From Rhodospirillum sp. (GTDB lineage Bacteria > Pseudomonadota > Alphaproteobacteria > Rhodospirillales > Rhodospirillaceae), in the NCBI GenBank assembly GCA_021741145.1, contig JAIOYK010000024.1, positions 1 through 64,000 on the forward strand: DNA of 64,000 nucleotides. The letters are read 5' to 3'. Below the pieces are notes generated by a model. That model had not been told where the DNA came from. It worked only from the letters and a program-made list of their open reading frames with translations, and did no database searches. Numbering within the stretch: the stretch's first letter is position 1; each line of letters begins with the position of its first letter. The position numbers and the translations under genes were made by a program. Shown piece after piece: positions 1 to 64,000 of this stretch.

Positions 1-18
1 CCTATTATCAAATCGCGC

Positions 19-56
19 CATCACCCTGTCCGGGGCATGCCCCGGACAGGGTGATG
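19..56. repeat. Perfect 38-bp palindrome
   Basis: The left arm CATCACCCTGTCCGGGGCA is followed directly by its exact reverse complement, giving 19-bp arms with no loop. As RNA it would form a strong GC-rich hairpin. No T-run follows on either strand, so it is not a classical terminator. It lies 3' of the minus-strand ABC gene. The rest of 57-288 shows no gene, RNA or motif I can support. Confidence 0.7.
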
Positions 57-288
57 GGTGCAGCGCTGGCGGCATGATCATCAAACCGGGAACAGCTTAA
101 CAAAGCCGCCAAGCTGTCCAAACAATGGGGACCACCTCTCGCCGCCTGTCGTCGTCATGCGGGGGATCGTCACGGGATGTCTCCTTCCTCTCGGATGTCT
201 CGTTCGCAAGCACTGCTCGCCACACCAATGAGGATGACGCCCAGACGTTCCAAAGTGAAATTGGACGTTTCAAGAGATTTAATAGACT

Positions 289-2040
289 TTATCGATCAAA
301 ACCCGATCCATTCCCCTCGGACTCGCGCCTTTGGGAGTCCCAGAGGGCCGCGTAAACACCGCCCGCGTCGATCAGCTCTCCATGGGATCCGCTTTCCACC
401 AACCGTCCGGCCTCGAAGACAAAAATCCGGTCATAGCCCCGAATGGCGTGGAGACGGTGGCTGACGGAGACCAGGGTCTTGCCCGCCGCCCAGGCGAGGA
501 TGGCGCGGTTCACCCGCTCCTCGGACGTCGGGTCCAGGGCCGAGGTGGCCTCATCCAGCATCAGGATATCCGGATCCCGCAGAAGCGCCCGGGCGATGGC
601 CACCCGTTGCCTCTGCCCCCCGGACAGCCCCCCTCCTCCGGCGCCGACCCGGGTGTCATAACCCTCCGCCAGGACCAGGATGTCGTCATGGACGGACGCG
701 GCGCGGGTGGCCGCCACCATCTCCTCCTCCGTGGCGTCGGGCTTGGCCAGCAACAGGTTTTCCCGCAGGGTCGCGTCGAAAAGGAGTGGGGTTTGGAGCA
801 CCACCCCCATGCGCTGGCGCAGGCTTTCCTCGGTCAACGCTCCCAGGTCCAGGCCGTCCACCCGGATCCGTCCCGCGTCGGGGCGATAGAGACGCATCAA
901 CAGGGCCAGAAGGGTCGACTTGCCGCAGCCCGAGGGACCGACGAATGCCACCTTCCCCCCCCTGGGGATTGTCAGGTCAATGCCCTTGAGGATGGGTGCG
1001 CCCTCCCCATAGCCGAACGACACCCCGTCCACGGTGATCGCGGTTTTTAGAGCGGCCATGGGCCTGGCATCCGGGGTCTCCAGACGGTCTGAAGCGATGG
1101 CCAGCAGGTCCTCCACCCGCCGCAATCCGGCCCGGCCCTGGATCATCAGGGGAATGGCGCCGTTCAATTGGGCGATGGCGCCACCGATGTTGAACATCAA
1201 CCCGATGAAGGCCACCAGAAGGCCCGGCGTCATGGCGCCCGCCAGCACGAGATATCCACCGAAGCCGATGATCACCAATTCCATGAAGCCCGTCGCCACA
1301 TGGGCCGACCGCCCCACCACCCCGGCGAGGACATGGGCCCGAACCGCGAGGGGGGAAAGGGAGGCGAGGATCCTGTCCAGGACAGCCAGACGGTCGGCCT
1401 TCATATGGAACAGGCGGATCACCAGATGGGCGGCCGCGGTTTCCTGGACCAGTTGGACCATCCGCGCGGAGTCCCGCCGCAGGACGTCGTTGGCGACGGA
1501 AGCCCGGGTGCCGAAGGGACGCGACGCGAAGAAAATCAGCGGCATGCAGGCCAGGGTCACCAGGGCCAGCCGCCATTCGATCAGGAACAGAACCACCACG
1601 CTCAGACCCGCCGACAGGCCATGGGTCAGCAACTGTGGCACCCCGCGCACCAGGGCCGTTTCCATGGCCCCCAGGTCGGTGGAGAACCGGTCGGTCAAAT
1701 CTCCGGCCCGGCTCTCCCCATGGACCCGCGTGGGCAGGGACAACAGATGCGCGAACAGATGGCGGCGGAGACGGTTCATGCCGTTCACGGCCAACCGTCC
1801 GCCCACCCATTCGTGGCCGATATTCGCGAGGGCGAAAACGACGAGCAAGCCCGCCAAAGCGCCAATGGCCGTAAGAAGCGCGGCCGGATTCGCGCCCATG
1901 ATGCCCGCGTCGAAAATGACCTTCCACACCAGCGGCGCGCCGATGAGATAGGTGACCTGAAGAACGGTGAAAAGACCCAACAGAGCCAGCAGCCCCTTCC
2001 AACGGACAACCGTCCGGAGCGCCCAGGCCAGGAAATCCAT
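289..2040 (-). CDS. ABC exporter half-transporter (MsbA-like fused TMD-NBD)
   Basis: The protein joins an N-terminal membrane domain of about 300 residues with several hydrophobic helices to a C-terminal ATPase, the layout of homodimeric type IV ABC exporters. The ATPase shows Walker A GPSGCGKST, signature LSGGQRQRVAIARA and Walker B ILMLDEATSALD, so it should be active. Substrate cannot be read; lipids, peptides or drugs are all possible. The ORF track starts at 2085, but the ATG at 2040 (MDFLAWALR) follows a GAGGG-like ribosome site and begins 7 bp after the upstream stop, so I prefer it. It is the last gene of a minus-strand run after the GNAT-cyclic nucleotide gene, suggesting cotranscription. 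Confidence 0.85.
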   Translation of the reverse strand: MDFLAWALRTVVRWKGLLALLGLFTVLQVTYLIGAPLVWKVIFDAGIMGANPAALLTAIGALAGLLVVFALANIGHEWVGGRLAVNGMNRLRRHLFAHLLSLPTRVHGESRAGDLTDRFSTDLGAMETALVRGVPQLLTHGLSAGLSVVVLFLIEWRLALVTLACMPLIFFASRPFGTRASVANDVLRRDSARMVQLVQETAAAHLVIRLFHMKADRLAVLDRILASLSPLAVRAHVLAGVVGRSAHVATGFMELVIIGFGGYLVLAGAMTPGLLVAFIGLMFNIGGAIAQLNGAIPLMIQGRAGLRRVEDLLAIASDRLETPDARPMAALKTAITVDGVSFGYGEGAPILKGIDLTIPRGGKVAFVGPSGCGKSTLLALLMRLYRPDAGRIRVDGLDLGALTEESLRQRMGVVLQTPLLFDATLRENLLLAKPDATEEEMVAATRAASVHDDILVLAEGYDTRVGAGGGGLSGGQRQRVAIARALLRDPDILMLDEATSALDPTSEERVNRAILAWAAGKTLVSVSHRLHAIRGYDRIFVFEAGRLVESGSHGELIDAGGVYAALWDSQRRESEGNGSGFDR

Positions 2041-2047
2041 CACACCC

Positions 2048-3145
2048 TCACTCCCCCGCCGTTCCCGGACGTTGGCCCAGGCCATCGTGGGCGTGGGCCA
2101 ACCGCTCGGCCAGGATAACGGCCATGTTCCGGTAGAGCCGGACGGCGATATCGGGTTCCTTGCGCAGCAGGTGTTCCATCACCGCGGTGGGGAGCATCGC
2201 GACTTCGCATTCTCCCAGGGCGGTCACCGTGGCGCTCCGGGGTTCGTCACGGAGGAACCCCATTTCGCCGATAACCTGCCCCCGGGAATAGAGGGCGACC
2301 ACCTGATCCTTGCCATCGAGATGCTGGGTCACCGCGGCCCGGCCCTTGACGATCACGCCGAACTCCCAACTGGGGGCGCCTTCAACGAAGATGGCTTCCC
2401 CATCGGCGTAGGTCTTGAGGGAGGCCGCCCGGAAAGCCAGGGCCAGTTGCTCGGATGTCAGGCCATCGAAGACCCGGACAGCGGTCCGATCCCCGGCGCC
2501 CTGGGACCAGATGGGGAACACCTCTCCATCCTCGGCGCCGCGACTGGCCAGATAGGCGTCGATATGGCCCTGATCGTACTGGGTCAGCACCCGGCGGACA
2601 GGACTGCGGATGCGCTCCAGGTAATCGATATCCGTCAAGTCGATCCGCATGGGGGCGACGACGCCATGGGTCTCGGTCTCCACGTCGTCCGTATAGGGGA
2701 CGAACCCGATCTTTTCATAGAAGGGGATGAGATCGAGGGAACAATCCAGATAGGCCTGGGAGATCCCATCCCGCAGCCCCCTAGCGAAGGCCCAGAGCAG
2801 CATGCGGGGCACGGCCATGGAGCGGCGATGGGCCGTCGCGACGAAAAGCTTGGTGAGAATGCCGATCCGGTCTGGATAGAGGATCCCCTCCCGGTCGATG
2901 GCGTAAAGGTCCTCGTAGTCCCCAAGCCCGCCGTCCCGCGCGAGATTGATCCGCAGGGCCCCCCAGAGCGCGTCGCCTTCATAGGCACCGACCAGAATCC
3001 CGGTCTTGTCCAGGGGGTCGGAAAATTGCTTGGCCCGATGATCGGCCTCGGCGATGGTCCACCCCAGTTCCTCGACGAGGACGTGATAGCGCAAACGATA
3101 GATCTCGACCTTCTCGGCGGGCGTTACCGCTTCCCGAATATCCAT
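2048..3145 (-). CDS. GNAT/autoinducer-synthase-like acyltransferase fused to a cyclic-nucleotide-binding domain
   Basis: Residues 1 to about 190 resemble the GNAT fold of FeeM/LuxI-like N-acyltransferases (RLRYHVLVEELGW near the start, LFVATAHRRSMAVPR as the likely acyl-CoA region). Residues about 230 to 350 form a cyclic-nucleotide-binding domain of CRP/PKA type (GEAIFVEG, GQVIGEMGFL, PRSATVTA). The family logic is an acyl or acetyl transfer gated by cAMP or cGMP, but ligand and acceptor are inferred. Mycobacterial cAMP-regulated acetyltransferases carry these domains in the opposite order. It sits 7 bp before the ABC exporter gene and 79 bp after the ABC1 kinase gene on the same strand. Confidence 0.8.
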   Translation of the reverse strand: MDIREAVTPAEKVEIYRLRYHVLVEELGWTIAEADHRAKQFSDPLDKTGILVGAYEGDALWGALRINLARDGGLGDYEDLYAIDREGILYPDRIGILTKLFVATAHRRSMAVPRMLLWAFARGLRDGISQAYLDCSLDLIPFYEKIGFVPYTDDVETETHGVVAPMRIDLTDIDYLERIRSPVRRVLTQYDQGHIDAYLASRGAEDGEVFPIWSQGAGDRTAVRVFDGLTSEQLALAFRAASLKTYADGEAIFVEGAPSWEFGVIVKGRAAVTQHLDGKDQVVALYSRGQVIGEMGFLRDEPRSATVTALGECEVAMLPTAVMEHLLRKEPDIAVRLYRNMAVILAERLAHAHDGLGQRPGTAGE

Positions 3146-3224
3146 GTCGTCGCCGTTCCCCTGATCAGAGAGAGCCTTCCTTCACCACGCATGGTATTCG
3201 GAAACCGCCTCCCCAACCAGCCCG

Positions 3225-4574
3225 TTACCCCTCGTCCCCGAATCCCGCCACCCGCAACGCCTTGGCCTGACGGGCCGCGAGTTTGTCCACGTCGAAATCA
3301 CCGATCAATTCGTGGAACAGCTGGTACCAATTGATCTCCGCCCTCAGGCGCCAGAAGACGCTGCCCAAGCCGATCGCCGCCCGATCCATCAACACGAATT
3401 CCCGGGGTGGCGTGACCCCCCCCATGGACCGCAGGTCGGCGTGCACCTTCTCGGCCACCATCCGTCCCTGATTCCCCCCGTTGGGCAGGTCCTCCTGGAT
3501 GCGCCGGGGGCGATCCTCCAGCAGGGGGCCGTAGACGAAGAGCGCCCATTGGTTCAGAACGGCGATCAGCTCCTTGGACAGGTTCTGGAAACCCCAGGTC
3601 TCATAGGCGTGCACCGCCCGCTCCGGATCGTCGTTGGCCAGGGCGAAATAGAGATCGATTACCCCCTTGACGAAGGAGGGCTTGAAGACCCGGATGGTTC
3701 CGAAATCCAACAGGTTCACGCTGAGATCATCGGGACGGACGGTATAATTCCCCAGATGCGGGTCTCCGTGGATCACCCCGTATTCGTAGAAGGGCACATA
3801 CCAGGCCCGGAACATGTTCATGGCCAGCCTCTGGCGTTGGTCCGGATCCCGGTCCACGAAGCTCAGAACCCGCTCGCCCTCCATCCAGGTCATGGTCAGC
3901 AAGCGTTTGGAGGACAGCTCCGAAACGCATTCAGGGATATGCACCCCGGCTTCGTTCCGCAGCATATGGGCGTAAAGGGCCATGTTCTTGGCCTCACGCT
4001 CGTAATCCAGCTCTTCCCGCAGGCGTTCGGCCAGCTCGGCCTGGACTTCCGACGGATCAATGGCCTTGTCGTACCGCCGATAGACCCCAATGATCACCTT
4101 GAGCTGCTTCAGGTCCGCTTCGACCGTGCTCTCCATGTCCGGGTACTGGAGTTTGCAGGCCAGTTTCCGCCCATCGTGGTGGACCGCCCGGTGGACCTGC
4201 CCCAAGGAGGCCGCGGCCGCGGCCTCCTTCTCGAAGGACTGGAACTTGGATGGCCAGCCCGCCCCCAACTCGCTGGTCATCCGCCGCTTGACGAAGGGCC
4301 AGCCCATGCGCGGAGCATCGGCCTGCAACTGGGTCAGTTCGGCGGTATACTCCTCGGGCAGGACGTCGGGGATGGTCGACAGGATCTGGGCCACCTTCAT
4401 CAGTGGTCCCTTAAGCCCCCCCAGGGCGTCGCGCAGGTCGACGGCCATGCGGGCCGGATCGCCCTTCATCCCCAGGTATTTCTCCCCCGCGGCCCGGGCC
4501 GCGATGCCGCCCATGGCCGTCGAGACCTTGGCGTAGCGGCGCAGCCGACCACCGATGGTATTTCCTTCAGCCAT
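3225..4574 (-). CDS. ABC1/UbiB (AarF) family atypical kinase
   Basis: This is an ABC1-family protein-kinase-like ATPase, a group linked to ubiquinone biosynthesis and lipid handling. Visible motifs are the alanine-rich nucleotide loop AAAAASLGQVHRA, the lysine segment ACKLQYPDM, the catalytic-loop region HGDPHLGNYTV and the metal-binding LLDFGTI. The KxGQ element diagnostic of UbiB reads KVAQ here, a variant. No C-terminal membrane helices stand out, unlike E. coli UbiB. The ORF track starts at 4781, inside pepF coding sequence. The ATG at 4574 (MAEGNTIGG) has a GAAGGG ribosome site and lies 37 bp past the pepF stop. A role in quinone metabolism is only a family inference. Confidence 0.85.
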   Translation of the reverse strand: MAEGNTIGGRLRRYAKVSTAMGGIAARAAGEKYLGMKGDPARMAVDLRDALGGLKGPLMKVAQILSTIPDVLPEEYTAELTQLQADAPRMGWPFVKRRMTSELGAGWPSKFQSFEKEAAAAASLGQVHRAVHHDGRKLACKLQYPDMESTVEADLKQLKVIIGVYRRYDKAIDPSEVQAELAERLREELDYEREAKNMALYAHMLRNEAGVHIPECVSELSSKRLLTMTWMEGERVLSFVDRDPDQRQRLAMNMFRAWYVPFYEYGVIHGDPHLGNYTVRPDDLSVNLLDFGTIRVFKPSFVKGVIDLYFALANDDPERAVHAYETWGFQNLSKELIAVLNQWALFVYGPLLEDRPRRIQEDLPNGGNQGRMVAEKVHADLRSMGGVTPPREFVLMDRAAIGLGSVFWRLRAEINWYQLFHELIGDFDVDKLAARQAKALRVAGFGDEG

Positions 4575-4611
4575 GCCGATCAGCCCTTCGCCGCCAGGGT
4601 CCCCGGCCCGA

Positions 4612-6408
4612 TCAGGCCAGGGTTTCCAGTTCATCGATAAAGCCCTTGAGCACACCCAGGCCCCGCTTCCAGAAGTCGGGGTCGGAGGCATCAAGGCCAA
4701 AGGGTGCCAGAAGCTCCTTATGGCGCAAGGTTCCCCCAGCGGCGAGCATCTCCATGTATTTGCCCTGGAAGTCGCCGACAACGCCGTCCTGGTAGACCGC
4801 GTAGAGGGAGTTCACCAAGCAGTCCCCGAAGGCATAGGCATAAACGTAGAAGGGAGAATGGATGAAGTGGGGGATATAGGTCCAGTAGCTCCGGTAGTCC
4901 TCGTGGAATTCGAAGGCGGGACCCAGGCTTTCCACCTGCACATCCATCCAGATCTCGCAGATCCGGTCCGGGGACAATTCCCCTTCCCGCCGCTCGGCGT
5001 GGACCTTGGCCTCGAAGGTGTGGAAAGCAATCTGGCGGACCACGGTGTTGATCATGTCCTCCACCTTGCCCGCCAGCATGGCCCGGCGGCGCTTCGGGTC
5101 GTCCTTGGCGGCGTCGAGCATGGCCCGGAAGGTCAGCATCTCGCCGAACACCGAGGCCGTCTCCGCCAGGGTCAGGGGCGTGTCGGACATGAAGGTGCCC
5201 TGCTTGGCCGCCAGCACTTGGTGCACGCCATGGCCCAGCTCGTGGGCCAGGGTCATCACATCCCGGGTGCGACCCATGTAATTGAGCAGCAGGTAAGGAT
5301 GGGCCGAGGGCACGGTGGGATGGGCGAAGGCGCCGGGCGACTTGCCCGGACGGGCGGGCACGTCGATCCAGGCGTTATCGAAGAAGCGCTTGCCGACCGT
5401 GGCCATCTCCGGGGAGAAGGCCCCATAGGCCCCCAGCACGGTCTCCCGCGCCTGATTCCAGGTGAATTTGGTGTCGTCGCTGTCGGGCAGGGGCGCGTTG
5501 CGGTCCCAGAACTGGAGCTTGTCCTTGCCGAACCATTTGGCCTTCAGGGCGTAATAGCGGTGGGACAGGTCCGGATAGCTCTCCCGCACGGCGGAGACCA
5601 GGGCGTCGACCACCCCGTCCTCCACCTGATTGGACAGGTTCCGCGCGGCCATGGGGTGGGCGTAATGGCGCCAGCCGTCCTCGATCTGTTTGTCCTTGGC
5701 CAGCGTATTGGTGATGCGGGAGAACAGGCGCAGGTTGTCGCCAAAAACACCCCCGATGGCATGGGCGGCGGCCTCCCGCCGGGCGGGATCCGGATCGGAC
5801 AGGCGATCCAGGGCCTCGGTGGAGGACAGGGTCTCCCCCTCGACGGGAAAGGTCAGATGGGCGATGGTCTCGTCGAACAGGCGCATCCAGGCGGCCTTGC
5901 CCGCCACATCCTTCTCGTGGAGCAACCGCTCCATCTCATCGGAAAGCTGGTGGTCGCGGTAGAGGCGCAGGTCATTGATCCAGGGCGCGTAGCGGCCAGC
6001 GGTCGGATCCGTCAGGCAGTCGGCCAGATGGGCCTCCTCCATCAGGTTCAGTTCCAGGGTGAAGAACAGCGTCTGGCTGGAAATCTCCGTGCCCTTTTCG
6101 CTCATGGCCTGATGGAACTGACCGATGGCCACATCGGTTACATCCCCGGCGTGCATTAACTGGGCATAGCTGAGCACACGATAGAGGATTTCGGAAATCC
6201 GCTCGAATTCCGCGATGGCCGCGCCCAGGGCGGCGCCATCGAGGGAGGCCACCTTGCCCAGATAGGCCGCCCGGAAAGCCTCGGCCCCCTTGCTGGCCTC
6301 GGCCAGACCAGCCTTCAGTTCCGGAGACTCGGGCGCGGGATAGAGGTCGGCCAGATCCCATTCGGGCAGGTCGGGGGTCGCGCTCGGCTTGGCGGCCATA
6401 TGGGTCAT
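4612..6408 (-). CDS. pepF: Oligoendopeptidase F, M3 family zinc metallopeptidase
   Basis: A cytoplasmic zinc peptidase that degrades short peptides. The HELGHGVHQ motif supplies the HExxH zinc ligands and catalytic glutamate. Length near 600 residues fits the family, and the long helical N-terminal region typical of M3 enzymes is intact. No signal peptide is seen. The ORF opens at 6435, but the ATG at 6408 (MTHMAAKPS) follows a GGGAGA ribosome site; the first nine residues of the longer form look non-native. It heads a minus-strand run with the ABC1 kinase gene. The 138 bp before the divergent acyl-CoA synthetase gene must hold both promoters. Confidence 0.9.
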   Translation of the reverse strand: MTHMAAKPSATPDLPEWDLADLYPAPESPELKAGLAEASKGAEAFRAAYLGKVASLDGAALGAAIAEFERISEILYRVLSYAQLMHAGDVTDVAIGQFHQAMSEKGTEISSQTLFFTLELNLMEEAHLADCLTDPTAGRYAPWINDLRLYRDHQLSDEMERLLHEKDVAGKAAWMRLFDETIAHLTFPVEGETLSSTEALDRLSDPDPARREAAAHAIGGVFGDNLRLFSRITNTLAKDKQIEDGWRHYAHPMAARNLSNQVEDGVVDALVSAVRESYPDLSHRYYALKAKWFGKDKLQFWDRNAPLPDSDDTKFTWNQARETVLGAYGAFSPEMATVGKRFFDNAWIDVPARPGKSPGAFAHPTVPSAHPYLLLNYMGRTRDVMTLAHELGHGVHQVLAAKQGTFMSDTPLTLAETASVFGEMLTFRAMLDAAKDDPKRRRAMLAGKVEDMINTVVRQIAFHTFEAKVHAERREGELSPDRICEIWMDVQVESLGPAFEFHEDYRSYWTYIPHFIHSPFYVYAYAFGDCLVNSLYAVYQDGVVGDFQGKYMEMLAAGGTLRHKELLAPFGLDASDPDFWKRGLGVLKGFIDELETLA

Positions 6409-6546
6409 GGTACGGGATCTCCCTTGAACTTTCACAATGACCCGTAATATGGGGCGGAACGGGCCGAGGGGAAAGAGTCGGTTTCCAATGGGAAACGAGG
6501 CATACTCCGGGTATCAAATCAGAGTTCTGTTAGGGAAGGAACAGCC

Positions 6547-8358
6547 GTGAGCGACGACCACACTCCCGCCGTGGACTACGGCAAGACCGGGGACCTGCTG
6601 TCCATGTTCCTGGCCCAGGCCGACCGCTTTGGCGAGGACCCCCTGCTTTGGGGCAAGGTGGATGGCGCCTACCGGTCCCATTCCTGGGCATCCGTGCGCG
6701 ACGAGGTCACCGCGCTCGCCAATGCCCTGGTCGCCGAGGGGCTCCAGCCCGGCGAGCGGGTGGTGCTGGCCTCGGAAAACCGACCGGAATGGACCATCGC
6801 CGACTTGGCGATCCTCGCCGCGGGCGCCATTCCCGCCCCGGCCTATCCATCCAGCACGGAATACGACTACCTCCACGTTCTCGACAATGTGGAGGCGGCC
6901 GTTGTCATCGTCTCCACCCCGACCGTCGGCGCGCGGATCATGGCCGCGGGCCTACGCGCCAAGCGCCGCCCCCTGGTCATCATGATGGACCACGGACCCG
7001 AGGTCACCGCGCCCGAAGGGATCCGTCTGGTGTCCTGGAACGCCTTGATGGCCCAGGAGGAAGGCAAGGACATCCCCGCCTGCGCCGCGCGCATCAAACG
7101 CGACGACCTGGCCACCATCATCCACACCTCCGGCACGGGAGGGGCGCCCAAGGGGGTGATGCTCAGCCACCGGGCCATCCTGCACAACTGCATGGGCGCC
7201 TACCACCTGCTGGAAAGTCTTGGGCTGGAACGGGAAACCTTCCTCTCCTTCCTGCCGCTCTGCCATTCCTATGAACATACGACCGGGCTGTTCTTCCCCA
7301 TATCCCTGGGCGCCCAGGTCTATTTCGCCGAAGGGGTGGAAACCCTGGCCTCCAATATGACCGAAGCCCAACCGACCGTCATGACCGCCGTGCCGCGCCT
7401 GTACGAAATGATGCGCATGCGGATCCTGCGGGGAATCGAGAAGGAAGGGGGCAAGAAGAAGGACTTCTTCCTCAAGGCCGTGGACCTGGGCACCCGGCGC
7501 ATGACCGATCCAAAGTCCCTGGGCATCAAGGATCGCCTCTATGACCTTGTGCTGGACAAGCTGGTCCGCGCCAAGGTCCAGGAGCGGTTCGGCGGCAGGC
7601 TGAAAGCCATGGTGTCCGGCGGCGGCCCGCTGAACCCGGAAGTGGGTTCCTTCTTCCGCGCCCTTGGGGTGCCCATCCTGCAGGGCTACGGCCTGACGGA
7701 GACCGCGCCGGTGGTGTCCTGCAATCCGCCCTACCAGGTCAAGATGCATACTGTCGGCCCCGCCTTAAAAGGGGTGGAGGTCAAGATCGCCGAGGAGGAC
7801 GGCGAGATTTTGATCCGCGGTCCACTGCTGATGGACGGCTATTGGAACGACCCGGAGGCCACCCGCCAGACCATCGACGCAGAGGGTTGGCTACACACGG
7901 GCGACGTGGGCAAGATCGACGAGGATGGCTTCATTCAGATCACGGACCGCAAGAAGGACCTGATCGTCAACTCCGGCGGCCAGAATATCTCGCCCCAGCG
8001 GGTGGAAGGAATCATCGCCCTGGAGCCGGAAATCGGCATGGTCATCGTCTTTGGCGACAACATGCCCCATCTGGTGGCCCTGATCGTGCCCTCCCAGGAG
8101 TTCCTGACCACCTGGGCACGCGACCACAAGAAGCCCAGCGAATTGGGGCGGATCCATGATGACCCCGAGTTGCGGGTGGCCATCGGCGCGGCGCTCGACC
8201 GGGCCAACGCCAAGTTGACCCTGACGGAGAAAGTCCGTCGCTTCACCATCCTCTCCGAACCACCAAGCATCGAAAACAACGAGATGACCCCGACCATGAA
8301 GGCCCGGCGCTTCATGCTCCGCCAGCGCTACGCCAAGGAGATCGAGGGCATGGGCTGA
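6547..8358 (+). CDS. Long-chain fatty acid-CoA ligase (AMP-forming)
   Basis: Member of the ANL adenylating family: activates a carboxylic acid with ATP, then forms the CoA thioester. Core motifs are visible: the P-loop-like HTSGTGGAPKGVMLSH, GYGLTETAP, HTGDVGKIDEDGF and DRKKDLIVNSGGQNISPQ. At 603 residues it matches FadD15/FAA1-type long-chain ligases. Start is GTG at 6547 with GGAAGGA seven bases upstream. A glycosyltransferase begins 3 bp after its stop, so they are probably translationally coupled. Chain-length preference cannot be read from sequence. Confidence 0.9.
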   Translation: MSDDHTPAVDYGKTGDLLSMFLAQADRFGEDPLLWGKVDGAYRSHSWASVRDEVTALANALVAEGLQPGERVVLASENRPEWTIADLAILAAGAIPAPAYPSSTEYDYLHVLDNVEAAVVIVSTPTVGARIMAAGLRAKRRPLVIMMDHGPEVTAPEGIRLVSWNALMAQEEGKDIPACAARIKRDDLATIIHTSGTGGAPKGVMLSHRAILHNCMGAYHLLESLGLERETFLSFLPLCHSYEHTTGLFFPISLGAQVYFAEGVETLASNMTEAQPTVMTAVPRLYEMMRMRILRGIEKEGGKKKDFFLKAVDLGTRRMTDPKSLGIKDRLYDLVLDKLVRAKVQERFGGRLKAMVSGGGPLNPEVGSFFRALGVPILQGYGLTETAPVVSCNPPYQVKMHTVGPALKGVEVKIAEEDGEILIRGPLLMDGYWNDPEATRQTIDAEGWLHTGDVGKIDEDGFIQITDRKKDLIVNSGGQNISPQRVEGIIALEPEIGMVIVFGDNMPHLVALIVPSQEFLTTWARDHKKPSELGRIHDDPELRVAIGAALDRANAKLTLTEKVRRFTILSEPPSIENNEMTPTMKARRFMLRQRYAKEIEGMG

Positions 8359-8361
8359 TCC

Positions 8362-9306
8362 ATGGCCCTGGAGATATCGGTTATCATTCCCGCCTATCGG
8401 ACCCAGGCGCTCCTGACCGACTGTCTGGGCTCCCTGGACAGCGAGATCGAGGATATCGCCGAGGTTATTGTCATCGACGACGGGAGCGAGCCGCCCCTGT
8501 CGGTCCAGACTTCGGAGCGGGTGAAGCCCAAACTCGTCACGGCGCGCCTGAACCGGAACCAGGGCGTGGCCACCGCCCGGCAATGGGGGATTGATCTGGC
8601 TCGGGGAGACTGGATCAGCTTCCTGGACAGTGATGACCTGTGCCTACCCGGGCGGTTTAAGAACATTCGCGCCTTTATCGACGACCACCCGGAAATCGGC
8701 CTCTTCGGGGGCGAATTCACGGTGGTGTCGGGAGAGAAAGAAACCTACGGCCACCTGGACCCGAAAGCGCCGGAGGAGATTTTCTTTGAAAGCCTGGTCA
8801 CCTGCCCTTTCCTGATGTCCACCCTGACCGTCCGGACGGATCTCGCCCGGTCCACCCCCATGAACACCGATTACCGAGTGGGGGACGACTATCTGTTCAT
8901 GGTGGATTGTCTGTGGAAGGCCCCTGGCGCTTACCTGAAGGCGCCCCTCGCCCAGCGGCTGACCCGACCGGACAGCCTGATCAACAGCCATCCGGATCGG
9001 GACGCGGAATACCGTCATACGATCCGCGCCAATTTCTCGAAGCTCGGCCTGGACGTGGCGGACGATCTCATTCCCCTGCTCGCCATGGCCATCACCAATG
9101 AAGAGGGTTTCCTCGATTGGGCCCGGCAGGACCCACGCCACATGGGGCCGGCCCTGGCTTCGATCGAGCTTCTCTTTTCCGCTTTGGATGCCCTAAGGCA
9201 CCGCCTCCCCTACGGTGGAGCGGACGGACTCGCCGCCGTGGAACGGAGAGTGATCGCCTTGGGCGAAACCTTGGTCATGCTCTCTCCCATAGCCTCCGTC
9301 CCGTGA
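8362..9306 (+). CDS. Family 2 glycosyltransferase
   Basis: GT-A fold transferase that moves a sugar from a nucleotide donor. The N-terminus ISVIIPAYRT with VIVIDDGSE is the GT2 nucleotide-binding start, and DSDD at about residues 91-94 supplies the metal-binding DxD. The C-terminal third is helical with no clear membrane segment, suggesting a cytoplasmic or peripheral enzyme. It follows the acyl-CoA ligase by 3 bp, so a lipid or envelope product is plausible but unproven. Confidence 0.85.
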   Translation: MALEISVIIPAYRTQALLTDCLGSLDSEIEDIAEVIVIDDGSEPPLSVQTSERVKPKLVTARLNRNQGVATARQWGIDLARGDWISFLDSDDLCLPGRFKNIRAFIDDHPEIGLFGGEFTVVSGEKETYGHLDPKAPEEIFFESLVTCPFLMSTLTVRTDLARSTPMNTDYRVGDDYLFMVDCLWKAPGAYLKAPLAQRLTRPDSLINSHPDRDAEYRHTIRANFSKLGLDVADDLIPLLAMAITNEEGFLDWARQDPRHMGPALASIELLFSALDALRHRLPYGGADGLAAVERRVIALGETLVMLSPIASVP

Positions 9307-9360
9307 CGCGAGAGCGGGCCTCCCAGCTTTCCGAACCCTCTCTCCATCCCCAACTGGTGA

Positions 9361-9900
9361 CGGACGTCCACGCCCTTTGGCCCCAAGCGCCTGATCGAGG
9401 AACCGGGCAAGACGGCGGTGGAAGATCTGGCCCGGCCCATCGGCTTCGCGGCGGACGGCTTCCCTATCCTGGCGTTCGGCTGGTTCGAGCCGAAGCACGA
9501 CATCCAGGGACTGCTGGACTCCCGCCGGGGCGCGACGGACGCCAAAGGCCGTTATTTCTACAACGTGGAGCACGGTGGGACGCAAGCCGTGCTGAATTGC
9601 TTCTCTGGGACGGAACGGGGTTTTGCCCGGGACAGTTGGACCCAACGGCGGGATACCCAGGGGCGGGCGATCATCGGCCTGCCCATCCATTTCGACATCA
9701 CCGAGGCCTACGACGACCCTCAAGGCACGCAGACCTGCCATGTGATGATCGGAGTCTTTCGGGACGAACAAGTGCTCCCCACGGTCGGCCCGGCGATGCG
9801 GGTGGCGGCGAGGGAGGGCGCGATCCTTTACCGTGATCCGGGCTGTTACGGCCAGGTCTCGGAGGTCCAGGCGCCAGGAGGGGATCAGCTATCTCCGGAA
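9361..9900 (+). pseudogene. 5'-truncated YHYH-domain-like fragment
   Basis: The frame opens just after an in-frame TGA (9358-9360) and reads PFGPKRLIEEPGKT, then IGFAADGFPILAFGW and GRYFYNVEHGG..LNCFSGT. This resembles the second half of YHYH-domain proteins, where an LIE segment and a DGFPIY motif follow the missing YHYH core. The only available start is GTG at 9418 with no convincing ribosome site. The open frame continues to 10344 only by running through 29-bp repeats and antisense to aspS, so its natural end is lost. I read it as a decayed gene; a short expressed protein is possible. Confidence 0.4.
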
Positions 9901-9955
9901 CACTCCCGGCCTGGGCGGCCCTCCACCCAGTCAACAGGGATTCGGGAAGGCCCGG

Positions 9956-10034
9956 CCTCCCCGATGGGGTTTGGGGAGGCCGAGCCTCCCCGATGGGGTT
10001 TGGGGAGGCCGAGCCTCCCCGATGGGGTTTGGGG
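9956..10034. repeat. 29-bp GC-rich tandem repeat, about 2.7 copies
   Basis: The unit CCTCCCCGATGGGGTTTGG plus GGAGGCCGAG repeats at 9956, 9985 and 10014 (third copy partial). GGGGAGGC and GCCTCCCC flank a three-base loop on the minus strand, so each junction can form a hairpin. The array ends in GGGGCAAGGCCCC, itself a hairpin. It lies immediately 3' of aspS (minus) and may serve as its transcription end. Confidence 0.8.
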
Positions 10035-10052
10035 CAAGGCCCCAAAAGGGCG

Positions 10053-11864
10053 TCAGCCCTCCGCCTTCTCTCCGGTATCGACCTTCAGGGCCTTCTTGGG
10101 CAGGTCGAGCTTGATGTGCAGCTCCTTAAGTTGCTTGTCGGAGACGGTGTTGGGGGCGTGCATCAGCAGGTCCTGGGCCTGTCCATTCATGGGGAACAGG
10201 ATGACCTCGCGGATGTTGGGCTCGTCGGCCAGCAGCATGACGATGCGGTCGACACCCGGGGCGGATCCCCCATGCGGCGGAGCGCCGTACTTGAAGGCGC
10301 GGAGCATGCCGCCGAACTTGTCCTCCACGACCTCCTTGCTGTAACCGGCGATCTCGAAGGCCTTGTACATGATCTCCGGACGGTGGTTCCGGATGGCGCC
10401 CGAGGACAACTCCACGCCATTGCAGACGATATCGTACTGGAAGGCCTTGATCTCCAGCGGGTCCATGGTCTCCAGGGCTCCCATCTCGCCCTGGGGCATG
10501 GAGAACGGGTTGTGGCTGAAGTCGATCTGCCCGGTGTCCTCGTTCATCTCGTACATGGGGAAGTCGACGGTCCAGCAGAACTTGAAGACCCCATCCTCGC
10601 GCAGGCCCAGGTCGTCGCAAACCCGCTCGCGGACCAAACCGGCGAATTTGGCGGCCTTGAGCGCCTTGTCGCAGGCGAAGAAGACGCTATCCCCGGCCTT
10701 CAGGTCCAGGGCGACGCGGATGGCGTCCACCCGGTCGGCTTCCAGGTTCTTGGCGATGGGCCCCTTGGGACCGGCTTCGTCGAAGATGATATAGCCCAGG
10801 CCCCCGGCCCCGTTCTCGCGCGCCCATTCGTTGAGCTTGTCGTACCAACCACGCGGGCGGCTCGCGGCGCCCGGGGCGGGGATGGCGCGGACCGCGTTGC
10901 CCTTCTCCACCTGCTTGGCGAAGAGGCCGAAGCCGCCCCCAGCGAACTGTTCGGAGACATCGGCGATGACCAGCGGGTTGCGCAGGTCAGGCTTGTCCGA
11001 GCCGTATTTCAGCATGGACTCGTCATAGGGGATACGCGGGAAGGGTCCCTCGGTCACGGCCTTGCCGTTGCCGAAGGTCTTGAAGCAATTGCGCAGAACC
11101 GGCTCGATGGCGTTGAACACGTCGTCCTGGGTGACGAAACTCATCTCGAAATCGAGTTGGTAGAACTCGCCGGGGCTGCGGTCGGCGCGGCCGTCCTCGT
11201 CCCGGAAGCAAGGGGCGATCTGGAAATACTTGTCGAAGCCGCTGACCATCAGCAGTTGCTTGAACTGCTGCGGCGCCTGGGGCAAGGCATAAAACTGGCC
11301 CGGATGCAAGCGCGAGGGCACCAGGAAGTCGCGGGCGCCTTCGGGGCTGGAGGCGGTCAGAATCGGCGTCTGGTACTCCAAAAAGCCCTGGTCGATCATC
11401 GACTGGCGCAGGAAGGAGATCACCTTGGAGCGCAGCACCATATTGGCATGCACCTTCTCCCGCCGCAGGTCGAGGAAGCGGTAGGTCAGGCGCATCTCCT
11501 CGGGGAACTCCTGGTCCCCGGCCACCATCATCGGCAGAACCTCGGCGGCGGAAAGCACTTCGACCTCGGCCGCGCGCATCTCGACCGCGCCGGTGGGCAG
11601 GTTGGGGTTCACGGTCTCGGCTGTGCGGGCGATGACCTCGCCGGTCACGGCGACGACGCTTTCCACCCGGGCGCTTTCCAAGGTCTTGAAGACCTCGCTG
11701 GAGACGTCGCAGACCACCTGGGTCAGGCCGTAATGGTCGCGCAGGTCGACGAACAGCAGGTTGCCGTGGTCGCGCTTGCGGTGGATCCAGCCCGACAGGC
11801 GCAGGGTCTGGCCCACATGCTCGGGGCGCGGCTGGTCGCAGGTGTGGCTACGGTAACGGTGCAT
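10053..11864 (-). CDS. aspS: Aspartyl-tRNA synthetase
   Basis: Class IIb synthetase that charges tRNA-Asp. The N-terminal OB-fold anticodon domain ([21 protein letters not shown]) is followed by the catalytic core with motif 2 [19 protein letters not shown], the bacterial GAD insertion, and motif 3 [14 protein letters not shown]. Length of about 603 residues fits bacterial AspRS. The ORF start at 11903 adds 13 residues; the ATG at 11864 (MHRYRSHTC) matches the family N-terminus. Whether it is discriminating or mischarges tRNA-Asn depends on GatCAB elsewhere in the genome. It is divergent from rnd across 146 bp. Confidence 0.95.
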
Positions 11865-12010
11865 GGTGGCGTATTCCTGGCGTAGGTGATCGGCTCCGTA
11901 CACGGTTCATGTACAGGTTTCGGTCGGAAAGGACACCCTGGGCGCGGATTTGTCAAGCCGCCCCCATCGTGGCCCTTGCCCAGAACCGCGGCTAAGGCTA
12001 TACGCGTGGG

Positions 12011-13171
12011 ATGCCCTTGATTTCAAACACTCAGGATCTCGCCGCCTTCTGTGACCGCCTGAAGGGAGAAACCTTCATCACGGTGGACACGGAGTTCATG
12101 CGCGAGAAGACCTATTGGCCCATACTCTGCCTCATCCAGGTGGGGGGGACCGAGGAAGCCCGCTGTATCGACCCGCTTGCCCCGGGGATCGATCTGGCGC
12201 CCCTGTATGAGCTGATGGCCGACGAGAGGATCCTCAAGGTCTTCCACGCCGCGCGGCAAGATCTGGAGATCTTCCTCCACGAATCCGGCAAGCTGCCCAA
12301 GCCCCTGTTCGACACCCAGGTGGCGGCCATGGTCTGTGGCTTCGGTGATTCCGCGGGCTATGAAACCCTGGTGACCAAGCTGACCAAGGCGCGCATCGAC
12401 AAGTCCCTGCGCTTCACCGACTGGTCACGGCGCCCCCTGAACGACAAACAGGTCAAATACGCACTCGGCGATGTCACCCACCTGCGGGTCATCTACGAAA
12501 AGCTCGCCGCCATGTTGGAGCAAAGCGGGCGGGAGAACTGGCTGGCCCAGGAAATGGACATCCTGACCACCCCGTCCAGTTACATTGTCGAGCCCGAGGA
12601 GGCCTGGCTGCGCATCAAGGCCCGGTCACGGTCCAGCAAGTTCCTGGGCATGCTGCGGGAACTGGCCGCCTGGCGGGAACGCACCGCCCAGGACCGGGAC
12701 CTGCCCCGCAACCGTGTCATTCGAGACGAGGGCCTGCTGGAGATCGCCGCCAGCGCCCCGACCACCTCCGATGCGCTGTCCCAATTGCGCAGCGTGTCCA
12801 AGGGCATGGCGGATGGTTCCATGGGCCAGGGGATCCTGGCCGCTGTCAAGACCGCGCTCGCGCTCTCGGAAAGGGATCTGCCCCTGCCGCCCAAGAAGGA
12901 TGACCTCCCCCAGGGCCTGGGCCCGGTGGTCGATCTTCTGAGGGTTTTGCTCAAAATGAAATGCGAGCAGGAGGGGGTGGCCCAGAAGTTGGTCGCCAAT
13001 ATGAGTGACCTGGAATTGATCGCCGCGGACGATAACGCCCAGGTCGCGGCCCTGGAGGGTTGGCGCCGTGATCTGTTCGGCGAGGACGCCCTGCGCCTGA
13101 AGCATGGTGCCCTGGCCATCGCCCTGACCGAGGACGGCCAGGGCCTGCGCATGATTCCCCTGGGAGACTGA
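12011..13171 (+). CDS. rnd: Ribonuclease D
   Basis: 3'-5' exoribonuclease of the DEDD family involved in tRNA 3'-end maturation. The first exonuclease motif DTEFMRE, the FHAARQDLEIF second motif and the YALGDVTHL third motif are present. A C-terminal HRDC-type region follows. At 386 residues it is close to E. coli RNase D. It is transcribed away from aspS, so a shared bidirectional promoter region at 11865-12010 is likely. Confidence 0.93.
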   Translation: MPLISNTQDLAAFCDRLKGETFITVDTEFMREKTYWPILCLIQVGGTEEARCIDPLAPGIDLAPLYELMADERILKVFHAARQDLEIFLHESGKLPKPLFDTQVAAMVCGFGDSAGYETLVTKLTKARIDKSLRFTDWSRRPLNDKQVKYALGDVTHLRVIYEKLAAMLEQSGRENWLAQEMDILTTPSSYIVEPEEAWLRIKARSRSSKFLGMLRELAAWRERTAQDRDLPRNRVIRDEGLLEIAASAPTTSDALSQLRSVSKGMADGSMGQGILAAVKTALALSERDLPLPPKKDDLPQGLGPVVDLLRVLLKMKCEQEGVAQKLVANMSDLELIAADDNAQVAALEGWRRDLFGEDALRLKHGALAIALTEDGQGLRMIPLGD

Positions 13172-13311
13172 TCGGGACGGGGGAGCAGGGGCTCCCCTCG
13201 CCTAAAGTCTCCCTTTTCCCAAGGCCCAGTCGTCTCCACTTGTTCCCTGTATCCCTCTCCCCCATGGCCCTGGGCGAGAGAGAAAAGAAGCAAACATCGG
13301 GGGGACGACCC

Positions 13312-13671
13312 ATGTGCCAGATCTTCGCCGGACAACCCACCTCCAACTACGAGCCCGAGCGCCGCTCGGTGCGCCTGGACGGCTATTCCACCTCCATCCA
13401 ATTGGAGCGCATCTTCTGGCGCATCCTGGAGGAAATCGCCGAAAAGGACGGAAGCAGCGTCGCCCGGTTCATCGCCAAGCTCCATGACGAGGTCATCGTC
13501 ACCCATGGGGAAGCACGGAATTTCACCTCCATGCTGCGCTGTTGCTGCCTGATCTACATGGACCAGACCAACGGGGAGGGGAATCGCGGCGTTTCCGTTC
13601 CCCGGGGCAACCCGGCGGCCCACCCCACCGCGCTCGCCATGGCGAAAACCGCCGCCTTGGCGGTGGGTTAA
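13312..13671 (+). CDS. Ribbon-helix-helix domain protein
   Basis: A 119-residue protein whose central part (RRSVRLDGYSTSIQLERIFWRILEEIAEKDG) fits the alphaproteobacterial RHH_4 family: a short beta strand for DNA reading followed by two helices. The family is presumed regulatory; target unknown. The ATG at 13312 has a GGGGGGAC ribosome site. The longer ORF from 13240 adds residues with no similarity to the domain. It follows rnd by 140 bp and may have its own promoter. Confidence 0.75.
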   Translation: MCQIFAGQPTSNYEPERRSVRLDGYSTSIQLERIFWRILEEIAEKDGSSVARFIAKLHDEVIVTHGEARNFTSMLRCCCLIYMDQTNGEGNRGVSVPRGNPAAHPTALAMAKTAALAVG

Positions 13672-13690
13672 AGCGTCCCGATCACATACC

Positions 13691-14097
13691 TTATCCGGCT
13701 CGGATGCTGTCCATGAACCGCGCCAAGTCCTGGCGGATGGCCGTGTCGCCGTCGCTCAGGGCCGAGGAGGTGGACATCAAGCGTTCGGCCTCGGGCATCA
13801 TAGCGGGGGCTTCCGACGGCCCGCTCACCGAGCGGACGCACCATCTGGAAGCGTCGCGGAAGCCACCCGGCAAGGGCCGAGGCTTGCTCAACGACGGGGA
13901 TCGGGGACGGGGACGGGGATCGGGGTGTCATCGCTATACTCCCAAATCGTCCGATCAATGTCCTGGACAAGCCGGTCGAGCTCTCGAACGGACGTCACGG
14001 CGCGCATCGTCTCGCCACTCGCCGTCACCTGTTCCGAAACGCGAGAGAAGCCGTATAGGGCAAGTCCCGCGAGTCCTACCAGCAACCACAAAATCAC
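13691..14097 (-). pseudogene. Remnant of a membrane-anchored chemoreceptor/sensor N-terminus
   Basis: The GTG at 14097 opens a hydrophobic helix (ILWLLVGLAGLALYGFS) and a coiled-coil-like stretch. Upstream in-frame codons read RTARFGLREKIVGGF, the typical lead-in to an MCP or sensor-kinase membrane helix, but no start codon is found there. The frame stops at 13888 after a GGGGAC/GGGGATC microrepeat. A second frame overlapping by four bases continues with a helical segment (EAERLMSTSSALSDGDTAI) to 13691. This suggests one gene broken by repeat slippage and lacking any signalling domain. Function is not assigned. Confidence 0.4.
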
Positions 14098-14166
14098 CGA
14101 AAAGCCACCGACGATCTTTTCTCGAAGACCAAACCGAGCCGTTCGGCTCTGGTCCGTCGGTACACT

Positions 14167-14250
14167 CCCATGGGGGCATCCCTTTGACCCATGGGGGCTT
14201 CCCTTTGACCCATGGGGGCATCCCTTTGACCCATGGGGGCATCCCTTTGA
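14167..14250. repeat. Four tandem 21-bp repeats
   Basis: CCCATGGGGGCATCCCTTTGA is repeated four times head to tail (second copy has CTT for CAT). Twenty-one bp keeps an open frame on the minus strand (KGMPPWV repeats), but the surrounding ORF lacks coding character. It separates the receptor remnant from the region before the glyoxalase gene. From 14251 to 14571 I see no gene or clear signal. Confidence 0.85.
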
Positions 14251-14571
14251 TTTTTTCCCGGCTCCCCATTGGCGATGGCCGGATTTTCGTTTGCATTTTC
14301 TTGATCACGGGACGCGGTCTAGCCCTGCCTTCCCTGGAACAAATCCCTTCGGGACCATGGGAATAGGGCAACATAATACCGCTGACCTTCCTGGTTTAAA
14401 GACACCATCGCCGAGGTGGGGAAAGTCACAATGAGGGGGGGAGAGGGAGAGACCGGCAACGTAGTAACATGTTGCCACCACGGGGTCCGGTGAACACCTT
14501 ACCCTTCTTCTCGGATACACCACCCGAGCCTGGGAGCCCCCCTCCCCTCACCGGCAAGAAGGAGCCATCCC

Positions 14572-14967
14572 GTGGCGAAAGCCATCCACACCATGATCCG
14601 GGTCCTGGACGAGGACCGCTCCGTCGCGTTCTACCGGACCGCCTTCGGTCTGGAGATCGCCGATCGCTTTCCCTTCGACGGCTTCACCCTGGTTTACCTC
14701 CGCAACGCCGAGGCTGACTTCGAAATCGAACTGACCGTCAACCACGACCAAACCGAGCCCTACACCCATGGCACCGGCTATGGTCATGTGGCCGTGGTGG
14801 TCGACGATCTGGAGGCCGACCACGCACGGATGATCGCCAGCGGCCTCGCCCCCACGCCCATCAAGGAGTTCCATCGGGACAATGCCCTGATGGCCAAGTT
14901 CTTTTTCATCCAGGACCCCGATGGCTACAAGATCGAGGTTCTGTGGAAACACGGACGCTACCAATAG
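14572..14967 (+). CDS. VOC family glyoxalase I-like protein (lactoylglutathione lyase type)
   Basis: A single vicinal-oxygen-chelate protein of 131 residues. The four metal positions of glyoxalase I are present in order: His in MAKAIHTMIRV, Glu in FEIELT, His in GYGHVAV and Glu in YKIEVLW, so isomerisation of the methylglyoxal-glutathione adduct is plausible. Start is GTG at 14572 after AAGGAG. It lies 103 bp before the Tat-exported GMC dehydrogenase pair on the same strand. Confidence 0.8.
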   Translation: MAKAIHTMIRVLDEDRSVAFYRTAFGLEIADRFPFDGFTLVYLRNAEADFEIELTVNHDQTEPYTHGTGYGHVAVVVDDLEADHARMIASGLAPTPIKEFHRDNALMAKFFFIQDPDGYKIEVLWKHGRYQ

Positions 14968-15070
14968 GGATAGCCGTCCGACCCGATCCGACCGGGGGCC
15001 AACCCCGGCGGATCTCTTAGACGAAAAGGACCCCCATTCAATAAGGGTCCACCCACAGGGAGAACATCCA

Positions 15071-15619
15071 ATGACCCACTCCATGGGGTACACGCCCCTA
15101 TCCCGTCGTGGTTTCCTTCGGGGAAGCGCGGCCACCGCCGGACTGGTCGCCATGACCCTGGCCGGCGGTCTCCTCTCCGCCCCCAATGGGGCCTGGGCCT
15201 TCGCGCCCAAGACCCTGAAGCCCGAAACCGCCCGGGTTCTCGTCCAGATGGCCAGGGACACCTACCCCCATGATCGGTTTTCCGACGCCATCTATGCCCA
15301 GGCTGTCGCGGGATATGACGACAAGGCCGCCACGGACGCGGCTTTCCAGGCCCTTCTGGAAGACGGTGTGGCCGATCTGAACAGCCGGGCCAAGGACGGC
15401 TTCGGCGCGGGGAGCTATGACCGCGTCGGTTGGGAGGAGAATCGTCTGTCGATCCTCCGCGCCATCGCCGAAGGCCCCTTCTTTCAGGCGGTTCGCTCCG
15501 ACCTGGTGGTGTCGATCTACAACAACCACGCGGTCTGGGAGATCCTCGGCTACGAGGGATCCTCGGCCGACAAGGGTGGATATATCGACCGCGGCTTCAA
15601 CGATCTGGATTGGGTGTAG
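15071..15619 (+). CDS. Gluconate 2-dehydrogenase subunit 3-like Tat-exported protein
   Basis: Small subunit type that partners membrane or periplasmic GMC flavoprotein dehydrogenases. The N-terminus has a twin-arginine signal, SRRGFLRG, then a hydrophobic stretch ending at GAWAFA. The body (LVQMARDTYPHDRFSD, VVSIYNNHAVWEILGYEG) fits the gluconate 2-dehydrogenase subunit 3 family. The true start is ATG at 15071; the ORF opens upstream in non-coding sequence. The GMC gene starts 4 bp after its stop, so the pair is cotranslated and likely exported together on this Tat signal. Confidence 0.8.
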   Translation: MTHSMGYTPLSRRGFLRGSAATAGLVAMTLAGGLLSAPNGAWAFAPKTLKPETARVLVQMARDTYPHDRFSDAIYAQAVAGYDDKAATDAAFQALLEDGVADLNSRAKDGFGAGSYDRVGWEENRLSILRAIAEGPFFQAVRSDLVVSIYNNHAVWEILGYEGSSADKGGYIDRGFNDLDWV

Positions 15620-15623
15620 GACC

Positions 15624-17195
15624 ATGAGCGCGCCATATGACCTGAACGACGACAGCGTGGTCGTCATCATCGGCTCGGGCGCCGGGGGTGGCACCCTCGG
15701 CACGGAACTGGCCCTGAAGGGCATCGATACGGTGATCCTGGAAGCCGGAGCCCGCCAGGAAATCGAGGATTTCGTCAACGACGAGTGGGAAAGCTTCGGT
15801 AAAATCGCCTGGCTCGACAAGCGGACCACCTCGGGCACTTGGCGGGTCTCGAAGGATTTCCCCAACCTGCCCGCCTGGATCGTCAAGGCCGTGGGGGGCT
15901 CCACCATCCATTGGGCGGGCGCCTCCTTGCGCTTCCAGGAGCATGAATTCAAGACCGCCACCACCTACGGCCCCGTGGAGGGCGCCAACTTGCTCGACTG
16001 GCCCCTCACCCTGAAGGAGATGGAGCCCTATTACGACAAAGCCGAATTCAAGATGGGCGTAACCCGCACCAATGACATTCCTGGCCTGCCCGGCAACAAC
16101 AACTTCAAGGTGATGAAGGCCGGGGCCGACAAGCTCGGCTACAAGGAATGTCACACGGGGCGCATGGCCATCAATTCCCAGCCCCGGGACGACCGGGGAT
16201 CCTGCCAACAGATTGGCTTCTGCTTCCAGGGCTGCAAGTCGGGCGCCAAATGGTCCACCCTCTACGCCGAAATCCCCAAGGGCGAGGAGACCGGCAAGCT
16301 GGAGGTCCGTCCGAACAGTCAGGTGCTGCGCATCGAGCATGACGCCAAGGGCAAGGCCACCGGCGTGGTCTACGCCGACAAGGACGGCAATCAGCACCTG
16401 CAGAAGGCCCGAGTGGTCTGCGTGGCGGGCAATTCCATCGAAAGCCCCCGGTTGCTGCTCAACTCCGCCAGTGCCCAGTTCCCCGACGGGTTGGCCAATT
16501 CCTCGGGTCAGGTGGGACGAAACTACATGCGCCACACCACGGGCAGCGTCTACGGCGTCTTCGAGAAGCCCGTGCACATGTACCGGGGCACCACCATGGC
16601 CGGGATCATCCAGGACGAGGCTCGATTCGACCCCTCCCGGGGGTTCGTTGGGGGCTACGAGTTCGAGACCCTCTCCCTGGGCGTTCCCTTCATGGCGGCC
16701 TTCCTCGACCCGGGATCCTGGGGGCGGAGCTTCTCCTCGGCGATGGACGACTACGCCAACATGGCCGGCATGTGGATCGTCGGCGAGGATATGCCCCAGG
16801 AAAGCAACGCCATCACGCTGCACCCGACGGAGGTGGATCCCTTTGGTCTCCCCATCCCCAACGTGAATTACGACGATCACGCCAACGACGTGGCCATGCG
16901 CGACCATGCCTATCGCCAGGGCGCGGCCCTCTATGACGCCGTCGGCGCGGTGCGGACCTTCCCCACGCCGCCCTATCCCTCGACCCACAACCTGGGTACC
17001 AACCGCATGAGCGAGAAGCCCCGGGACGGGGTGGTGAACCGCTGGGGACAGACCCACGACATCGCCAACCTGTTCGTCTCCGACGGCAGCCAGTTCACCA
17101 CCGGCGCGGCGGAGAACCCGACGCTGACCATCGTCGCCCTGGCGATCCGTCAGGCCGACCACATCGCCGAGCGGATGGGCCAGAAGACCCTGTAG
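15624..17195 (+). CDS. GMC family FAD-dependent dehydrogenase
   Basis: Flavoprotein catalytic subunit for oxidation of an alcohol or sugar. The dinucleotide fold GSGAGGGTLGTELALKG is near residue 16 and the C-terminal GMC segment (STHNLGTNRM, then GAAENPTLTIVALAIR) is intact. A cysteine cluster CQQIGFCFQGCKSGA matches the Fe-S binding segment of FAD glucose and fructose dehydrogenases; a downstream fourth cysteine is not obvious. It has no signal peptide, consistent with piggyback export through the Tat subunit upstream. No cytochrome c subunit follows, so the electron acceptor is unknown. The ATG at 15624 replaces the upstream ORF start. Confidence 0.85.
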   Translation: MSAPYDLNDDSVVVIIGSGAGGGTLGTELALKGIDTVILEAGARQEIEDFVNDEWESFGKIAWLDKRTTSGTWRVSKDFPNLPAWIVKAVGGSTIHWAGASLRFQEHEFKTATTYGPVEGANLLDWPLTLKEMEPYYDKAEFKMGVTRTNDIPGLPGNNNFKVMKAGADKLGYKECHTGRMAINSQPRDDRGSCQQIGFCFQGCKSGAKWSTLYAEIPKGEETGKLEVRPNSQVLRIEHDAKGKATGVVYADKDGNQHLQKARVVCVAGNSIESPRLLLNSASAQFPDGLANSSGQVGRNYMRHTTGSVYGVFEKPVHMYRGTTMAGIIQDEARFDPSRGFVGGYEFETLSLGVPFMAAFLDPGSWGRSFSSAMDDYANMAGMWIVGEDMPQESNAITLHPTEVDPFGLPIPNVNYDDHANDVAMRDHAYRQGAALYDAVGAVRTFPTPPYPSTHNLGTNRMSEKPRDGVVNRWGQTHDIANLFVSDGSQFTTGAAENPTLTIVALAIRQADHIAERMGQKTL

Positions 17196-17269
17196 GGGAC
17201 CCGGGCGATCCCGCGACGGCCGGTCCTCCGCGCCGTCGCGGAGCCTTCCCTGGCGGGTCGGAGAGGTCT

Positions 17270-17845
17270 TCACTGTCTCCCGACGAGGGGCAGGAAAATG
17301 GTGTCGACCCAGGCCGTCCGCAAGGACGGCGGCGGGGGCGAGAACGTCATCAGGACATGGTGCCGGAACAGGTCGCCCAACAAGGTGACGACCGGTGGAA
17401 CAAGCTTGGCCGGATCGATCTCACCGCGGTCCGCGGCCCTCCCCAGGATCTGGGCGAGGATGTCCGTGTCGCCCTTGATCAGCGCGGCGCGCAGGTCCTG
17501 GGGCGTGGACGGCTCGTCCTGAAAATAGTCGCTCATGAACAGGGTAAACACCACCGCCATCCCGACCGCGCGCCTGGAGAGGTTCTCCAGGTACTCCAGC
17601 AATTCGGCGCGCAGATCACCCCGGTCCGCCACCTCCAGGGGATGCGCCGCCCTTCGCCGCCGGATCGCCGCGATCGCCAGCTCGGCCTTTCCGTCCCAGC
17701 GCCGGGCCAGGACCGGCCGGCTCGTGCCGGCCCGGTTGGCGACACCCTCCATCGTCAACCCGGCATACCCCTGTTCCGTGAGTTCCGCCCAGGCGGCATC
17801 CAGGAGGGCCGCCTCCAGGTCCGCGCCACGACGCCGTCCCTTCAT
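17270..17845 (-). CDS. TetR family transcriptional regulator
   Basis: N-terminal TetR helix-turn-helix is clear: ALLDAAWAELTEQGYAGLTMEGVANRAGTSRPVLARRW. The remaining 130 residues are the helical ligand/dimer domain. The ATG at 17845 has GGGAGGATCCC just upstream; the ORF start at 17923 would run into the operator region. It is divergent from the MipA-like gene and faces a 24-bp palindrome overlapping that gene's promoter, so it probably represses the porin-like gene and itself. Ligand unknown. Confidence 0.88.
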   Translation of the reverse strand: MKGRRRGADLEAALLDAAWAELTEQGYAGLTMEGVANRAGTSRPVLARRWDGKAELAIAAIRRRRAAHPLEVADRGDLRAELLEYLENLSRRAVGMAVVFTLFMSDYFQDEPSTPQDLRAALIKGDTDILAQILGRAADRGEIDPAKLVPPVVTLLGDLFRHHVLMTFSPPPPSLRTAWVDTIFLPLVGRQ

Positions 17846-17883
17846 GGGATCCTCCCTTCGGAAATAAGACTCATCTTCGCATC

Positions 17884-17932
17884 TTGACGGCGGAAAGTTC
17901 CAGCCCCTATAAGATCCATACATGCATCTTAT
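17884..17932 (+). promoter_or_regulatory. Promoter overlapped by a TetR-type palindromic operator
   Basis: TTGACG (17884-17889) and TATAAG (17908-17913) are separated by 18 bp, a good sigma-70-like promoter for the MipA gene. The -10 is buried in a near-perfect 24-bp palindrome, 17909-17932, with ATAAGAT and ATCTTAT as outer half-sites. A TetR dimer bound here would block RNA polymerase. Confidence 0.65.
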
Positions 17933-17947
17933 TTATGGAGCGACACG

Positions 17948-18808
17948 ATGACAAGAGCATCCAGGCCGAAGCGGCCGATCCCCGCCGGCGCATGGTTCAC
18001 CCTGACCCTGCTGGTCCTGGGCACCCCAATCGCGGCGAGGGCGGAACCGGACATCAAGCTGGGTCCGCTGGATGGCGTGACCATCGGCGCGGCCGAAACC
18101 CCGGAAGAGCCGACTTCGGACGATTGGGATTGGACCTTGGAGGCAACCCTCGGCGCGGGTGTCGCCGCGGTCCCCCTGTACCAGGGATCGGACGAGTACA
18201 CGGCGCAACCACTGCCGCTCGTGGATGTGACTTACGGTCCCTTCTTCGCGAAGGTCGGCGAGGGGATCGGCCTCAATGTCATCGACACCCCCATGGTCAC
18301 GGCGGGGGCGAGCGTCACCTGGATGCAGGGCTACGACGAGGATGACACGCCCGCCGGAATCGACGGCCTGGACAGCGCCATGGGCGCGCGCCTCTTCGTG
18401 ACGGGGCGGTACAAAGGAGCGGTCGCCACCCTCGCCGCCACCCAGGCGGTAACCGACACCGACCGCGGCCTGCTCGTCGACGCCAAGCTGGCCTATCCGA
18501 TCCATCCGATCGAGCGGTTGACGATCATCCCAAGCCTTGGCGCCACCTGGGCGGACGAACGCTACATGGACGGCTATTTCGGCGTCAACGGGTCCGAAGC
18601 CGCGGCCTCTGGATTGGGCCGGTACGAGCCCTCGGCCGGGTTCAAGGACATCGACTTCCGTCTCGGCGCGAGCTACCGCGTCACGGACAGCATCGGCCTG
18701 ATCGGAATGGTTGGCGTGACCCAGCTGGTCGGCGAGGCCGCGGACAGCCCCCTGGTCGAGCAAAGGACCCTTCCCTTCGCGCTCGTGGGGCTGACCTATA
18801 CGTTCTGA
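17948..18808 (+). CDS. MipA/OmpV family outer membrane protein
   Basis: A 286-residue beta-barrel protein. A signal peptide spans about residues 1-34 (hydrophobic TLTLLVLGTPIAA ending ARA). The body alternates short strands, includes VPLYQGSDEY typical of MipA/OmpV proteins, and ends in an aromatic residue (LTYTF) as outer membrane barrels do. Such proteins scaffold murein hydrolases or act as inducible small-molecule channels. Expression is probably controlled by the divergent TetR regulator. Confidence 0.82.
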   Translation: MTRASRPKRPIPAGAWFTLTLLVLGTPIAARAEPDIKLGPLDGVTIGAAETPEEPTSDDWDWTLEATLGAGVAAVPLYQGSDEYTAQPLPLVDVTYGPFFAKVGEGIGLNVIDTPMVTAGASVTWMQGYDEDDTPAGIDGLDSAMGARLFVTGRYKGAVATLAATQAVTDTDRGLLVDAKLAYPIHPIERLTIIPSLGATWADERYMDGYFGVNGSEAAASGLGRYEPSAGFKDIDFRLGASYRVTDSIGLIGMVGVTQLVGEAADSPLVEQRTLPFALVGLTYTF

Positions 18809-18818
18809 AGCGGCGCGC

Positions 18819-18852
18819 GGTGAGTGGATCCAGTTTTCCGCGTCCACTCACC
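18819..18852. terminator. Hairpin after the MipA-like gene
   Basis: GGTGAGTGGA pairs exactly with TCCACTCACC across a 14-base loop, 11 bp past the stop codon. There is no following T-run, so it may be a weak or Rho-assisted end. Confidence 0.5.
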
Positions 18853-18994
18853 GCCCGCTCCTTCCCCGCTTTTCAGGACCACCAGGGATAGGGCGGCCAC
18901 CAGGGCCACCGGACGCCAGCCCAGGGTGGAAGCAGATAGCAGTCGCGGTCGACGCGACAGGTGCGCCTTTTACCGACGACATCGAAATAAACCA

Positions 18995-19021
18995 TGGAGT
19001 CCCGCGTTCTCGGGAATGACG
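18995..19021. repeat. REP-like palindromic unit
   Basis: TGGAGTCCCGCGTTCTCGGG followed by AATGACG resembles the very common proteobacterial TGGATTCCCGC...GCGGGAATGACG intergenic repeat. It lies between the convergent MipA-like and AcoR-type genes. Otherwise 18853-19096 shows nothing I can name. Confidence 0.5.
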
Positions 19022-19096
19022 GATTAAAATAACGATGTAATAAAATTCAGGGCGAAACAGGACCTATTTTGCATTTTTACTTTCATCCTTGCCGCG

Positions 19097-21013
19097 TCAC
19101 CCTCTCTCCGCCTCCGTCAGGCGGCGGTAGAGGGTCGACCGGTGGACACCCAGGCGCCGCGCGGCCTGGGAAACATTGCCGCCACAGGCGTCCAGGGCGG
19201 CGCGCATGGCCTCCCGCGTCAGAGTCTCCAGGGCGCCCTCCCCCACCCCCGATGGGGGACGGAAGACCGGCGGCGGCGCCTCGGGGGACGGCGAGCCGAC
19301 CTCCCTCCGTCCCAGGATCCCCTCGGGCAGATGGTCCGGGGTCAGGCATTGGCCCGGGTCGGCCAGGGCGGCCAGGACCTTCAGGGCCGAGGTGAGCTGT
19401 CGAAAATTTCCGGGCCAGGACTGACCGGCCAAAAGGTCGATGCTCCGGGGGTCCAGGGTGATCCCCCGGGATCCGCCGATTTCGTCCCAAAGCCGGGGGA
19501 TCACCTCCCGCCTGTCGGGCATGTTTCGAAGGGGTGGCAGGGTGACCGTGAACTGGGCGACGCGGAAGAACAGATCCTGGCGGAAGCGCCCTTCGGCCAC
19601 CAGGGTGTCCAGATCCCGGTGACTGGCGCAGGCGAGCGCGATGTCCACGGGGATGCGGCGGCTGCCGCCCAGGGGGGTCACCTCCCGCTCTTGCAGGACG
19701 CGCAACAGCCGGGCCTGGTGCTCCAGGGGCATGTCACCGATTTCATCCAGGAACAGGACGCCGCCGTCGGCGTCCCGCAACAGGCCCTTGTGGCCCTTGC
19801 GACGGGCGCCGGTGAAGGCGCCTTCCTCATAGCCGAACAGCTCGCTTTCGATCAGGCTTTCGGGTAAGGCGGCGCAGTTGACCGCCACGAAGGGTTGGGC
19901 GGCGCGGGCCGAAAGGGCATGGAGGCGGCGGGCGAAAACTTCCTTGCCCACGCCGGTCTCGCCACGGATGAAGACCGGGACGTCCGCCTCGATCAAGCGC
20001 CGCGCCCGCTCCAGGTCCGCCCGGGTGGCGGGGGTCAGATAGGGACCGGACCGGCCCTCGACCGGAAAACGGGCAGCGGGCAGGGGCCGGGCGACCGGAC
20101 GATCCAACCGGGCGTGGAAGGACCGGCCCCGGTGGTCCCGGGGACCACCGCTCCCATCCCGTTTCCAGGCGCCAAGGGGGCCATCGAACAGATCCTCCCA
20201 GCGGGAGCGGTTGAGGGCGTCCCAGGACAGGTCCAGAAGCCCCAGGGCATGGCGGTTGGCCGCGATCAGCCGGTCCCCCTCGAAGACCAGGATGCCCTCC
20301 CGATGGGTGCCCAGAAGGTCCCGGGAGCCATGGAGGCGCAGGACCTCGCAATGGGAAAATTGGCCCTCGAACAGGCGGTGCTCGATCTGGGAAACGGCCA
20401 GACCCACCAGCCCCATGGCGTGGTTGGTCCCCCCCGTCCCCTCGATCCCCGCATGCCCCGCCCCCGCGCGCCCAGACAGGTCCAGGATCCCCAGCGCGCG
20501 CCCGTCGGGGCCACGGATCGGCATGGCCGAGCAGGTGAGAAAGGCATGGGGCTCGAAATAGTGCTCCGCCCCACGGACCTCCACGGCCCGACCCTCCGCC
20601 AGGGCCGTGCCGATGGCGTTGGTCCCCAGGTGCGCCTCGTTCCAGGATACACCCGGACGCAGGGAGACCCGGGCGGCCTTGCGCTGGAAGTGCTCCGCCC
20701 CGCTGGCCTCCAGGATCAAGCCATCGGCGTCGGAGAGCAGGACCACCCCACCGGAGCGCGCCGCCTCGCCGCGCAACAGGTCCATCTCCGCCCGGCTGAC
20801 CCGACGCAGACGGGCATGGCGCTCCGCCTCCCGGGCCATTTCCCGCTCCGTCAGCGCCGCCACCCGGGGGACCGCGGTCAGGTCCAAGCCCATGTCGGCG
20901 CAGCGCCGCCAGGACCGCGCGATGGGCGTGCCCTCCAGGTCCGGCGGCAGGGCGCCCCGGTCCAAAAACAGGCGGCGGGCGCTGTCCAGAGGGGGCGAAA
21001 CCGAGACGTTCAT
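19097..21013 (-). CDS. AcoR-type sigma-54-dependent transcriptional activator
   Basis: Enhancer-binding protein of about 638 residues. An N-terminal GAF-like sensor ([18 protein letters not shown] and AHLGTN region) precedes the AAA+ domain with Walker A GETGVGKE, the sigma-54 contact loop GAFTGA and Walker [13 protein letters not shown] Fis-type helix-turn-helix ends the protein ([22 protein letters not shown]). No receiver domain is present, so small-molecule sensing through GAF is likely, as in AcoR. The ATG at 21013 (MNVSVSPP) has a GGAAGGA site. It is divergent from the aldehyde/alcohol dehydrogenase operon carrying a -24/-12 promoter, its probable target. Confidence 0.92.
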
Positions 21014-21053
21014 GGGCGAAATCCTTCCCAACTTTTCTTGGGGATAGCGCCGA

Positions 21054-21106
21054 CCTGTCGCGTTCCGCGACGGGTGTCGCGTGCTCCCTGTCGTTCTTGG
21101 CGACAG
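21054..21106. promoter_or_regulatory. Paired inverted repeats, likely enhancer (UAS) for the AcoR-type activator
   Basis: Two similar dyads occur: CCTGTCGCGTTCCGCGACGG (from 21054) and CTGTCGTTCTTGGCGACAG (21088-21106). Both have TGTCG/CGACA-like half-sites, centred about 33 bp apart, or three helical turns. They lie 150-210 bp upstream of the sigma-54 promoter, the usual place for enhancer sites. Confidence 0.6.
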
Positions 21107-21260
21107 TCTGCCACGCGGGCGAAAACCAAGTCCAGGCACGGCCCCTTATCAATAAGTCTAAGAGACGCCGCCGTGCTTCTCCTGCTCTCCGTCCTTTTCA
21201 AGGACTTAGCCCTGGGGCGATGGGGTGGACGGCGGTGGACGGAGCGACCCCCGCCAAGGC

Positions 21261-21275
21261 TGGCACGGGCCTTGC
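21261..21275 (+). promoter_or_regulatory. Sigma-54 (-24/-12) promoter
   Basis: TGGCAC, five bases GGGCC, then TTGC exactly matches the RpoN consensus, 48 bp before the aldehyde dehydrogenase start. The divergent gene encodes a sigma-54 activator, which strongly supports function. Confidence 0.85.
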
Positions 21276-21322
21276 CATTTGGGGAGTGGTTTCAACAAGA
21301 AAGTCCCAAGGGAGGACCCACC

Positions 21323-22843
21323 ATGAACAAGCCCGTCGACCTGTCGACCCTGCAATCCCCGCCCTTCGCCACCCAATACGGCAACTTCATCAATGGCGAG
21401 TGGATCGCCCCCGCGGATGGTCAATACTTCGACAACACCTCTCCGATCACGGGCAAGGTGATCTGCTCCATTCCCCGCTCCAAGGCCGCCGACATCGAGC
21501 TCGCGCTCGACGCCGCCCACGCCGCCAAGGACGCCTGGGGCCATACCTCCCCGGCCGAGCGCGCCAATATCCTGAACGCCATCGCCCAGCGCATGGAAGA
21601 CAACATCGAGCTGCTCGCCCGGGCCGAGACCTGGGACAACGGCAAGCCGATCCGCGAGACCATGGCCGCCGACATGCCGCTGGCCATCGACCATTTCCGC
21701 TATTTCGCGGGCTGTATCCGCGCCCAGGAAGGCACCCTGTCGCAGATCGACCAGGACACCGTGGCCTACCACTTCCACGAACCCCTGGGCGTCGTCGGCC
21801 AGATCATTCCCTGGAACTTCCCGATCCTGATGGCCGTGTGGAAGCTGGCTCCGGCGCTGGCCGCCGGAAATTGCGTGGTCCTGAAGCCCGCGGAACAGAC
21901 CCCCGCTTCCATCCTGGTGCTGGCCGACCTGGTCGGCGACCTGCTGCCCAAGGGCGTGCTGAACATCGTCAATGGGTTTGGGTTGGAAGCGGGCAAGCCC
22001 CTGGCCTCAAGCCCCCGCATCGCCAAGATCGCCTTCACCGGCGAGACCACCACCGGCCGCTTGATCATGCAGTACGCCAGCCAGAACCTGATCCCGGTGA
22101 CCCTGGAGCTGGGCGGCAAATCCCCGAACATCTTCTTCGCCGACGTGATGGCCGAAGACGACGACTTCCTCGACAAGGCGATCGAGGGGTTCGTGATGTT
22201 CGCCCTGAACCAGGGCGAGGTCTGCACCTGCCCCTCCCGCGCCCTGATCCACGAGTCCATCTACGACAAGTTCATGGAAAAGGCCCTGGCCCGTGTCGCC
22301 GCCATCGTCCAGGGGAACCCGCTGGATCCGAGAACCATGATCGGTGCCCAGGCCTCCAGCGAGCAGATGGAGAAGATCCTCTCCTACATCGACATCGGCA
22401 AACAGGAAGGCGCCGAGTTGCTGATCGGTGGCGAGCGGAACGTCCAGGGCGGTGACCTGGCCGGTGGCTTCTACGTGAAGCCCACGGTGTTCCATGGCAA
22501 CAACACGATGCGCATCTTCCAGGAAGAGATCTTCGGCCCCGTGGTTTCCGTCGCCACCTTCAAGGACAACGACGAGGCCCTGCATATCGCCAACGACACC
22601 CTCTATGGGCTGGGCGCGGGTGTGTGGAGCCGCAGCGCCGACACCTGCTACCGCTTCGGTCGGGCCATCCACGCCGGTCGCGTGTGGACCAACTGCTACC
22701 ACGCCTATCCGGCCCACGCGGCCTTCGGTGGCTACAAGCAGTCCGGCATCGGGCGCGAAACCCACTCCATGATGCTGGACCACTACCAGCAGACCAAGAA
22801 CCTGCTGGTTTCCTACTCTGGGAAAGCCTTGGGCTTCTTTTAA
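21323..22843 (+). CDS. NAD-dependent aldehyde dehydrogenase (AldB/ExaC type)
   Basis: Oxidises an aldehyde such as acetaldehyde to the acid with NAD. The cofactor loop [13 protein letters not shown] and FTGETTTGR, the general base in LELGGKSPN and the nucleophile region [11 protein letters not shown] are all intact. At 506 residues it fits the AldB/ExaC class often paired with DUF779. The 982-residue ORF is misleading: its first 476 codons are antisense to the activator gene. The real ATG at 21323 has GGGAGGA upstream. It is the first gene after the sigma-54 promoter. Confidence 0.93.
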
Positions 22844-22857
22844 GTCCGTCAGACTGG

Positions 22858-22884
22858 AAGGGGACCCTAGTGGTCCCCTTTCTT
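22858..22884 (+). terminator. Intrinsic terminator or attenuator between the two dehydrogenase genes
   Basis: AAGGGGACC and GGTCCCCTT form a perfect 9-bp stem with loop CTAGT, followed by TCTT. It may partially end transcription before the alcohol dehydrogenase gene. Confidence 0.75.
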
Positions 22885-22973
22885 CATACTCAGTCCATGA
22901 AAACTAGGTCAAGAAAACCAGGCCAAAGCGCGCTGGGCCAAGCACGCTGGCCAAGAAAACCAGGTATGGAACC

Positions 22974-24125
22974 ATGACACAGACTGCGTTTTACATTCCC
23001 TCCGTTAATCTGATGGGGCCGGGAAGCCTTCGGAACGCCATCAATCACATCGGCGGCCAGGGGTTCACCCATGCCCTGATCGTCACCGATCCAGGTGTCG
23101 TCCGAAGCGGCATTGTCGAGAAGGTCACCGGCCTGATGACCGAGATCGGCCTCGCCTCCACGGTTTTCGACGGCACCCATCCCAATCCGACGACGGGCAA
23201 TGTCGACACCGGCTTGGCGCTTCTGCAGTCCAAGGGATGCGACCTTGTCGTCTCCGTCGGCGGTGGGTCGTCCCATGACTGCGCCAAGGGAATCGCCCTC
23301 TGCGCCACCAACGGCGGCTCCATTGCCGATTACGAAGGCGTGGACCGGTCTCCCCACCCCCAACTGCAGATGATGGCGATCAACACCACCGCTGGAACGG
23401 CCAGCGAGATGACGCGCTTCTGCATCATCACCGACGAGAGCCGTCATGTGAAAATGGCCGTGGTGGATTGGCACGTCACCCCCATCCTGTCGGTCAACGA
23501 CCCAGAGCTGATGTTGGGCAAGCCCCCGGCCCTGACCGCGGCCACCGGCATGGATGCCCTGACCCACGCCGTCGAGGCCTATGTCTCCACGGCCGCGACG
23601 CCGATCACCGACGCCTGCGCCCTGAAGGCGATCAGCCTCGTCGCCACCCATCTGCGCCAGGCCGTCGTCCACGGCGACGATCTCGCGGCACGTGACGCGA
23701 TGGCTTATGCCCAGTTCCTCGCGGGCATGGCCTTCAACAACGCCTCCCTGGGGTATGTGCACGCCATGGCCCATCAGCTTGGCGGCTTCTACGACCTGCC
23801 GCACGGCGTGTGCAATGCCGTTCTGTTGCCCCATGTCGAGGCCTACAACTCCCCGAGCAGCGCCGCCCGGCTCAAGGACGTGGCCGCGGCCATGGGCAAG
23901 AACGTTTCCGGCCTTTCCGATGACGAGGGCGCCCAGGCCGCCATCGCCGCGATCCGGACCCTGTCGTCGGATATTGGCATCCCCGCCGGATTGACGGAAC
24001 TGGGTCTCAAGGACAGCGACATCCCGACCCTGGCGGCCAACGCGATGAAGGACGCCTGCGGCCTGACCAACCCGCGCCGCGCCAGTCAGACAGATATCGA
24101 GGCGATCTTCCGGTCTGCGGCCTAA
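22974..24125 (+). CDS. Iron-containing (type III) alcohol dehydrogenase
   Basis: Interconverts a primary alcohol or diol with its aldehyde using NAD(P). The [14 protein letters not shown] nucleotide motif and the metal-binding region with [11 protein letters not shown] and [19 protein letters not shown] match the family. Its 383 residues equal Zymomonas ADH II and FucO-like enzymes. Neighbouring aldehyde dehydrogenase and DUF779 suggest growth on a short alcohol: alcohol to aldehyde here, then to acid. An internal terminator-like hairpin precedes it. Confidence 0.92.
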
Positions 24126-24127
24126 AA

Positions 24128-24261
24128 GGCTCCATGCGACTCACTGGACAGGTCCATGGAGCCGCATACTCCTCCCGTCGCGGGCTCCGGCCCATTGGCC
24201 CGCTTCGGTGCGAGAGCGGCCCATCCTTCCTCCCAGGACCCTCCGGAGGTGGATGGGCCGC
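24128..24261. other. Two intergenic hairpins between the alcohol dehydrogenase and DUF779 genes
   Basis: GGCTCCATG (24128) pairs with CATGGAGCC (ends 24163). Further on GCGGCCCATCC (24216) pairs with GGATGGGCCGC (ends 24261). Both are perfect stems. They may separate expression of the downstream gene from the dehydrogenases. Confidence 0.6.
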
Positions 24262-24296
24262 CTCTTTTCCCCCATGAACCGTCGCGAGGTTCCGCC

Positions 24297-24677
24297 ATGA
24301 CCAACTCGCCGCCCCTCCGCGTCACGGCGACTCCCGCCACTCTCGACCTGATAAAGACTCTCGTGATTGAATATGGTCCGGTCCTGTTTCACCAGTCCGG
24401 CGGCTGCTGCGATGGCTCCTCGCCCATGTGTTACGCCCGGGGTGACCTGATCATCGGCGACCAGGACGTCTTCCTGGGAGAGATCGGCGGCCAACCCGTC
24501 TACATCGGTCGGGCTCAGTTCGAATATTGGCGCCACACCCAATTGATCATTGACTTGGTCGAGGGTCGGGGCGGCATGTTCTCGCTGGAGAACAGCCGCG
24601 GCGTCCGCTTCCTCACCCGCTCCCGGGTCTTCACCGACGCCGAGACCGAGGCTCTGGATGCCCTGGGCGCCCCCTGA
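24297..24677 (+). CDS. DUF779 family protein
   Basis: A 126-residue protein with the family's HQSGGCCDGSSPMCY segment; the two adjacent cysteines and a third downstream suggest metal or redox function. DUF779 genes commonly travel with AldB-type aldehyde dehydrogenases, as here, but the biochemical role is unknown. The ATG at 24297 is favoured because the upstream ORF extension reads through the intergenic hairpins. Confidence 0.8.
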   Translation: MTNSPPLRVTATPATLDLIKTLVIEYGPVLFHQSGGCCDGSSPMCYARGDLIIGDQDVFLGEIGGQPVYIGRAQFEYWRHTQLIIDLVEGRGGMFSLENSRGVRFLTRSRVFTDAETEALDALGAP

Positions 24678-24695
24678 GGGTCCTTTCCTTCGGCC

Positions 24696-27600
24696 CTAGT
24701 CCCCGTCGTCAACCATCCGAGGCGGCAGTTTGAAAATCCGGCGGACAAGCACATGCAGCGCCGGAACCATGAACACGCCCAGGAAGGTCGAGGCGATCAT
24801 CCCCCCCATCACGCCGATGCCGATGGAGTTCCGGGCACCCGCGCCCGCGCCCGTGGCCACCGCCAGCGGCATGACCCCCAGGATGAAGGTCATGGCGGTC
24901 ATCATGATGGGCCGGAGGCGCTGTCGAGCCGCGGTGGTCGCGGCCTCGACGATGTCCATGCCCTCGGCGTGCAGAGTCTCGGCGAATTCCACGATCAGGA
25001 TGGCGTTCCGCGCGGCCAAGCCAATGATCGTCAGAATGCCGACCTTGAAGTAGACATCGTTGGACTGACCAAAGGCCCAGGCCGCCACCAAGGCACCCAA
25101 GATCCCCACGGGCACCACCAGCATGACCGCGAGCGGGATGGACCAGCTTTCGTAAAGGGCCGCCAGGGCGAGGAAGACGATCACCGCGGACAGGGCGTAG
25201 AGCATGGGCGCCTGATCACCCGATTGCCGCTCCTGATAGCTGAGCCCCGTCCAGGAGGCGCCATACCCTCCGGGAAGGGAGGCGGTCAGCGCCTCCATGG
25301 CCTCCATGGCCGCGCCGGAACTGACGTTCGGACCGGCGGATCCCTCGATCTTGATGGCGTTGGTCGCGTCGAACCCGGTCAGGCGGGGCGGGACGGACCC
25401 CCATTCCGTGGTAATCAGGGCGCTGAGGGGCACCATCTCGCCCGTTTCATTGCGGATATACCAAGTCTCGACGTCCTCCGGCCGCATACGATAGGCCGCG
25501 GCGCCTTGCACGATCACGGGGCGCAGGTCCCCAGCCAGAACGAAGTCATTGACGTCGCTTCCGGCGAAAATCACCGACAAGGTGGTGTTCAAATCACTGA
25601 GGGAGACACCGAGACTTTGCGCCTTCTGCTGGTCGATGAGGATCCGCATGGCGCTTTCCTCTTCGGCGCCGCTGGTTCGCACCCCCATCAGTTGAGCGTC
25701 CCCTTGGGCCAGGGCAACCAGCTTTTCCGCCGCGGCGGCCAAGGCATCCCGACCATTCCCCGCCAGATCGACCAGATACATGGTGAAACCGCCCGAGGTT
25801 CCCATGCCCATGATCGCGGGCGGTTGCATGACCACGACCTGGGCATTGCGGATCGATCGGACCGCGGCATTGGCCCGTGCGGCCACCGCGCCCGCGGCGA
25901 GGGACGGATCCGTTCTCTCCTCGAAGGGACGGAGCTTCAGGAAGATCAGGGCTTCGTTTTGGCCGCTCCCATTGAAACCGAAGCCCAGGGCGGAGAAGGT
26001 GGTCGCCACCGCCTCGTCCTTGAGCAACAGTTTCTCCACCTGGGTGACCACATCCTGTGTCTGAACGAGGGTCGCGCTGTTATCCAAGGATACCATGGTC
26101 ATCAACATGCCCTGGTCCTCCGTCGGCAGGAAGGAAGAGGTCATCCGCTGCGACACAAACCAGGCCCCGGCCAGGACGACCCCCAGGACGACGATCATCA
26201 AGACGGGCCGCTTCAAGGAGCGGCGCACCGCGGCCGTATACCAGTCGGTCGCCCAGTCGAAGCCATGGTTGAACCAACGCAGGGGCGGGATCCGGGTCTC
26301 GCCGACCTTGGGTTTGAGCAGGGAGGCGCACATGGCCGGGGACAGGATAATCGCCACCGCCAGGGATAGGAGCATGGCGGCGATCATGGTGACGGAGAAC
26401 TGTCGGTATATGACGCCCGTGGACCCACCGAAGAAGGCCATGGGCAGAAATACCGCGCAAAGCACCACGGCGATCCCCACCAGGGCGCTGGTGATCTGGC
26501 CCATGCTCCGCCGGGTGGCGGTGCGTGCCGACAGGCCCTGTTCCTCCATCAGGCGCTCGACGTTCTCGACCACGACGATGGCGTCATCCACCAACAATCC
26601 GATGGCCAGAACCATGGCGAACATGGTCAGGGTATTGATGGTGTACCCGAAGAGGGACAAAACGGTGAAGGTCCCCAAAAGCACCACCGGGACGGCGATC
26701 AGGGGGACCAGGGTTGCCCGCCAGGACTGAAGGAAGACCAACAGGACCAGAATGACCAGCACCACGGCCTCGACCAAGGTCCGATACACTTGGTCAATGG
26801 ACAATTGCACGAAGGGCGATGTGTCATAGGCATAGGCAAGATCCACCCCCGCGGGCAGGGCCGCCTTCAGGCGATCCACCGTCTTCTTCACCGCGGCCGC
26901 GGTGTCCAAGGCGTTGGCCCCGGTGGCCAGGGAGACAGCGAACCCGGCCGACGGCTTGCCATTGAACCGGGAGCCGGAGCTGTAATCCTCCTGACCGATC
27001 TCGATCCGCGCCACGTCTCCCAGGAACACCGCGCCCCCGCCTTCCTCGGTCTTCAGCAAAATCCGCTCGAATTCGGCCGCCTCGGTCAACTGGCTTTGGG
27101 CGGTAATGGTCGCGGTGATCTGTTGCCCATCGACCGTCGGCTGGTCCCCCAGGGAACCCACGGAAACCGTGGTGTTCTGGACCTCGACGGCGGAAACCAC
27201 GTCGCTTGGGGTGAGCTGGTAGCGGACCAGGGCCAGGGGATCGAGCCAGATCCGCATGGCGTAACCGGATCCGAAGATGTTCAGGGAACCTACTCCCTCG
27301 GTTCGCAGGATCGGATCCTTGACCATCCCATCCAGGATATAGCCCAGCTTGGCGGAATCGTAGTCACTGGTGCTGGACTCCAAGGCCCCCACCATGAGGA
27401 TGGAGGAGGTCGACCGCGTGACGCTGACACCGCTGGTCTGGACGGTGTCCGGCAATTGGGCCTCCACCTGGTTCACCCGGGTCTGGACGTCGTTCTGGGC
27501 GTCAATGGCGCCGATGCTTTCGTCAAAGACCAGGGAAATGCTGGAAGACCCCCTGGTGGAGCTGGACTCCATGTAGAGCAGACCATCCAGCCCCGTCAAA

Positions 27601-27803
27601 CCGTCCTCGATGACCGAGGTCACGCTGTTCCGCACCGCGTCCGCCGTGGCCCCCGAATAGGTCGCCGAGATGCTGATGGTCGTCGGCGCGATGTCGGGAT
27701 ATTGGGCCACGGGTAGAGTCGTCAGGGCCCAGCCGCCGGACAGCATGGTGACAAGGGCGATCACCCAGGCAAAAATAGGGCGCTTGATGAAAAACAAGGG
27801 CAT
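24696..27803 (-). CDS. RND efflux pump inner membrane transporter (AcrB/HAE1 family)
   Basis: Proton-driven trimeric drug exporter of 1035 residues. It starts MPLFFIKRPIFAWVIALV, typical for AcrB-type TM1, and carries the proton-relay aspartates in LLVDDAIVVVENV. Two large periplasmic loops and twelve helices are implied by length and hydrophobic pattern. It follows its adaptor by 4 bp on the same strand. No TolC-type outer channel gene is adjacent. The upstream MarR gene with a palindromic operator probably controls it. Confidence 0.95.
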   Translation of the reverse strand: MPLFFIKRPIFAWVIALVTMLSGGWALTTLPVAQYPDIAPTTISISATYSGATADAVRNSVTSVIEDGLTGLDGLLYMESSSTRGSSSISLVFDESIGAIDAQNDVQTRVNQVEAQLPDTVQTSGVSVTRSTSSILMVGALESSTSDYDSAKLGYILDGMVKDPILRTEGVGSLNIFGSGYAMRIWLDPLALVRYQLTPSDVVSAVEVQNTTVSVGSLGDQPTVDGQQITATITAQSQLTEAAEFERILLKTEEGGGAVFLGDVARIEIGQEDYSSGSRFNGKPSAGFAVSLATGANALDTAAAVKKTVDRLKAALPAGVDLAYAYDTSPFVQLSIDQVYRTLVEAVVLVILVLLVFLQSWRATLVPLIAVPVVLLGTFTVLSLFGYTINTLTMFAMVLAIGLLVDDAIVVVENVERLMEEQGLSARTATRRSMGQITSALVGIAVVLCAVFLPMAFFGGSTGVIYRQFSVTMIAAMLLSLAVAIILSPAMCASLLKPKVGETRIPPLRWFNHGFDWATDWYTAAVRRSLKRPVLMIVVLGVVLAGAWFVSQRMTSSFLPTEDQGMLMTMVSLDNSATLVQTQDVVTQVEKLLLKDEAVATTFSALGFGFNGSGQNEALIFLKLRPFEERTDPSLAAGAVAARANAAVRSIRNAQVVVMQPPAIMGMGTSGGFTMYLVDLAGNGRDALAAAAEKLVALAQGDAQLMGVRTSGAEEESAMRILIDQQKAQSLGVSLSDLNTTLSVIFAGSDVNDFVLAGDLRPVIVQGAAAYRMRPEDVETWYIRNETGEMVPLSALITTEWGSVPPRLTGFDATNAIKIEGSAGPNVSSGAAMEAMEALTASLPGGYGASWTGLSYQERQSGDQAPMLYALSAVIVFLALAALYESWSIPLAVMLVVPVGILGALVAAWAFGQSNDVYFKVGILTIIGLAARNAILIVEFAETLHAEGMDIVEAATTAARQRLRPIMMTAMTFILGVMPLAVATGAGAGARNSIGIGVMGGMIASTFLGVFMVPALHVLVRRIFKLPPRMVDDGD

Positions 27804-27807
27804 GGAC

Positions 27808-29043
27808 CTACTCCGTAACCGGAGAAGACGACGGGGCCGGTGACGCCGCGCTTTCCCCGGCTCCGGACCCGATATCCCTCACCAACCCATCCGCGGTGAT
27901 CTCCGCGGGAACCGTCTGGACCGCGTCTCCATTCTTCAGGCTCAGCAGACCATCCACGATCAACCTGTCGCCCGATTTGACCCCATTGGTCACCACCCAG
28001 GCGTTTTCGTAGACCCCCCGTTCGCCCAGAACCACCCTCACCGCCTTGCCGTCCCGCGCCACATAGGCCACCAGTTCCCCGCCAGCCTCCCGCTGGGCGG
28101 CCAGTTGGGGCAGGAGGATAGCCTCTGTGGTACCGAGCGTCGCGTCCACCCGCAGGAATTGCCCCGGCAGGATCCGACGCTCCGGGTTGGCGAAGCGGAC
28201 ACGCAATTCCGTCGTGCCCGTGGTCGTGGAGACCAACACGCCTGGGGAGAGCAGCTTGCCCACCTCGGCGTACATTTCACCGGTTTCCAGCCAAAGGCGC
28301 ATGTCCAGGTCCGAATTGAACTTCAACTCTCCCCGATCCTGCATCGCGCGGAGCCGCTGGATGCGCGCGGCGGATTCCTCAAGATCCACATAGATGGGAT
28401 CCAAGCGGGTCACCGTCGTCAGCGCATCGGTTTGATTGGCCGTCACCACGGCGCCAACGGATACGGTGGGCACGTCCGGTATGCCGTCAATGGGGCTGCG
28501 GACCACCGTCCGCTCCAGGTTCAGCCGCGCCGCCTTCAAAGACGCCTGGGCGGTGCTCAGGCTCGCCTTGGCCTGTTTCACCGCCACTTCGTAGTCAGCC
28601 ACGGTGCTGCGCGCCACCGCCTTACCCGACAACGGTTTGTTGCGGTCGTAGACGACCTGGGCCGCGGCCAGTTCCGCCTCGGCGGACACCACCGCGGCCT
28701 CCGCGGCGTCCACTTCCAGGGTGTAGGTGTCGTCCTCGATCTTGAACAGGGGATCTCCCACGGAGACCCGGCTCCCCAACTCATAGGGGATCTCGGCGAT
28801 CACCCCTTCCACCCGGGGGCGGATATCCACCTGCTCGTAGGCCACGGCCCGTCCGGGCAGAGTCACCGTATAGGGGACGGCGCTCCGCTCCAGGGTCACC
28901 ACTCCGACGGTCATGGGGCCACTGGGGCCAGGGGGGCCGTCCATTCCCGGTGGGGCCTGGGCGAAGGCGGAAGCAGCGCCAAGGGCTCCGACCAATCCCA
29001 TTAAAGGGATTTTGGCCAAAAAGCGAAATATGGCGACGGTCAT
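27808..29043 (-). CDS. RND efflux periplasmic adaptor (membrane fusion protein)
   Basis: Links the RND pump to the outer membrane channel. A signal peptide ends near ASAFA. Barrel-sandwich segment VDIRPRVEGVIAEIPYELGS, the alpha-hairpin and lipoyl halves, and RTVVRSPIDGIPD follow in the usual order. At 411 residues it fits AcrA-type adaptors. The ATG at 29043 is preferred to the ORF's TTG. It is divergent from the MarR gene, and a perfect inverted repeat lies 37 bp upstream of its start. Confidence 0.93.
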   Translation of the reverse strand: MTVAIFRFLAKIPLMGLVGALGAASAFAQAPPGMDGPPGPSGPMTVGVVTLERSAVPYTVTLPGRAVAYEQVDIRPRVEGVIAEIPYELGSRVSVGDPLFKIEDDTYTLEVDAAEAAVVSAEAELAAAQVVYDRNKPLSGKAVARSTVADYEVAVKQAKASLSTAQASLKAARLNLERTVVRSPIDGIPDVPTVSVGAVVTANQTDALTTVTRLDPIYVDLEESAARIQRLRAMQDRGELKFNSDLDMRLWLETGEMYAEVGKLLSPGVLVSTTTGTTELRVRFANPERRILPGQFLRVDATLGTTEAILLPQLAAQREAGGELVAYVARDGKAVRVVLGERGVYENAWVVTNGVKSGDRLIVDGLLSLKNGDAVQTVPAEITADGLVRDIGSGAGESAASPAPSSSPVTE

Positions 29044-29080
29044 GGGCAAACCCTTGATTTCGGAAACTGGGAAGAGGAGT

Positions 29081-29100
29081 TTATCTTTCTGGAAAGATAA
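29081..29100. promoter_or_regulatory. MarR-type operator
   Basis: TTATCTTTC and GAAAGATAA are perfect 9-bp half-sites separated by TG. The site lies between the divergent adaptor and marR-like genes, so one dimer could repress both. Confidence 0.75.
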
Positions 29101-29184
29101 TCCTCCATACTACAGGCCTCCCCCATGCCTTCAAGAGTGCGCACAATTAATGACCCAAATGTAATGGACGTAAGAGGGACCAGT

Positions 29185-29703
29185 ATGGACATGGCCGAAG
29201 TGCGTCGGAGGTTGGAACGGACATGGCCGGAGGCCTTGGCCCCGCACACGCGGTTCTCCGCCCTGGTTCTGCGTCTCGCCGCCCTGTTGCGGGACAACAG
29301 CGAGCATATCCTGAGGACCCAGAACCTGACCTTCAAGGAATTCGAGACCCTCGCCGCCCTGCGGATCCACGCGCTGGACGGCCCGCTGGTCCCCTCGAAT
29401 CTCTATGACGCGATCCTCATCAGTTCGGGTGGATTGACCAAGGTTCTGAAGACATTGGAGCACCGCGCGCTGATCAAACGGGGGACGGACGACAGGGACA
29501 CCCGCCGCCGCCCCTTCTCCCTCACCCCTCAAGGCCGCGCGGCCGTGGACGCCGCCTTCTCCGCCCTGCGCGAGGCGGACAAAGCGTTCCTCGGAGACGC
29601 CCTGGCCTCGGAAATGGGCCTATCGGCGCTGATTGGTCAACTTGAAACCATTCTGCCGATCCTTGAGAAAAGGAGGCGCCCGCGAAGTGGCCGAGAAGGG
29701 TGA
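29185..29703 (+). CDS. MarR family transcriptional regulator
   Basis: Winged-helix regulator; LTFKEFETLAALRI, SSGGLTKVLKTLEHRALIKRG (recognition helix) and DDRDTRRRPFSLTPQGRAAV (wing) match MarR closely. Probably represses the divergent RND operon and responds to a phenolic or drug ligand. The ATG at 29185 follows AAGAGGGA; ATGs at 29125 and 29164 are less well placed. Its TGA directly abuts the stop of the convergent AraC gene. Confidence 0.9.
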   Translation: MDMAEVRRRLERTWPEALAPHTRFSALVLRLAALLRDNSEHILRTQNLTFKEFETLAALRIHALDGPLVPSNLYDAILISSGGLTKVLKTLEHRALIKRGTDDRDTRRRPFSLTPQGRAAVDAAFSALREADKAFLGDALASEMGLSALIGQLETILPILEKRRRPRSGREG

Positions 29704-30489
29704 TCACCGCGCGCCATTCCGGGCATAGGTTCCGGGCGTCACGCCCAGGGCATTCCGGAACATGGCGATGAAAGCGCTGGTGGAGTCGTAGCCCAGATCC
29801 AGGGCGACGGCGGTCACCGACGCCCCCGCTCCCAACCGCTCTAGCGCCGCGAGCAGGCGAAGCCGCTGGCGCCACTGGCCGAAGGTCAGGCCACAGTCCC
29901 GCTGGAACAACCGGGCGAGCGTCCGCGCCGAAGCGCCCGCTTCCCCCGCCCAGGCCTCCAGCGGGCGGTTGTCCGCCGGGTCCGCCTCCAGCCCCCGGGC
30001 CACGGCCAAGGCGCGACCGTCCTTGGGCCAAGGCAGGTTTAACGGCACCTCCCGCAAGCCGGCCAGCCGGTCCAGGATCACGTGCGCCAAGCGACCATCC
30101 GGCCCCGCCTCGTCGTATTCCTCCGGTAGATGGCCGAATTCCAGAATCAATTCACGGACCAGGGGTGGGATCGCCACCACCCGGCACTGCTCTGGCAATC
30201 CCCAACGGCGAGCCGCCGTGCTGGTAATGTACAGGCTGCGGTTCCGCCCCCCCTTGGGAGCGCGCACCTGATGCAACACCCCCGCCGGAACCCAGACAGC
30301 CCGGTCGGGGGGAACCACCCAGGTCTCCTCGTCCGTTTCAACGGAAATCACCCCGCTCTCGGAATAGACCAATTGCCACCACTCATGGGAATGGGGGCGG
30401 ATATGGGTCCCATGCGCCCAATCCACCACCCGGGTGAGGATATCCCGTCGAGGCGCCGGAAAAGGACGCTTCACGTCAGCGCCGGGCAT
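29704..30489 (-). CDS. AraC family regulator with N-terminal cupin
   Basis: The cupin sensor (HIRPHSHEWWQLVYSESG, PAGVLHQV) is followed by two C-terminal helix-turn-helix motifs (ASARTLARLFQRDCGLTFGQWRQ and GYDSTSAFIAMFRNALGVTPG). This layout is seen in NimR-like regulators of adjacent MFS exporters. It is divergent from an MFS gene 130 bp away, its likely target. It is convergent with marR, with stop codons touching. Confidence 0.9.
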   Translation of the reverse strand: MPGADVKRPFPAPRRDILTRVVDWAHGTHIRPHSHEWWQLVYSESGVISVETDEETWVVPPDRAVWVPAGVLHQVRAPKGGRNRSLYITSTAARRWGLPEQCRVVAIPPLVRELILEFGHLPEEYDEAGPDGRLAHVILDRLAGLREVPLNLPWPKDGRALAVARGLEADPADNRPLEAWAGEAGASARTLARLFQRDCGLTFGQWRQRLRLLAALERLGAGASVTAVALDLGYDSTSAFIAMFRNALGVTPGTYARNGAR

Positions 30490-30619
30490 CGGTCCCGCCT
30501 CCGCTGCCCTGATGATGTCCGTTTTCCATTATCCTTTGTCCATATGCCGTGAGACAGGCGAAGAAGACCACCTTATTTTAAGCGCGAGTTATTCGCAATC
30601 TTCCTGTTCGGAGGTCGTC

Positions 30620-31885
30620 ATGGCCCGCTCTTCTCCCTTCGCTTTCCTTCACCGCTTCCGGGGGGGCCGCTTCCTGGAGGGACTGGATCCCCGGGGTCCC
30701 GAAGCGTTCCTGCTGTTGTCCGCGGCGGCTATGCCAGTGGCCTTTTCCACTTGGCAAGCATTGCTCAACAACTTCGCCATCGAGCGCGCCGCCTTCACCG
30801 GCGAAAACATGGGTCTGCTCCAGTCCATCCGCGAGATCCCGGGCTTTCTGGCCTTTGGCGTCGTCTTCGTGCTGCTGCTCTGTCGGGAGCAAACCCTGCT
30901 TCTGGCCAGCCTCTGCCTTCTGGGGGTGGGCACGGCGATCACCGGCCTGTTTCCCTCGGTCCTCGGGCTCTACCTGACGACGGTGCTGATGAGCATCGGC
31001 TTCCACTACCAGGAAACCCTGCAGCAGTCCCTGACCCTGCAATGGATTGGCAAGGAGCGGGCGGCCGCGGCCATGGGAAAGCAGCTCGCCGCCCGGGCGA
31101 CATCGGGCGTGGCGGCCTTCGCCGTGGTCTGGATCCTGTTGGAAGTCCTGAAGGTCGACTATGCTTGGGTCTATGCCTTTGGAGGAAGCCTGACCGTCGT
31201 TTTCGCCCTGATCGCCTGGCGGATCTTCCCCCGATTTCCCCAGGCAACGGTGCAAAACAAGCGGCTGTTCCTGCGCAAGCGCTATTGGCTGTACTACGCC
31301 CTGACTTTCATGAGCGGCGCCCGACGCCAGATCTTCACGGTTTTCGCGGGGTTCATGATGGTGGAGAAGTTCGGTTTCTCCGCCGCGGAAATCACCCTCC
31401 TGTTCGTGGTCAATCAGATCATCAACATGCTGTTCGCTGGCCGCATCGGCAAGGCCATCGGCCATTGGGGCGAACGCAAGGCCCTGACCTTTGAATACAT
31501 CGGCCTGATCGGCATCTTCCTGGCCTACGCGGTGGTGGACAATGCCTGGCTCGCCGGGGGGCTTTACGTGGTCGACCACCTGCTGTTCGCCATGGCCATC
31601 GCCATCCGCGCCTATTTCCAGAAGATCGCCGCGCCGGAAGATATCGCGTCCTCTTCTGGCGTCAGCTTCACCATCAACCACATCGCCGCGGTGATCATCC
31701 CGGCTGTCTTCGGGATCATCTGGCTGACCAATCCGGCCGCGGTCTTCCTGGCGGGCGCTGGCATGGCCTGCCTCTCCCTGGTGCTGGCCCGGCTGGTGCC
31801 CAGCCAACCGGAACCTGGACGGGAAACGGTGCTCATCCGCCCCCACCCCGCCTCCGTGCCCGCCTCCGTGCCCGCCGGGGAATAG
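30620..31885 (+). CDS. MFS transporter
   Basis: Integral membrane carrier of 421 residues with about twelve hydrophobic helices (PVAFSTWQALLNNF, FLAFGVVFVLLLC, AAVIIPAVFGIIWL). Substrate is not evident; the divergent AraC regulator suggests an inducible exporter. The ATG at 30620 follows GGAGG; the ORF's earlier start lies in the AraC promoter region. The C-terminus carries a short PASVPASVP repeat. Confidence 0.85.
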   Translation: MARSSPFAFLHRFRGGRFLEGLDPRGPEAFLLLSAAAMPVAFSTWQALLNNFAIERAAFTGENMGLLQSIREIPGFLAFGVVFVLLLCREQTLLLASLCLLGVGTAITGLFPSVLGLYLTTVLMSIGFHYQETLQQSLTLQWIGKERAAAAMGKQLAARATSGVAAFAVVWILLEVLKVDYAWVYAFGGSLTVVFALIAWRIFPRFPQATVQNKRLFLRKRYWLYYALTFMSGARRQIFTVFAGFMMVEKFGFSAAEITLLFVVNQIINMLFAGRIGKAIGHWGERKALTFEYIGLIGIFLAYAVVDNAWLAGGLYVVDHLLFAMAIAIRAYFQKIAAPEDIASSSGVSFTINHIAAVIIPAVFGIIWLTNPAAVFLAGAGMACLSLVLARLVPSQPEPGRETVLIRPHPASVPASVPAGE

Positions 31886-31913
31886 GCCGGTGAAAGGCTC
31901 CGCCAGAGCCCCC

Positions 31914-32294
31914 TTACGCCGGGGAGTCTTCCCGAGACTCCAGCCCCTTGGGCTTTCCGTATAGGCCGATGTTCTCGTCCCCCCAAGCCTTGAGGGCGAG
32001 AAGGATCGGCCCCATGCTCCGCCCCAGGGGAGAGAGGCGATACTCCACCTTGGGCGGCACCTGGGGATACACCGTCCGCTCCACCAGTCCGTCCGCTTCC
32101 AGGTCCCGCAACTGGTTGGTCAGCATACGGGGCGTAACGTTCGGAACCTGGCGCCGGATTTCATTGAAACGCAGGGTTCCGGACATCAGGTGGAACAAGA
32201 CCACGGATTTCCATTTGCCATCGATCAAGCCAATCGCCGCTTCCACCGAGCACCCGGGGCTGCAATCGAAACGGCTATGCCGCGCCTTGGCCAT
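31914..32294 (-). CDS. HxlR family transcriptional regulator
   Basis: A winged-helix protein of about 125 residues with the HxlR hallmark DGKWKSVVLFHL, RFNEIRRQVPNVTPRMLTNQLRDLE and VPPKVEYRLSPLGR. Cysteines at the N-terminus (FDCSPGCSVE) are placed as in redox- or quinone-sensing members such as YodB. It is divergent from a quinone-reductase-like gene, a classic arrangement for electrophile response. The ATG at 32294 has AAGGA upstream. Confidence 0.9.
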   Translation of the reverse strand: MAKARHSRFDCSPGCSVEAAIGLIDGKWKSVVLFHLMSGTLRFNEIRRQVPNVTPRMLTNQLRDLEADGLVERTVYPQVPPKVEYRLSPLGRSMGPILLALKAWGDENIGLYGKPKGLESREDSPA

Positions 32295-32397
32295 CACAGT
32301 ATCCTTTACGACACTATAGGCGGTTTTTGTGCGTATTTACCTTTGACGACGGTATCGCCATCTGGACTCCGTATCAACCCAACACGGAGCAAACCGA

Positions 32398-33416
32398 TGA
32401 AAGCCATCGCCTACCAGACAGCGGGTCCCATTGACGGAGCGGACTCCCTGGTTGACATCGAATTGGAGTGTCCGACCGCCCAGGGTCGGGACCTGTTGGT
32501 GGAGGTTCTGGCCGTTTCGGTCAATCCCGTCGACACCAAGGTTCGCCGGTCGGTTTCCGCCGAGCCAGGGGCCTGGAAGGTCCTGGGCTGGGACGTGGCG
32601 GGCCGTGTGGTCGCCGTGGGGGACGCGGTCCAGACCTTCAAGCCCGGGGACATGGTCTATTACGCCGGATCCCTGACCCGGCCCGGGGCCAACGCCGAAT
32701 TCCATCTGGTCGACGAACGGATCGTCGGACACAAACCCGCGAGCCTCTCTCCGGAAGAAGCCGCCGCCCTGCCCCTGACCAGCATCACCGCCTGGGAAAT
32801 GGTATTTGATCGCCTGGATGTGACCAAATCCGTTCCCGGCGCGGCCAAGGCCATTCTGGTCGTCGGGGGCGCCGGCGGCGTGGGGTCGATCACCATTCAA
32901 TTGGTGCGCGCCCTGACCGATCTGACGGTGATCGCCACGGCCTCCCGTCCGGAAACCAAGGCCTGGGTGCGCGAGCTGGGGGCCCACCATGTCCTCGACC
33001 ACGGCCACCCCCTCGCCGCTCAGGTGGCCGACCTGGATCTGGGCGCGCCCGCCTTCGTCTTCTCGACCACGGAGACCCAAAGGCATTTGGAGGACATCGC
33101 GAACCTCATCGCACCCCAGGGCCGGTTCGGCCTGATCGACGATCCAGAGGCCCTGGACATCAAGCTGTTCAAGCGGAAAGCCGTCTCCGTCCATTGGGAG
33201 TTCATGTTCACCCGCCCCCTGTTCGAGACCGCCGATATGGACGAACAGGGACGCTTGCTCGACAAGGTCTCGACCCTGGTGGACGAGGGACGGATCCGAA
33301 CCACGGTAACGCAAGTCACCCGCCCCATCGAAGCAGCGACCCTAAAAGCCGCCCATGCCTTCATCGAAAGTGGCAAGGCCAAGGGCAAGGTCGTGCTGGC
33401 TGGCTTCTCATCCTGA
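32398..33416 (+). CDS. Zinc-type alcohol dehydrogenase / NADPH:quinone oxidoreductase-like protein
   Basis: Medium-chain dehydrogenase fold of 339 residues with the GroES-like N-terminus (VLGWDVAGRVVAVGDAV) and NADPH loop VVGGAGGVGSITIQL. Catalytic zinc ligands are absent, which fits the quinone-reductase subgroup. Likely reduces quinones or enals. The divergent HxlR gene is the probable regulator. The start at 32398 is chosen because it aligns with the family MKAIAY N-terminus. Confidence 0.87.
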
Positions 33417-33491
33417 CCGAAAGAACGGACCACGAAAGGAAGGGAAAGGCGCCGGGCGCCGCGGCGCCCGCGGATGCCTCCTTCCCCCCGG

Positions 33492-35252
33492 TCAGGTCCG
33501 GGTAAGCCCCGCCTCCCGTTCCACCTTGGCCTCGAGGTCCCGGGATAGGGCCTCGAGGGAGGAAATAATCACCTTACTCTCGTCGTGGAGCTTGTGGAGG
33601 CTCTCGTGGGCCTCGTCCGTCCGACCGCCATGGTGGGCGTCCAGGGCCGCCTTGGCATGGGCATGGACCCGGGCGTGGGGCTCCTTGATCGCCCGCCACA
33701 GGGGATGGTTCACCAGGGTGGGCTCGGTCTGGTCATCAAACCATTTCCCGAAGCGACAGAGGTGGTGATCGGGAACGTCGCCGCTGGCCAGGTTCTGACT
33801 GCCCATCACCGTGTCGATGATCGTCTTGCGGAACAGGATGTGGTCGACCTTGGCCGTTTCCAGCATGTAGAGGGCCGAATCATCGCGCATCCAGTGGTTC
33901 ACCCGATCGGCCACCAGCGTGTTGGCACCACCGATATAGCGGGCGATGTCCTCCACCAGGGTGTTTGAGCGCTGGGCTTTCTGGGCGATGCCACCAATGC
34001 CATCGCTGATTTCCTGGGTGGCGCTTGTCTGCTGCCCCAAGATTCCACTCATGTCGGCCATGCGGGCGGTGACCTGAGCCACCCGCTCCGCGGCCTGGGC
34101 CATATCCGCTCCGGTGCGGGTAATGGCCTCGTTGCCTTGGCCCACCGCGGTCCCACTTTCGCCCATGGCCTCGATGATGGCGTTCATCTCCGTGCGCAGG
34201 GTGTCGATGCGCAGGCGGATATCCTCCGTGGCCTTGGCGGTCTGGTTGGCCAGGAGTTTCACCTCTCCGGCGACAACCGCGAAGCCCTTGCCCGCGTCGC
34301 CCGCCCGGGCGGCTTCGATGGTGGCGTTCAGCGCCAGAAGGTTGGTTTGCTTGGCGATCGCCTCGATGGAGACCAGGATTTCTCCAATCTGCTCGCTGGC
34401 CCCGCGCAAATCGTTGATGCGTCCCGCGGTCGCCGCGACCACCTCGGCGATGCGGGACATGCGCCCCATGGCCTCCTCGGCGCCGTCGCGCCCGGCGCCA
34501 ACCGTGCTCTCGACGTCTCGGGCGTCCGCCGCGGCATCGCCACTGGAGCGAGCGATCTCTCCAACGGAGACGACCAATTTTTCGGATGCCGTGGCGATGG
34601 TTTGGCTGGCGGAATTTACCTCCCGAGACTCGCGGATCAGCTCCGCCAACAGGATCATCGCATCGTTGATGGTCTCCGTCAGCTTGGCCAGATGGCGGAT
34701 GTTGTTGATATTCTCGCCCAGGCCAAAGTGGTCCAGGCTCAGTTCGGTGATATCTCGCCCATAGACGGAAAGGACCAGCTCCATGTCCAGCAGGACCAGC
34801 TTTTGAACGGCCTCGACCATGCGCTTGGAGGCCTCGCCCCGGCGCTTGTCAAGGACCAGTCGAGTAAAGTGGTTCAGGGCCTTGGTATAAGCCCCCATAT
34901 ACCAGCGTTCATCCAGGCCAATCCGGGCGTGGACATTGCCCACCGCCCGGGCCCGGGCCACATAGGCCCCATCCAGGCGACCCTCGAACAGGGCCATCCA
35001 ATGGTCCGCCTCCGCGGCCATGATCTTGTCCAGATCCTCGGGCGAGGCGGCGAACCGCTTCAAGGGCGGAAAAGCCGCCAGTTCCTTGTACAGATCCTTG
35101 AGGATTCCCGGCAGGTACTCCCGGAGCAGGGTCCGGAAATCCGCGATTCGAGCCATGTCATCCGGTGTCAGCTTGATGAAGGCCATGTACTCTTCCAAGG
35201 CCCGCCGGTCCGCGTCTTCCGTCGCCTTGGTCATCCCGCGATTGTTCGTCAT
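33492..35252 (-). CDS. Globin-coupled methyl-accepting chemotaxis protein with CZB domain
   Basis: A soluble chemoreceptor. Residues about 25-185 form a protoglobin-type sensor with the probable proximal histidine in [18 protein letters not shown]. The MCP signalling hairpin is clear ([35 protein letters not shown]). The C-terminal 120 residues form a CZB zinc-binding domain: [18 protein letters not shown] and HARVHAHAK supply the His/Cys ligands. No transmembrane helix is present. It should sense O2 or another heme ligand together with zinc or hypochlorite-like oxidants. ATG at 35252 has GGAAAG upstream; 35279 is also possible. Confidence 0.92.
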
Positions 35253-35407
35253 GTCGTGCCACTTTCCAAAAGCATCCATCGCCGGTTGGTTTTCGGCAAT
35301 TTATTTATGGATATTAAAACACAGACAGACTGACCAGTCATACGTCCTTTGACGCACCAAGCTCCAGGCGTTGGATCCACTATATTGGATCAGAACTATT
35401 TATAATT

Positions 35408-36565
35408 TCAACCCATGCGTTCCCAAACTTGGTCCGCGGCCACGCCCAGGGTGGAGAGATCGGCCAGGAAGCGATCCGGGTCGCAGAACAGGCCTTGCTG
35501 CATGACACCTCGGTCGGCGTCGGGATCCAGGATCTGGGCGACACAGGCGGTCAGACAGGCCGCGGGCAAGTGGCCTGGGTCCCGGTGGGAGAGAGTCAAC
35601 GTCCCCTTCGCGGGGACCCCCTCGCGGGATCCTTCCGCCTCCAGGGCCACCAGGATCCCGGCATGGCTGCCCGGTCGGGTCAGGGCACGGGTCAGCAGAG
35701 CCTCCGACAGGCGCCTTGCACCGACTCGGTCCAGGATCTGGGACAGGGGAGCGGCCCAGTAGTCGGCCCAGGGACCAAATCCACAAAGGTAAAAGCCGCA
35801 GTCCTGGAGGGCGGGCAGACGGTCGCGCAGGCCTCGCAACTCCCCTAGAAGAACCGGATACCCCACCCGCTTCCCGAAGGGCTCGGGAAAGCGGAAGACC
35901 GGGAAATAGCGGGATTGGAGCTTGCTCCATCGCCTCTCCGACAGGGTGACCGGGTTCCCCTTGCGGGCCAGCAGCAAATGCTCCCGGATCCGATCCATGC
36001 CCAAGGTCGACGGATCCTCCCCCACGGACAGGGCCAGGGCGACGGTGAGGCGCTCCACCCGGTCCATGCGCGCCGCGGACCAACGGCCCAAGAGGGCCGC
36101 CAGCCCGGGCCGGGCTCCGCCATCGGTGACGAAAGTCAGGTTGGCCTGGGCCACCCGGTTGGACAACTCGACCATACCCTTGAGCTTGAGCGGCATGCTG
36201 AATTGGGCGTCGAGGAAATGGGCGCCCACCCGCAGGGTGGCCTGGGCCAGGGCAACCGCGGGGATAGCCTTCGGCCCGGCGGTCAACACCACCAGTCGCG
36301 CGCCCTCCAAAACATGGGCCGCCCCATCGGGGGTAGCGAGATCGGCGGTCACCAGCTCGGCCTTGGGCAAGCGCGCGCGGAGCCGCTCCAGGGCGATGGG
36401 ATCCCGGTCGATCACCCGCAACGGCGCGCCGGTCAACTCCGAGATGAGCGCCGCGGTGCGGGCCCCCAGCCGTCCGGCGCCGACCAGGGCAATGGGCCGG
36501 GGATCGAACAGATCCTCCCTCGGTGGAACGGTGGCCTCTCCCGACCCGGCTTCGGTCGTCATCAT
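35408..36565 (-). CDS. Saccharopine dehydrogenase-like NAD(P)-binding protein
   Basis: The Rossmann start IALVGAGRLGARTAALISELTG and RVIDRDPIALERL fit the saccharopine dehydrogenase NADP-binding domain; the C-terminal half (LTFVTDGGARPGLAALL) matches the family's catalytic domain loosely. Activity is unknown. Its ATG overlaps the TGA of the upstream SDR gene (ATGA), so the two are translationally coupled and probably act in one pathway. Confidence 0.75.
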   Translation of the reverse strand: MMTTEAGSGEATVPPREDLFDPRPIALVGAGRLGARTAALISELTGAPLRVIDRDPIALERLRARLPKAELVTADLATPDGAAHVLEGARLVVLTAGPKAIPAVALAQATLRVGAHFLDAQFSMPLKLKGMVELSNRVAQANLTFVTDGGARPGLAALLGRWSAARMDRVERLTVALALSVGEDPSTLGMDRIREHLLLARKGNPVTLSERRWSKLQSRYFPVFRFPEPFGKRVGYPVLLGELRGLRDRLPALQDCGFYLCGFGPWADYWAAPLSQILDRVGARRLSEALLTRALTRPGSHAGILVALEAEGSREGVPAKGTLTLSHRDPGHLPAACLTACVAQILDPDADRGVMQQGLFCDPDRFLADLSTLGVAADQVWERMG

Positions 36566-37290
36566 AGCAGGTGCTGGCCCCCGGTGATGTAGACCTCCGT
36601 ACCGGTCACATAACCGAACTCCTCTGTGCAGAGGCGAAAAACACAGGCGGCCACGTCCTCGGGGGCGCCCATGCGGTCGAGCGGGATCCGGGGAATCAGG
36701 GCCTCGTATTCCGGGGCGATCATGCCGGTCTTGATCTCACCCGGGGCCACGGCGTTGACACGGACCCCCAGGTTGGCGAATTCCACGGCCATTTCCCGGG
36801 TCAGCCCCGACAGGGCGGCCTTGCTGGTGGAATAGGCCGATCCGGCGAAAGGATGCACGTAATGCCCGGCGATGGAGGTGATATTGACGATGGCGCCCTT
36901 GCTCTTGCCCAGGGGTGTCGCGAAAGCCCGAGCCAGACGCAGGGGAGCGAAGAAGTTCAGTTCGAACACCTCCCGCCAGCGATCGATCGCCCCATTCAGG
37001 ACGCCCAGACGCTCCTTGAAGGAGGTCTTGGGGGAAATCCCGGCGTTGTTAACCAGGGCATGGAGGGGATCCCCGTCCAGATGGTCGAGCACCCGTTTGG
37101 TGAACCCCTCGATGGCGGTGGGATCGGACAGGTCGACGGGAAAATGGGCGGTCCAGTTGCGGTCCAGCTTGCATTCCGCGGGCACTTCGGCCCGGGCGCA
37201 TGTGATGACCCGCCAGCCTTCCGCCAGGAAGCGGACGGCGGTGGCATGGCCAATACCTCGGCTGGCGCCGGTAATGACAACGGTTTTCAT
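36562..37290 (-). CDS. Short-chain dehydrogenase/reductase (SDR)
   Basis: Classical SDR of 242 residues: cofactor motif TGASRGIGHA, NNAG, catalytic Ser in NITSIAG and YSTSK. Likely NADP-dependent reduction or oxidation of a carbonyl or hydroxyl. Substrate unknown. It is translationally coupled to the saccharopine-dehydrogenase-like gene. The 5' region leads into a 26-bp tandem repeat array. Confidence 0.87.
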   Translation of the reverse strand: MKTVVITGASRGIGHATAVRFLAEGWRVITCARAEVPAECKLDRNWTAHFPVDLSDPTAIEGFTKRVLDHLDGDPLHALVNNAGISPKTSFKERLGVLNGAIDRWREVFELNFFAPLRLARAFATPLGKSKGAIVNITSIAGHYVHPFAGSAYSTSKAALSGLTREMAVEFANLGVRVNAVAPGEIKTGMIAPEYEALIPRIPLDRMGAPEDVAACVFRLCTEEFGYVTGTEVYITGGQHLL

Positions 37291-37356
37291 GGAGGAATGC
37301 GTCCCAGGGGCGAGAAGGTTGAACCGACAGGGCCTTCCTTTCAGGTAACATCTTCG

Positions 37357-37460
37357 CGGCCGGTTTCAAAGGGGCCTTGCCCCGGCCGATTTCAAAGGGG
37401 CCTTGCCCCGGCCGATTTCAAAGGGGCCTTGCCCCGGCCGATTTCAAAGGGGCCTTGCCC
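37357..37460. repeat. Four tandem 26-bp repeats
   Basis: CGGCCGATTTCAAAGGGGCC plus TTGCCC occurs four times in a row (first copy has GG for GA). Each unit holds GGGGCCTTGCCC(C), able to form a short hairpin. It lies in the intergenic region between the divergent SDR and SRAP genes, ending 29 bp before the SRAP start. Confidence 0.88.
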
Positions 37461-37489
37461 CTGGGCGCCCCCCGGGCCAATTTATCGGC

Positions 37490-38116
37490 ATGTGCGCGCG
37501 CTATGATCTTAACAGCCCGGCCATCCGCCTTGTCGAGCGGTTCGGCCTGACCATTCCGCCGGAGGTGTTCCGCGGGGGCGAGGTGCGCCCGACGGACGCC
37601 GCGCCGATCATCGCACCCGACCGCAAGGCCCGGATGTTCCGCTGGGGCCTGACGGTGGATTGGGATCGCAAGCCCCTGATCAACGCCCGAGCCGAGAGCC
37701 TGGAGGAGAGGGCGACCTTCCGCCCTCTCCTCCCCTTCCGCTGCCTGATACCCGTGGACGGCTGGTATGAATGGCGCAAGGAGGGCGCGACCCGGATCAA
37801 GACGCGCATCGCCCCACCGGAGGATGGCCCCTTCGCCCTCGCGGGTCTCGTCGATCCGGACCGGGAGGTGTTCACGGTGATCACCTGTGCCCCCGCGCCC
37901 AGCGTCGCCCCCGTGCATTCCCGGATGCCCGTTCTACTCGCCGGACAGGAAGCCGAGGCCCGGTGGCTGGACTTGGGCTTGGCTTTTTCGGCGGCGGCGA
38001 CGGTTCTCGTACCCTATGCGGGCGCCCTGGAGGTGGTGGAGGAATCACCGCCCTCCCCCCGGCAAGCCCGCCTGTTCCGACACCCGTTTCCAATCCGACG
38101 CGAAGACCTCCCCTAA
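37490..38116 (+). CDS. SRAP (YedK/HMCES) family abasic-site-crosslinking protein
   Basis: Covalently traps abasic sites in single-stranded DNA through the N-terminal cysteine. The start MCARYD places Cys2 as nucleophile after Met removal, and NARAES plus the PVHSRMPVLL histidine complete the active site. Length 208 is typical. Choosing ATG 37490 is required for this chemistry; the ORF extension is translated repeat. A ribosome site is not obvious because the repeat array abuts the gene. Confidence 0.88.
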   Translation: MCARYDLNSPAIRLVERFGLTIPPEVFRGGEVRPTDAAPIIAPDRKARMFRWGLTVDWDRKPLINARAESLEERATFRPLLPFRCLIPVDGWYEWRKEGATRIKTRIAPPEDGPFALAGLVDPDREVFTVITCAPAPSVAPVHSRMPVLLAGQEAEARWLDLGLAFSAAATVLVPYAGALEVVEESPPSPRQARLFRHPFPIRREDLP

Positions 38117-38234
38117 CCACGTCATCCGTCTGGTTGGCGTGGCTGGTGTTGGGGCAACAGCCCTGTTAAAGGAGACTTATGCCGGGGCGCTCCCTCCGGA
38201 ATGACGATCGACCAGCCAGGGAAAGGACCGACGG

Positions 38235-38897
38235 ATGACTCGCGACCCAGACAGCACGCGGACTCGCCATTTGGAGGCCGGGCGGGAGGAATTCACCCCA
38301 GTCGGTCCCGCTGGCGCCCGGGTCAATCGAATCGCCGAACGGGCCGGGATGAACAAGAAACGCATCCTGGCGCGCCTCGTCCCCCGTCTGATCCAGGACA
38401 TCTCCCCTGAAGGCGCGGCTGGGGCGGATCCATCCCTTCGCCTGCGAACGCTCACGCCCGACGACACGGTCCATGTGGCACGCATCTTCTTTTGCGCGGT
38501 CCATGAGGGAGCACGGGAGCACTACACCTTCGAGCAACGACTTGCCTGGGGGGGAGAAACGGTGGATCCGGACGCTTGGCGCGACCGCCTAGAGGAGGCG
38601 ATGGGCTTCCTGGCTGAACGGAACGGCGAGCCCGTGGGTTTCATGACGGTGGACGAGACGGGTCTCATCGACTTGGCGTTTGTCTTGCCTTCAATGGCTG
38701 GACAGGGAATTGGCACACGGCTTTACAGGGCGGTCGAGGACCAAGCCCGCGCCCTTGGCCTCCAGGCCCTGACAACCGAAGCCAGCAAGGTGTCCAAACC
38801 CTTTTTTGAGCGCCAAGGCTGGGAAGTCATCACGGAACAAAGCGTCGAAAGAGAGGGCGTCTCTCTCACGAACTACAAAATGCGGAAGCCGCTTTAG
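38235..38897 (+). CDS. TetR-type HTH remnant fused to a GNAT acetyltransferase
   Basis: Residues about 1-45 read as a TetR DNA-binding domain (TRTRHLEAGREEF, AGARVNRIAERAGMNKKRI), with the usual Y-Y-H-F third-helix end replaced. Residues about 67-220 are a GNAT domain with acetyl-CoA loop LPSMAGQGIGTRLYRAV and FFERQGWEV. The join is in one frame with a good AAAGGA ribosome site, so it is either a true chimera or a TetR gene overwritten by a GNAT gene. The HTH looks degenerate and may not bind DNA. Confidence 0.75.
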   Translation: MTRDPDSTRTRHLEAGREEFTPVGPAGARVNRIAERAGMNKKRILARLVPRLIQDISPEGAAGADPSLRLRTLTPDDTVHVARIFFCAVHEGAREHYTFEQRLAWGGETVDPDAWRDRLEEAMGFLAERNGEPVGFMTVDETGLIDLAFVLPSMAGQGIGTRLYRAVEDQARALGLQALTTEASKVSKPFFERQGWEVITEQSVEREGVSLTNYKMRKPL

Positions 38898-38958
38898 CAG
38901 CTTCGCGGGGTCCGGGGAGGTCGCCCCTCCCCGGCGGGGATCGGGGCGGAGCCCCGCT

Positions 38959-39165
38959 TTAGTGAAACGCGCAGCCCGGCTTGAAACCGACCTTCTTCAA
39001 GATGATGGCCAGCGGGCACAGTCCGGTAAACGCGGCCTGGAACATATTCAGCCCGACGAAGGCGGTGATCCAGAGGGCCCAGGTGATCCCGGCGAAATGG
39101 GCAAGCGCGAGGGTGGCCAGGATGACGATCCCGGCGAAGGCGAAGACAACACGGTCGATGGACAT
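38959..39165 (-). CDS. DUF2892 (YgaP-type) small membrane protein
   Basis: A 68-residue protein with two hydrophobic helices (VVFAFAGIVILATLALAHF and WALWITAFVGLNMFQAAF), then TGLCPLAIILKKVGF, the DUF2892 signature. Such domains often accompany rhodanese and SQR genes. It is third in the sqrR-sqr operon, 52 bp after sqr. ATG at 39165 has GGAG upstream. Confidence 0.82.
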   Translation of the reverse strand: MSIDRVVFAFAGIVILATLALAHFAGITWALWITAFVGLNMFQAAFTGLCPLAIILKKVGFKPGCAFH

Positions 39166-39217
39166 ACTCAAACTCCATTGAATGCGGGGCGGAGGGTCCA
39201 CCCTCCGCCCGGTGGGT

Positions 39218-40513
39218 TTATTCGGCGGGGATCTTCAGCTTGTCCTTCAGCTTGACGATTCCCAGTGTTTTCAGGACATAGCGCTCGTAGATGGGTTCCG
39301 AGACGCCCTTCTTGATCTTGCGGATGAAGTATTTTTCGAAGGCCACCTTGGCCAGATGGACCCATTTGCCCTCGCCGAACCAATTGGTGTTCCGGGGTGG
39401 GATCTGCGGCAGGGCGACAAAGGCCGCGCCCCCGTCGCCGAAGTCGGCGAGGCAGATGGCGTTCCAGGTCGCCTCGCGGTCCGGCTCCCGCCCATCGATC
39501 AGGGAGCGGATGTTGTGGGCCGTGGCGGTCACCATGGACTCGATCATATAGCCGGTCTTGGGCGTGCCCACGGGCACCGGCGTCGGCTCCACCGGCGGGA
39601 TGGCGACGCAGACACCGACCGAAAACACATTCTTATGGGTTGGGTTGCGTTGGTGCTTGTCGGCCAGGATGAAGCCCCGGGGGTTCACCAACCCCTCCAC
39701 ATCGCGCACGGCGTCAATGCCCCGGAAAGCGGGCAGCATCATGGAATGCTTGAAGGGCAATTCGTGGCGTTTCTTTTCCTTGCCGTCCTCGTCGCACTCG
39801 ATGACGTGCATCAGGCCGTCCTCGACCTTCTCCACCCTGGCGTTGCAGATCCATTTGATGTGGCGGCCACGCATGATGGACTCTATCATGCCCTTGGAAT
39901 CGCCCACTCCGCCCAGGCCCAGATGGCCGATATAGGGTTCGGGGGTGACGTAGGTCATTGGGACCCGGTCGCGGATTTTCCGCTTGCGCAGGTCGGTGTC
40001 CATGATCATGGCGAACTCATAGGCCGGACCGAAGCAGGACGCCCCCTGGACCGCGCCCACGACAACCGGGCCGGGGTCGGCGCAGAAGGCCTCCCAGGCT
40101 TCGGCTGATTTGGCCGCGTGGTCGACATGACAGATGGACTGGGTGAAGCCGCCATGGGGACCCAGCCCCGGCACCTCGTCGAACGCCAGTTGGGGGCCGG
40201 TGGCGATCACAAGATAGTCATAGTCCATGCTGGACCCATCGCCCAGGTCCACCCGATTTTCCGTGGGATGGACCCGTTTGACGCCCAGGGGAGAGAAATC
40301 GATCTTCTTGCGCTTCAGGTATTTCTCCACGTCGATTTCGATATCGTCGCGGGAGCGCCAGTTGACCGCCACCCAGGGGTTGGACGGCACGAAATGGAAT
40401 GTTGGACTATTCGATATCACCGTAACGGTGTCTTCCGGGCGCAGCAGTTCCCGGACCTCGTAGGCCATCGGCATGCCGCCGATGCCCGCGCCAATGATCA
40501 CCACATGGGCCAT
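39218..40513 (-). CDS. sqr: Sulfide:quinone oxidoreductase, type I
   Basis: Membrane-associated flavoprotein that oxidises sulfide and passes electrons to quinone. FAD motif VVIIGAGIGGMPMAYEV opens the protein. Three cysteines sit at about residues 128 (QSICHVD), 160 (GASCFGP) and 354 (NAICLAD), the spacing of the three redox cysteines of type I SQR. VATG-like LVIATGPQL and TGYMIESM are also conserved. At 431 residues it is full length. It follows an SqrR/BigR-like repressor by 15 bp, which fits sulfide-inducible expression. Confidence 0.93.
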   Translation of the reverse strand: MAHVVIIGAGIGGMPMAYEVRELLRPEDTVTVISNSPTFHFVPSNPWVAVNWRSRDDIEIDVEKYLKRKKIDFSPLGVKRVHPTENRVDLGDGSSMDYDYLVIATGPQLAFDEVPGLGPHGGFTQSICHVDHAAKSAEAWEAFCADPGPVVVGAVQGASCFGPAYEFAMIMDTDLRKRKIRDRVPMTYVTPEPYIGHLGLGGVGDSKGMIESIMRGRHIKWICNARVEKVEDGLMHVIECDEDGKEKKRHELPFKHSMMLPAFRGIDAVRDVEGLVNPRGFILADKHQRNPTHKNVFSVGVCVAIPPVEPTPVPVGTPKTGYMIESMVTATAHNIRSLIDGREPDREATWNAICLADFGDGGAAFVALPQIPPRNTNWFGEGKWVHLAKVAFEKYFIRKIKKGVSEPIYERYVLKTLGIVKLKDKLKIPAE

Positions 40514-40528
40514 GACCTAATTCCTCCC

Positions 40529-40930
40529 TTACACGGTTTTGACCTGTTCCGTCACTATTGAATGGATCTCCGGGGCCTGTTCCCCCGCTGATCCTTGGCC
40601 GACATCCGAACCCGCGGCTTCCAAGTCCGCTTTCGATCCGGGGCAATAGAGACCAGCCAGGACCTCGACGATCCTTTGGGCCTCTTCGTTGGCGAGGGCG
40701 TAATGAATGAAGTGCGCTTCCCGACGGGTTTTCACGATCCCTTCCTTGCGGAGGCGCGCCAAATGCTGGGACAGGGCCGATTGGCTCAACCCCACCACCT
40801 TTTCCAGTTCCCCAACGGTCTTTTCCCCACTCGCCAGTTCACAGACGATCATCAGGCGGCGATCATGGCCGAGCGCCTTCAGGAGGGCGGCCGCCTTTTC
40901 AGCGACCCGATGAAGCTCTGTGACTTTCAT
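40529..40930 (-). CDS. ArsR family persulfide-sensing repressor (SqrR/BigR type)
   Basis: Winged-helix repressor of 133 residues: LALGHDRRLMIVCELA-like N-terminal helices, recognition helix GLSQSALSQHLARLR and wing TRREAHFIHYAL. Cysteines at positions 30 and 96 are 66 residues apart, the same spacing as the redox pair of SqrR and BigR, which form a tetrasulfide bridge with persulfides and release DNA. No metal-site ArsR CxC motif is present. First gene of the sqr operon, divergent from an RND pump. No Shine-Dalgarno is seen before its ATG. Confidence 0.88.
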   Translation of the reverse strand: MKVTELHRVAEKAAALLKALGHDRRLMIVCELASGEKTVGELEKVVGLSQSALSQHLARLRKEGIVKTRREAHFIHYALANEEAQRIVEVLAGLYCPGSKADLEAAGSDVGQGSAGEQAPEIHSIVTEQVKTV

Positions 40931-40937
40931 GGTTGCT

Positions 40938-40967
40938 AATTTAGTATTTGCTTATATTATATGTCAA
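40938..40967 (-). promoter_or_regulatory. AT-rich divergent promoter/operator of the sqrR operon
   Basis: On the minus strand TTGACA (40967-40962) and TAAATT (40943-40938) lie 18 bp apart. The predicted transcription start falls at or very near the ATG at 40930, so the sqrR message may be leaderless, matching the lack of a ribosome site. A plus-strand TTGCTA/TATTAT pair (40933-40960) could serve the RND operon, so both promoters share one AT-rich island. Confidence 0.5.
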
Positions 40968-41026
40968 TGGCGTTTATACCGGAGGGCCGGATACAACCGG
41001 TTCTGGACCAGAGAGGGGAGAGCACC

Positions 41027-42133
41027 GTGATCAAGGCGACAATTTTCAAGGGACAGATCGGACTCTCCCGAACCACCACTTCGAGCGCGATGGGTCCGAC
41101 CCTGTTCGCCGTTCTTTTCCTGACGGGGACGGCTTTCCTGGCGGTCCCACCGCAAGCTTGGTCGGCGGAGACGGTCTCCGGCCCCCTGACCGTCGAACGG
41201 GTCTCCCTGCCGGACCGCAAGGCGGTTTTCGCCACGGTGGAAAGCACCGATATCCTCCTTGCCCGGGCGCGGATCGGCGGTACGGTGGGGGAACTGTCCG
41301 TCGACGAGGGCGACTCGGTGACCGCGGAACAGAAGCTCGCCGTGGTCGGGGACCAGAAGTTGATCCTACAGATGCAAGGCGTGGACGCGCGCATGCGCTC
41401 CATGACCGCGGAGTTGAACCAGGCCCAGGTGGACCTGGGCCGGACCAGTCAACTGCGCAAGCAGGGGGTCGTGGCTCAGGCCCAGTTGGACATGGCGAAC
41501 ACCCAGGTCCGGGTTCTGAAGCAGAATCTGGAAGCCCTGGACAAGGAGCGCGCCGTGCTCGCCCAGCAGGTGACGGAGGGCGCCATCCTGTCCCCCGGCG
41601 CGGGCCGGGTGCTGGAGGTGACCGCCACCGACGGCGCCGTGATCATGGCCGGAGAGTCCATCGCCACGATCGCCAGCGACAGCTACATTCTGCGCATGCG
41701 TCTGCCCGAGCGCCACGCCCGTTTCATCAAGATCGGCGACGCCGTGGAGGTCGGTCCCCGGGGCCTGGGCGCCTCGGAAACCGGAACATGGACCAAGGGC
41801 CAGGTGGTCCAGGTCTATCCCAAGCTCGACGCGGGCCGGGTGGTCGCAGATGTGAAGGTCGCCGGCCTGGGCGACTACTTCGTGGGCGAACGGACCCTGG
41901 TCCATGTGGCCACCGGCGCCCGGGAAACCATCCTGGTGCCCGCGGCCTACCTGGAAAATCGCCATGGCCTGACCTATGCCACCCTGGAGAACGGGACCCC
42001 GGTGGTGGTGCAAACCGGCCCGGCCCGCTCCGATGGGGTGGAAGTCCTGTCGGGTCTGCGCGCCGGTGATGTCCTCGTTCCGCCCGGCGCGGTCCTGGCG
42101 GAGACCGCTCCGGCGGCGGGAGACGCTCAATGA
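41027..42133 (+). CDS. RND periplasmic adaptor protein
   Basis: Membrane fusion protein of 368 residues with an N-terminal signal/anchor (FAVLFLTGTAFLAVPP ending near WSAET). Lipoyl/barrel-sandwich segment ARIGGTVGELSVDEGDSV, a coiled hairpin rich in Gln and Lys, and GAILSPGAGRVLEV follow. GTG at 41027 has GGGGAG upstream; the ORF's earlier start is unsupported. Its stop overlaps the transporter ATG (ATGA). It is divergent from sqrR, so sulfide control is possible. Confidence 0.88.
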   Translation: MIKATIFKGQIGLSRTTTSSAMGPTLFAVLFLTGTAFLAVPPQAWSAETVSGPLTVERVSLPDRKAVFATVESTDILLARARIGGTVGELSVDEGDSVTAEQKLAVVGDQKLILQMQGVDARMRSMTAELNQAQVDLGRTSQLRKQGVVAQAQLDMANTQVRVLKQNLEALDKERAVLAQQVTEGAILSPGAGRVLEVTATDGAVIMAGESIATIASDSYILRMRLPERHARFIKIGDAVEVGPRGLGASETGTWTKGQVVQVYPKLDAGRVVADVKVAGLGDYFVGERTLVHVATGARETILVPAAYLENRHGLTYATLENGTPVVVQTGPARSDGVEVLSGLRAGDVLVPPGAVLAETAPAAGDAQ

Positions 42134-45100
42134 AACTCGGGATCTCCGGAGGCATCACCAAGGCCTTCATCACCGCGCCCCTGACCCCCCTGCTTCTTCT
42201 GGCATCCCTGGCGGTGGGGCTGATCGCGCTGTCGGCCCTGCCCCGCGAGGAAGAACCCCAGATCTCCGTGCCCATGGTGGACATCATGGTCAACGCCAAC
42301 GGTCTGAAGGCCGTGGACGCGGTGGAACTGGTGACCAAGCCGCTCGAGGATATCGTCAAGGGCATCGACAATGTGGAGCACGTCTACTCCCAGACCGTCG
42401 ATGACTATGTGACCGTCACGGCCCGCTTCGACGTGGGCACGGACGAGGACGTCGCCATGCTGCGCGTCCACGACACCATCCGCGCCAATATCGACGCCCT
42501 GCCCATTGGCATCCCCGAACCGCTGATCGTCGGTCGGGGGATCAATGACGTGCCCATTGTCGTCCTCACCCTCTACGGCGAGGGAGCGGCCGCGGACCGC
42601 TGGGACCAGAACACCCTCCATGGGGTGGCCGACGAACTGCTGCCCGAGCTGATCAAGGTGGACAACATCGGCCTGACCTTCCTGGTTGGCGGCGCCCCGG
42701 ATCAGATCCGCGTGGAGCCCGATCCGGAGCGGCTGGCGGCCATGGGGATCACCCTCAACCAGCTCGTCGACAAGATCGAGAACGCCAATCGCTCCTATAT
42801 GATCGGACGCCTGCGCCAGAACAACGCCTCCATCCCCGTGGTCGCGGGCCAGACCCTGGAGGGCGTGCCCGACATCGGCCTGCTCTTGATCACCGCCCTG
42901 GACGGTCGGCCGGTCTACGTGAAGGACGTGGCCACCGTGATCGTCGGCGCCAAGCCCGTGGAAAACCGGGTCTGGCAGGTGAGCAAGGGCGAGACCGGAA
43001 CCGACGTCCGCCCCGCCGTCTCCATCGCCCTGGCCAAGCGCAAGGGCGCCAACGCGGTCGACGTGGCCGACGCCGTCCTGGCGCGGCTGGACACCCTGCG
43101 CGGCGACCTGATCCCCCCCGGCGTGGCCGTGGAGGTCACCCGGAACTATGGCGAAACCGCCCTGGAAAAGGCCGACGAACTGCTCTTCCACCTGGGGCTG
43201 GCGACGGTCTCCATCGTCATCCTGATCACCTTCGCCATTGGCTGGCGGGAGGGCATCGTGGTGGCCGTGGTCATCCCGACCACCATCTTGCTGACTCTCT
43301 TCGCCAGTTGGTTGATGGGCTACACCATCAACCGGGTGAGCCTGTTCGCGCTGATCTTCTCCATCGGTATCCTGGTGGACGACGCCATCGTCATCGTCGA
43401 GAACATCGCCCGCCATTGGGGCATGAAGGACGACCGGACGGTCCTGCGAAAGGCCATCGAAGGCGTGGCCGAGGTGGGCAACCCCACCATCATCGCGACC
43501 CTGACCATCGTCGCGGCGCTGTTGCCCATGATGTTCGTTTCCGGCCTGATGGGGCCGTACATGAGCCCCATCCCGGCCAATGCCTCGGCGGCGATGATCT
43601 TTTCCTTCTTCGTCGCGGTGATCCTGACACCCTGGCTGCTCTACCGGGTTTCGGGCCGCAAGATCGAGCGGGATCTCGCCGCGGGAAAACCCCCGAGCCA
43701 CGCCGAGCACGAGGGTCGCATGGGGGCGTTCTACCGCAAGATCGCCGCCCCCCTGCTCATGGGACGGACGAGGTCCAAGGTCTTTCTGTTGACCGTGGGC
43801 GTCGCCACCATCGCCGTGTGCGGCCTGTTCTACACCAAACATGTGACGGTGAAGCTTCTGCCCTTCGACAACAAGTCGGAAATGCAGGTGATCGCCGACC
43901 TGCCCGAGGGCACCTCGCTGGAGGAAACGGAGCGGGTGTTGCTCGCCGCGGCCTCCCGGCTGGTGGACCTGCCCGAGGTCACCGACATCCAGGCCCATGC
44001 GGGCACGGCGGGTCCCTTCAACTTCAACGGTTTGGTGCGCCACTATTACCTGCGCTCCAGTCCGGAAATGGGCGACCTGCAAATCAACCTCGCGCCCAAG
44101 GGTGAGCGGGACCGGGACAGCCATGACATCGCCCTGGACGCGAGGGCGCGCCTGTCCGGCCTCTCCCTGCCCGAAGGCACGAGCTTGAAGGTGGTGGAGG
44201 TTCCCCCCGGTCCGCCGGTCCTGGCGACCCTGCTGGCGGAGATCTACGGCCCCGATGATAAAACCCGCCTCGCCGTAGCCGACAAGGTGAAGGAGATCTT
44301 CCGAGAGGTTCCTTTCATCGTCGACGTGGACGACTTCGCGGGCCAGCCGAGCCAACGCCTACGCATCGCCATCGACCAGGAAGCCCTCGAATACCATGGG
44401 GTTGAGCAGGAGGCCGTGCACGACACCATCCAAGCCCTCCTCGGCGGCATGAGCGTCGGCTATTCCCACCGGGGCCATGGGGCCAACCCGGTCGAGATCG
44501 CCATCCGCCTGCCCAAATCCGACCTGACCCCCGGTGAGCGTCTGCTCGCCACGCCCATCCCCGGGGCCAATGGCATCGTGGAATTGGGCGACGTGGTCCA
44601 CGTCTCCACCGAGGACAGCTCCCGGACCATTTTCCGACGGGACGGCCATTTCGCGGAAATGGTCACGGCGGACTTGGCCGGAGACTTCGAGGCCCCGATT
44701 TACGGCATGTTCGCCGTCGAAGACCTCATCGCCAAGCAAGACTGGGGCAACCTGGAGGCGCCGGACGTCACCTACCACGGCCAACCCCTGGATGACAGCC
44801 ATCCCACACTGCTGTGGGACGGGGAATGGGAGATCACCTATGTGACCTTCCGGGACATGGGCGCGGCCTTCATGGTGGCGATCCTGGGCATTTACCTGCT
44901 GGTGGTCGGCCAATTCGGCAGCTTCAAGGTGCCCCTGGTGATCCTTATCCCGGTGCCGCTGACCCTGATCGGCATTGTTCTCGGCCACTGGATGTTCGGA
45001 GCGCCCTTCTCGGCAACCTCGATGATCGGGTTCATCGCGCTGGCGGGAATTATCGTTCGCAACTCGATCCTGCTGGTGGACTTCATCAACCACCGCCGCG

Positions 45101-45330
45101 CCCTGGGCGGAACCCTGAGGGAAGCCCTGTTGGACGCGGGCGCGATCCGATTCAAGCCGATCTTTTTGACCGCCGTGGCGGCGATGATCGGCGCGGCGTT
45201 CATCCTGGCCGACCCGATCTTCCAAGGATTGGCGATCTCACTGGTCTTCGGACTGGCCTCGTCCACGGCGCTCACCCTGCTGGTGATCCCGGCGATCTAT
45301 GTCTGGCTGCGGGACGATGGGCAGGGGTGA
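42130..45330 (+). CDS. RND efflux transporter permease
   Basis: Inner membrane RND pump of 1066 residues. LSALPREEEPQISVP after TM1 is typical of the family branch using this longer N-terminus, and the proton relay reads GILVDDAIVIVENI. Large periplasmic domains occupy residues about 40-330 and 560-860. It is translationally coupled to its adaptor. Substrate unknown; proximity to sqr suggests export linked to sulfide or thiol stress, an inference only. Confidence 0.93.
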   Translation: MKLGISGGITKAFITAPLTPLLLLASLAVGLIALSALPREEEPQISVPMVDIMVNANGLKAVDAVELVTKPLEDIVKGIDNVEHVYSQTVDDYVTVTARFDVGTDEDVAMLRVHDTIRANIDALPIGIPEPLIVGRGINDVPIVVLTLYGEGAAADRWDQNTLHGVADELLPELIKVDNIGLTFLVGGAPDQIRVEPDPERLAAMGITLNQLVDKIENANRSYMIGRLRQNNASIPVVAGQTLEGVPDIGLLLITALDGRPVYVKDVATVIVGAKPVENRVWQVSKGETGTDVRPAVSIALAKRKGANAVDVADAVLARLDTLRGDLIPPGVAVEVTRNYGETALEKADELLFHLGLATVSIVILITFAIGWREGIVVAVVIPTTILLTLFASWLMGYTINRVSLFALIFSIGILVDDAIVIVENIARHWGMKDDRTVLRKAIEGVAEVGNPTIIATLTIVAALLPMMFVSGLMGPYMSPIPANASAAMIFSFFVAVILTPWLLYRVSGRKIERDLAAGKPPSHAEHEGRMGAFYRKIAAPLLMGRTRSKVFLLTVGVATIAVCGLFYTKHVTVKLLPFDNKSEMQVIADLPEGTSLEETERVLLAAASRLVDLPEVTDIQAHAGTAGPFNFNGLVRHYYLRSSPEMGDLQINLAPKGERDRDSHDIALDARARLSGLSLPEGTSLKVVEVPPGPPVLATLLAEIYGPDDKTRLAVADKVKEIFREVPFIVDVDDFAGQPSQRLRIAIDQEALEYHGVEQEAVHDTIQALLGGMSVGYSHRGHGANPVEIAIRLPKSDLTPGERLLATPIPGANGIVELGDVVHVSTEDSSRTIFRRDGHFAEMVTADLAGDFEAPIYGMFAVEDLIAKQDWGNLEAPDVTYHGQPLDDSHPTLLWDGEWEITYVTFRDMGAAFMVAILGIYLLVVGQFGSFKVPLVILIPVPLTLIGIVLGHWMFGAPFSATSMIGFIALAGIIVRNSILLVDFINHRRALGGTLREALLDAGAIRFKPIFLTAVAAMIGAAFILADPIFQGLAISLVFGLASSTALTLLVIPAIYVWLRDDGQG

Positions 45331-45758
45331 GGGGGGGGGCTCCCCGCCCCCCATCTCGGGCGGTGCCTTACGCGAGAACCGAAGACAACCTCTCAAATAT
45401 CAGTTTGCCGCCAGTCAGCGCCAGAAACGTATGGATGATGGTCGCCAATCGCCCCTGGTCAACGACCCGACGCGGCTTCACGCCCAGAACGCTTCACGCC
45501 CAGAACAATGCCGATGACGAGCATCGGGGACAGAATCGCGCCGACCTCGAGACTCTCCTCGGAGAGTTGTCCCATACCGAATCGTCGCTCCGGCCCGGCC
45601 TTAGCCAAAACCGACAGACTCACGGACATTCTGAACGCGGAGATCACAAGGGCGCCCCCTTGACATCGGAAAGGATCGGGCCACGCCCTTGACACCCCTT
45701 CCCTCCACCCCCTTCCCCGTGCCATCCTCGTCTTTCGCCCCCAAGCATATCCGCCCCC
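45331..45758. other. Intergenic region with possible broken small membrane ORF
   Basis: No confident gene. On the minus strand a stretch reads ESLEVGAILSPMLVIGIVLG in one frame (stop at 45459), and just beyond, another frame reads TIIHTFLALTGGKLIFERL before a stop near 45370. A duplicated TTCACGCCCAGAAC lies at the join. This could be a decayed small protein gene, or chance. Confidence 0.25.
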
Positions 45759-47330
45759 ATGGCCACACCTCTTCGCGGCCCGAGACCAATGACCCCAGAT
45801 TCCCAACGCGACGTCTACGCCTTCCTCTCCACCGGCGGGGCCCATGGCCATCCCGGTGAGCGGGTCGAGCAGATCCACACCCATATCTCCGCCCTCTTCC
45901 TCTGCGGTGACCGTGTTCTCAAGCTGATGCGGGCCATTGCCCTGCCCTATCTGGATCATACCACCCTGGCCGCGCGGAAAGCCTGCTGCGAGCGAGAGGT
46001 CGAGATCAATGGCCCAGGCGCCCCCGGCCTCTACTTGGGCGTTGTCCCCATCACCCGCGACGCCGATGGCCAACTGGCCGTGGATGGGGCTGGCGAGCCC
46101 GTGGAGTACGCGGTCTTGATGTACCGCTTCAAGCAGGGTGCCCTCTTCGACCGTATGCTTGGTCGGGGCCAACTCGACCGTCACCAGATGTGCGACTTGG
46201 CCGAGGCCGTGCTGGCCAGCCATGACCATGCCCCTTCTATCAAAGGGGACGGTGGACGGAATTTCACGGCCATCGTTGAAAACTCCCTGGTTTCCCTGGC
46301 CGAGACCGCCGATGCTCTGGGGTCCGAGCCGGTCCAGACCCTGGACCGGGCCATTCGCGCGGCCCTGGAGCAGGCCCAGCCGGTCCTCGCCAAGCGGGCC
46401 GAAGAGGGCAAGGTCCGGCGCTGCCATGGCGACCTCCACCTGCGCAATATCCTGTGGTGGGACGGCAAACCCACCCTGTTCGACGCCATCGATTTCAACG
46501 ACATGTTCGTCACCATCGACGTCCTCTACGACCTCGCGTTCCTGCTGATGGACCTGGACCACCGGGGCCAGCGGCGCCTCGCGTCCATCACCTTCAACCA
46601 CTACATGGAATACGCCGGAGACACAGGCGGCCTTTCGGTCCTGCCCCTCTTCCTGGCCCTGCGGGCAATGATCCGGGCCTTCGTCCAAGCCACCGCGGCC
46701 CGTGGGTTGAGCGATCCCGAAAAGGCCGCCCGAGAGGTCGAGGAGGGCAAGGCATATTTGGCCCGCGCCCTGGAATACCTCTCCCCACCCGCGCCGCGCA
46801 TGGCAGCGGTTGGCGGGCTATCGGGCAGCGGAAAATCCCGACTCGCCCGGGAATTGGCCTGCCACTTCGGCGCCGCGCCCGGCGCCCTGGTCCTGCGCAC
46901 CGACGTCCTGCGCAAGCGCATCATGGGCAAGAAACCCTACGAGAAGCTGGGACCAGAGGGCTACACGCCGGAGACCCATGCCCGGGTCTATGAAACCCTC
47001 ACGGCCGAGGCCCAGGCCGCGCTGGCCGCGGGCCATTCGGTCATCCTGGATGGAGTCCACGCCCGCCAGCACGAGCGGGAACAGGCCGAAGCCGTGGCCA
47101 CCGAGGCGGGTGTTCCGTTCACTGGACTCTGGGTCCATACGCCCGTCGAAGTGGCCATGAAACGAATCGAAACCCGAGTCCGCAACCCCTCGGACGTGAC
47201 CCTGGAAATCCGGGCCGAACAAGAAAACTTCGACCTGGGGGCGGTCACCTGGACCCGCGTCGACTCCTCCGGCTCCAAGAAGGAAACCCTGGCCCAGGGC
47301 CTCGCCGCCCTGGGGATAGCAAACGCCTAG
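45759..47330 (+). CDS. Fused aminoglycoside phosphotransferase-like kinase and AAA-type P-loop kinase
   Basis: Residues about 40-330 have APH/choline-kinase features: CHGDLHLRNILWW (catalytic loop) and FDAIDFNDMF (metal-binding). Residues about 345-520 are a P-loop kinase with GLSGSGKSRLAREL and an LDGVHARQHERE segment. This two-domain architecture is known in proteobacteria as a bifunctional phosphotransferase/ATP-binding protein, with no defined substrate. Start could also be ATG 45789 (MTPDSQRD); neither has a strong ribosome site. Confidence 0.82.
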   Translation: MATPLRGPRPMTPDSQRDVYAFLSTGGAHGHPGERVEQIHTHISALFLCGDRVLKLMRAIALPYLDHTTLAARKACCEREVEINGPGAPGLYLGVVPITRDADGQLAVDGAGEPVEYAVLMYRFKQGALFDRMLGRGQLDRHQMCDLAEAVLASHDHAPSIKGDGGRNFTAIVENSLVSLAETADALGSEPVQTLDRAIRAALEQAQPVLAKRAEEGKVRRCHGDLHLRNILWWDGKPTLFDAIDFNDMFVTIDVLYDLAFLLMDLDHRGQRRLASITFNHYMEYAGDTGGLSVLPLFLALRAMIRAFVQATAARGLSDPEKAAREVEEGKAYLARALEYLSPPAPRMAAVGGLSGSGKSRLARELACHFGAAPGALVLRTDVLRKRIMGKKPYEKLGPEGYTPETHARVYETLTAEAQAALAAGHSVILDGVHARQHEREQAEAVATEAGVPFTGLWVHTPVEVAMKRIETRVRNPSDVTLEIRAEQENFDLGAVTWTRVDSSGSKKETLAQGLAALGIANA

Positions 47331-47536
47331 CCACCGACGCGAAACGGGTTTTATAGCCCGGAATGAAAAGCGGTGAAAAGTCCGCGATTCCAGTTTATCC
47401 AAAAGCCAACTAGGGGCATAATTCCTTTTATCAAAAGTGTTTACCCCTGCCTTCTAGAACGAGGCGGCGAGTGAAGCGGAAAACCGCGCCCCTTCCGCCC
47501 ACCGCCGCGACCTTTACCCCCAAGGAGGATCCCGCC

Positions 47537-48421
47537 ATGTCCGGAATCAAGACCATTCTCTCCGTTATTGGCGACGAGACCACTGGGGAGTCCCCCCTGC
47601 GCGTCGCCCTGACCATCTCCAAGGTCCACGGCTGCCATGTCGAGGGCTTCCATGTGATGATCGACGCCGCGGCCGCCATCCCCTACGTCGGCGAAGCGAT
47701 GGCTGGCGCCCTGGTGGAAGACATGGTGGAAGCCGCCGAGAAGGACGCAAGGGACCGCGCCGACAAGGCCAAGGCCCTGTTCGACCGGGTCACGTCCGAG
47801 TTGGGTGTCTCCCAGGACGGGACTCCACCGGGAGACGGCTCGGCCACGGCCACATGGCGGGAAACCTCGGGTCCGGAGCCCGAACAGGTGGCCCTGCGTG
47901 GTCGCGTGGCCGACCTGTTGGTCCTTGGCCAGCCCGGCTCCAACGGCGAGCCCCCGTCCCTGTTGACCCTGAACGCGGCTCTGCTCGAAAGCGGCCGCCC
48001 CGTTCTCGTGGCGCCACCGGAGAGCACCGGCGGCACCGTGGGCACCCGAGTGGCCATCGCCTGGAACGGCAGCGCCGAGGCCGCCCGCGCGGTCATGGGC
48101 GCCATGCCCTTCCTGGTGGCCGCCGAAAAGGTAACGGTGCTGATCGCCGAGGCCGACGACAATGACGACGCCGCCGACGCCACCGCCCATGAGCTGGAAA
48201 CCCATCTGGCGTGGCACGGCGTGCAAGCGGACATCAAGGTCCTGCGCGCCGGGCCGGGCTCCAAGGCCGGGGAAGCCCTTATCCAAGCCTGCGAGTCCAT
48301 GGGCGCCGACCTGCTGGTGATGGGCGCCTATACCCACTCCCGTCTGCGCCAGCTTATCCTGGGCGGCGTGACTCGTCATATCCTGTCCAGCGCCCTGTTC
48401 CCGGTGCTGCTGTCCCATTAA
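47537..48421 (+). CDS. Universal stress protein, tandem UspA domains
   Basis: A 294-residue protein containing two UspA folds: the first, degenerate half from residue 1, and a second with AIAWNGSAEAARAV and the ATP-binding end MGAYTHSRLRQLILGGVTRHILSSA (G-2x-G-9x-G-S/T). Thus the C-terminal half should bind ATP. ATG at 47537 follows AAGGAGG; the ORF extension from 47471 is unlikely. It stands alone between unrelated genes. Confidence 0.9.
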   Translation: MSGIKTILSVIGDETTGESPLRVALTISKVHGCHVEGFHVMIDAAAAIPYVGEAMAGALVEDMVEAAEKDARDRADKAKALFDRVTSELGVSQDGTPPGDGSATATWRETSGPEPEQVALRGRVADLLVLGQPGSNGEPPSLLTLNAALLESGRPVLVAPPESTGGTVGTRVAIAWNGSAEAARAVMGAMPFLVAAEKVTVLIAEADDNDDAADATAHELETHLAWHGVQADIKVLRAGPGSKAGEALIQACESMGADLLVMGAYTHSRLRQLILGGVTRHILSSALFPVLLSH

Positions 48422-48475
48422 ACAGGCATCCATCCACGGGCCATGGGGCCGGTCGCGGAAATGCCGCGTCCGGCC

Positions 48476-48934
48476 CTATTTGCTTTCGTGCTCGACCGGT
48501 TTATCGGCGCCCAGCTCATCGGCGCCCGAATGATTCGCGCCCTGCTCATCGACAACGGCACCGACGACACGCCCCTCCCCCGCCTTATGGTGGTACTGGA
48601 TCGCGACCATCAACCCCTTTACAGGTCTCAGCGGTGGAACGCTAATCAATAAAATCAGGGGCAGAGTCGTCACCAGATGCACCCAGTAGGGGGCTTGGTA
48701 GGCCAACTCAAGCCACAGGGCGAAGCCAACCGTCAGGAAGCAAGCCAGGAGCATGACGACGAAGGCCGGACCATCCGCGGCATCGGCGAAGGAATAGTCC
48801 AGGCCGCAGTGGTCGCAGGTTTCCCGGAGTGTCAGAAAACCGGTGAACAGCCGCCCCTCCCCACAGTGGGGACAGCGTCCCATGGCTCCCGCCCGAAAGG
48901 GGGCCGGAGTCGAATGAATTGAATTCTCGCGCAT
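48476..48934 (-). CDS. DUF983 family membrane protein
   Basis: Small membrane protein with an N-terminal zinc-ribbon-like pair CPHCGEGRLF and CDHCGLDYSF, then two hydrophobic helices (FVVMLLACFLTVGFALWL, HLVTTLPLILLISVPPL) and a GLMVAIQYHHKA end, all typical of DUF983. Function unknown; often near cytochrome oxidase genes in other alphaproteobacteria. ATG 48934 has GAGG upstream; 48943 is the longer option. Its 5' flank is a double-hairpin repeat ending 17 bp away. Confidence 0.8.
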   Translation of the reverse strand: MRENSIHSTPAPFRAGAMGRCPHCGEGRLFTGFLTLRETCDHCGLDYSFADAADGPAFVVMLLACFLTVGFALWLELAYQAPYWVHLVTTLPLILLISVPPLRPVKGLMVAIQYHHKAGEGRVVGAVVDEQGANHSGADELGADKPVEHESK

Positions 48935-48951
48935 GTTCCTCATCCCATGTC

Positions 48952-49077
48952 TTAGAGTGAAACTGAATCAGCTTGAGTCAAGCTGGCCCAGTTTCACTCT
49001 AATCTTATAAATTTTAGAGTACCTTCGAGATCAAGTTGGGCCATGTCTTGGCCCAACTTGATCTCGAAGGTACTCTA
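48952..49077. repeat. 126-bp double-hairpin element, copy A
   Basis: Hairpin 1 (48952-49002) has 14-bp arms TTAGAGTGAAACTG / CAGTTTCACTCTAA with an inner AGCTTG-AGT-CAAGCT stem. A TCTTATAAATT-type linker follows. Hairpin 2 (49015-49077) has perfect 29-bp arms starting TAGAGTACCTTCGAG with loop TGTCT. Both hairpins share TAGAGT/ACTCTA feet. An inverted copy occurs at 62422-62545. No coding capacity; likely a non-autonomous mobile or REP-type element. Confidence 0.92.
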
Positions 49078-49080
49078 GGT

Positions 49081-49672
49081 TCATGACGCCAAACGCGCCA
49101 CAATACCCCAGAGGTTTGAATCCTTCACTTCGTCCGCGCCGACAAAGGTCTGGCCCGTCGCCGCCGCCATCAATCGACAGAGGGGCGAAAGAACCGTGAC
49201 CACCGGAATATCCCCCAGAGTATAGGGAATCCCCTGGTCCTCGCAGGAGGTCACGAGCCAAGCGACGGCGGCGGACAGGGGGCTTGCCGTGATGCCCAAT
49301 CGGGAGGCGACGGAGGCCGCGGCCAGGGGCCGCTCCGGTCGAATTGCCGTTTTTCGGGCGACGTCGGCGATGATCGGTTGAATCACATAAACCGTATGTC
49401 CCGTGCCCACGGCCAGGGTCATGCCATCGGTCACCAGGGGGCCAAGGAAAGTCACCGCCTTGGGGGAGCGGCGTGGCAGCCGTTCCGACAACCGTACCAG
49501 CCACTCCTTGCCCCGGGCCGCTTCCAGGGCCGACGCGGCCAAGACGGCGGCGAGGATGATCAACGTCACCGAAATCGGCGCGCCGCCCGGGGACAATCCC
49601 CATGCCCAAGCCACCGATCCACGCGCCCAGATACAGCGCGAGAAGCGTCATCGCCCATTCGATCCAGATCAT
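49081..49672 (-). pseudogene. Truncated, frameshifted Dcu-type C4-dicarboxylate transporter
   Basis: The ATG at 49672 opens WAMTLLALYLGAWIGGLGMG, the Dcu N-terminus. A one-base shift near 49600 moves the reading to SPGGAPISVTLIILAAVLAASALEA, then GTGHTVYVIQPIIADVA and AIRPERPLAAASVASRLGI, the conserved DcuA/DcuB core. The protein stops after about 190 residues in total (normal length about 440) at 49081, 4 bp from the double-hairpin repeat. The C-terminal half is missing, so transport is impossible. The frameshift alone could be a sequencing error; the truncation is not. Confidence 0.82.
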
Positions 49673-49825
49673 GGCAATCCCCGGTTCAACGTTGTCCGAA
49701 CGGACCCGTCGACAGGGCCGTGTCTCCAACCCTACCCCATTCGACGGGTCTGGGGCCATGGTGCCGCATTGACCCCCGCGTGACCAATCCGGACAGTGAC
49801 TCGAATGTCACGGTCGAAAGCGCCG

Positions 49826-50701
49826 TCACACGAATTTCCGAAACAGCTTCGTCTGATCGAACAACTCTTCCAGGTCTTTCATACGGGTGTGGGTTTCGCT
49901 CCACATGGCGTTCTGAACCGCGGCGATCAGGGCCTCGAGCAGGAAGAGCGTGACCGCCGAACTGTCCCAGGCCGAGGGCGCCTCGATGCGGGCGCGGAAA
50001 GCATGCTTGGCGTATTTCGCCGCCGGCGAGCCCCATTGGTCGGTGAACAGCACGACATCCACCCCTCGCCCCGTGGCCATCTCCGCCAAACGGATAATAT
50101 CATGCTCGTAGCGGCGCACGTCGAAGGCAACCAGGACGTCACCCGGCTTCATGTTCAGCACGTAGTGGGGCCAAGTGTTGGAATTGGGCGCCACCAAGGT
50201 CACCCCACCCCGGATCACCTGCATATGCGTGTAGAAGTAATCGGCCAGGGACCGGGAAATGCGGCCGCCCACGGTATGGATGGTCCGATCCGGATCGGTG
50301 AGCAGACGGGCCACCGAATCGAAAGTCTCCGTACCGATATTGCGCAAGGATTGGCGCATATTGTCCATCACCACGTCGGCGAAGCGATTGAGGATATGGG
50401 TATCCGGCGCGTTCTCCGCCCAGCGGTCATGCTTGGAAATGGGGCTCGAAATGGTGGCTTCCAGCTCCCCCCTCAGGGCCCCCTGCAGGTCGGGAAAGCC
50501 GCCAAAGCCCAGTTTTTTGGCCATGCGCGCCACCGTTGGGGTCGACACGCCCGAGGCCTCGGCCACCGTGGTGATACTGCCCAGGCCGGATACTGGATAA
50601 TTCTCGAGGATGGTATTGGCCAATTGCCGCTCGGCCCGGGTGAGGTCATCGAACCGCGCGCGAATCCGCTCGGCCACCGTCTGGCCTTCCTCCCGATTCA
50701 T
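49826..50701 (-). CDS. MurR/RpiR family transcriptional regulator
   Basis: N-terminal RpiR helix-turn-helix (SITTVAEASGVSTPTVARMAKKLGF) and a C-terminal SIS domain (TIHTVGGRISRSLADYFY, VLVAFDVRRYEHDIIRLAEMA) that binds a phosphosugar-like or other effector. Length 291 is typical. It is divergent from the TRAP/glutamine-synthetase-like operon and faces GAAAA/TTTTC inverted repeats, so it is the likely regulator. Downstream 49673-49825 has no gene. Confidence 0.9.
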   Translation of the reverse strand: MNREEGQTVAERIRARFDDLTRAERQLANTILENYPVSGLGSITTVAEASGVSTPTVARMAKKLGFGGFPDLQGALRGELEATISSPISKHDRWAENAPDTHILNRFADVVMDNMRQSLRNIGTETFDSVARLLTDPDRTIHTVGGRISRSLADYFYTHMQVIRGGVTLVAPNSNTWPHYVLNMKPGDVLVAFDVRRYEHDIIRLAEMATGRGVDVVLFTDQWGSPAAKYAKHAFRARIEAPSAWDSSAVTLFLLEALIAAVQNAMWSETHTRMKDLEELFDQTKLFRKFV

Positions 50702-51003
50702 TCCACCCTCCCCGATACCAATGTTTCATTTTCAAGGAACCAGACCGCGCCGGGAAACAGGTCATCCTCCGTCCCGGTTTAAACGGGCCGTCCTCCGTCT
50801 TTTATTTCCCGTTCGGCGGACCGCTTCGCTGGTGCCTCTGACATGGGCGGACTTTGCCCGGCGCTCGGACCGCCGAAATCCGCTCCCCGTGATTTCCGCG
50901 GAGTCTCCCTCGGTGAACCGGCGGGATCACTCTGAAAAGGATGCGCCAAAAATTCTGGATGTGAAGAAATATTTTCAAAATGGGTTTGCGGCGGTCCGAT
51001 TTT

Positions 51004-51029
51004 GTGAAAAGCTGATACTCGATTTTCAC
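51004..51029. promoter_or_regulatory. Candidate RpiR operator
   Basis: GTGAAAA and TTTTCAC form a 7-bp inverted repeat with a 12-bp spacer, 42 bp before the hydrolase start. Related TTTC motifs occur at about 50725-50738 (TTTCATTTTCAA) and 50970-50985 (AAATATTTTCAAAAT). The rest of 50702-51070 contains no gene. Confidence 0.5.
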
Positions 51030-51070
51030 GGATCGGCCCCGGGGGAACCGGGATTAGGGGGAAGGGGCGC

Positions 51071-51892
51071 ATGGCCTTGGCGATGGGACAGCGGATGGAC
51101 GCGGAACGGATTCCGGGGGCGGTCGAGATCGTCAATCCCTTGGGTCGGTCCTCCCTTCTTCTGGTCTGCGAGCACGCCTCCCACCACATCCCGCCGGAGT
51201 TCGGATCCCTGGGGTTGAGCGAGGAAGCCCTGACAAGCCATATCGCTTGGGACCCCGGTGCCCGGGACTTGGCCTTCGCCTTAGCCGAGAACCTGGACGC
51301 GACCCTGGTGGCCGCCCGCGTCTCCCGACTGGTTTACGACGTGAACCGGCCGCCGGACTCGGACTCGGCCATCCCCGAGGTCAGCGAAGCCTGGCGCATC
51401 CCCGGCAACGAAAACCTGAGCCCCACCGAGCGGGCGGAGCGGGTGGACCGGATCTATCGGCCGTTCCGCGATGGTTTGGCCGAGACCCTGGACCAACGGA
51501 CTCACGACCGGCGTCCCGTGGCCCTGGTGACCATTCACTCCTTCACTCCGGTTTACAACGGGGTCGCCCGGCAGGTTCAGGTCGGCGTGCTCCATGACAG
51601 CGACACCCGGCTGGCCGACGGCTTCCTCGCGCGCATGGGGGACGGCCGGTTCGACCTGCGCCGCAATGAGCCCTACGCCCCCGCGGACGGAGTCACCCAT
51701 ACCCTGCGGGAACACGGCATTGCCCGGGGTCTGCCCAATATGATGATCGAAATCCGCAACGACCTGCTGGCCAATTCAAGCGATCGGAGCACCATGGCCG
51801 CTTGGCTGGCCTTGGGTCTTCGGTCCACCCTGTCCACTTTCACCGCGGAAGCCTGGGGCACCGCCGACACTTGGGGAGGTGCCCATGCCTAG
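51071..51892 (+). CDS. N-formylglutamate amidohydrolase family protein
   Basis: Metallohydrolase of the family that hydrolyses the amide of N-substituted glutamates. CEHASHHIPPEF, HIAWDPGARDLA and VTIHSFTPVYNG hold the metal and catalytic residues. Length 273 is normal. No histidine-utilisation genes are nearby. With a glutamine-synthetase-like ligase in the same operon, a gamma-glutamyl amide is a more likely substrate than N-formylglutamate (inference). Its stop overlaps the TRAP small-permease start. Confidence 0.85.
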   Translation: MALAMGQRMDAERIPGAVEIVNPLGRSSLLLVCEHASHHIPPEFGSLGLSEEALTSHIAWDPGARDLAFALAENLDATLVAARVSRLVYDVNRPPDSDSAIPEVSEAWRIPGNENLSPTERAERVDRIYRPFRDGLAETLDQRTHDRRPVALVTIHSFTPVYNGVARQVQVGVLHDSDTRLADGFLARMGDGRFDLRRNEPYAPADGVTHTLREHGIARGLPNMMIEIRNDLLANSSDRSTMAAWLALGLRSTLSTFTAEAWGTADTWGGAHA

Positions 51893-52424
51893 CGCCCTGA
51901 TCGCCTATGTCCGGGTGGTCAACAAGATCAACCGGACCATCGGGCGGATCGTCATGCTCGGGATCTTCGTGATGATGGGGGTGCTGCTTTACGCCTCCTT
52001 CACCAAGACCTTTTTCATCCCACCCCTGTGGTCCCTGGAAGTCTCCCAATTCCTGATGGTTGGCTATTTCCTGCTGGGGGGCGCCTACTCCCTGCAAATG
52101 GGCGCCCATGTGCGCATGGATCTGGTCTATGGCAACTGGCGGCCCCATACCCGGACCTGGGTGGACGCCTTTACGGTCCTGTTCCTGATTTTCTATCTCG
52201 CCCTACTTCTTTACGGCGCCATTTCCAGCACCACCTATGCCCTGGAATACGGCGAGCGCAGTTACTCCGCCTGGCGCCCCTATATGGCGCCGATCAAGAT
52301 CATCATGACCTTCGGCATCCTGATGACCCTGCTGCAATCCATCGCCATCCTGATCACCGACGTGGCCCGGCTGCGGGGGATCGAGATCCATGATGGCCTG
52401 AACGAGGAAGAGCGCGAACAATGA
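51885..52424 (+). CDS. TRAP transporter small permease (DctQ)
   Basis: Small membrane subunit of a tripartite sodium-coupled solute importer. Four hydrophobic helices occur (IVMLGIFVMMGVLLYASF, FLMVGYFLLGGAYSL and two more) with a W-S-L-E-V-S-Q segment typical of DctQ. ATG 51885 has GGGGAGG upstream and overlaps the preceding stop. Its own end overlaps dctM-like by ATGA. Confidence 0.9.
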   Translation: MPSALIAYVRVVNKINRTIGRIVMLGIFVMMGVLLYASFTKTFFIPPLWSLEVSQFLMVGYFLLGGAYSLQMGAHVRMDLVYGNWRPHTRTWVDAFTVLFLIFYLALLLYGAISSTTYALEYGERSYSAWRPYMAPIKIIMTFGILMTLLQSIAILITDVARLRGIEIHDGLNEEEREQ

Positions 52425-53743
52425 GTTACGAGATGATCGCCCTTCTCATGTTCGCCTCCCTGATGGTCATGATGTTGACCGGTCAGAGGGTTTTCGCCGC
52501 GATTGGTGTCGTCGGCGCCGCCGCGGCCCTGCTGCTGTGGGGCGACGGCGGGGTGGAACTGAGCTTCAGCGCGGCCATGAAGCTGATGAAGTGGTACCCC
52601 CTGCTGACCCTGCCGTTGTTCGTTTTCATGGGCTATATGCTCTCGGAATCGGGCATCGCCGAGGACCTCTACAAGATGTTCCACGTGTGGATGGGGCCGC
52701 TTCACGGCGGACTGGCCATCGGCACGATTGCCCTGATGGTCGTGATTTCGGCGATGAACGGCCTGTCCGTGGCGGGCATGGCCATTGGTGCGTCCATCGC
52801 CCTGCCCGAGCTGTTACGGCGGGGCTACGACAAAATCATGGTCACCGGCGTGATCCAGGCGGGCAGTTCACTGGGTATTCTGGTGCCCCCCTCGGTGGTG
52901 CTGGTGCTCTACGGTATGATCGCCCGCCAGCCCGTCGGTCAACTTTGGCTCGCCGGGGTGTTCCCCGGTCTCCTGATGGCCGCCCTGTTCATCCTGTACG
53001 TGGTCGTCCGCTGTAAGCTCAATCCAGAGCTGGGACCGGCCCTGTCCAAGGAAGAGCGGAATGTTCCCCTGGGCGAGAAGCTGGCCCTGCTTCAGGCGGG
53101 CGTCATTCCCCTGGCCATCTTCTTCTGCATGACCGGCCTGTTCCTGATGGGCATCACCAGCCTGGTGGAAAGCTCGGCGGTGGGCGCGCTCTCGGCCATG
53201 GCCGCGGCCCTGTTCAAGGGGCGCCTGACCAAGAAGATCGTGGAAGACACCCTACGCAAGACCCTGGCCATTTCCTGCATGTTCATGTGGATCATTCTAG
53301 CCGCCCTGTGCTTCGGCTCGGTTTTCGACGGCCTGGGCGCGGTGAAATCCATCGAGGGGCTTTTCGTCGACGACCTGGGATTGTCCCCCTGGGAGGTGCT
53401 GATTCTGATGCAGCTCTCCTACCTGATCATGGGAACCTTCCTCGACGACACGGCCATGCTGGTGATCGTCGCGCCCCTTTATATTCCGCTGGTCGGAGCC
53501 TTGGGCTTTGATTTGGTCTGGTATGGCGTGCTTTACACCATCACTTGCCAGATCGCCTATATGACTCCGCCCTTCGGCTACAACCTGTTCCTCATGCGGG
53601 CCATGGCGCCACCGGAGATCACCCTGGTGGACATCTATCGATCGATCATCCCCTTCGTTATGGTAATGGTCGCCGCCCTGGCCCTCGTGACCGCGTTCCC
53701 AGAGATTGCCCTTTGGCTGCCCCAGCATTTCTACACAAAATAG
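52421..53743 (+). CDS. TRAP transporter large permease (DctM)
   Basis: Main transport subunit of 440 residues with about twelve hydrophobic helices. AMNGLSVAGMAIGASIALPELLRRGYDK and GSSLGILVPPSVVLVLYG are the DctM signatures, and FLDDTAMLVIVAPLY carries the helix near the sodium site. Translationally coupled to dctQ-like. Confidence 0.93.
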   Translation: MSYEMIALLMFASLMVMMLTGQRVFAAIGVVGAAAALLLWGDGGVELSFSAAMKLMKWYPLLTLPLFVFMGYMLSESGIAEDLYKMFHVWMGPLHGGLAIGTIALMVVISAMNGLSVAGMAIGASIALPELLRRGYDKIMVTGVIQAGSSLGILVPPSVVLVLYGMIARQPVGQLWLAGVFPGLLMAALFILYVVVRCKLNPELGPALSKEERNVPLGEKLALLQAGVIPLAIFFCMTGLFLMGITSLVESSAVGALSAMAAALFKGRLTKKIVEDTLRKTLAISCMFMWIILAALCFGSVFDGLGAVKSIEGLFVDDLGLSPWEVLILMQLSYLIMGTFLDDTAMLVIVAPLYIPLVGALGFDLVWYGVLYTITCQIAYMTPPFGYNLFLMRAMAPPEITLVDIYRSIIPFVMVMVAALALVTAFPEIALWLPQHFYTK

Positions 53744-53764
53744 ATCCGGGTCAGCCCAGAAGCG

Positions 53765-53784
53765 TCCCCCCATCAAAGGGGGGA
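53765..53784. terminator. GC hairpin between large permease and binding-protein genes
   Basis: TCCCCCC pairs with GGGGGGA around ATCAAA. No T-run. It may stabilise or attenuate message so that the binding protein is made at a different level. Confidence 0.5.
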
Positions 53785-53853
53785 GAGCACCGGACGTATT
53801 CCGGTCCGAGAACACCACTGACCGATTGTTCAACCAGGGAAGGGTTTCGTGAT

Positions 53854-54906
53854 ATGACCAACAGACGGGATTTCATCAAAAAAGCGGGCGTCGCCTCCGC
53901 CGTCGTGGGCGCCGCCTCGCTGTCCGCTCCGGCCATTGTCCGGGCCCAAGCGCCGATCAAGTGGCGCTTGCAGACCTATGCTGGCGCCGCGCTTGGCGAA
54001 TATGTGATCAAGTCCTCCATCGACAAGTTCAATGAAGTGGCCGATGGCCAGATGGAGATCGAACTCTATTACGCCGACCAGCTTGTCCCCACTGGCGAGT
54101 TGTTCCGTGCCATGCAGAACGGCGTGATCGACGCCGTGCAGTCCGATGATGACTCCATGGCCGCGCCGGTCGATGTCTCCGTTTTCGGCGGCTATTTCCC
54201 CTTCGGTACCCGCTACAGCCTGGACGTGCCCGTGCTGTTCGAGAAATACGGCCTGAAGGAAATCTGGCAGGAAGCCTATGGCGAGGTCGAGAACGTCACC
54301 TGGCTGTCCGCCGGATCTTGGGATCCCTGCCATTTCGCCACCAAACAGCCGATCAACACCCTGGACGACCTCAAGGGCAAGCGGGTCTACACCTTCCCCA
54401 CCGCCGGTCGCTTCATGTCCCGTTTCGGCGTGGTGCCGGTGACCCTGCCCTACGAGGACGTGCCCGTCGCCATCCAGACCGGTGAGTTGGACGGCGTCTG
54501 CTGGTCGGGTATCACAGAGGACTACACCGTTGGCTGGGCCGACGTCTGCGACTACTTCCTGACCAACAACATCTCCGGCGCCTGGATCGGCTCCTACTTC
54601 GCCAACACCGAGAAGTGGAATGCCGTCCCCGCCCACCTACAGACCCTGTTCAAGCTCTGCATGGACAGCAGCCATTACCATCGCCAGTGGTGGTACTGGG
54701 GCGGCGAGGCCGACCTGCGCGTCAACGGCTCCAAGCTGAAGCTGACCACCCTGCCCGACGCCGAATGGAAGAAGGTGGAAGACGCCGCCCACGAGTTCTG
54801 GGACGAAATCGCCAAGGAATCCGATCGCAGCGCTAAAATCGTCCAAATTCTGCGCGACTATTCCGCCCTGATGCAGAAGGCTGGACCTCCGTACCGCTTC
54901 GGTTGA
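53854..54906 (+). CDS. TRAP transporter substrate-binding protein (DctP), Tat-exported
   Basis: Periplasmic solute receptor of 350 residues. The start MTNRRDFIKKAGV is a twin-arginine-type signal, cleaved near VRA-QAP. The DctP family arginine/asparagine carboxylate-clamp region (VYTFPTAGRFMSRFGVVPV) is present, so the ligand may carry a carboxylate, though amine-binding members are known. GELDGVCWSGITEDY is also typical. Unusual order: receptor gene last in the TRAP set. Confidence 0.9.
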   Translation: MTNRRDFIKKAGVASAVVGAASLSAPAIVRAQAPIKWRLQTYAGAALGEYVIKSSIDKFNEVADGQMEIELYYADQLVPTGELFRAMQNGVIDAVQSDDDSMAAPVDVSVFGGYFPFGTRYSLDVPVLFEKYGLKEIWQEAYGEVENVTWLSAGSWDPCHFATKQPINTLDDLKGKRVYTFPTAGRFMSRFGVVPVTLPYEDVPVAIQTGELDGVCWSGITEDYTVGWADVCDYFLTNNISGAWIGSYFANTEKWNAVPAHLQTLFKLCMDSSHYHRQWWYWGGEADLRVNGSKLKLTTLPDAEWKKVEDAAHEFWDEIAKESDRSAKIVQILRDYSALMQKAGPPYRFG

Positions 54907-54985
54907 TCCGGGATTTGATCCAAGGGTTGGTCCCCACCGCTCCCCCTGCCTCCAATCGGAGAGGGCCAACTCCAAATCCACGAAC

Positions 54986-55020
54986 CCGCCCCACCTGGGC
55001 CTTGGCTTCAGGTGGGGCGG
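54986..55020. other. Hairpin between the dctP-like and glutamine-synthetase-like genes
   Basis: CCGCCCCACCTG pairs perfectly with CAGGTGGGGCGG across an 11-base loop. No T-run follows. It may be a processing or stability element separating transporter from enzyme expression. Confidence 0.6.
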
Positions 55021-55075
55021 CGCGTGGTTGTCGAGTAAAGCTCCAAGACGCGAGGCACACCGTGGGAAGGACGCC

Positions 55076-56446
55076 ATGCCCGGAAAACTGACCCTAGAAG
55101 ACCTCCGTACCGCCGCCGGTACGGGTGACATCGACACCGTCCTGGTGGTCCTGGTGGATATGCAGGGCCGCCTGATGGGCAAGCGGTTCCATGTGGATTT
55201 CTTCCTGGACAGCGGCTGGGAGGAGACGCACTCCTGCAACTATCTGCTGGCCACGGACATGGAGATGGAGACCGTTGGGGGCTACAAGGCCACCAGTTGG
55301 GAAAAGGGCTATGGCGACTACATCATGAAGGCCGACCTGACCACCCTGCGCCGGATCCCCTGGTTGGAGGGAACCGCGCTGGTGCTCTGCGACGTGCTCG
55401 ACCACCACACCCACGCCGACGTGCCCCATTCCCCCCGGGCCATTCTCAAAAAGCAGGTGGCCCGCCTGGAAGCCATGGGCTTGAAGGCAATGATGGCCAG
55501 CGAGCTGGAGTTCTTCCTGTTCGAGGAGAGCTTCGAGGACCTGCGCCACATGGGCTACCGGGGCATGACCACCATCAGCGGCTATAACGAGGACTATCAC
55601 ATCTTCCAGACCACCAAGGAAGAAGACGTGATGCGGGCCATCCGCAATGGTCTGAACGGCGCGGATATCCCCGTGGAGAACTCCAAGGGCGAGGCCAGCC
55701 CCGGGCAGGAGGAAATCAACGTCCGCTACGCCGATGCCTTGACCATGGCCGACCGCCATGTGCTGATCAAGAACGGCTGCAAGGAAATCGCCTGGTCCAA
55801 GGGCCGGGCGCTGTCGTTCATGGCCAAGTGGTCCGACACCGCCGCGGGCAATTCCTCCCACCTGCACCAGTCGCTTTGGAGTCTGGACGGAAAGCCCCTC
55901 TTCTTCGATCCAGACCGCCCCCATGGCATGTCCGAGATAATGGAACAGTTTCTCGCCGGACAATTGGCCCACGCCGGGGAGATCACTGTCTTCCTCGCCC
56001 CCTATATCAACAGTTACAAGCGCTTCTCCGCGGGTACCTTCGCGCCGACCAAGGCTATCTGGTCGATGGACAACCGCACCGCCGGGTTCCGGGTCTGCGG
56101 CGCCGAGTCCAAGGGCGTGCGCGTGGAATGCCGGATCGGAGGCGCCGACCTCAACCCCTATCTGGCCGCCGCCGCCCTGATCGCCGCGGGACTGGATGGG
56201 ATCGAAAAAGCACTTCCCCTGGAGCCGGAATTCAAGGGGGATGCCTACAAGGGCGGGAAGGAAATCCGGGAGATCCCCGGCACCCTGCGCGCCGCGGCCG
56301 ACAGCCTGGATGGTTCGGAGCTGATGCGCGTGGCCCTTGGCGACGACGTCGTGGACCACTATGTCCACGCCGCCCGGTGGGAACAGACAGAGATGGACCG
56401 CCGGGTTACCGACTGGGAAGTCATGCGCGGCTTTGAAAGGGCCTGA
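55076..56446 (+). CDS. Glutamine synthetase-family gamma-glutamyl-amine ligase
   Basis: Ligase of 456 residues related to PuuA, GlnA4 and FluG rather than ammonia-assimilating GlnA. Metal and glutamate sites are visible in ASELEFFLFEE, the NSSHLHQSLW segment and VECRIGGADLNPYLAAAALIAAG. Family logic: ATP plus glutamate plus an amine gives a gamma-glutamyl amide. The neighbours (aldehyde and alcohol dehydrogenases, amide hydrolase, importer) support catabolism of an amine or amino alcohol. ATG 55076 has GGGAAGG upstream. Confidence 0.88.
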   Translation: MPGKLTLEDLRTAAGTGDIDTVLVVLVDMQGRLMGKRFHVDFFLDSGWEETHSCNYLLATDMEMETVGGYKATSWEKGYGDYIMKADLTTLRRIPWLEGTALVLCDVLDHHTHADVPHSPRAILKKQVARLEAMGLKAMMASELEFFLFEESFEDLRHMGYRGMTTISGYNEDYHIFQTTKEEDVMRAIRNGLNGADIPVENSKGEASPGQEEINVRYADALTMADRHVLIKNGCKEIAWSKGRALSFMAKWSDTAAGNSSHLHQSLWSLDGKPLFFDPDRPHGMSEIMEQFLAGQLAHAGEITVFLAPYINSYKRFSAGTFAPTKAIWSMDNRTAGFRVCGAESKGVRVECRIGGADLNPYLAAAALIAAGLDGIEKALPLEPEFKGDAYKGGKEIREIPGTLRAAADSLDGSELMRVALGDDVVDHYVHAARWEQTEMDRRVTDWEVMRGFERA

Positions 56447-56451
56447 CTGGA

Positions 56452-57840
56452 ATGTCATCCGTATTGAAGTGTATCTCCCCCATTGACGGGTCCGTTTACG
56501 CGGAGCGTCCCGTCGCCACGCCGGACGCGGCCAGGGAGGCCATAGCCAAGGCCCGGACCGCCGGGAAACTTTGGGCCAAGCGCCCCCTGTCCGAGCGGAT
56601 CGCGCTGGTGCTCCAGGGTGTCGCCCGCCTGGGCGAAATGACCGACGAGATTGTCCCCGAGCTGGCCCATATGATGGGCCGTCCGACGCGCTATGGCGGC
56701 GAGTTCGGTGGCGTGACCGAGCGCGCCACCTACATGGCCAAGATCGCCGAAAGCGCGCTCGCGCCCCTGGTTTACGAGACTTCCGACCGCTTCGAGCGGC
56801 GGATCGAGCGGGAGCCCCATGGCGTGGTCTTCGTCATCGCGCCCTGGAACTACCCCTATCTGACAGCCATCAACACCGTCGCTCCGGCCCTGATGGCGGG
56901 CAACGCGGTGGTCATCAAGCATGCCACCCAGACCCTGCTGGTCGGCGAGCGCATGGTGCGTGCCTTCACCGAAGCGGGCCTGCCCGAACACCTGTTCCTC
57001 AACCTGTTCCTTGACCACGCCACCACCGAAACCCTGATCAAGGACCGGGCCTTCAACTTCATCAACTTCACCGGATCCGTCGGCGGCGGCGCGGCCATCG
57101 AGCGCGCGGCGGCGGGCACCTTCACCGGCCTGGGGCTGGAGTTGGGCGGCAAGGACCCCGGCTATGTGATGGAGGACGCCGACCTGGACGCCGCCGTCGA
57201 CACCCTGATGGACGCGGCCATGTTCAACTCCGGCCAGTGCTGTTGCGGGATCGAGCGCATTTACGTGGTCGACTCCCTCTATGATGCCTTCGTGGAGAAG
57301 GCCGTCGCCCTGACGCGGGGCTACAAGCTGGGCAACCCGCTGGATCCGGAAACCACCCTGGGTCCCATGGCCAATGCGCGCTTCGCCAAGGAAGTCCGCG
57401 CCCAGACCGCGGAAGCCCTGGTCCAGGGCGCCAAGGCCCTGATCGACCCGGCCCTTTTCCCCCAGGACGACGGGGGCGCCTATCTGATGCCCCAGATCCT
57501 GGTGGACGTGACCCATGACATGCGGGTCATGCGCGACGAAAGCTTCGGCCCCGTCGTCGGCATCATGCGCGTCTCCGGCGACGAGGAAGCGCTGGCGCTG
57601 ATGAACGACTGCGCCTATGGCCTGACCGCCTCCCTGTGGACCAAGGACGCAGCCCGCGCCGCGACCCTGGGCGCCCAAATCGAGACCGGCACCGTGTTCA
57701 TGAACCGGGCCGATTACCTGGATCCCGCCCTCTGCTGGACCGGCTGCAAGGACACGGGCCGGGGCGGTGGCCTGTCCGAAATCGGCTACCACAACCTGAC
57801 CCGTCCCAAGTCCTACCATCTCAAGAAGGTGACGAAATGA
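56452..57840 (+). CDS. Aldehyde dehydrogenase
   Basis: NAD(P)-dependent aldehyde oxidation. Motifs are intact: IAPWNYPYLTAIN, FTGSVGGGAA, general base in LELGGKDPG and nucleophile region NSGQCCCGIER. At 462 residues it is a compact form. It starts 5 bp after the glutamine-synthetase-like stop and overlaps the next gene by ATGA, so it belongs to the same transcript. Likely oxidises a gamma-glutamylated amino aldehyde (inference). Confidence 0.93.
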   Translation: MSSVLKCISPIDGSVYAERPVATPDAAREAIAKARTAGKLWAKRPLSERIALVLQGVARLGEMTDEIVPELAHMMGRPTRYGGEFGGVTERATYMAKIAESALAPLVYETSDRFERRIEREPHGVVFVIAPWNYPYLTAINTVAPALMAGNAVVIKHATQTLLVGERMVRAFTEAGLPEHLFLNLFLDHATTETLIKDRAFNFINFTGSVGGGAAIERAAAGTFTGLGLELGGKDPGYVMEDADLDAAVDTLMDAAMFNSGQCCCGIERIYVVDSLYDAFVEKAVALTRGYKLGNPLDPETTLGPMANARFAKEVRAQTAEALVQGAKALIDPALFPQDDGGAYLMPQILVDVTHDMRVMRDESFGPVVGIMRVSGDEEALALMNDCAYGLTASLWTKDAARAATLGAQIETGTVFMNRADYLDPALCWTGCKDTGRGGGLSEIGYHNLTRPKSYHLKKVTK

Positions 57841-58985
57841 GCCCGACCGCCAACTGGTCCTACCCCACCGCGATCCGCTTTGGCGCCGGACGCATCAAGG
57901 AACTCGCCGAGGCTTGCTCCGCCTGCGGCATGAAAAAGCCCCTGCTCATCACCGACAAGGGCTTGGCGCCCCTGCCGATCACCACGGCGACCCTCGACCT
58001 GCTGGAAGAGGCTGGTTTGGGCCGGGGCCTGTTCTCCGAGGTCGATCCCAACCCCACGGAGCACAATTTGGCTGCCGGCATCGCCGCCTATAAGGCCGGC
58101 GGCCACGACGGGGTCATCGCCTTCGGGGGCGGCTCTGGCCTGGATCTGGCCAAGTTGGTGGCCTTCATGGCCGGTCAAACCCGCTCCGTCTGGGATTTCG
58201 AGGATATCGGCGACTGGTGGACCCGGGCCGACGCCTCGGCCATCGCCCCGATCATCGCCGTACCGACCACGGCGGGCACTGGATCGGAAGTGGGCCGCGC
58301 GGGCGTTCTGACCAACTCCGAAAGCCATGTGAAGAAGATCATCTTCCACCCGAAGATCCTCCCCGCTGTCGTGATTTGCGATCCTGAGCTGACCGTCGGC
58401 ATGCCGCCCGCCATCACCGCGGGCACCGGCATGGATGCCTTCATCCACTGCCTGGAGGCCTATAGCAGCCCCTTCTACCACCCCATGTCCCAGGGCATCG
58501 CCTTGGAGGGCATGCGGCTGGCTTACGAATTCCTGCCGAAAGCCTTTAAGGACGGTGGGGACATCGAGGCCCGGGCCCATATGATGAGCGCCGCGGCCAT
58601 GGGCGCGGTCGCCTTCCAGAAGGGTCTGGGCGGCATCCACGCCCTCTCGCACCCCGTGGGCGCCCTCTACAACACCCACCACGGCACCACCAATGCCGCG
58701 GCGATGGCCCCGGTCCTGCGCTTCAACCGCCCGGCCATCGAGGATAAGCTGGCCGCCGCGGGCGCCTACCTGGGCCTGTCCGGTGGGTTCGACGGCTTCG
58801 TGGAGGCCATCCTGGCCCTGCGGGAGTCCGTCGGAATCCCCTCGAACCTGAAGGCACTGGGCGTCGGCACGGACAAGATCGACCTCATGGCCGAGATGGC
58901 CGCCGTCGATCCCTGCGCCGGGGGCAACCCCGTGGACCTGACCCCCGCGGCCGCCCGCGCCCTCTATGAGGAATTGGTGGCATAA
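57837..58985 (+). CDS. Iron-containing alcohol dehydrogenase
   Basis: Type III alcohol dehydrogenase of 382 residues with AFGGGSGLDLAKLVAF, PTTAGTGSEVGRA and metal-binding MDAFIHCLEAY plus GGIHALSHPVGALYNTHHG. Starts by ATGA overlap with the aldehyde dehydrogenase. In the proposed route it oxidises the hydroxyl of a glutamylated amino alcohol. A strong terminator follows, closing the operon. It is only distantly similar to the other iron alcohol dehydrogenase at 22974. Confidence 0.92.
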   Translation: MSPTANWSYPTAIRFGAGRIKELAEACSACGMKKPLLITDKGLAPLPITTATLDLLEEAGLGRGLFSEVDPNPTEHNLAAGIAAYKAGGHDGVIAFGGGSGLDLAKLVAFMAGQTRSVWDFEDIGDWWTRADASAIAPIIAVPTTAGTGSEVGRAGVLTNSESHVKKIIFHPKILPAVVICDPELTVGMPPAITAGTGMDAFIHCLEAYSSPFYHPMSQGIALEGMRLAYEFLPKAFKDGGDIEARAHMMSAAAMGAVAFQKGLGGIHALSHPVGALYNTHHGTTNAAAMAPVLRFNRPAIEDKLAAAGAYLGLSGGFDGFVEAILALRESVGIPSNLKALGVGTDKIDLMAEMAAVDPCAGGNPVDLTPAAARALYEELVA

Positions 58986-59012
58986 GGATTTTCCGACAGG
59001 CTCCGAGCATCG

Positions 59013-59050
59013 AACCCCCGTCCGCATTCAGGGCGGGGGTTTCGTCTTTT
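59013..59050 (+). terminator. Intrinsic terminator of the TRAP/ligase operon
   Basis: ACCCCCGTCC pairs with GGGCGGGGGT over loop GCATTCA, followed by TTCGTCTTTT. It lies 28 bp after the last stop. From 59051 to 59388 no gene is seen; a TATAAT at about 59160 may be part of a promoter for the small gene downstream. Confidence 0.85.
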
Positions 59051-59388
59051 ACGCTGCGCGTGCCTTTTTCGTGGAGGAACATGGTCCCTCCACACCTCTC
59101 CTGTCGTTTTGATGCGTCGCAATACGCGAATCAATAGTCACAATATATCTACTGGTGCTATAATTTCCTCCGAAATCCGGCCGCGCGGCCGACGAACAAA
59201 AAAACAATGTTCGACCGGGTCTCAAGGGAGGTGCTGTCCGTAGGGGGGTGGAATTCCGTGGCGACTCGAGTCGGCCATCGCGCGGAAGGTCCATCCCAGT
59301 CGTCTTCCCCCAGGGATCGTAACCCAGGGGCGTTAGGACAGCCGCCCTCCCAGTTTGGTTATCGAACCGGACACCTAGGGAGGACGTC

Positions 59389-59637
59389 ATGATTTCCATG
59401 GATGATTGCATCGGATTTAGCGGTCTCAACGCCGATCAGGTGGACCTCGTGGCCCACCGCATGCACATGCACCCCGTTATCGCCTCGGAATGGATCGAGA
59501 CGGTCCTGGATCAACCGGGCGGTGAAGCTTTGGTGGCATGCTTCCTGGTGGATGAACGGCCCTTCCGCGATCACACCACCGCTGGACAATTCGCCTGTGA
59601 ATGTCTGCGGTTGTTGCGCAAAGAGGCGGTGCAATAG
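59389..59637 (+). CDS. Small hypothetical protein, 82 residues
   Basis: Not recognised with certainty. GGGAGGACGTC is a strong ribosome site directly before the ATG. The sequence is acidic, soluble and rich in His, Cys and Met in its first half (DDCIGFSGL, HRMHMHPVI), which could bind metal. Similar short DxxDCxxxSGL proteins exist in Rhodospirillales as far as I recall, but no function is known. It precedes the cytochrome operon by 222 bp. Confidence 0.6.
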   Translation: MISMDDCIGFSGLNADQVDLVAHRMHMHPVIASEWIETVLDQPGGEALVACFLVDERPFRDHTTAGQFACECLRLLRKEAVQ

Positions 59638-59859
59638 AGCGCTTCGCGGAGAGGCCCAGTTGGTCTTGAATTTCACGCACGGCCCAATCCGCTGGATCCT
59701 GACCCAACCGGGTCAACCGGAAGAACCGCTTGATTCACGTCCCATCAACAATTGTCAATGCATCTTCTTCCGTCCGTCCCTACCGTGAGTATTCCTTGCC
59801 TAAAAGCCCCGAACGCAACAATGGGGCGAGGCAGGGAATAGCAAGGGAGGACGACACCA

Positions 59860-61425
59860 TTGAAAAACGCCCTATACGCGGTTTTCTTCATGGCGCTGCT
59901 GACGGCACCATCCATATCGGTCGCAAGTACGGCTGACCATTCCAAATTCGACCAATTAAATGGCCCCTTCTCCACGGCGGAGAGCGTCACCAAGGCCTGT
60001 TTGAGTTGCCACACAAAATCCAGCGCCCAGGTGATGGACTCGCTCCATTGGACTTGGGACACGACCCATCCCGTCACCGGCCAAGCGCTTGGTAAGAAGC
60101 GGATCATCAACAGCTTCTGCGGCTCTCCCCTCTCCAACGAGCCCCGATGCACCTCCTGCCATGCCGGCTATGGCTGGACGGACTTGCGTGACTCCGCCCC
60201 GACGGATCCGACCAAGGTTGACTGTCTCGTCTGCCACGACACATCGGGAGCCTACGAGAAGATCCCCACGGACGCCGGATATCCACAGCTCGCCCCGCGC
60301 ATGATCGGGGGCAAACTGGTCCAACCGCCGGATCTCTCAAAGATCGCCAGAAGCGTGGGAAAGTCCGGACGGGAAAACTGTGGCGCTTGCCATTTCAATG
60401 GCGGCGGCGGCGACGGTGTCAAACACGGGGACCTGGATACATCGCTGATCAACCCACCTCTGGACCTGGACGTGCACATGTCCGCCGACGGGGAGAATAT
60501 GTCCTGCTCCCAGTGCCACACCTTCAATGACCATATCCCCTCGGGGTCGCGCTATAGGACCACCGCGGTTGACACCCACGGTCTTGACCTGCCCCATGAC
60601 GACCATGACCGGGCCACCTGTGAATCGTGCCATGGCGGAACGCCCCACCAGGACGCCAAACTCGACGACCACACGGATCGGGTGGCCTGTCAAACCTGCC
60701 ACATCCCCGAATTCGCCCGGGGCGGGGTCGCCACGAAGACCTGGTGGGACTGGTCGACTGGCGGCCGCAAGGACGCGGACGGCAAGCCCCTTTACATCAA
60801 GGATGAGCACGGCCACTTGTCCTATTCGGCCCAGAAAGGCGACTTCAAATATGAAGAGAACGTCCGCCCCGCCTACCTCTGGTACAACGGATTGATCGAG
60901 CAGACGGCCGTCACGGATAAGCTCGACAGCCATATGACAGACGGGATCCTGATCCTCAATAGGATCGAGGGTAGCGCCACGGACGGTAAATCCCGAATCT
61001 GGCCCTTCAAGGAAATGCGGGGCAAGCAACCCTACGATCCCGTCAACAACACCCTGGTCGTCAACCACGTCTTCGGCGACGATGACAGTGCCTTCTGGAC
61101 CAACTTCGACTACCCGAAGGCCATCGCATATGGCATGGCCTACGCGGGCCTTCCGTGGAGTGGGACCCTCGACTTCATCGAAACCCGCATGTACTGGCCC
61201 ATCACCCATATGGTCGCGCCCAAGGAACAGGCCCTACGCTGCGGGGCCTGCCATACCACGGACCCCGGAGGCCGCATGGCCACCCTTTCGGGCTTTTACT
61301 TACCTGGGCGGGACCACGCCCTGCTCCTCGACATCCTTGGCTACCTGATGCTCGGCGGGTCTCTCGTCGGCGTGTTTCTCCACGGTGCCGTCCGGATCCT
61401 TCTGCGCAAGAGGCCCTCGCCATGA
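59860..61425 (+). CDS. Octaheme c-type cytochrome, tetrathionate-reductase (OTR) family, membrane-anchored
   Basis: Periplasmic reductase of 521 residues. A signal peptide covers about residues 1-22. Eight CxxCH heme sites lie at about 47, 97, 122, 174, 216, 254, 277 and 461, matching the OTR family (acts on tetrathionate, hydroxylamine or nitrite in vitro). A C-terminal helix (LLLDILGYLMLGGSLVGVFL, about 488-508) anchors it. Start is TTG at 59860 after AAGGGAGG; ATG 59890 would cut the signal peptide. Its stop overlaps a b-type cytochrome gene, giving a quinol-linked pair. Confidence 0.9.
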   Translation: MKNALYAVFFMALLTAPSISVASTADHSKFDQLNGPFSTAESVTKACLSCHTKSSAQVMDSLHWTWDTTHPVTGQALGKKRIINSFCGSPLSNEPRCTSCHAGYGWTDLRDSAPTDPTKVDCLVCHDTSGAYEKIPTDAGYPQLAPRMIGGKLVQPPDLSKIARSVGKSGRENCGACHFNGGGGDGVKHGDLDTSLINPPLDLDVHMSADGENMSCSQCHTFNDHIPSGSRYRTTAVDTHGLDLPHDDHDRATCESCHGGTPHQDAKLDDHTDRVACQTCHIPEFARGGVATKTWWDWSTGGRKDADGKPLYIKDEHGHLSYSAQKGDFKYEENVRPAYLWYNGLIEQTAVTDKLDSHMTDGILILNRIEGSATDGKSRIWPFKEMRGKQPYDPVNNTLVVNHVFGDDDSAFWTNFDYPKAIAYGMAYAGLPWSGTLDFIETRMYWPITHMVAPKEQALRCGACHTTDPGGRMATLSGFYLPGRDHALLLDILGYLMLGGSLVGVFLHGAVRILLRKRPSP

Positions 61426-62075
61426 CCCACAAACGCGATGTGATGATCTATACGCGCTATGAGCGCTTTTGGCACTGGTCCCAGGCCGTGCTCATCTTCA
61501 CCCTATTCTTCACCGGCTTCGGCATTCACGGAACCCACGATCTGCTTCCCTTCGGCTTGGCTGTCATGATCCACCAGACGGCGGCCATTGTGCTCATCGG
61601 TCTATGGATCTTCACCACGTTCTGGAACTTCACCACCGGCCAATGGCGGCAATACCTGTTCAAGAAGGGGATCCTCAAGATCATCCGCTTCTACGCCTAT
61701 GGCATTCTCAAGGGCGAGCCTCATCCCTACAAAAAGTCCCTGCAACGCAAGCAAAACGCCTTGCAATCCCTGGCCTATATGACCTTCATGACCGTGATCG
61801 GCCCGGCCCTCTGGGCTACCGGGATTGTCTATTTGCTCTACAACGAATGGAGCCATTTCGACGGGGCGGGCGAGGCCCTCGGTATTGTCGCCCTATTGCA
61901 CACCGCCGCGGCTTTCGCCATGGGCACATTCGTGATCATCCACATTTACATGACGACGACGGGCAAAACCCCCTTGCACTACGTCAAAACCATGATCACC
62001 GGCTACGACAGGATCGAACTCAGCGAAGTCGAGGAGGCCTACTTGGCCGAAACCAAGGCCGCCGAGATGAAATAA
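61422..62075 (+). CDS. Cytochrome b561-like diheme membrane protein
   Basis: Quinol-oxidising partner of the octaheme cytochrome. Four or five hydrophobic helices and histidines in YERFWHWSQAVLIF, MIHQTAAIVLI, LLHTAAAFAMG and FVIIHIYMTT can ligate two b hemes. Length 217 fits the thiosulfate-reductase/formate-dehydrogenase gamma type. It overlaps the octaheme gene by ATGA, implying stoichiometric production. Electrons would flow quinol to b hemes to the octaheme protein. Confidence 0.9.
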   Translation: MTHKRDVMIYTRYERFWHWSQAVLIFTLFFTGFGIHGTHDLLPFGLAVMIHQTAAIVLIGLWIFTTFWNFTTGQWRQYLFKKGILKIIRFYAYGILKGEPHPYKKSLQRKQNALQSLAYMTFMTVIGPALWATGIVYLLYNEWSHFDGAGEALGIVALLHTAAAFAMGTFVIIHIYMTTTGKTPLHYVKTMITGYDRIELSEVEEAYLAETKAAEMK

Positions 62076-62098
62076 GGTTCCTTTCATCCCATCGCGGG

Positions 62099-62124
62099 AG
62101 CAGTCTTCCAGTCGAAAGACTGCT
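62099..62124 (+). terminator. Hairpin after the cytochrome operon
   Basis: AGCAGTCTT and AAGACTGCT form a perfect 9-bp stem 23 bp past the stop. Downstream, TGATCCGCC/GGCGGATCA (62230-62251) is a second stem. A 66-codon frame at 62154-62354 lacks a ribosome site and is not called. Confidence 0.55.
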
Positions 62125-62372
62125 TCCACCGTCAAAATTCCAGAACCCATCGCGTGGCGGTATTCCGGTTCGCCAATGGATCGACTGTCTGGGAAGTGCC
62201 GAACCTATCGAAGCCTCGCCACTCCAGCGTGATCCGCCCGCAGGCGGATCAGGTGTCCGTGACGGGATGGTCCATCGGCTTTGGCTATGCTGGACGCCAT
62301 GCCCAGGACACCCGCGACCATGCCTTTCGGATCGGGGCAAAGCTCATCTTTTAGCCCTGTCCCATAAGAAAA

Positions 62373-62394
62373 CGGCCCGCCGAAGCGGGCCGTA
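62373..62394 (-). terminator. Intrinsic terminator of the rplQ transcript
   Basis: ACGGCCCGC pairs with GCGGGCCGT around a four-base loop; on the minus strand it is followed by TTTTCTTAT. It lies beyond the repeat copy B, so the rplQ 3' UTR contains the whole element. Confidence 0.85.
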
Positions 62395-62421
62395 TCCATT
62401 TCAGGACAACCGTGAAACCCC

Positions 62422-62545
62422 AGAGTGCTCCGAAATCAAGTTGGGCCACGTCTTGGCTCAACTTGATCTCGAAGGCACTCTCAAATTTATAAGATTAGAG
62501 TGAAACGGGGTCAGCTTGACTCAAGCTGATTCAGTTTCACTCTAA
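62422..62545. repeat. Double-hairpin element, copy B (inverted relative to copy A)
   Basis: Reverse complement of copy A with scattered changes. Hairpin 1 lies at 62495-62545 (TTAGAGTGAAAC / GTTTCACTCTAA), hairpin 2 at 62422-62481. Hairpin 2 here has several mismatches (GCTCCGAAATC against GATCTCGAAGGC), whereas copy A's is perfect. The element end overlaps the rplQ stop codon. Confidence 0.9.
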
Positions 62546-62952
62546 TCGTCGTTCTGTTCGGCGGTGGGGCCCGAATCGGTGCCTTTGGCATCCGGGTCGC
62601 GGTCCATCAGCTCAATGACGGCCATCGGCGCGGCGTCACCATAGCGGAAGCCCGCCTTCAGAACGCGGGTATACCCACCCTGACGGTCTTTGTAGCGTTC
62701 GCCCAGGACAGAGAACAGCTTGGCCACCACGGCTTCGTCGCGCAGCATGGCGAAGGCTTGACGGCGCTCGTGCAGACCGCCCTTCTTGCCCAGGGTGATC
62801 AGCTTCTCGGCGATGGGGCGCAGATCCTTGGCCTTGGGCAAGGTCGTCTTGATCTGCTCGTGTTTCAGCAGGGAAGCCGCCATGTTGGCGAACATCGCCT
62901 TGCGGTGGGTGCTGGTGCGGTTCAGTTTCCGGCCGGACATACCATGACGCAT
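62542..62952 (-). CDS. rplQ: 50S ribosomal protein L17
   Basis: Full-length L17 of 136 residues; [29 protein letters not shown] is highly conserved, as is [15 protein letters not shown]. It lines the peptide exit tunnel region of the 50S subunit. The acidic tail [11 protein letters not shown] ends in TAG, which lies within the repeat element's TTAGAG end. Follows rpoA as in the alpha operon, but a terminator-like hairpin and a GGTTTCGCGCGCGAAACC palindrome (62978-62995) intervene. Confidence 0.96.
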
Positions 62953-63072
62953 GACGCGGGTCCTTTCTCTCTATCCTGGTTTCGCGCGCGAAACCGATTG
63001 TGAACACCCCACCCTCCCGAAATGACCCGGTCAAGCAATGGAGCGACGGCCCGGTGATGGACCGATTTAAAA

Positions 63073-63103
63073 CCCCGTCCCCGTATTGGAGCGGGGACGG
63101 GGG
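63073..63103 (-). terminator. Terminator-like hairpin between rpoA and rplQ
   Basis: CCCCGTCCCCG pairs perfectly with CGGGGACGGGG over an 8-base loop. Read on the minus strand it is followed by TTTTAAAT, the form of an intrinsic terminator, 10 bp after the rpoA stop. Confidence 0.75.
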
Positions 63104-63112
63104 CTTTCCAAC

Positions 63113-64000
63113 CTAATAGGGCTCTTCCAACTTCTTGGCCAGATCCTCGATGTTCTCGGGAGGCCAGTTGGTGATTTCCATACCGAGGTGCAGCCCCATC
63201 TGAGCCAGCACTTCCTTGATCTCATTGAGCGACTTGCGGCCGAAGTTCGGGGTCCGCAGCATCTCGGCCTCGGTTTTCTGAACCAGATCGCCAATGTAGA
63301 TGATATTGTCGTTCTTCAGGCAATTCGCGGAGCGGACGGACAGCTCCAACTCGTCGACCTTGCGCAGCAAGTTCTTGTTGAACGGCAGTTCATCGTCCTT
63401 CTTCTCTTCGGTGACCGCCTGGGGCTCCTCGAAGTTGATGAACAGCTGCAACTGGTCCTGCAAAATCCGCGCGGCGAGCGCCACGGCGTCATCCGGAGTC
63501 ACCGACCCGTTGGACTCCACCACCATTGTCAGCTTGTCGTAATCGGTGACCTGACCAACGCGGCTGTTCTCGATCTTGTAGGACACCTTGGTCACCGGAG
63601 AAAAAATGCTATCCACGGGGATGAACCCAATGGGAGCATCCTCGGGCCGATTTTGCGTGGCGGGGACGTAGCCCTTCCCCATGCCAACGGTGAATTCCAT
63701 GGACAGGGTCGCGCCCTCGTCCAAGTGGCAAATCACCAACTCGGGGTTCATGATTTCAATGTCGGCGCCGGTCTCGATCTGAGCGGCGGTCACTTCGCCC
63801 GGACCGGAGGCCTTCAGGCTCATACGACGGGGACCCTCGCTGTGCATCAGCAGGGCCAAGCCCTTGATGTTCAGGATCACATCGGTGACGTCTTCCCGCA
63901 CGCCGGGAATCGAGGAAAACTCATGCAGCACACCGTCGATCTGAATCGCGGTCACCGCGGCACCCTGCAGGGAAGACAACAGCACACGGCGCAGAGCGTT
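63113..64000 (-). CDS. rpoA: RNA polymerase alpha subunit (partial, 5' end outside window)
   Basis: The frame is open to the window edge ([16 protein letters not shown]), so about 40-50 N-terminal residues are missing compared with the usual 338. The amino-terminal dimer domain is largely present. The carboxy-terminal DNA-binding domain is complete ([36 protein letters not shown]). The ORF-track ATG at 63985 is internal. Gene order rpoA then rplQ matches the bacterial alpha operon. Confidence 0.96.

Follow-up and report, generated by a model that had tools for sequence, protein, structure and literature searches.

A putative operator shared by an SqrR-SQR module and a divergent RND efflux pump in Rhodospirillum sp.

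A closely similar arrangement has been described in Azospira suillum, where one operon (Dsui_3440-3443) encodes SQR and a periplasmic adaptor (MFP) along with an RND pump and a protein of unknown function; it is highly expressed on H2S and was the only operon to which Bar-seq pointed, yet deletion of the whole operon left the rate of H2S oxidation unchanged (PMC5358917). The locus described here likewise brings together SQR, MFP and an RND permease, and it differs in that the A. suillum genes are described as one operon, with regulator and operator undescribed there. One sentence in a survey of sulfane-sulfur ArsR proteins names RND efflux pumps as likely further targets of SqrR-type repressors; the main text specifies neither an operator nor the pump family, and does not describe the anatomy of a shared promoter (PMC12423496). 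Sulfane sulfur is also described in two other reports as relieving MexR/MarR-type repressors of multiple antibiotic resistance genes (PMC9495516, PMC8614764). The likeness to our case would lie in the relief of a repressor by sulfane sulfur; the difference is that those sensors belong to the MarR family, whereas ours is an ArsR protein. We know of no coupling of MexR/MarR-type sensors to SQR.

The novelty of the present analysis is limited, since the A. suillum operon (PMC5358917) and the RND-target sentence (PMC12423496) precede it: the general link between sensor and RND pump is already in print, and what is added here is a specific predicted operator and a pump family, both open to test. 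Neither the shared operator nor the RND pump clade is described in the literature searched, which also contained no published SqrR operator sequence for comparison.

The locus lies in a 64,000-nt stretch (the window) that is positions 1-64,000, forward strand, of contig JAIOYK010000024.1 from the 5.47 Mb genome of Rhodospirillum sp. (GCA_021741145.1). Between window positions 38959 and 45330, sqrR, SQR and a YgaP-like transmembrane gene are on the minus strand, and MFP followed by the RND permease on the plus strand:

38959-39165, minus strand: YgaP-like transmembrane protein (YgaP_TM; PF11127, formerly DUF2892; Pfam E=2.1e-11), 68 aa
39218-40513, minus strand: SQR, type I-like, 431 aa, with C128, C160, C354 and H132 (phmmer against 3sz0, E=7e-161)
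40529-40930, minus strand: SqrR/BigR-type two-cysteine ArsR repressor, 133 aa, with C30 and C96 (profile searches, alignment to 6o8l)
40931-41026, no strand: shared divergent intergenic region, 96 bp
40933-40960, plus strand: predicted RND-direction promoter, TTGCTA-16-TATTAT (consensus scan, 9/12)
40938-40967, minus strand: predicted sqrR-direction promoter, TTGACA-18-TAAATT (consensus scan, 10/12)
40940-40955, no strand: predicted operator TTTAGTATTTGCTTAT, found at one offset in all nine family loci (consensus ATTAGC-N4-GCTAAT)
41027-42133, plus strand: RND periplasmic adaptor (MFP), 368 aa, GTG start (TIGR01730, E=5.6e-30, above cutoff)
42130-45330, plus strand: RND permease (ACR_tran), 1066 aa (PF00873, E=2e-143)

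The repressor contains the ArsR winged helix (PF01022, E=2e-15; NF033788, 86 bits against a cutoff of 55), and its only cysteines, C30 and C96, are 66 residues apart, as the original prediction had proposed. Each aligns with a cysteine of ArsR structure entry 6o8l/13ct, which we take to be Rhodobacter capsulatus SqrR, and the pair is invariant in 14 homologues from the family. In its fold, in the 66-residue spacing that matches the sensing pair, and in its linkage to sqr, rhodanese or YgaP genes, the protein resembles R. capsulatus SqrR as well as BigR, YgaV, HlyU, SoxR and sHdrR; it is unlike that group in being divergent from an RND operon, across a gap that carries ATTAGC-N4-GCTAAT. We did not file it as BigR itself, because its score with the BigR equivalog model NF040642 (96 bits) falls below the curated cutoff of 155. 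Two related ArsR paralogues are encoded elsewhere in the genome, on contigs C53 (58% identity) and C23 (44% identity, sox-linked). The latter, the third related ArsR gene (L047, C23:1-12000), has YeeE-like genes and what looks like a sox cluster next to it (genes read by eye), so the organism probably oxidizes thiosulfate too. At seven loci of the same class (L131, L195, L196, L198, L200, L203 and L204), the pump-adjacent SqrR-like regulator has Cys30 but Arg or His in place of Cys96, and sensing there may therefore differ.

Over its full length SQR can be aligned with the Acidithiobacillus ferrooxidans enzyme (3sz0, E=7e-161), a type I SQR (PMC9666304), and it also matches that of A. aeolicus (3hyv, E=1.5e-107). 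The catalytic cysteines C128, C160 and C354 (A. ferrooxidans C128/C160/C356) are kept, together with H132; by these three cysteines and the full-length alignment the window SQR is classed as type I, bearing out the three type I cysteines originally noted. It departs from the A. ferrooxidans enzyme in having Leu rather than Phe after C354, and in being part, as the genes indicate, of a probably regulated module that also includes sensor and pump. DUF2892 had been named as a third member of the module; the gene is real (PF11127, 44.2 bits against a curated cutoff of 25.3) but lies at 38959-39165, outside the span of 39218-45330 first assigned to the module. Only 15 bp separate sqrR from SQR and 52 bp separate SQR from YgaP_TM, so the three are likely to form one transcript.

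The pump combines an ACR_tran permease (PF00873) with an MFP partner (TIGR01730), the two components that define an RND (HAE-like) system, and the permease frame overlaps the MFP stop codon by 4 bp. The sequence GILVDDAI at residues 413-420 contains D417/D418, matching the TM4 proton-relay Asp-Asp pair of AcrB, and Arg977, in an IIVRNS motif found in all nine family permeases, occupies what we take to be the position of AcrB Lys940. The NCBIfam multidrug RND permease subfamily NF033617 was considered and rejected (417 bits; curated cutoff 1250). A Pfam scan of adjacent genes detected no outer-membrane factor gene, and none of the eight other RND loci of the genome was linked to SqrR, SQR or YgaP_TM when their neighborhoods were checked. 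The MFP gene is taken to start at a GTG that has a good ribosome-binding site before it, and the 96-bp length of the gap depends on this start; the alternative in-frame ATGs at 40961 and 40964 would sit within or against the promoter and operator. Beyond the pump (45759-48421) are genes for an APH/AAA-domain kinase and a universal stress protein, a pair that is also 3′ of the pump in several relatives (L038, L043, L060 and L099); in a same-genus genome without the SqrR-pump locus, the kinase and stress-protein genes are found near the other SqrR paralogue (L048).

The original prediction described the two operons as diverging from a 96-bp AT-rich gap. The divergence and, given the GTG start, the length both stand; the AT-richness is limited to about 38 bp on the sqrR side (about 76% AT), the gap as a whole being 47% GC. 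The two predicted promoters overlap, and the predicted operator at 40940-40955 falls in the spacers of both. When the gap was aligned with those of eight family relatives, the palindrome ATTAGC-N4-GCTAAT was found 8-9 bp 5′ of sqrR in all nine loci, and the frame of the RND-direction promoter (TTG-type −35, TAT-type −10) is conserved in the family loci as well. The copy in the window is degenerate, the least symmetric of the nine with 3 of 6 half-site positions matching. It scores 13.3 with a leave-one-out position weight matrix (PWM) trained on the remaining eight loci, a value attained once in 500 dinucleotide shuffles; for each of the other eight copies no shuffle of 500 reached the score.

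We surveyed 73 genomes of the family for close relatives. Each of the eight nearest SqrR homologues is transcribed divergently from the same MFP-RND pair, with permeases 73-79% identical, while the second-group homologues examined, which include C53 of this genome, are found with a metallo-beta-lactamase-like (MBL-like) gene, xseB, ispA and dxs (names read from sequence) and have no palindrome in the upstream region examined. Across the nine family loci YgaP_TM is adjacent in seven, a gene for a small membrane protein of the DUF2065 kind (assigned by Pfam on one of the two loci) in the other two, and SQR in three; the pump, present in all nine, is thus the most constant partner of sqrR among close relatives. 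Beyond one such DUF2065 neighbor, on its 3′ side, there is a Cas2-like ORF together with repeat-rich sequence resembling a CRISPR array (L039:15397-18001, read by eye).

A wider scan of named genomes by permease alignment gave 80 loci, mostly alphaproteobacterial by title, in whose neighborhoods genes were called from codon-scored ORFs and stop-to-stop HMM searches. Where at least 4.5 kb of upstream sequence was available, SqrR-like, SQR or YgaP_TM genes were nearby in 57 of 65 pump loci (44 have SqrR with both cysteines, 30 SQR and 55 YgaP_TM), leaving eight full alphaproteobacterial loci with no link to any of them. YgaP-like homologues adjoin SqrR, SQR or RND genes in 62 of the 80. An even draw of 399 genomes across the phylum was searched as well: of the best 20 same-class (alphaproteobacterial) matches 19 were linked, as were 14 of 20 more distant permease homologues (38-47% identity). 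Gene order varies: besides the divergent SqrR there are SqrR>MFP>RND with a divergent SQR (Bradyrhizobium) and SqrR divergent from an SQR>YgaP_TM>MFP>RND run (Mesorhizobium, Chelativorans), and in a tree of 128 permeases the link is present on most branches, with many rearrangements. The neighborhood of sensor, SQR and pump is, by this gene-order comparison, more than chance, and because relatives keep pump, sensor and sulfide genes together despite the shuffled order, the pump probably helps these bacteria to withstand sulfide.

The strict operator pattern occurs at three places in the genome. Besides the shared gap, it lies 19 bp 5′ of a second, divergent SQR-like flavoprotein gene (C35:2777-3904, L134), for whose product the closest solved structures are SQRs, and, as the near-perfect copy ATTAGCATTAACTAAT (C40:43876-43891), 40 bp before an AhpD/CMD-family gene (L135:7495-7836). 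This last gene has a 56% identical relative beside a YgaP-like rhodanese in the pump cluster of L062, which together with the preceding operator suggests that it is a regulon member. Neither the strict count (three places against two reversed-control hits) nor a two-mismatch search of the genome (23 places against 95 in the control) exceeds chance, and site counts are therefore not used as evidence; the argument is from positions. Outside the training family, a site with a PWM score of at least 8 precedes MFP in 21 of 76 cases and SqrR in 20 of 56, a score found in 1% of random 240-bp windows drawn from these loci, and among distant homologues the operator is present in 13 of 38 upstream regions against 3.8%. 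Three Azospirillum-type loci with SqrR beyond the pump have a site in the YgaP_TM-MFP gap and another 5′ of SqrR. Sites before the YgaP_TM/MFP pair are kept where SqrR is not in the gap (L066, L074 and L097).

We consider it quite probable, reading from the sequence comparisons, that the locus is a single sulfide-stress module with a two-way switch, in which shared repression, release by sulfane sulfur, oxidation by SQR and export by the RND pump would be joined. An SqrR-type dimer on the 40940-40955 palindrome would block both sqrR-sqr-YgaP_TM and MFP-RND. Sulfide oxidation would yield sulfane sulfur that links C30 to C96, whereupon the repressor would leave the DNA and both operons would come on; SQR would convert sulfide to polysulfide or zero-valent sulfur, while the pump, with a housekeeping outer-membrane channel, would rid the membrane or periplasm of a compound that sulfide gives rise to. 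What the compared genomes show directly is which genes are present, that the sensor has its two cysteines, that the predicted operator keeps its position, and that pump, sensor and SQR are linked. DNA binding, the sulfur switch and induction we infer from characterised relatives. That one persulfide sensor may control both SQR and the pump, as first proposed, is thus well supported, though indirectly, by three independent computational lines that agree: the sensor-pump linkage is invariant in close relatives, the conserved palindrome lies within both divergent promoters, and the same site turns up again 5′ of other genes linked to sulfide and where clusters have been rearranged. The H2S-induced SQR-RND operon of A. 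suillum, as a precedent in the literature, adds support to shared control.

The least certain step is the substrate of the pump, for which a hydrophobic or organic polysulfane or an organic persulfide is favored over metals or drugs. It is quite possible, though short of probable, that a general envelope or drug pump has been placed under joint control with SQR and recruited to sulfide stress, acting on metal sulfides, metals, damaged lipids or another non-sulfur substrate: by sequence the permease is unremarkable for an ACR_tran protein, its best matches being to multidrug RND models, and the A. suillum authors read RND induction as metal-sulfide export (PMC5358917). Persistence of the SQR/SqrR/YgaP_TM linkage through rearrangements across Pseudomonadota suggests instead a sulfur-specific role. 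Mere chance neighbors, with a pump unrelated to sulfide, would account for the eight unlinked loci, but the comparative data strongly disfavor this very improbable reading, given linkage in 57 of 65, its lack at the other eight RND loci of the genome, and an order that varies while the linkage stays.

As to the control itself, the palindrome is close enough to the sqrR start codon to be typical of autorepression, and regulation could be confined to the sqrR-sqr side with a constitutive pump promoter; this we regard as improbable, since those 16 bp also make up the spacer of the promoter that faces the pump and L066, L074 and L097 keep sites before YgaP_TM/MFP. The low symmetry of the window's operator counts against the two-way switch, as does the fact that the C53 or C23 ArsR could bind the same site. 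The eight unlinked alphaproteobacterial loci and the unaltered H2S oxidation after deletion of the A. suillum operon also weigh against it. That one of these two-cysteine paralogues is the main repressor of the gap is unlikely, though both are present and related and the sHdrR and SoxR of H. denitrificans have common binding sites: neither the C53 nor the C23 neighborhood contains a PWM match of at least 9, and it is the RND-linked repressor that travels with the site. Control of both operons by the SqrR of the locus accordingly remains our preferred reading.

Little is understood of how cells get rid of the polysulfide and zero-valent sulfur that SQR produces, and the usual reading of RND pumps is as exporters of drugs or metals. 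If one operator does tie a pump family to the sulfide sensor, that family would be a concrete candidate for the export of sulfur compounds. We tentatively raise the possibility that this RND clade is a dedicated exporter of sulfane sulfur (polysulfane or zero-valent sulfur), inherited with SqrR, SQR and YgaP-like proteins across Pseudomonadota, with a single ATTAG-N6-CTAAT operator coupling oxidation to export. The tie between sensor and pump would connect sulfide exposure with efflux, through an operator that can be tested directly, and it points to a likely role for an RND family present in many genomes under generic names.
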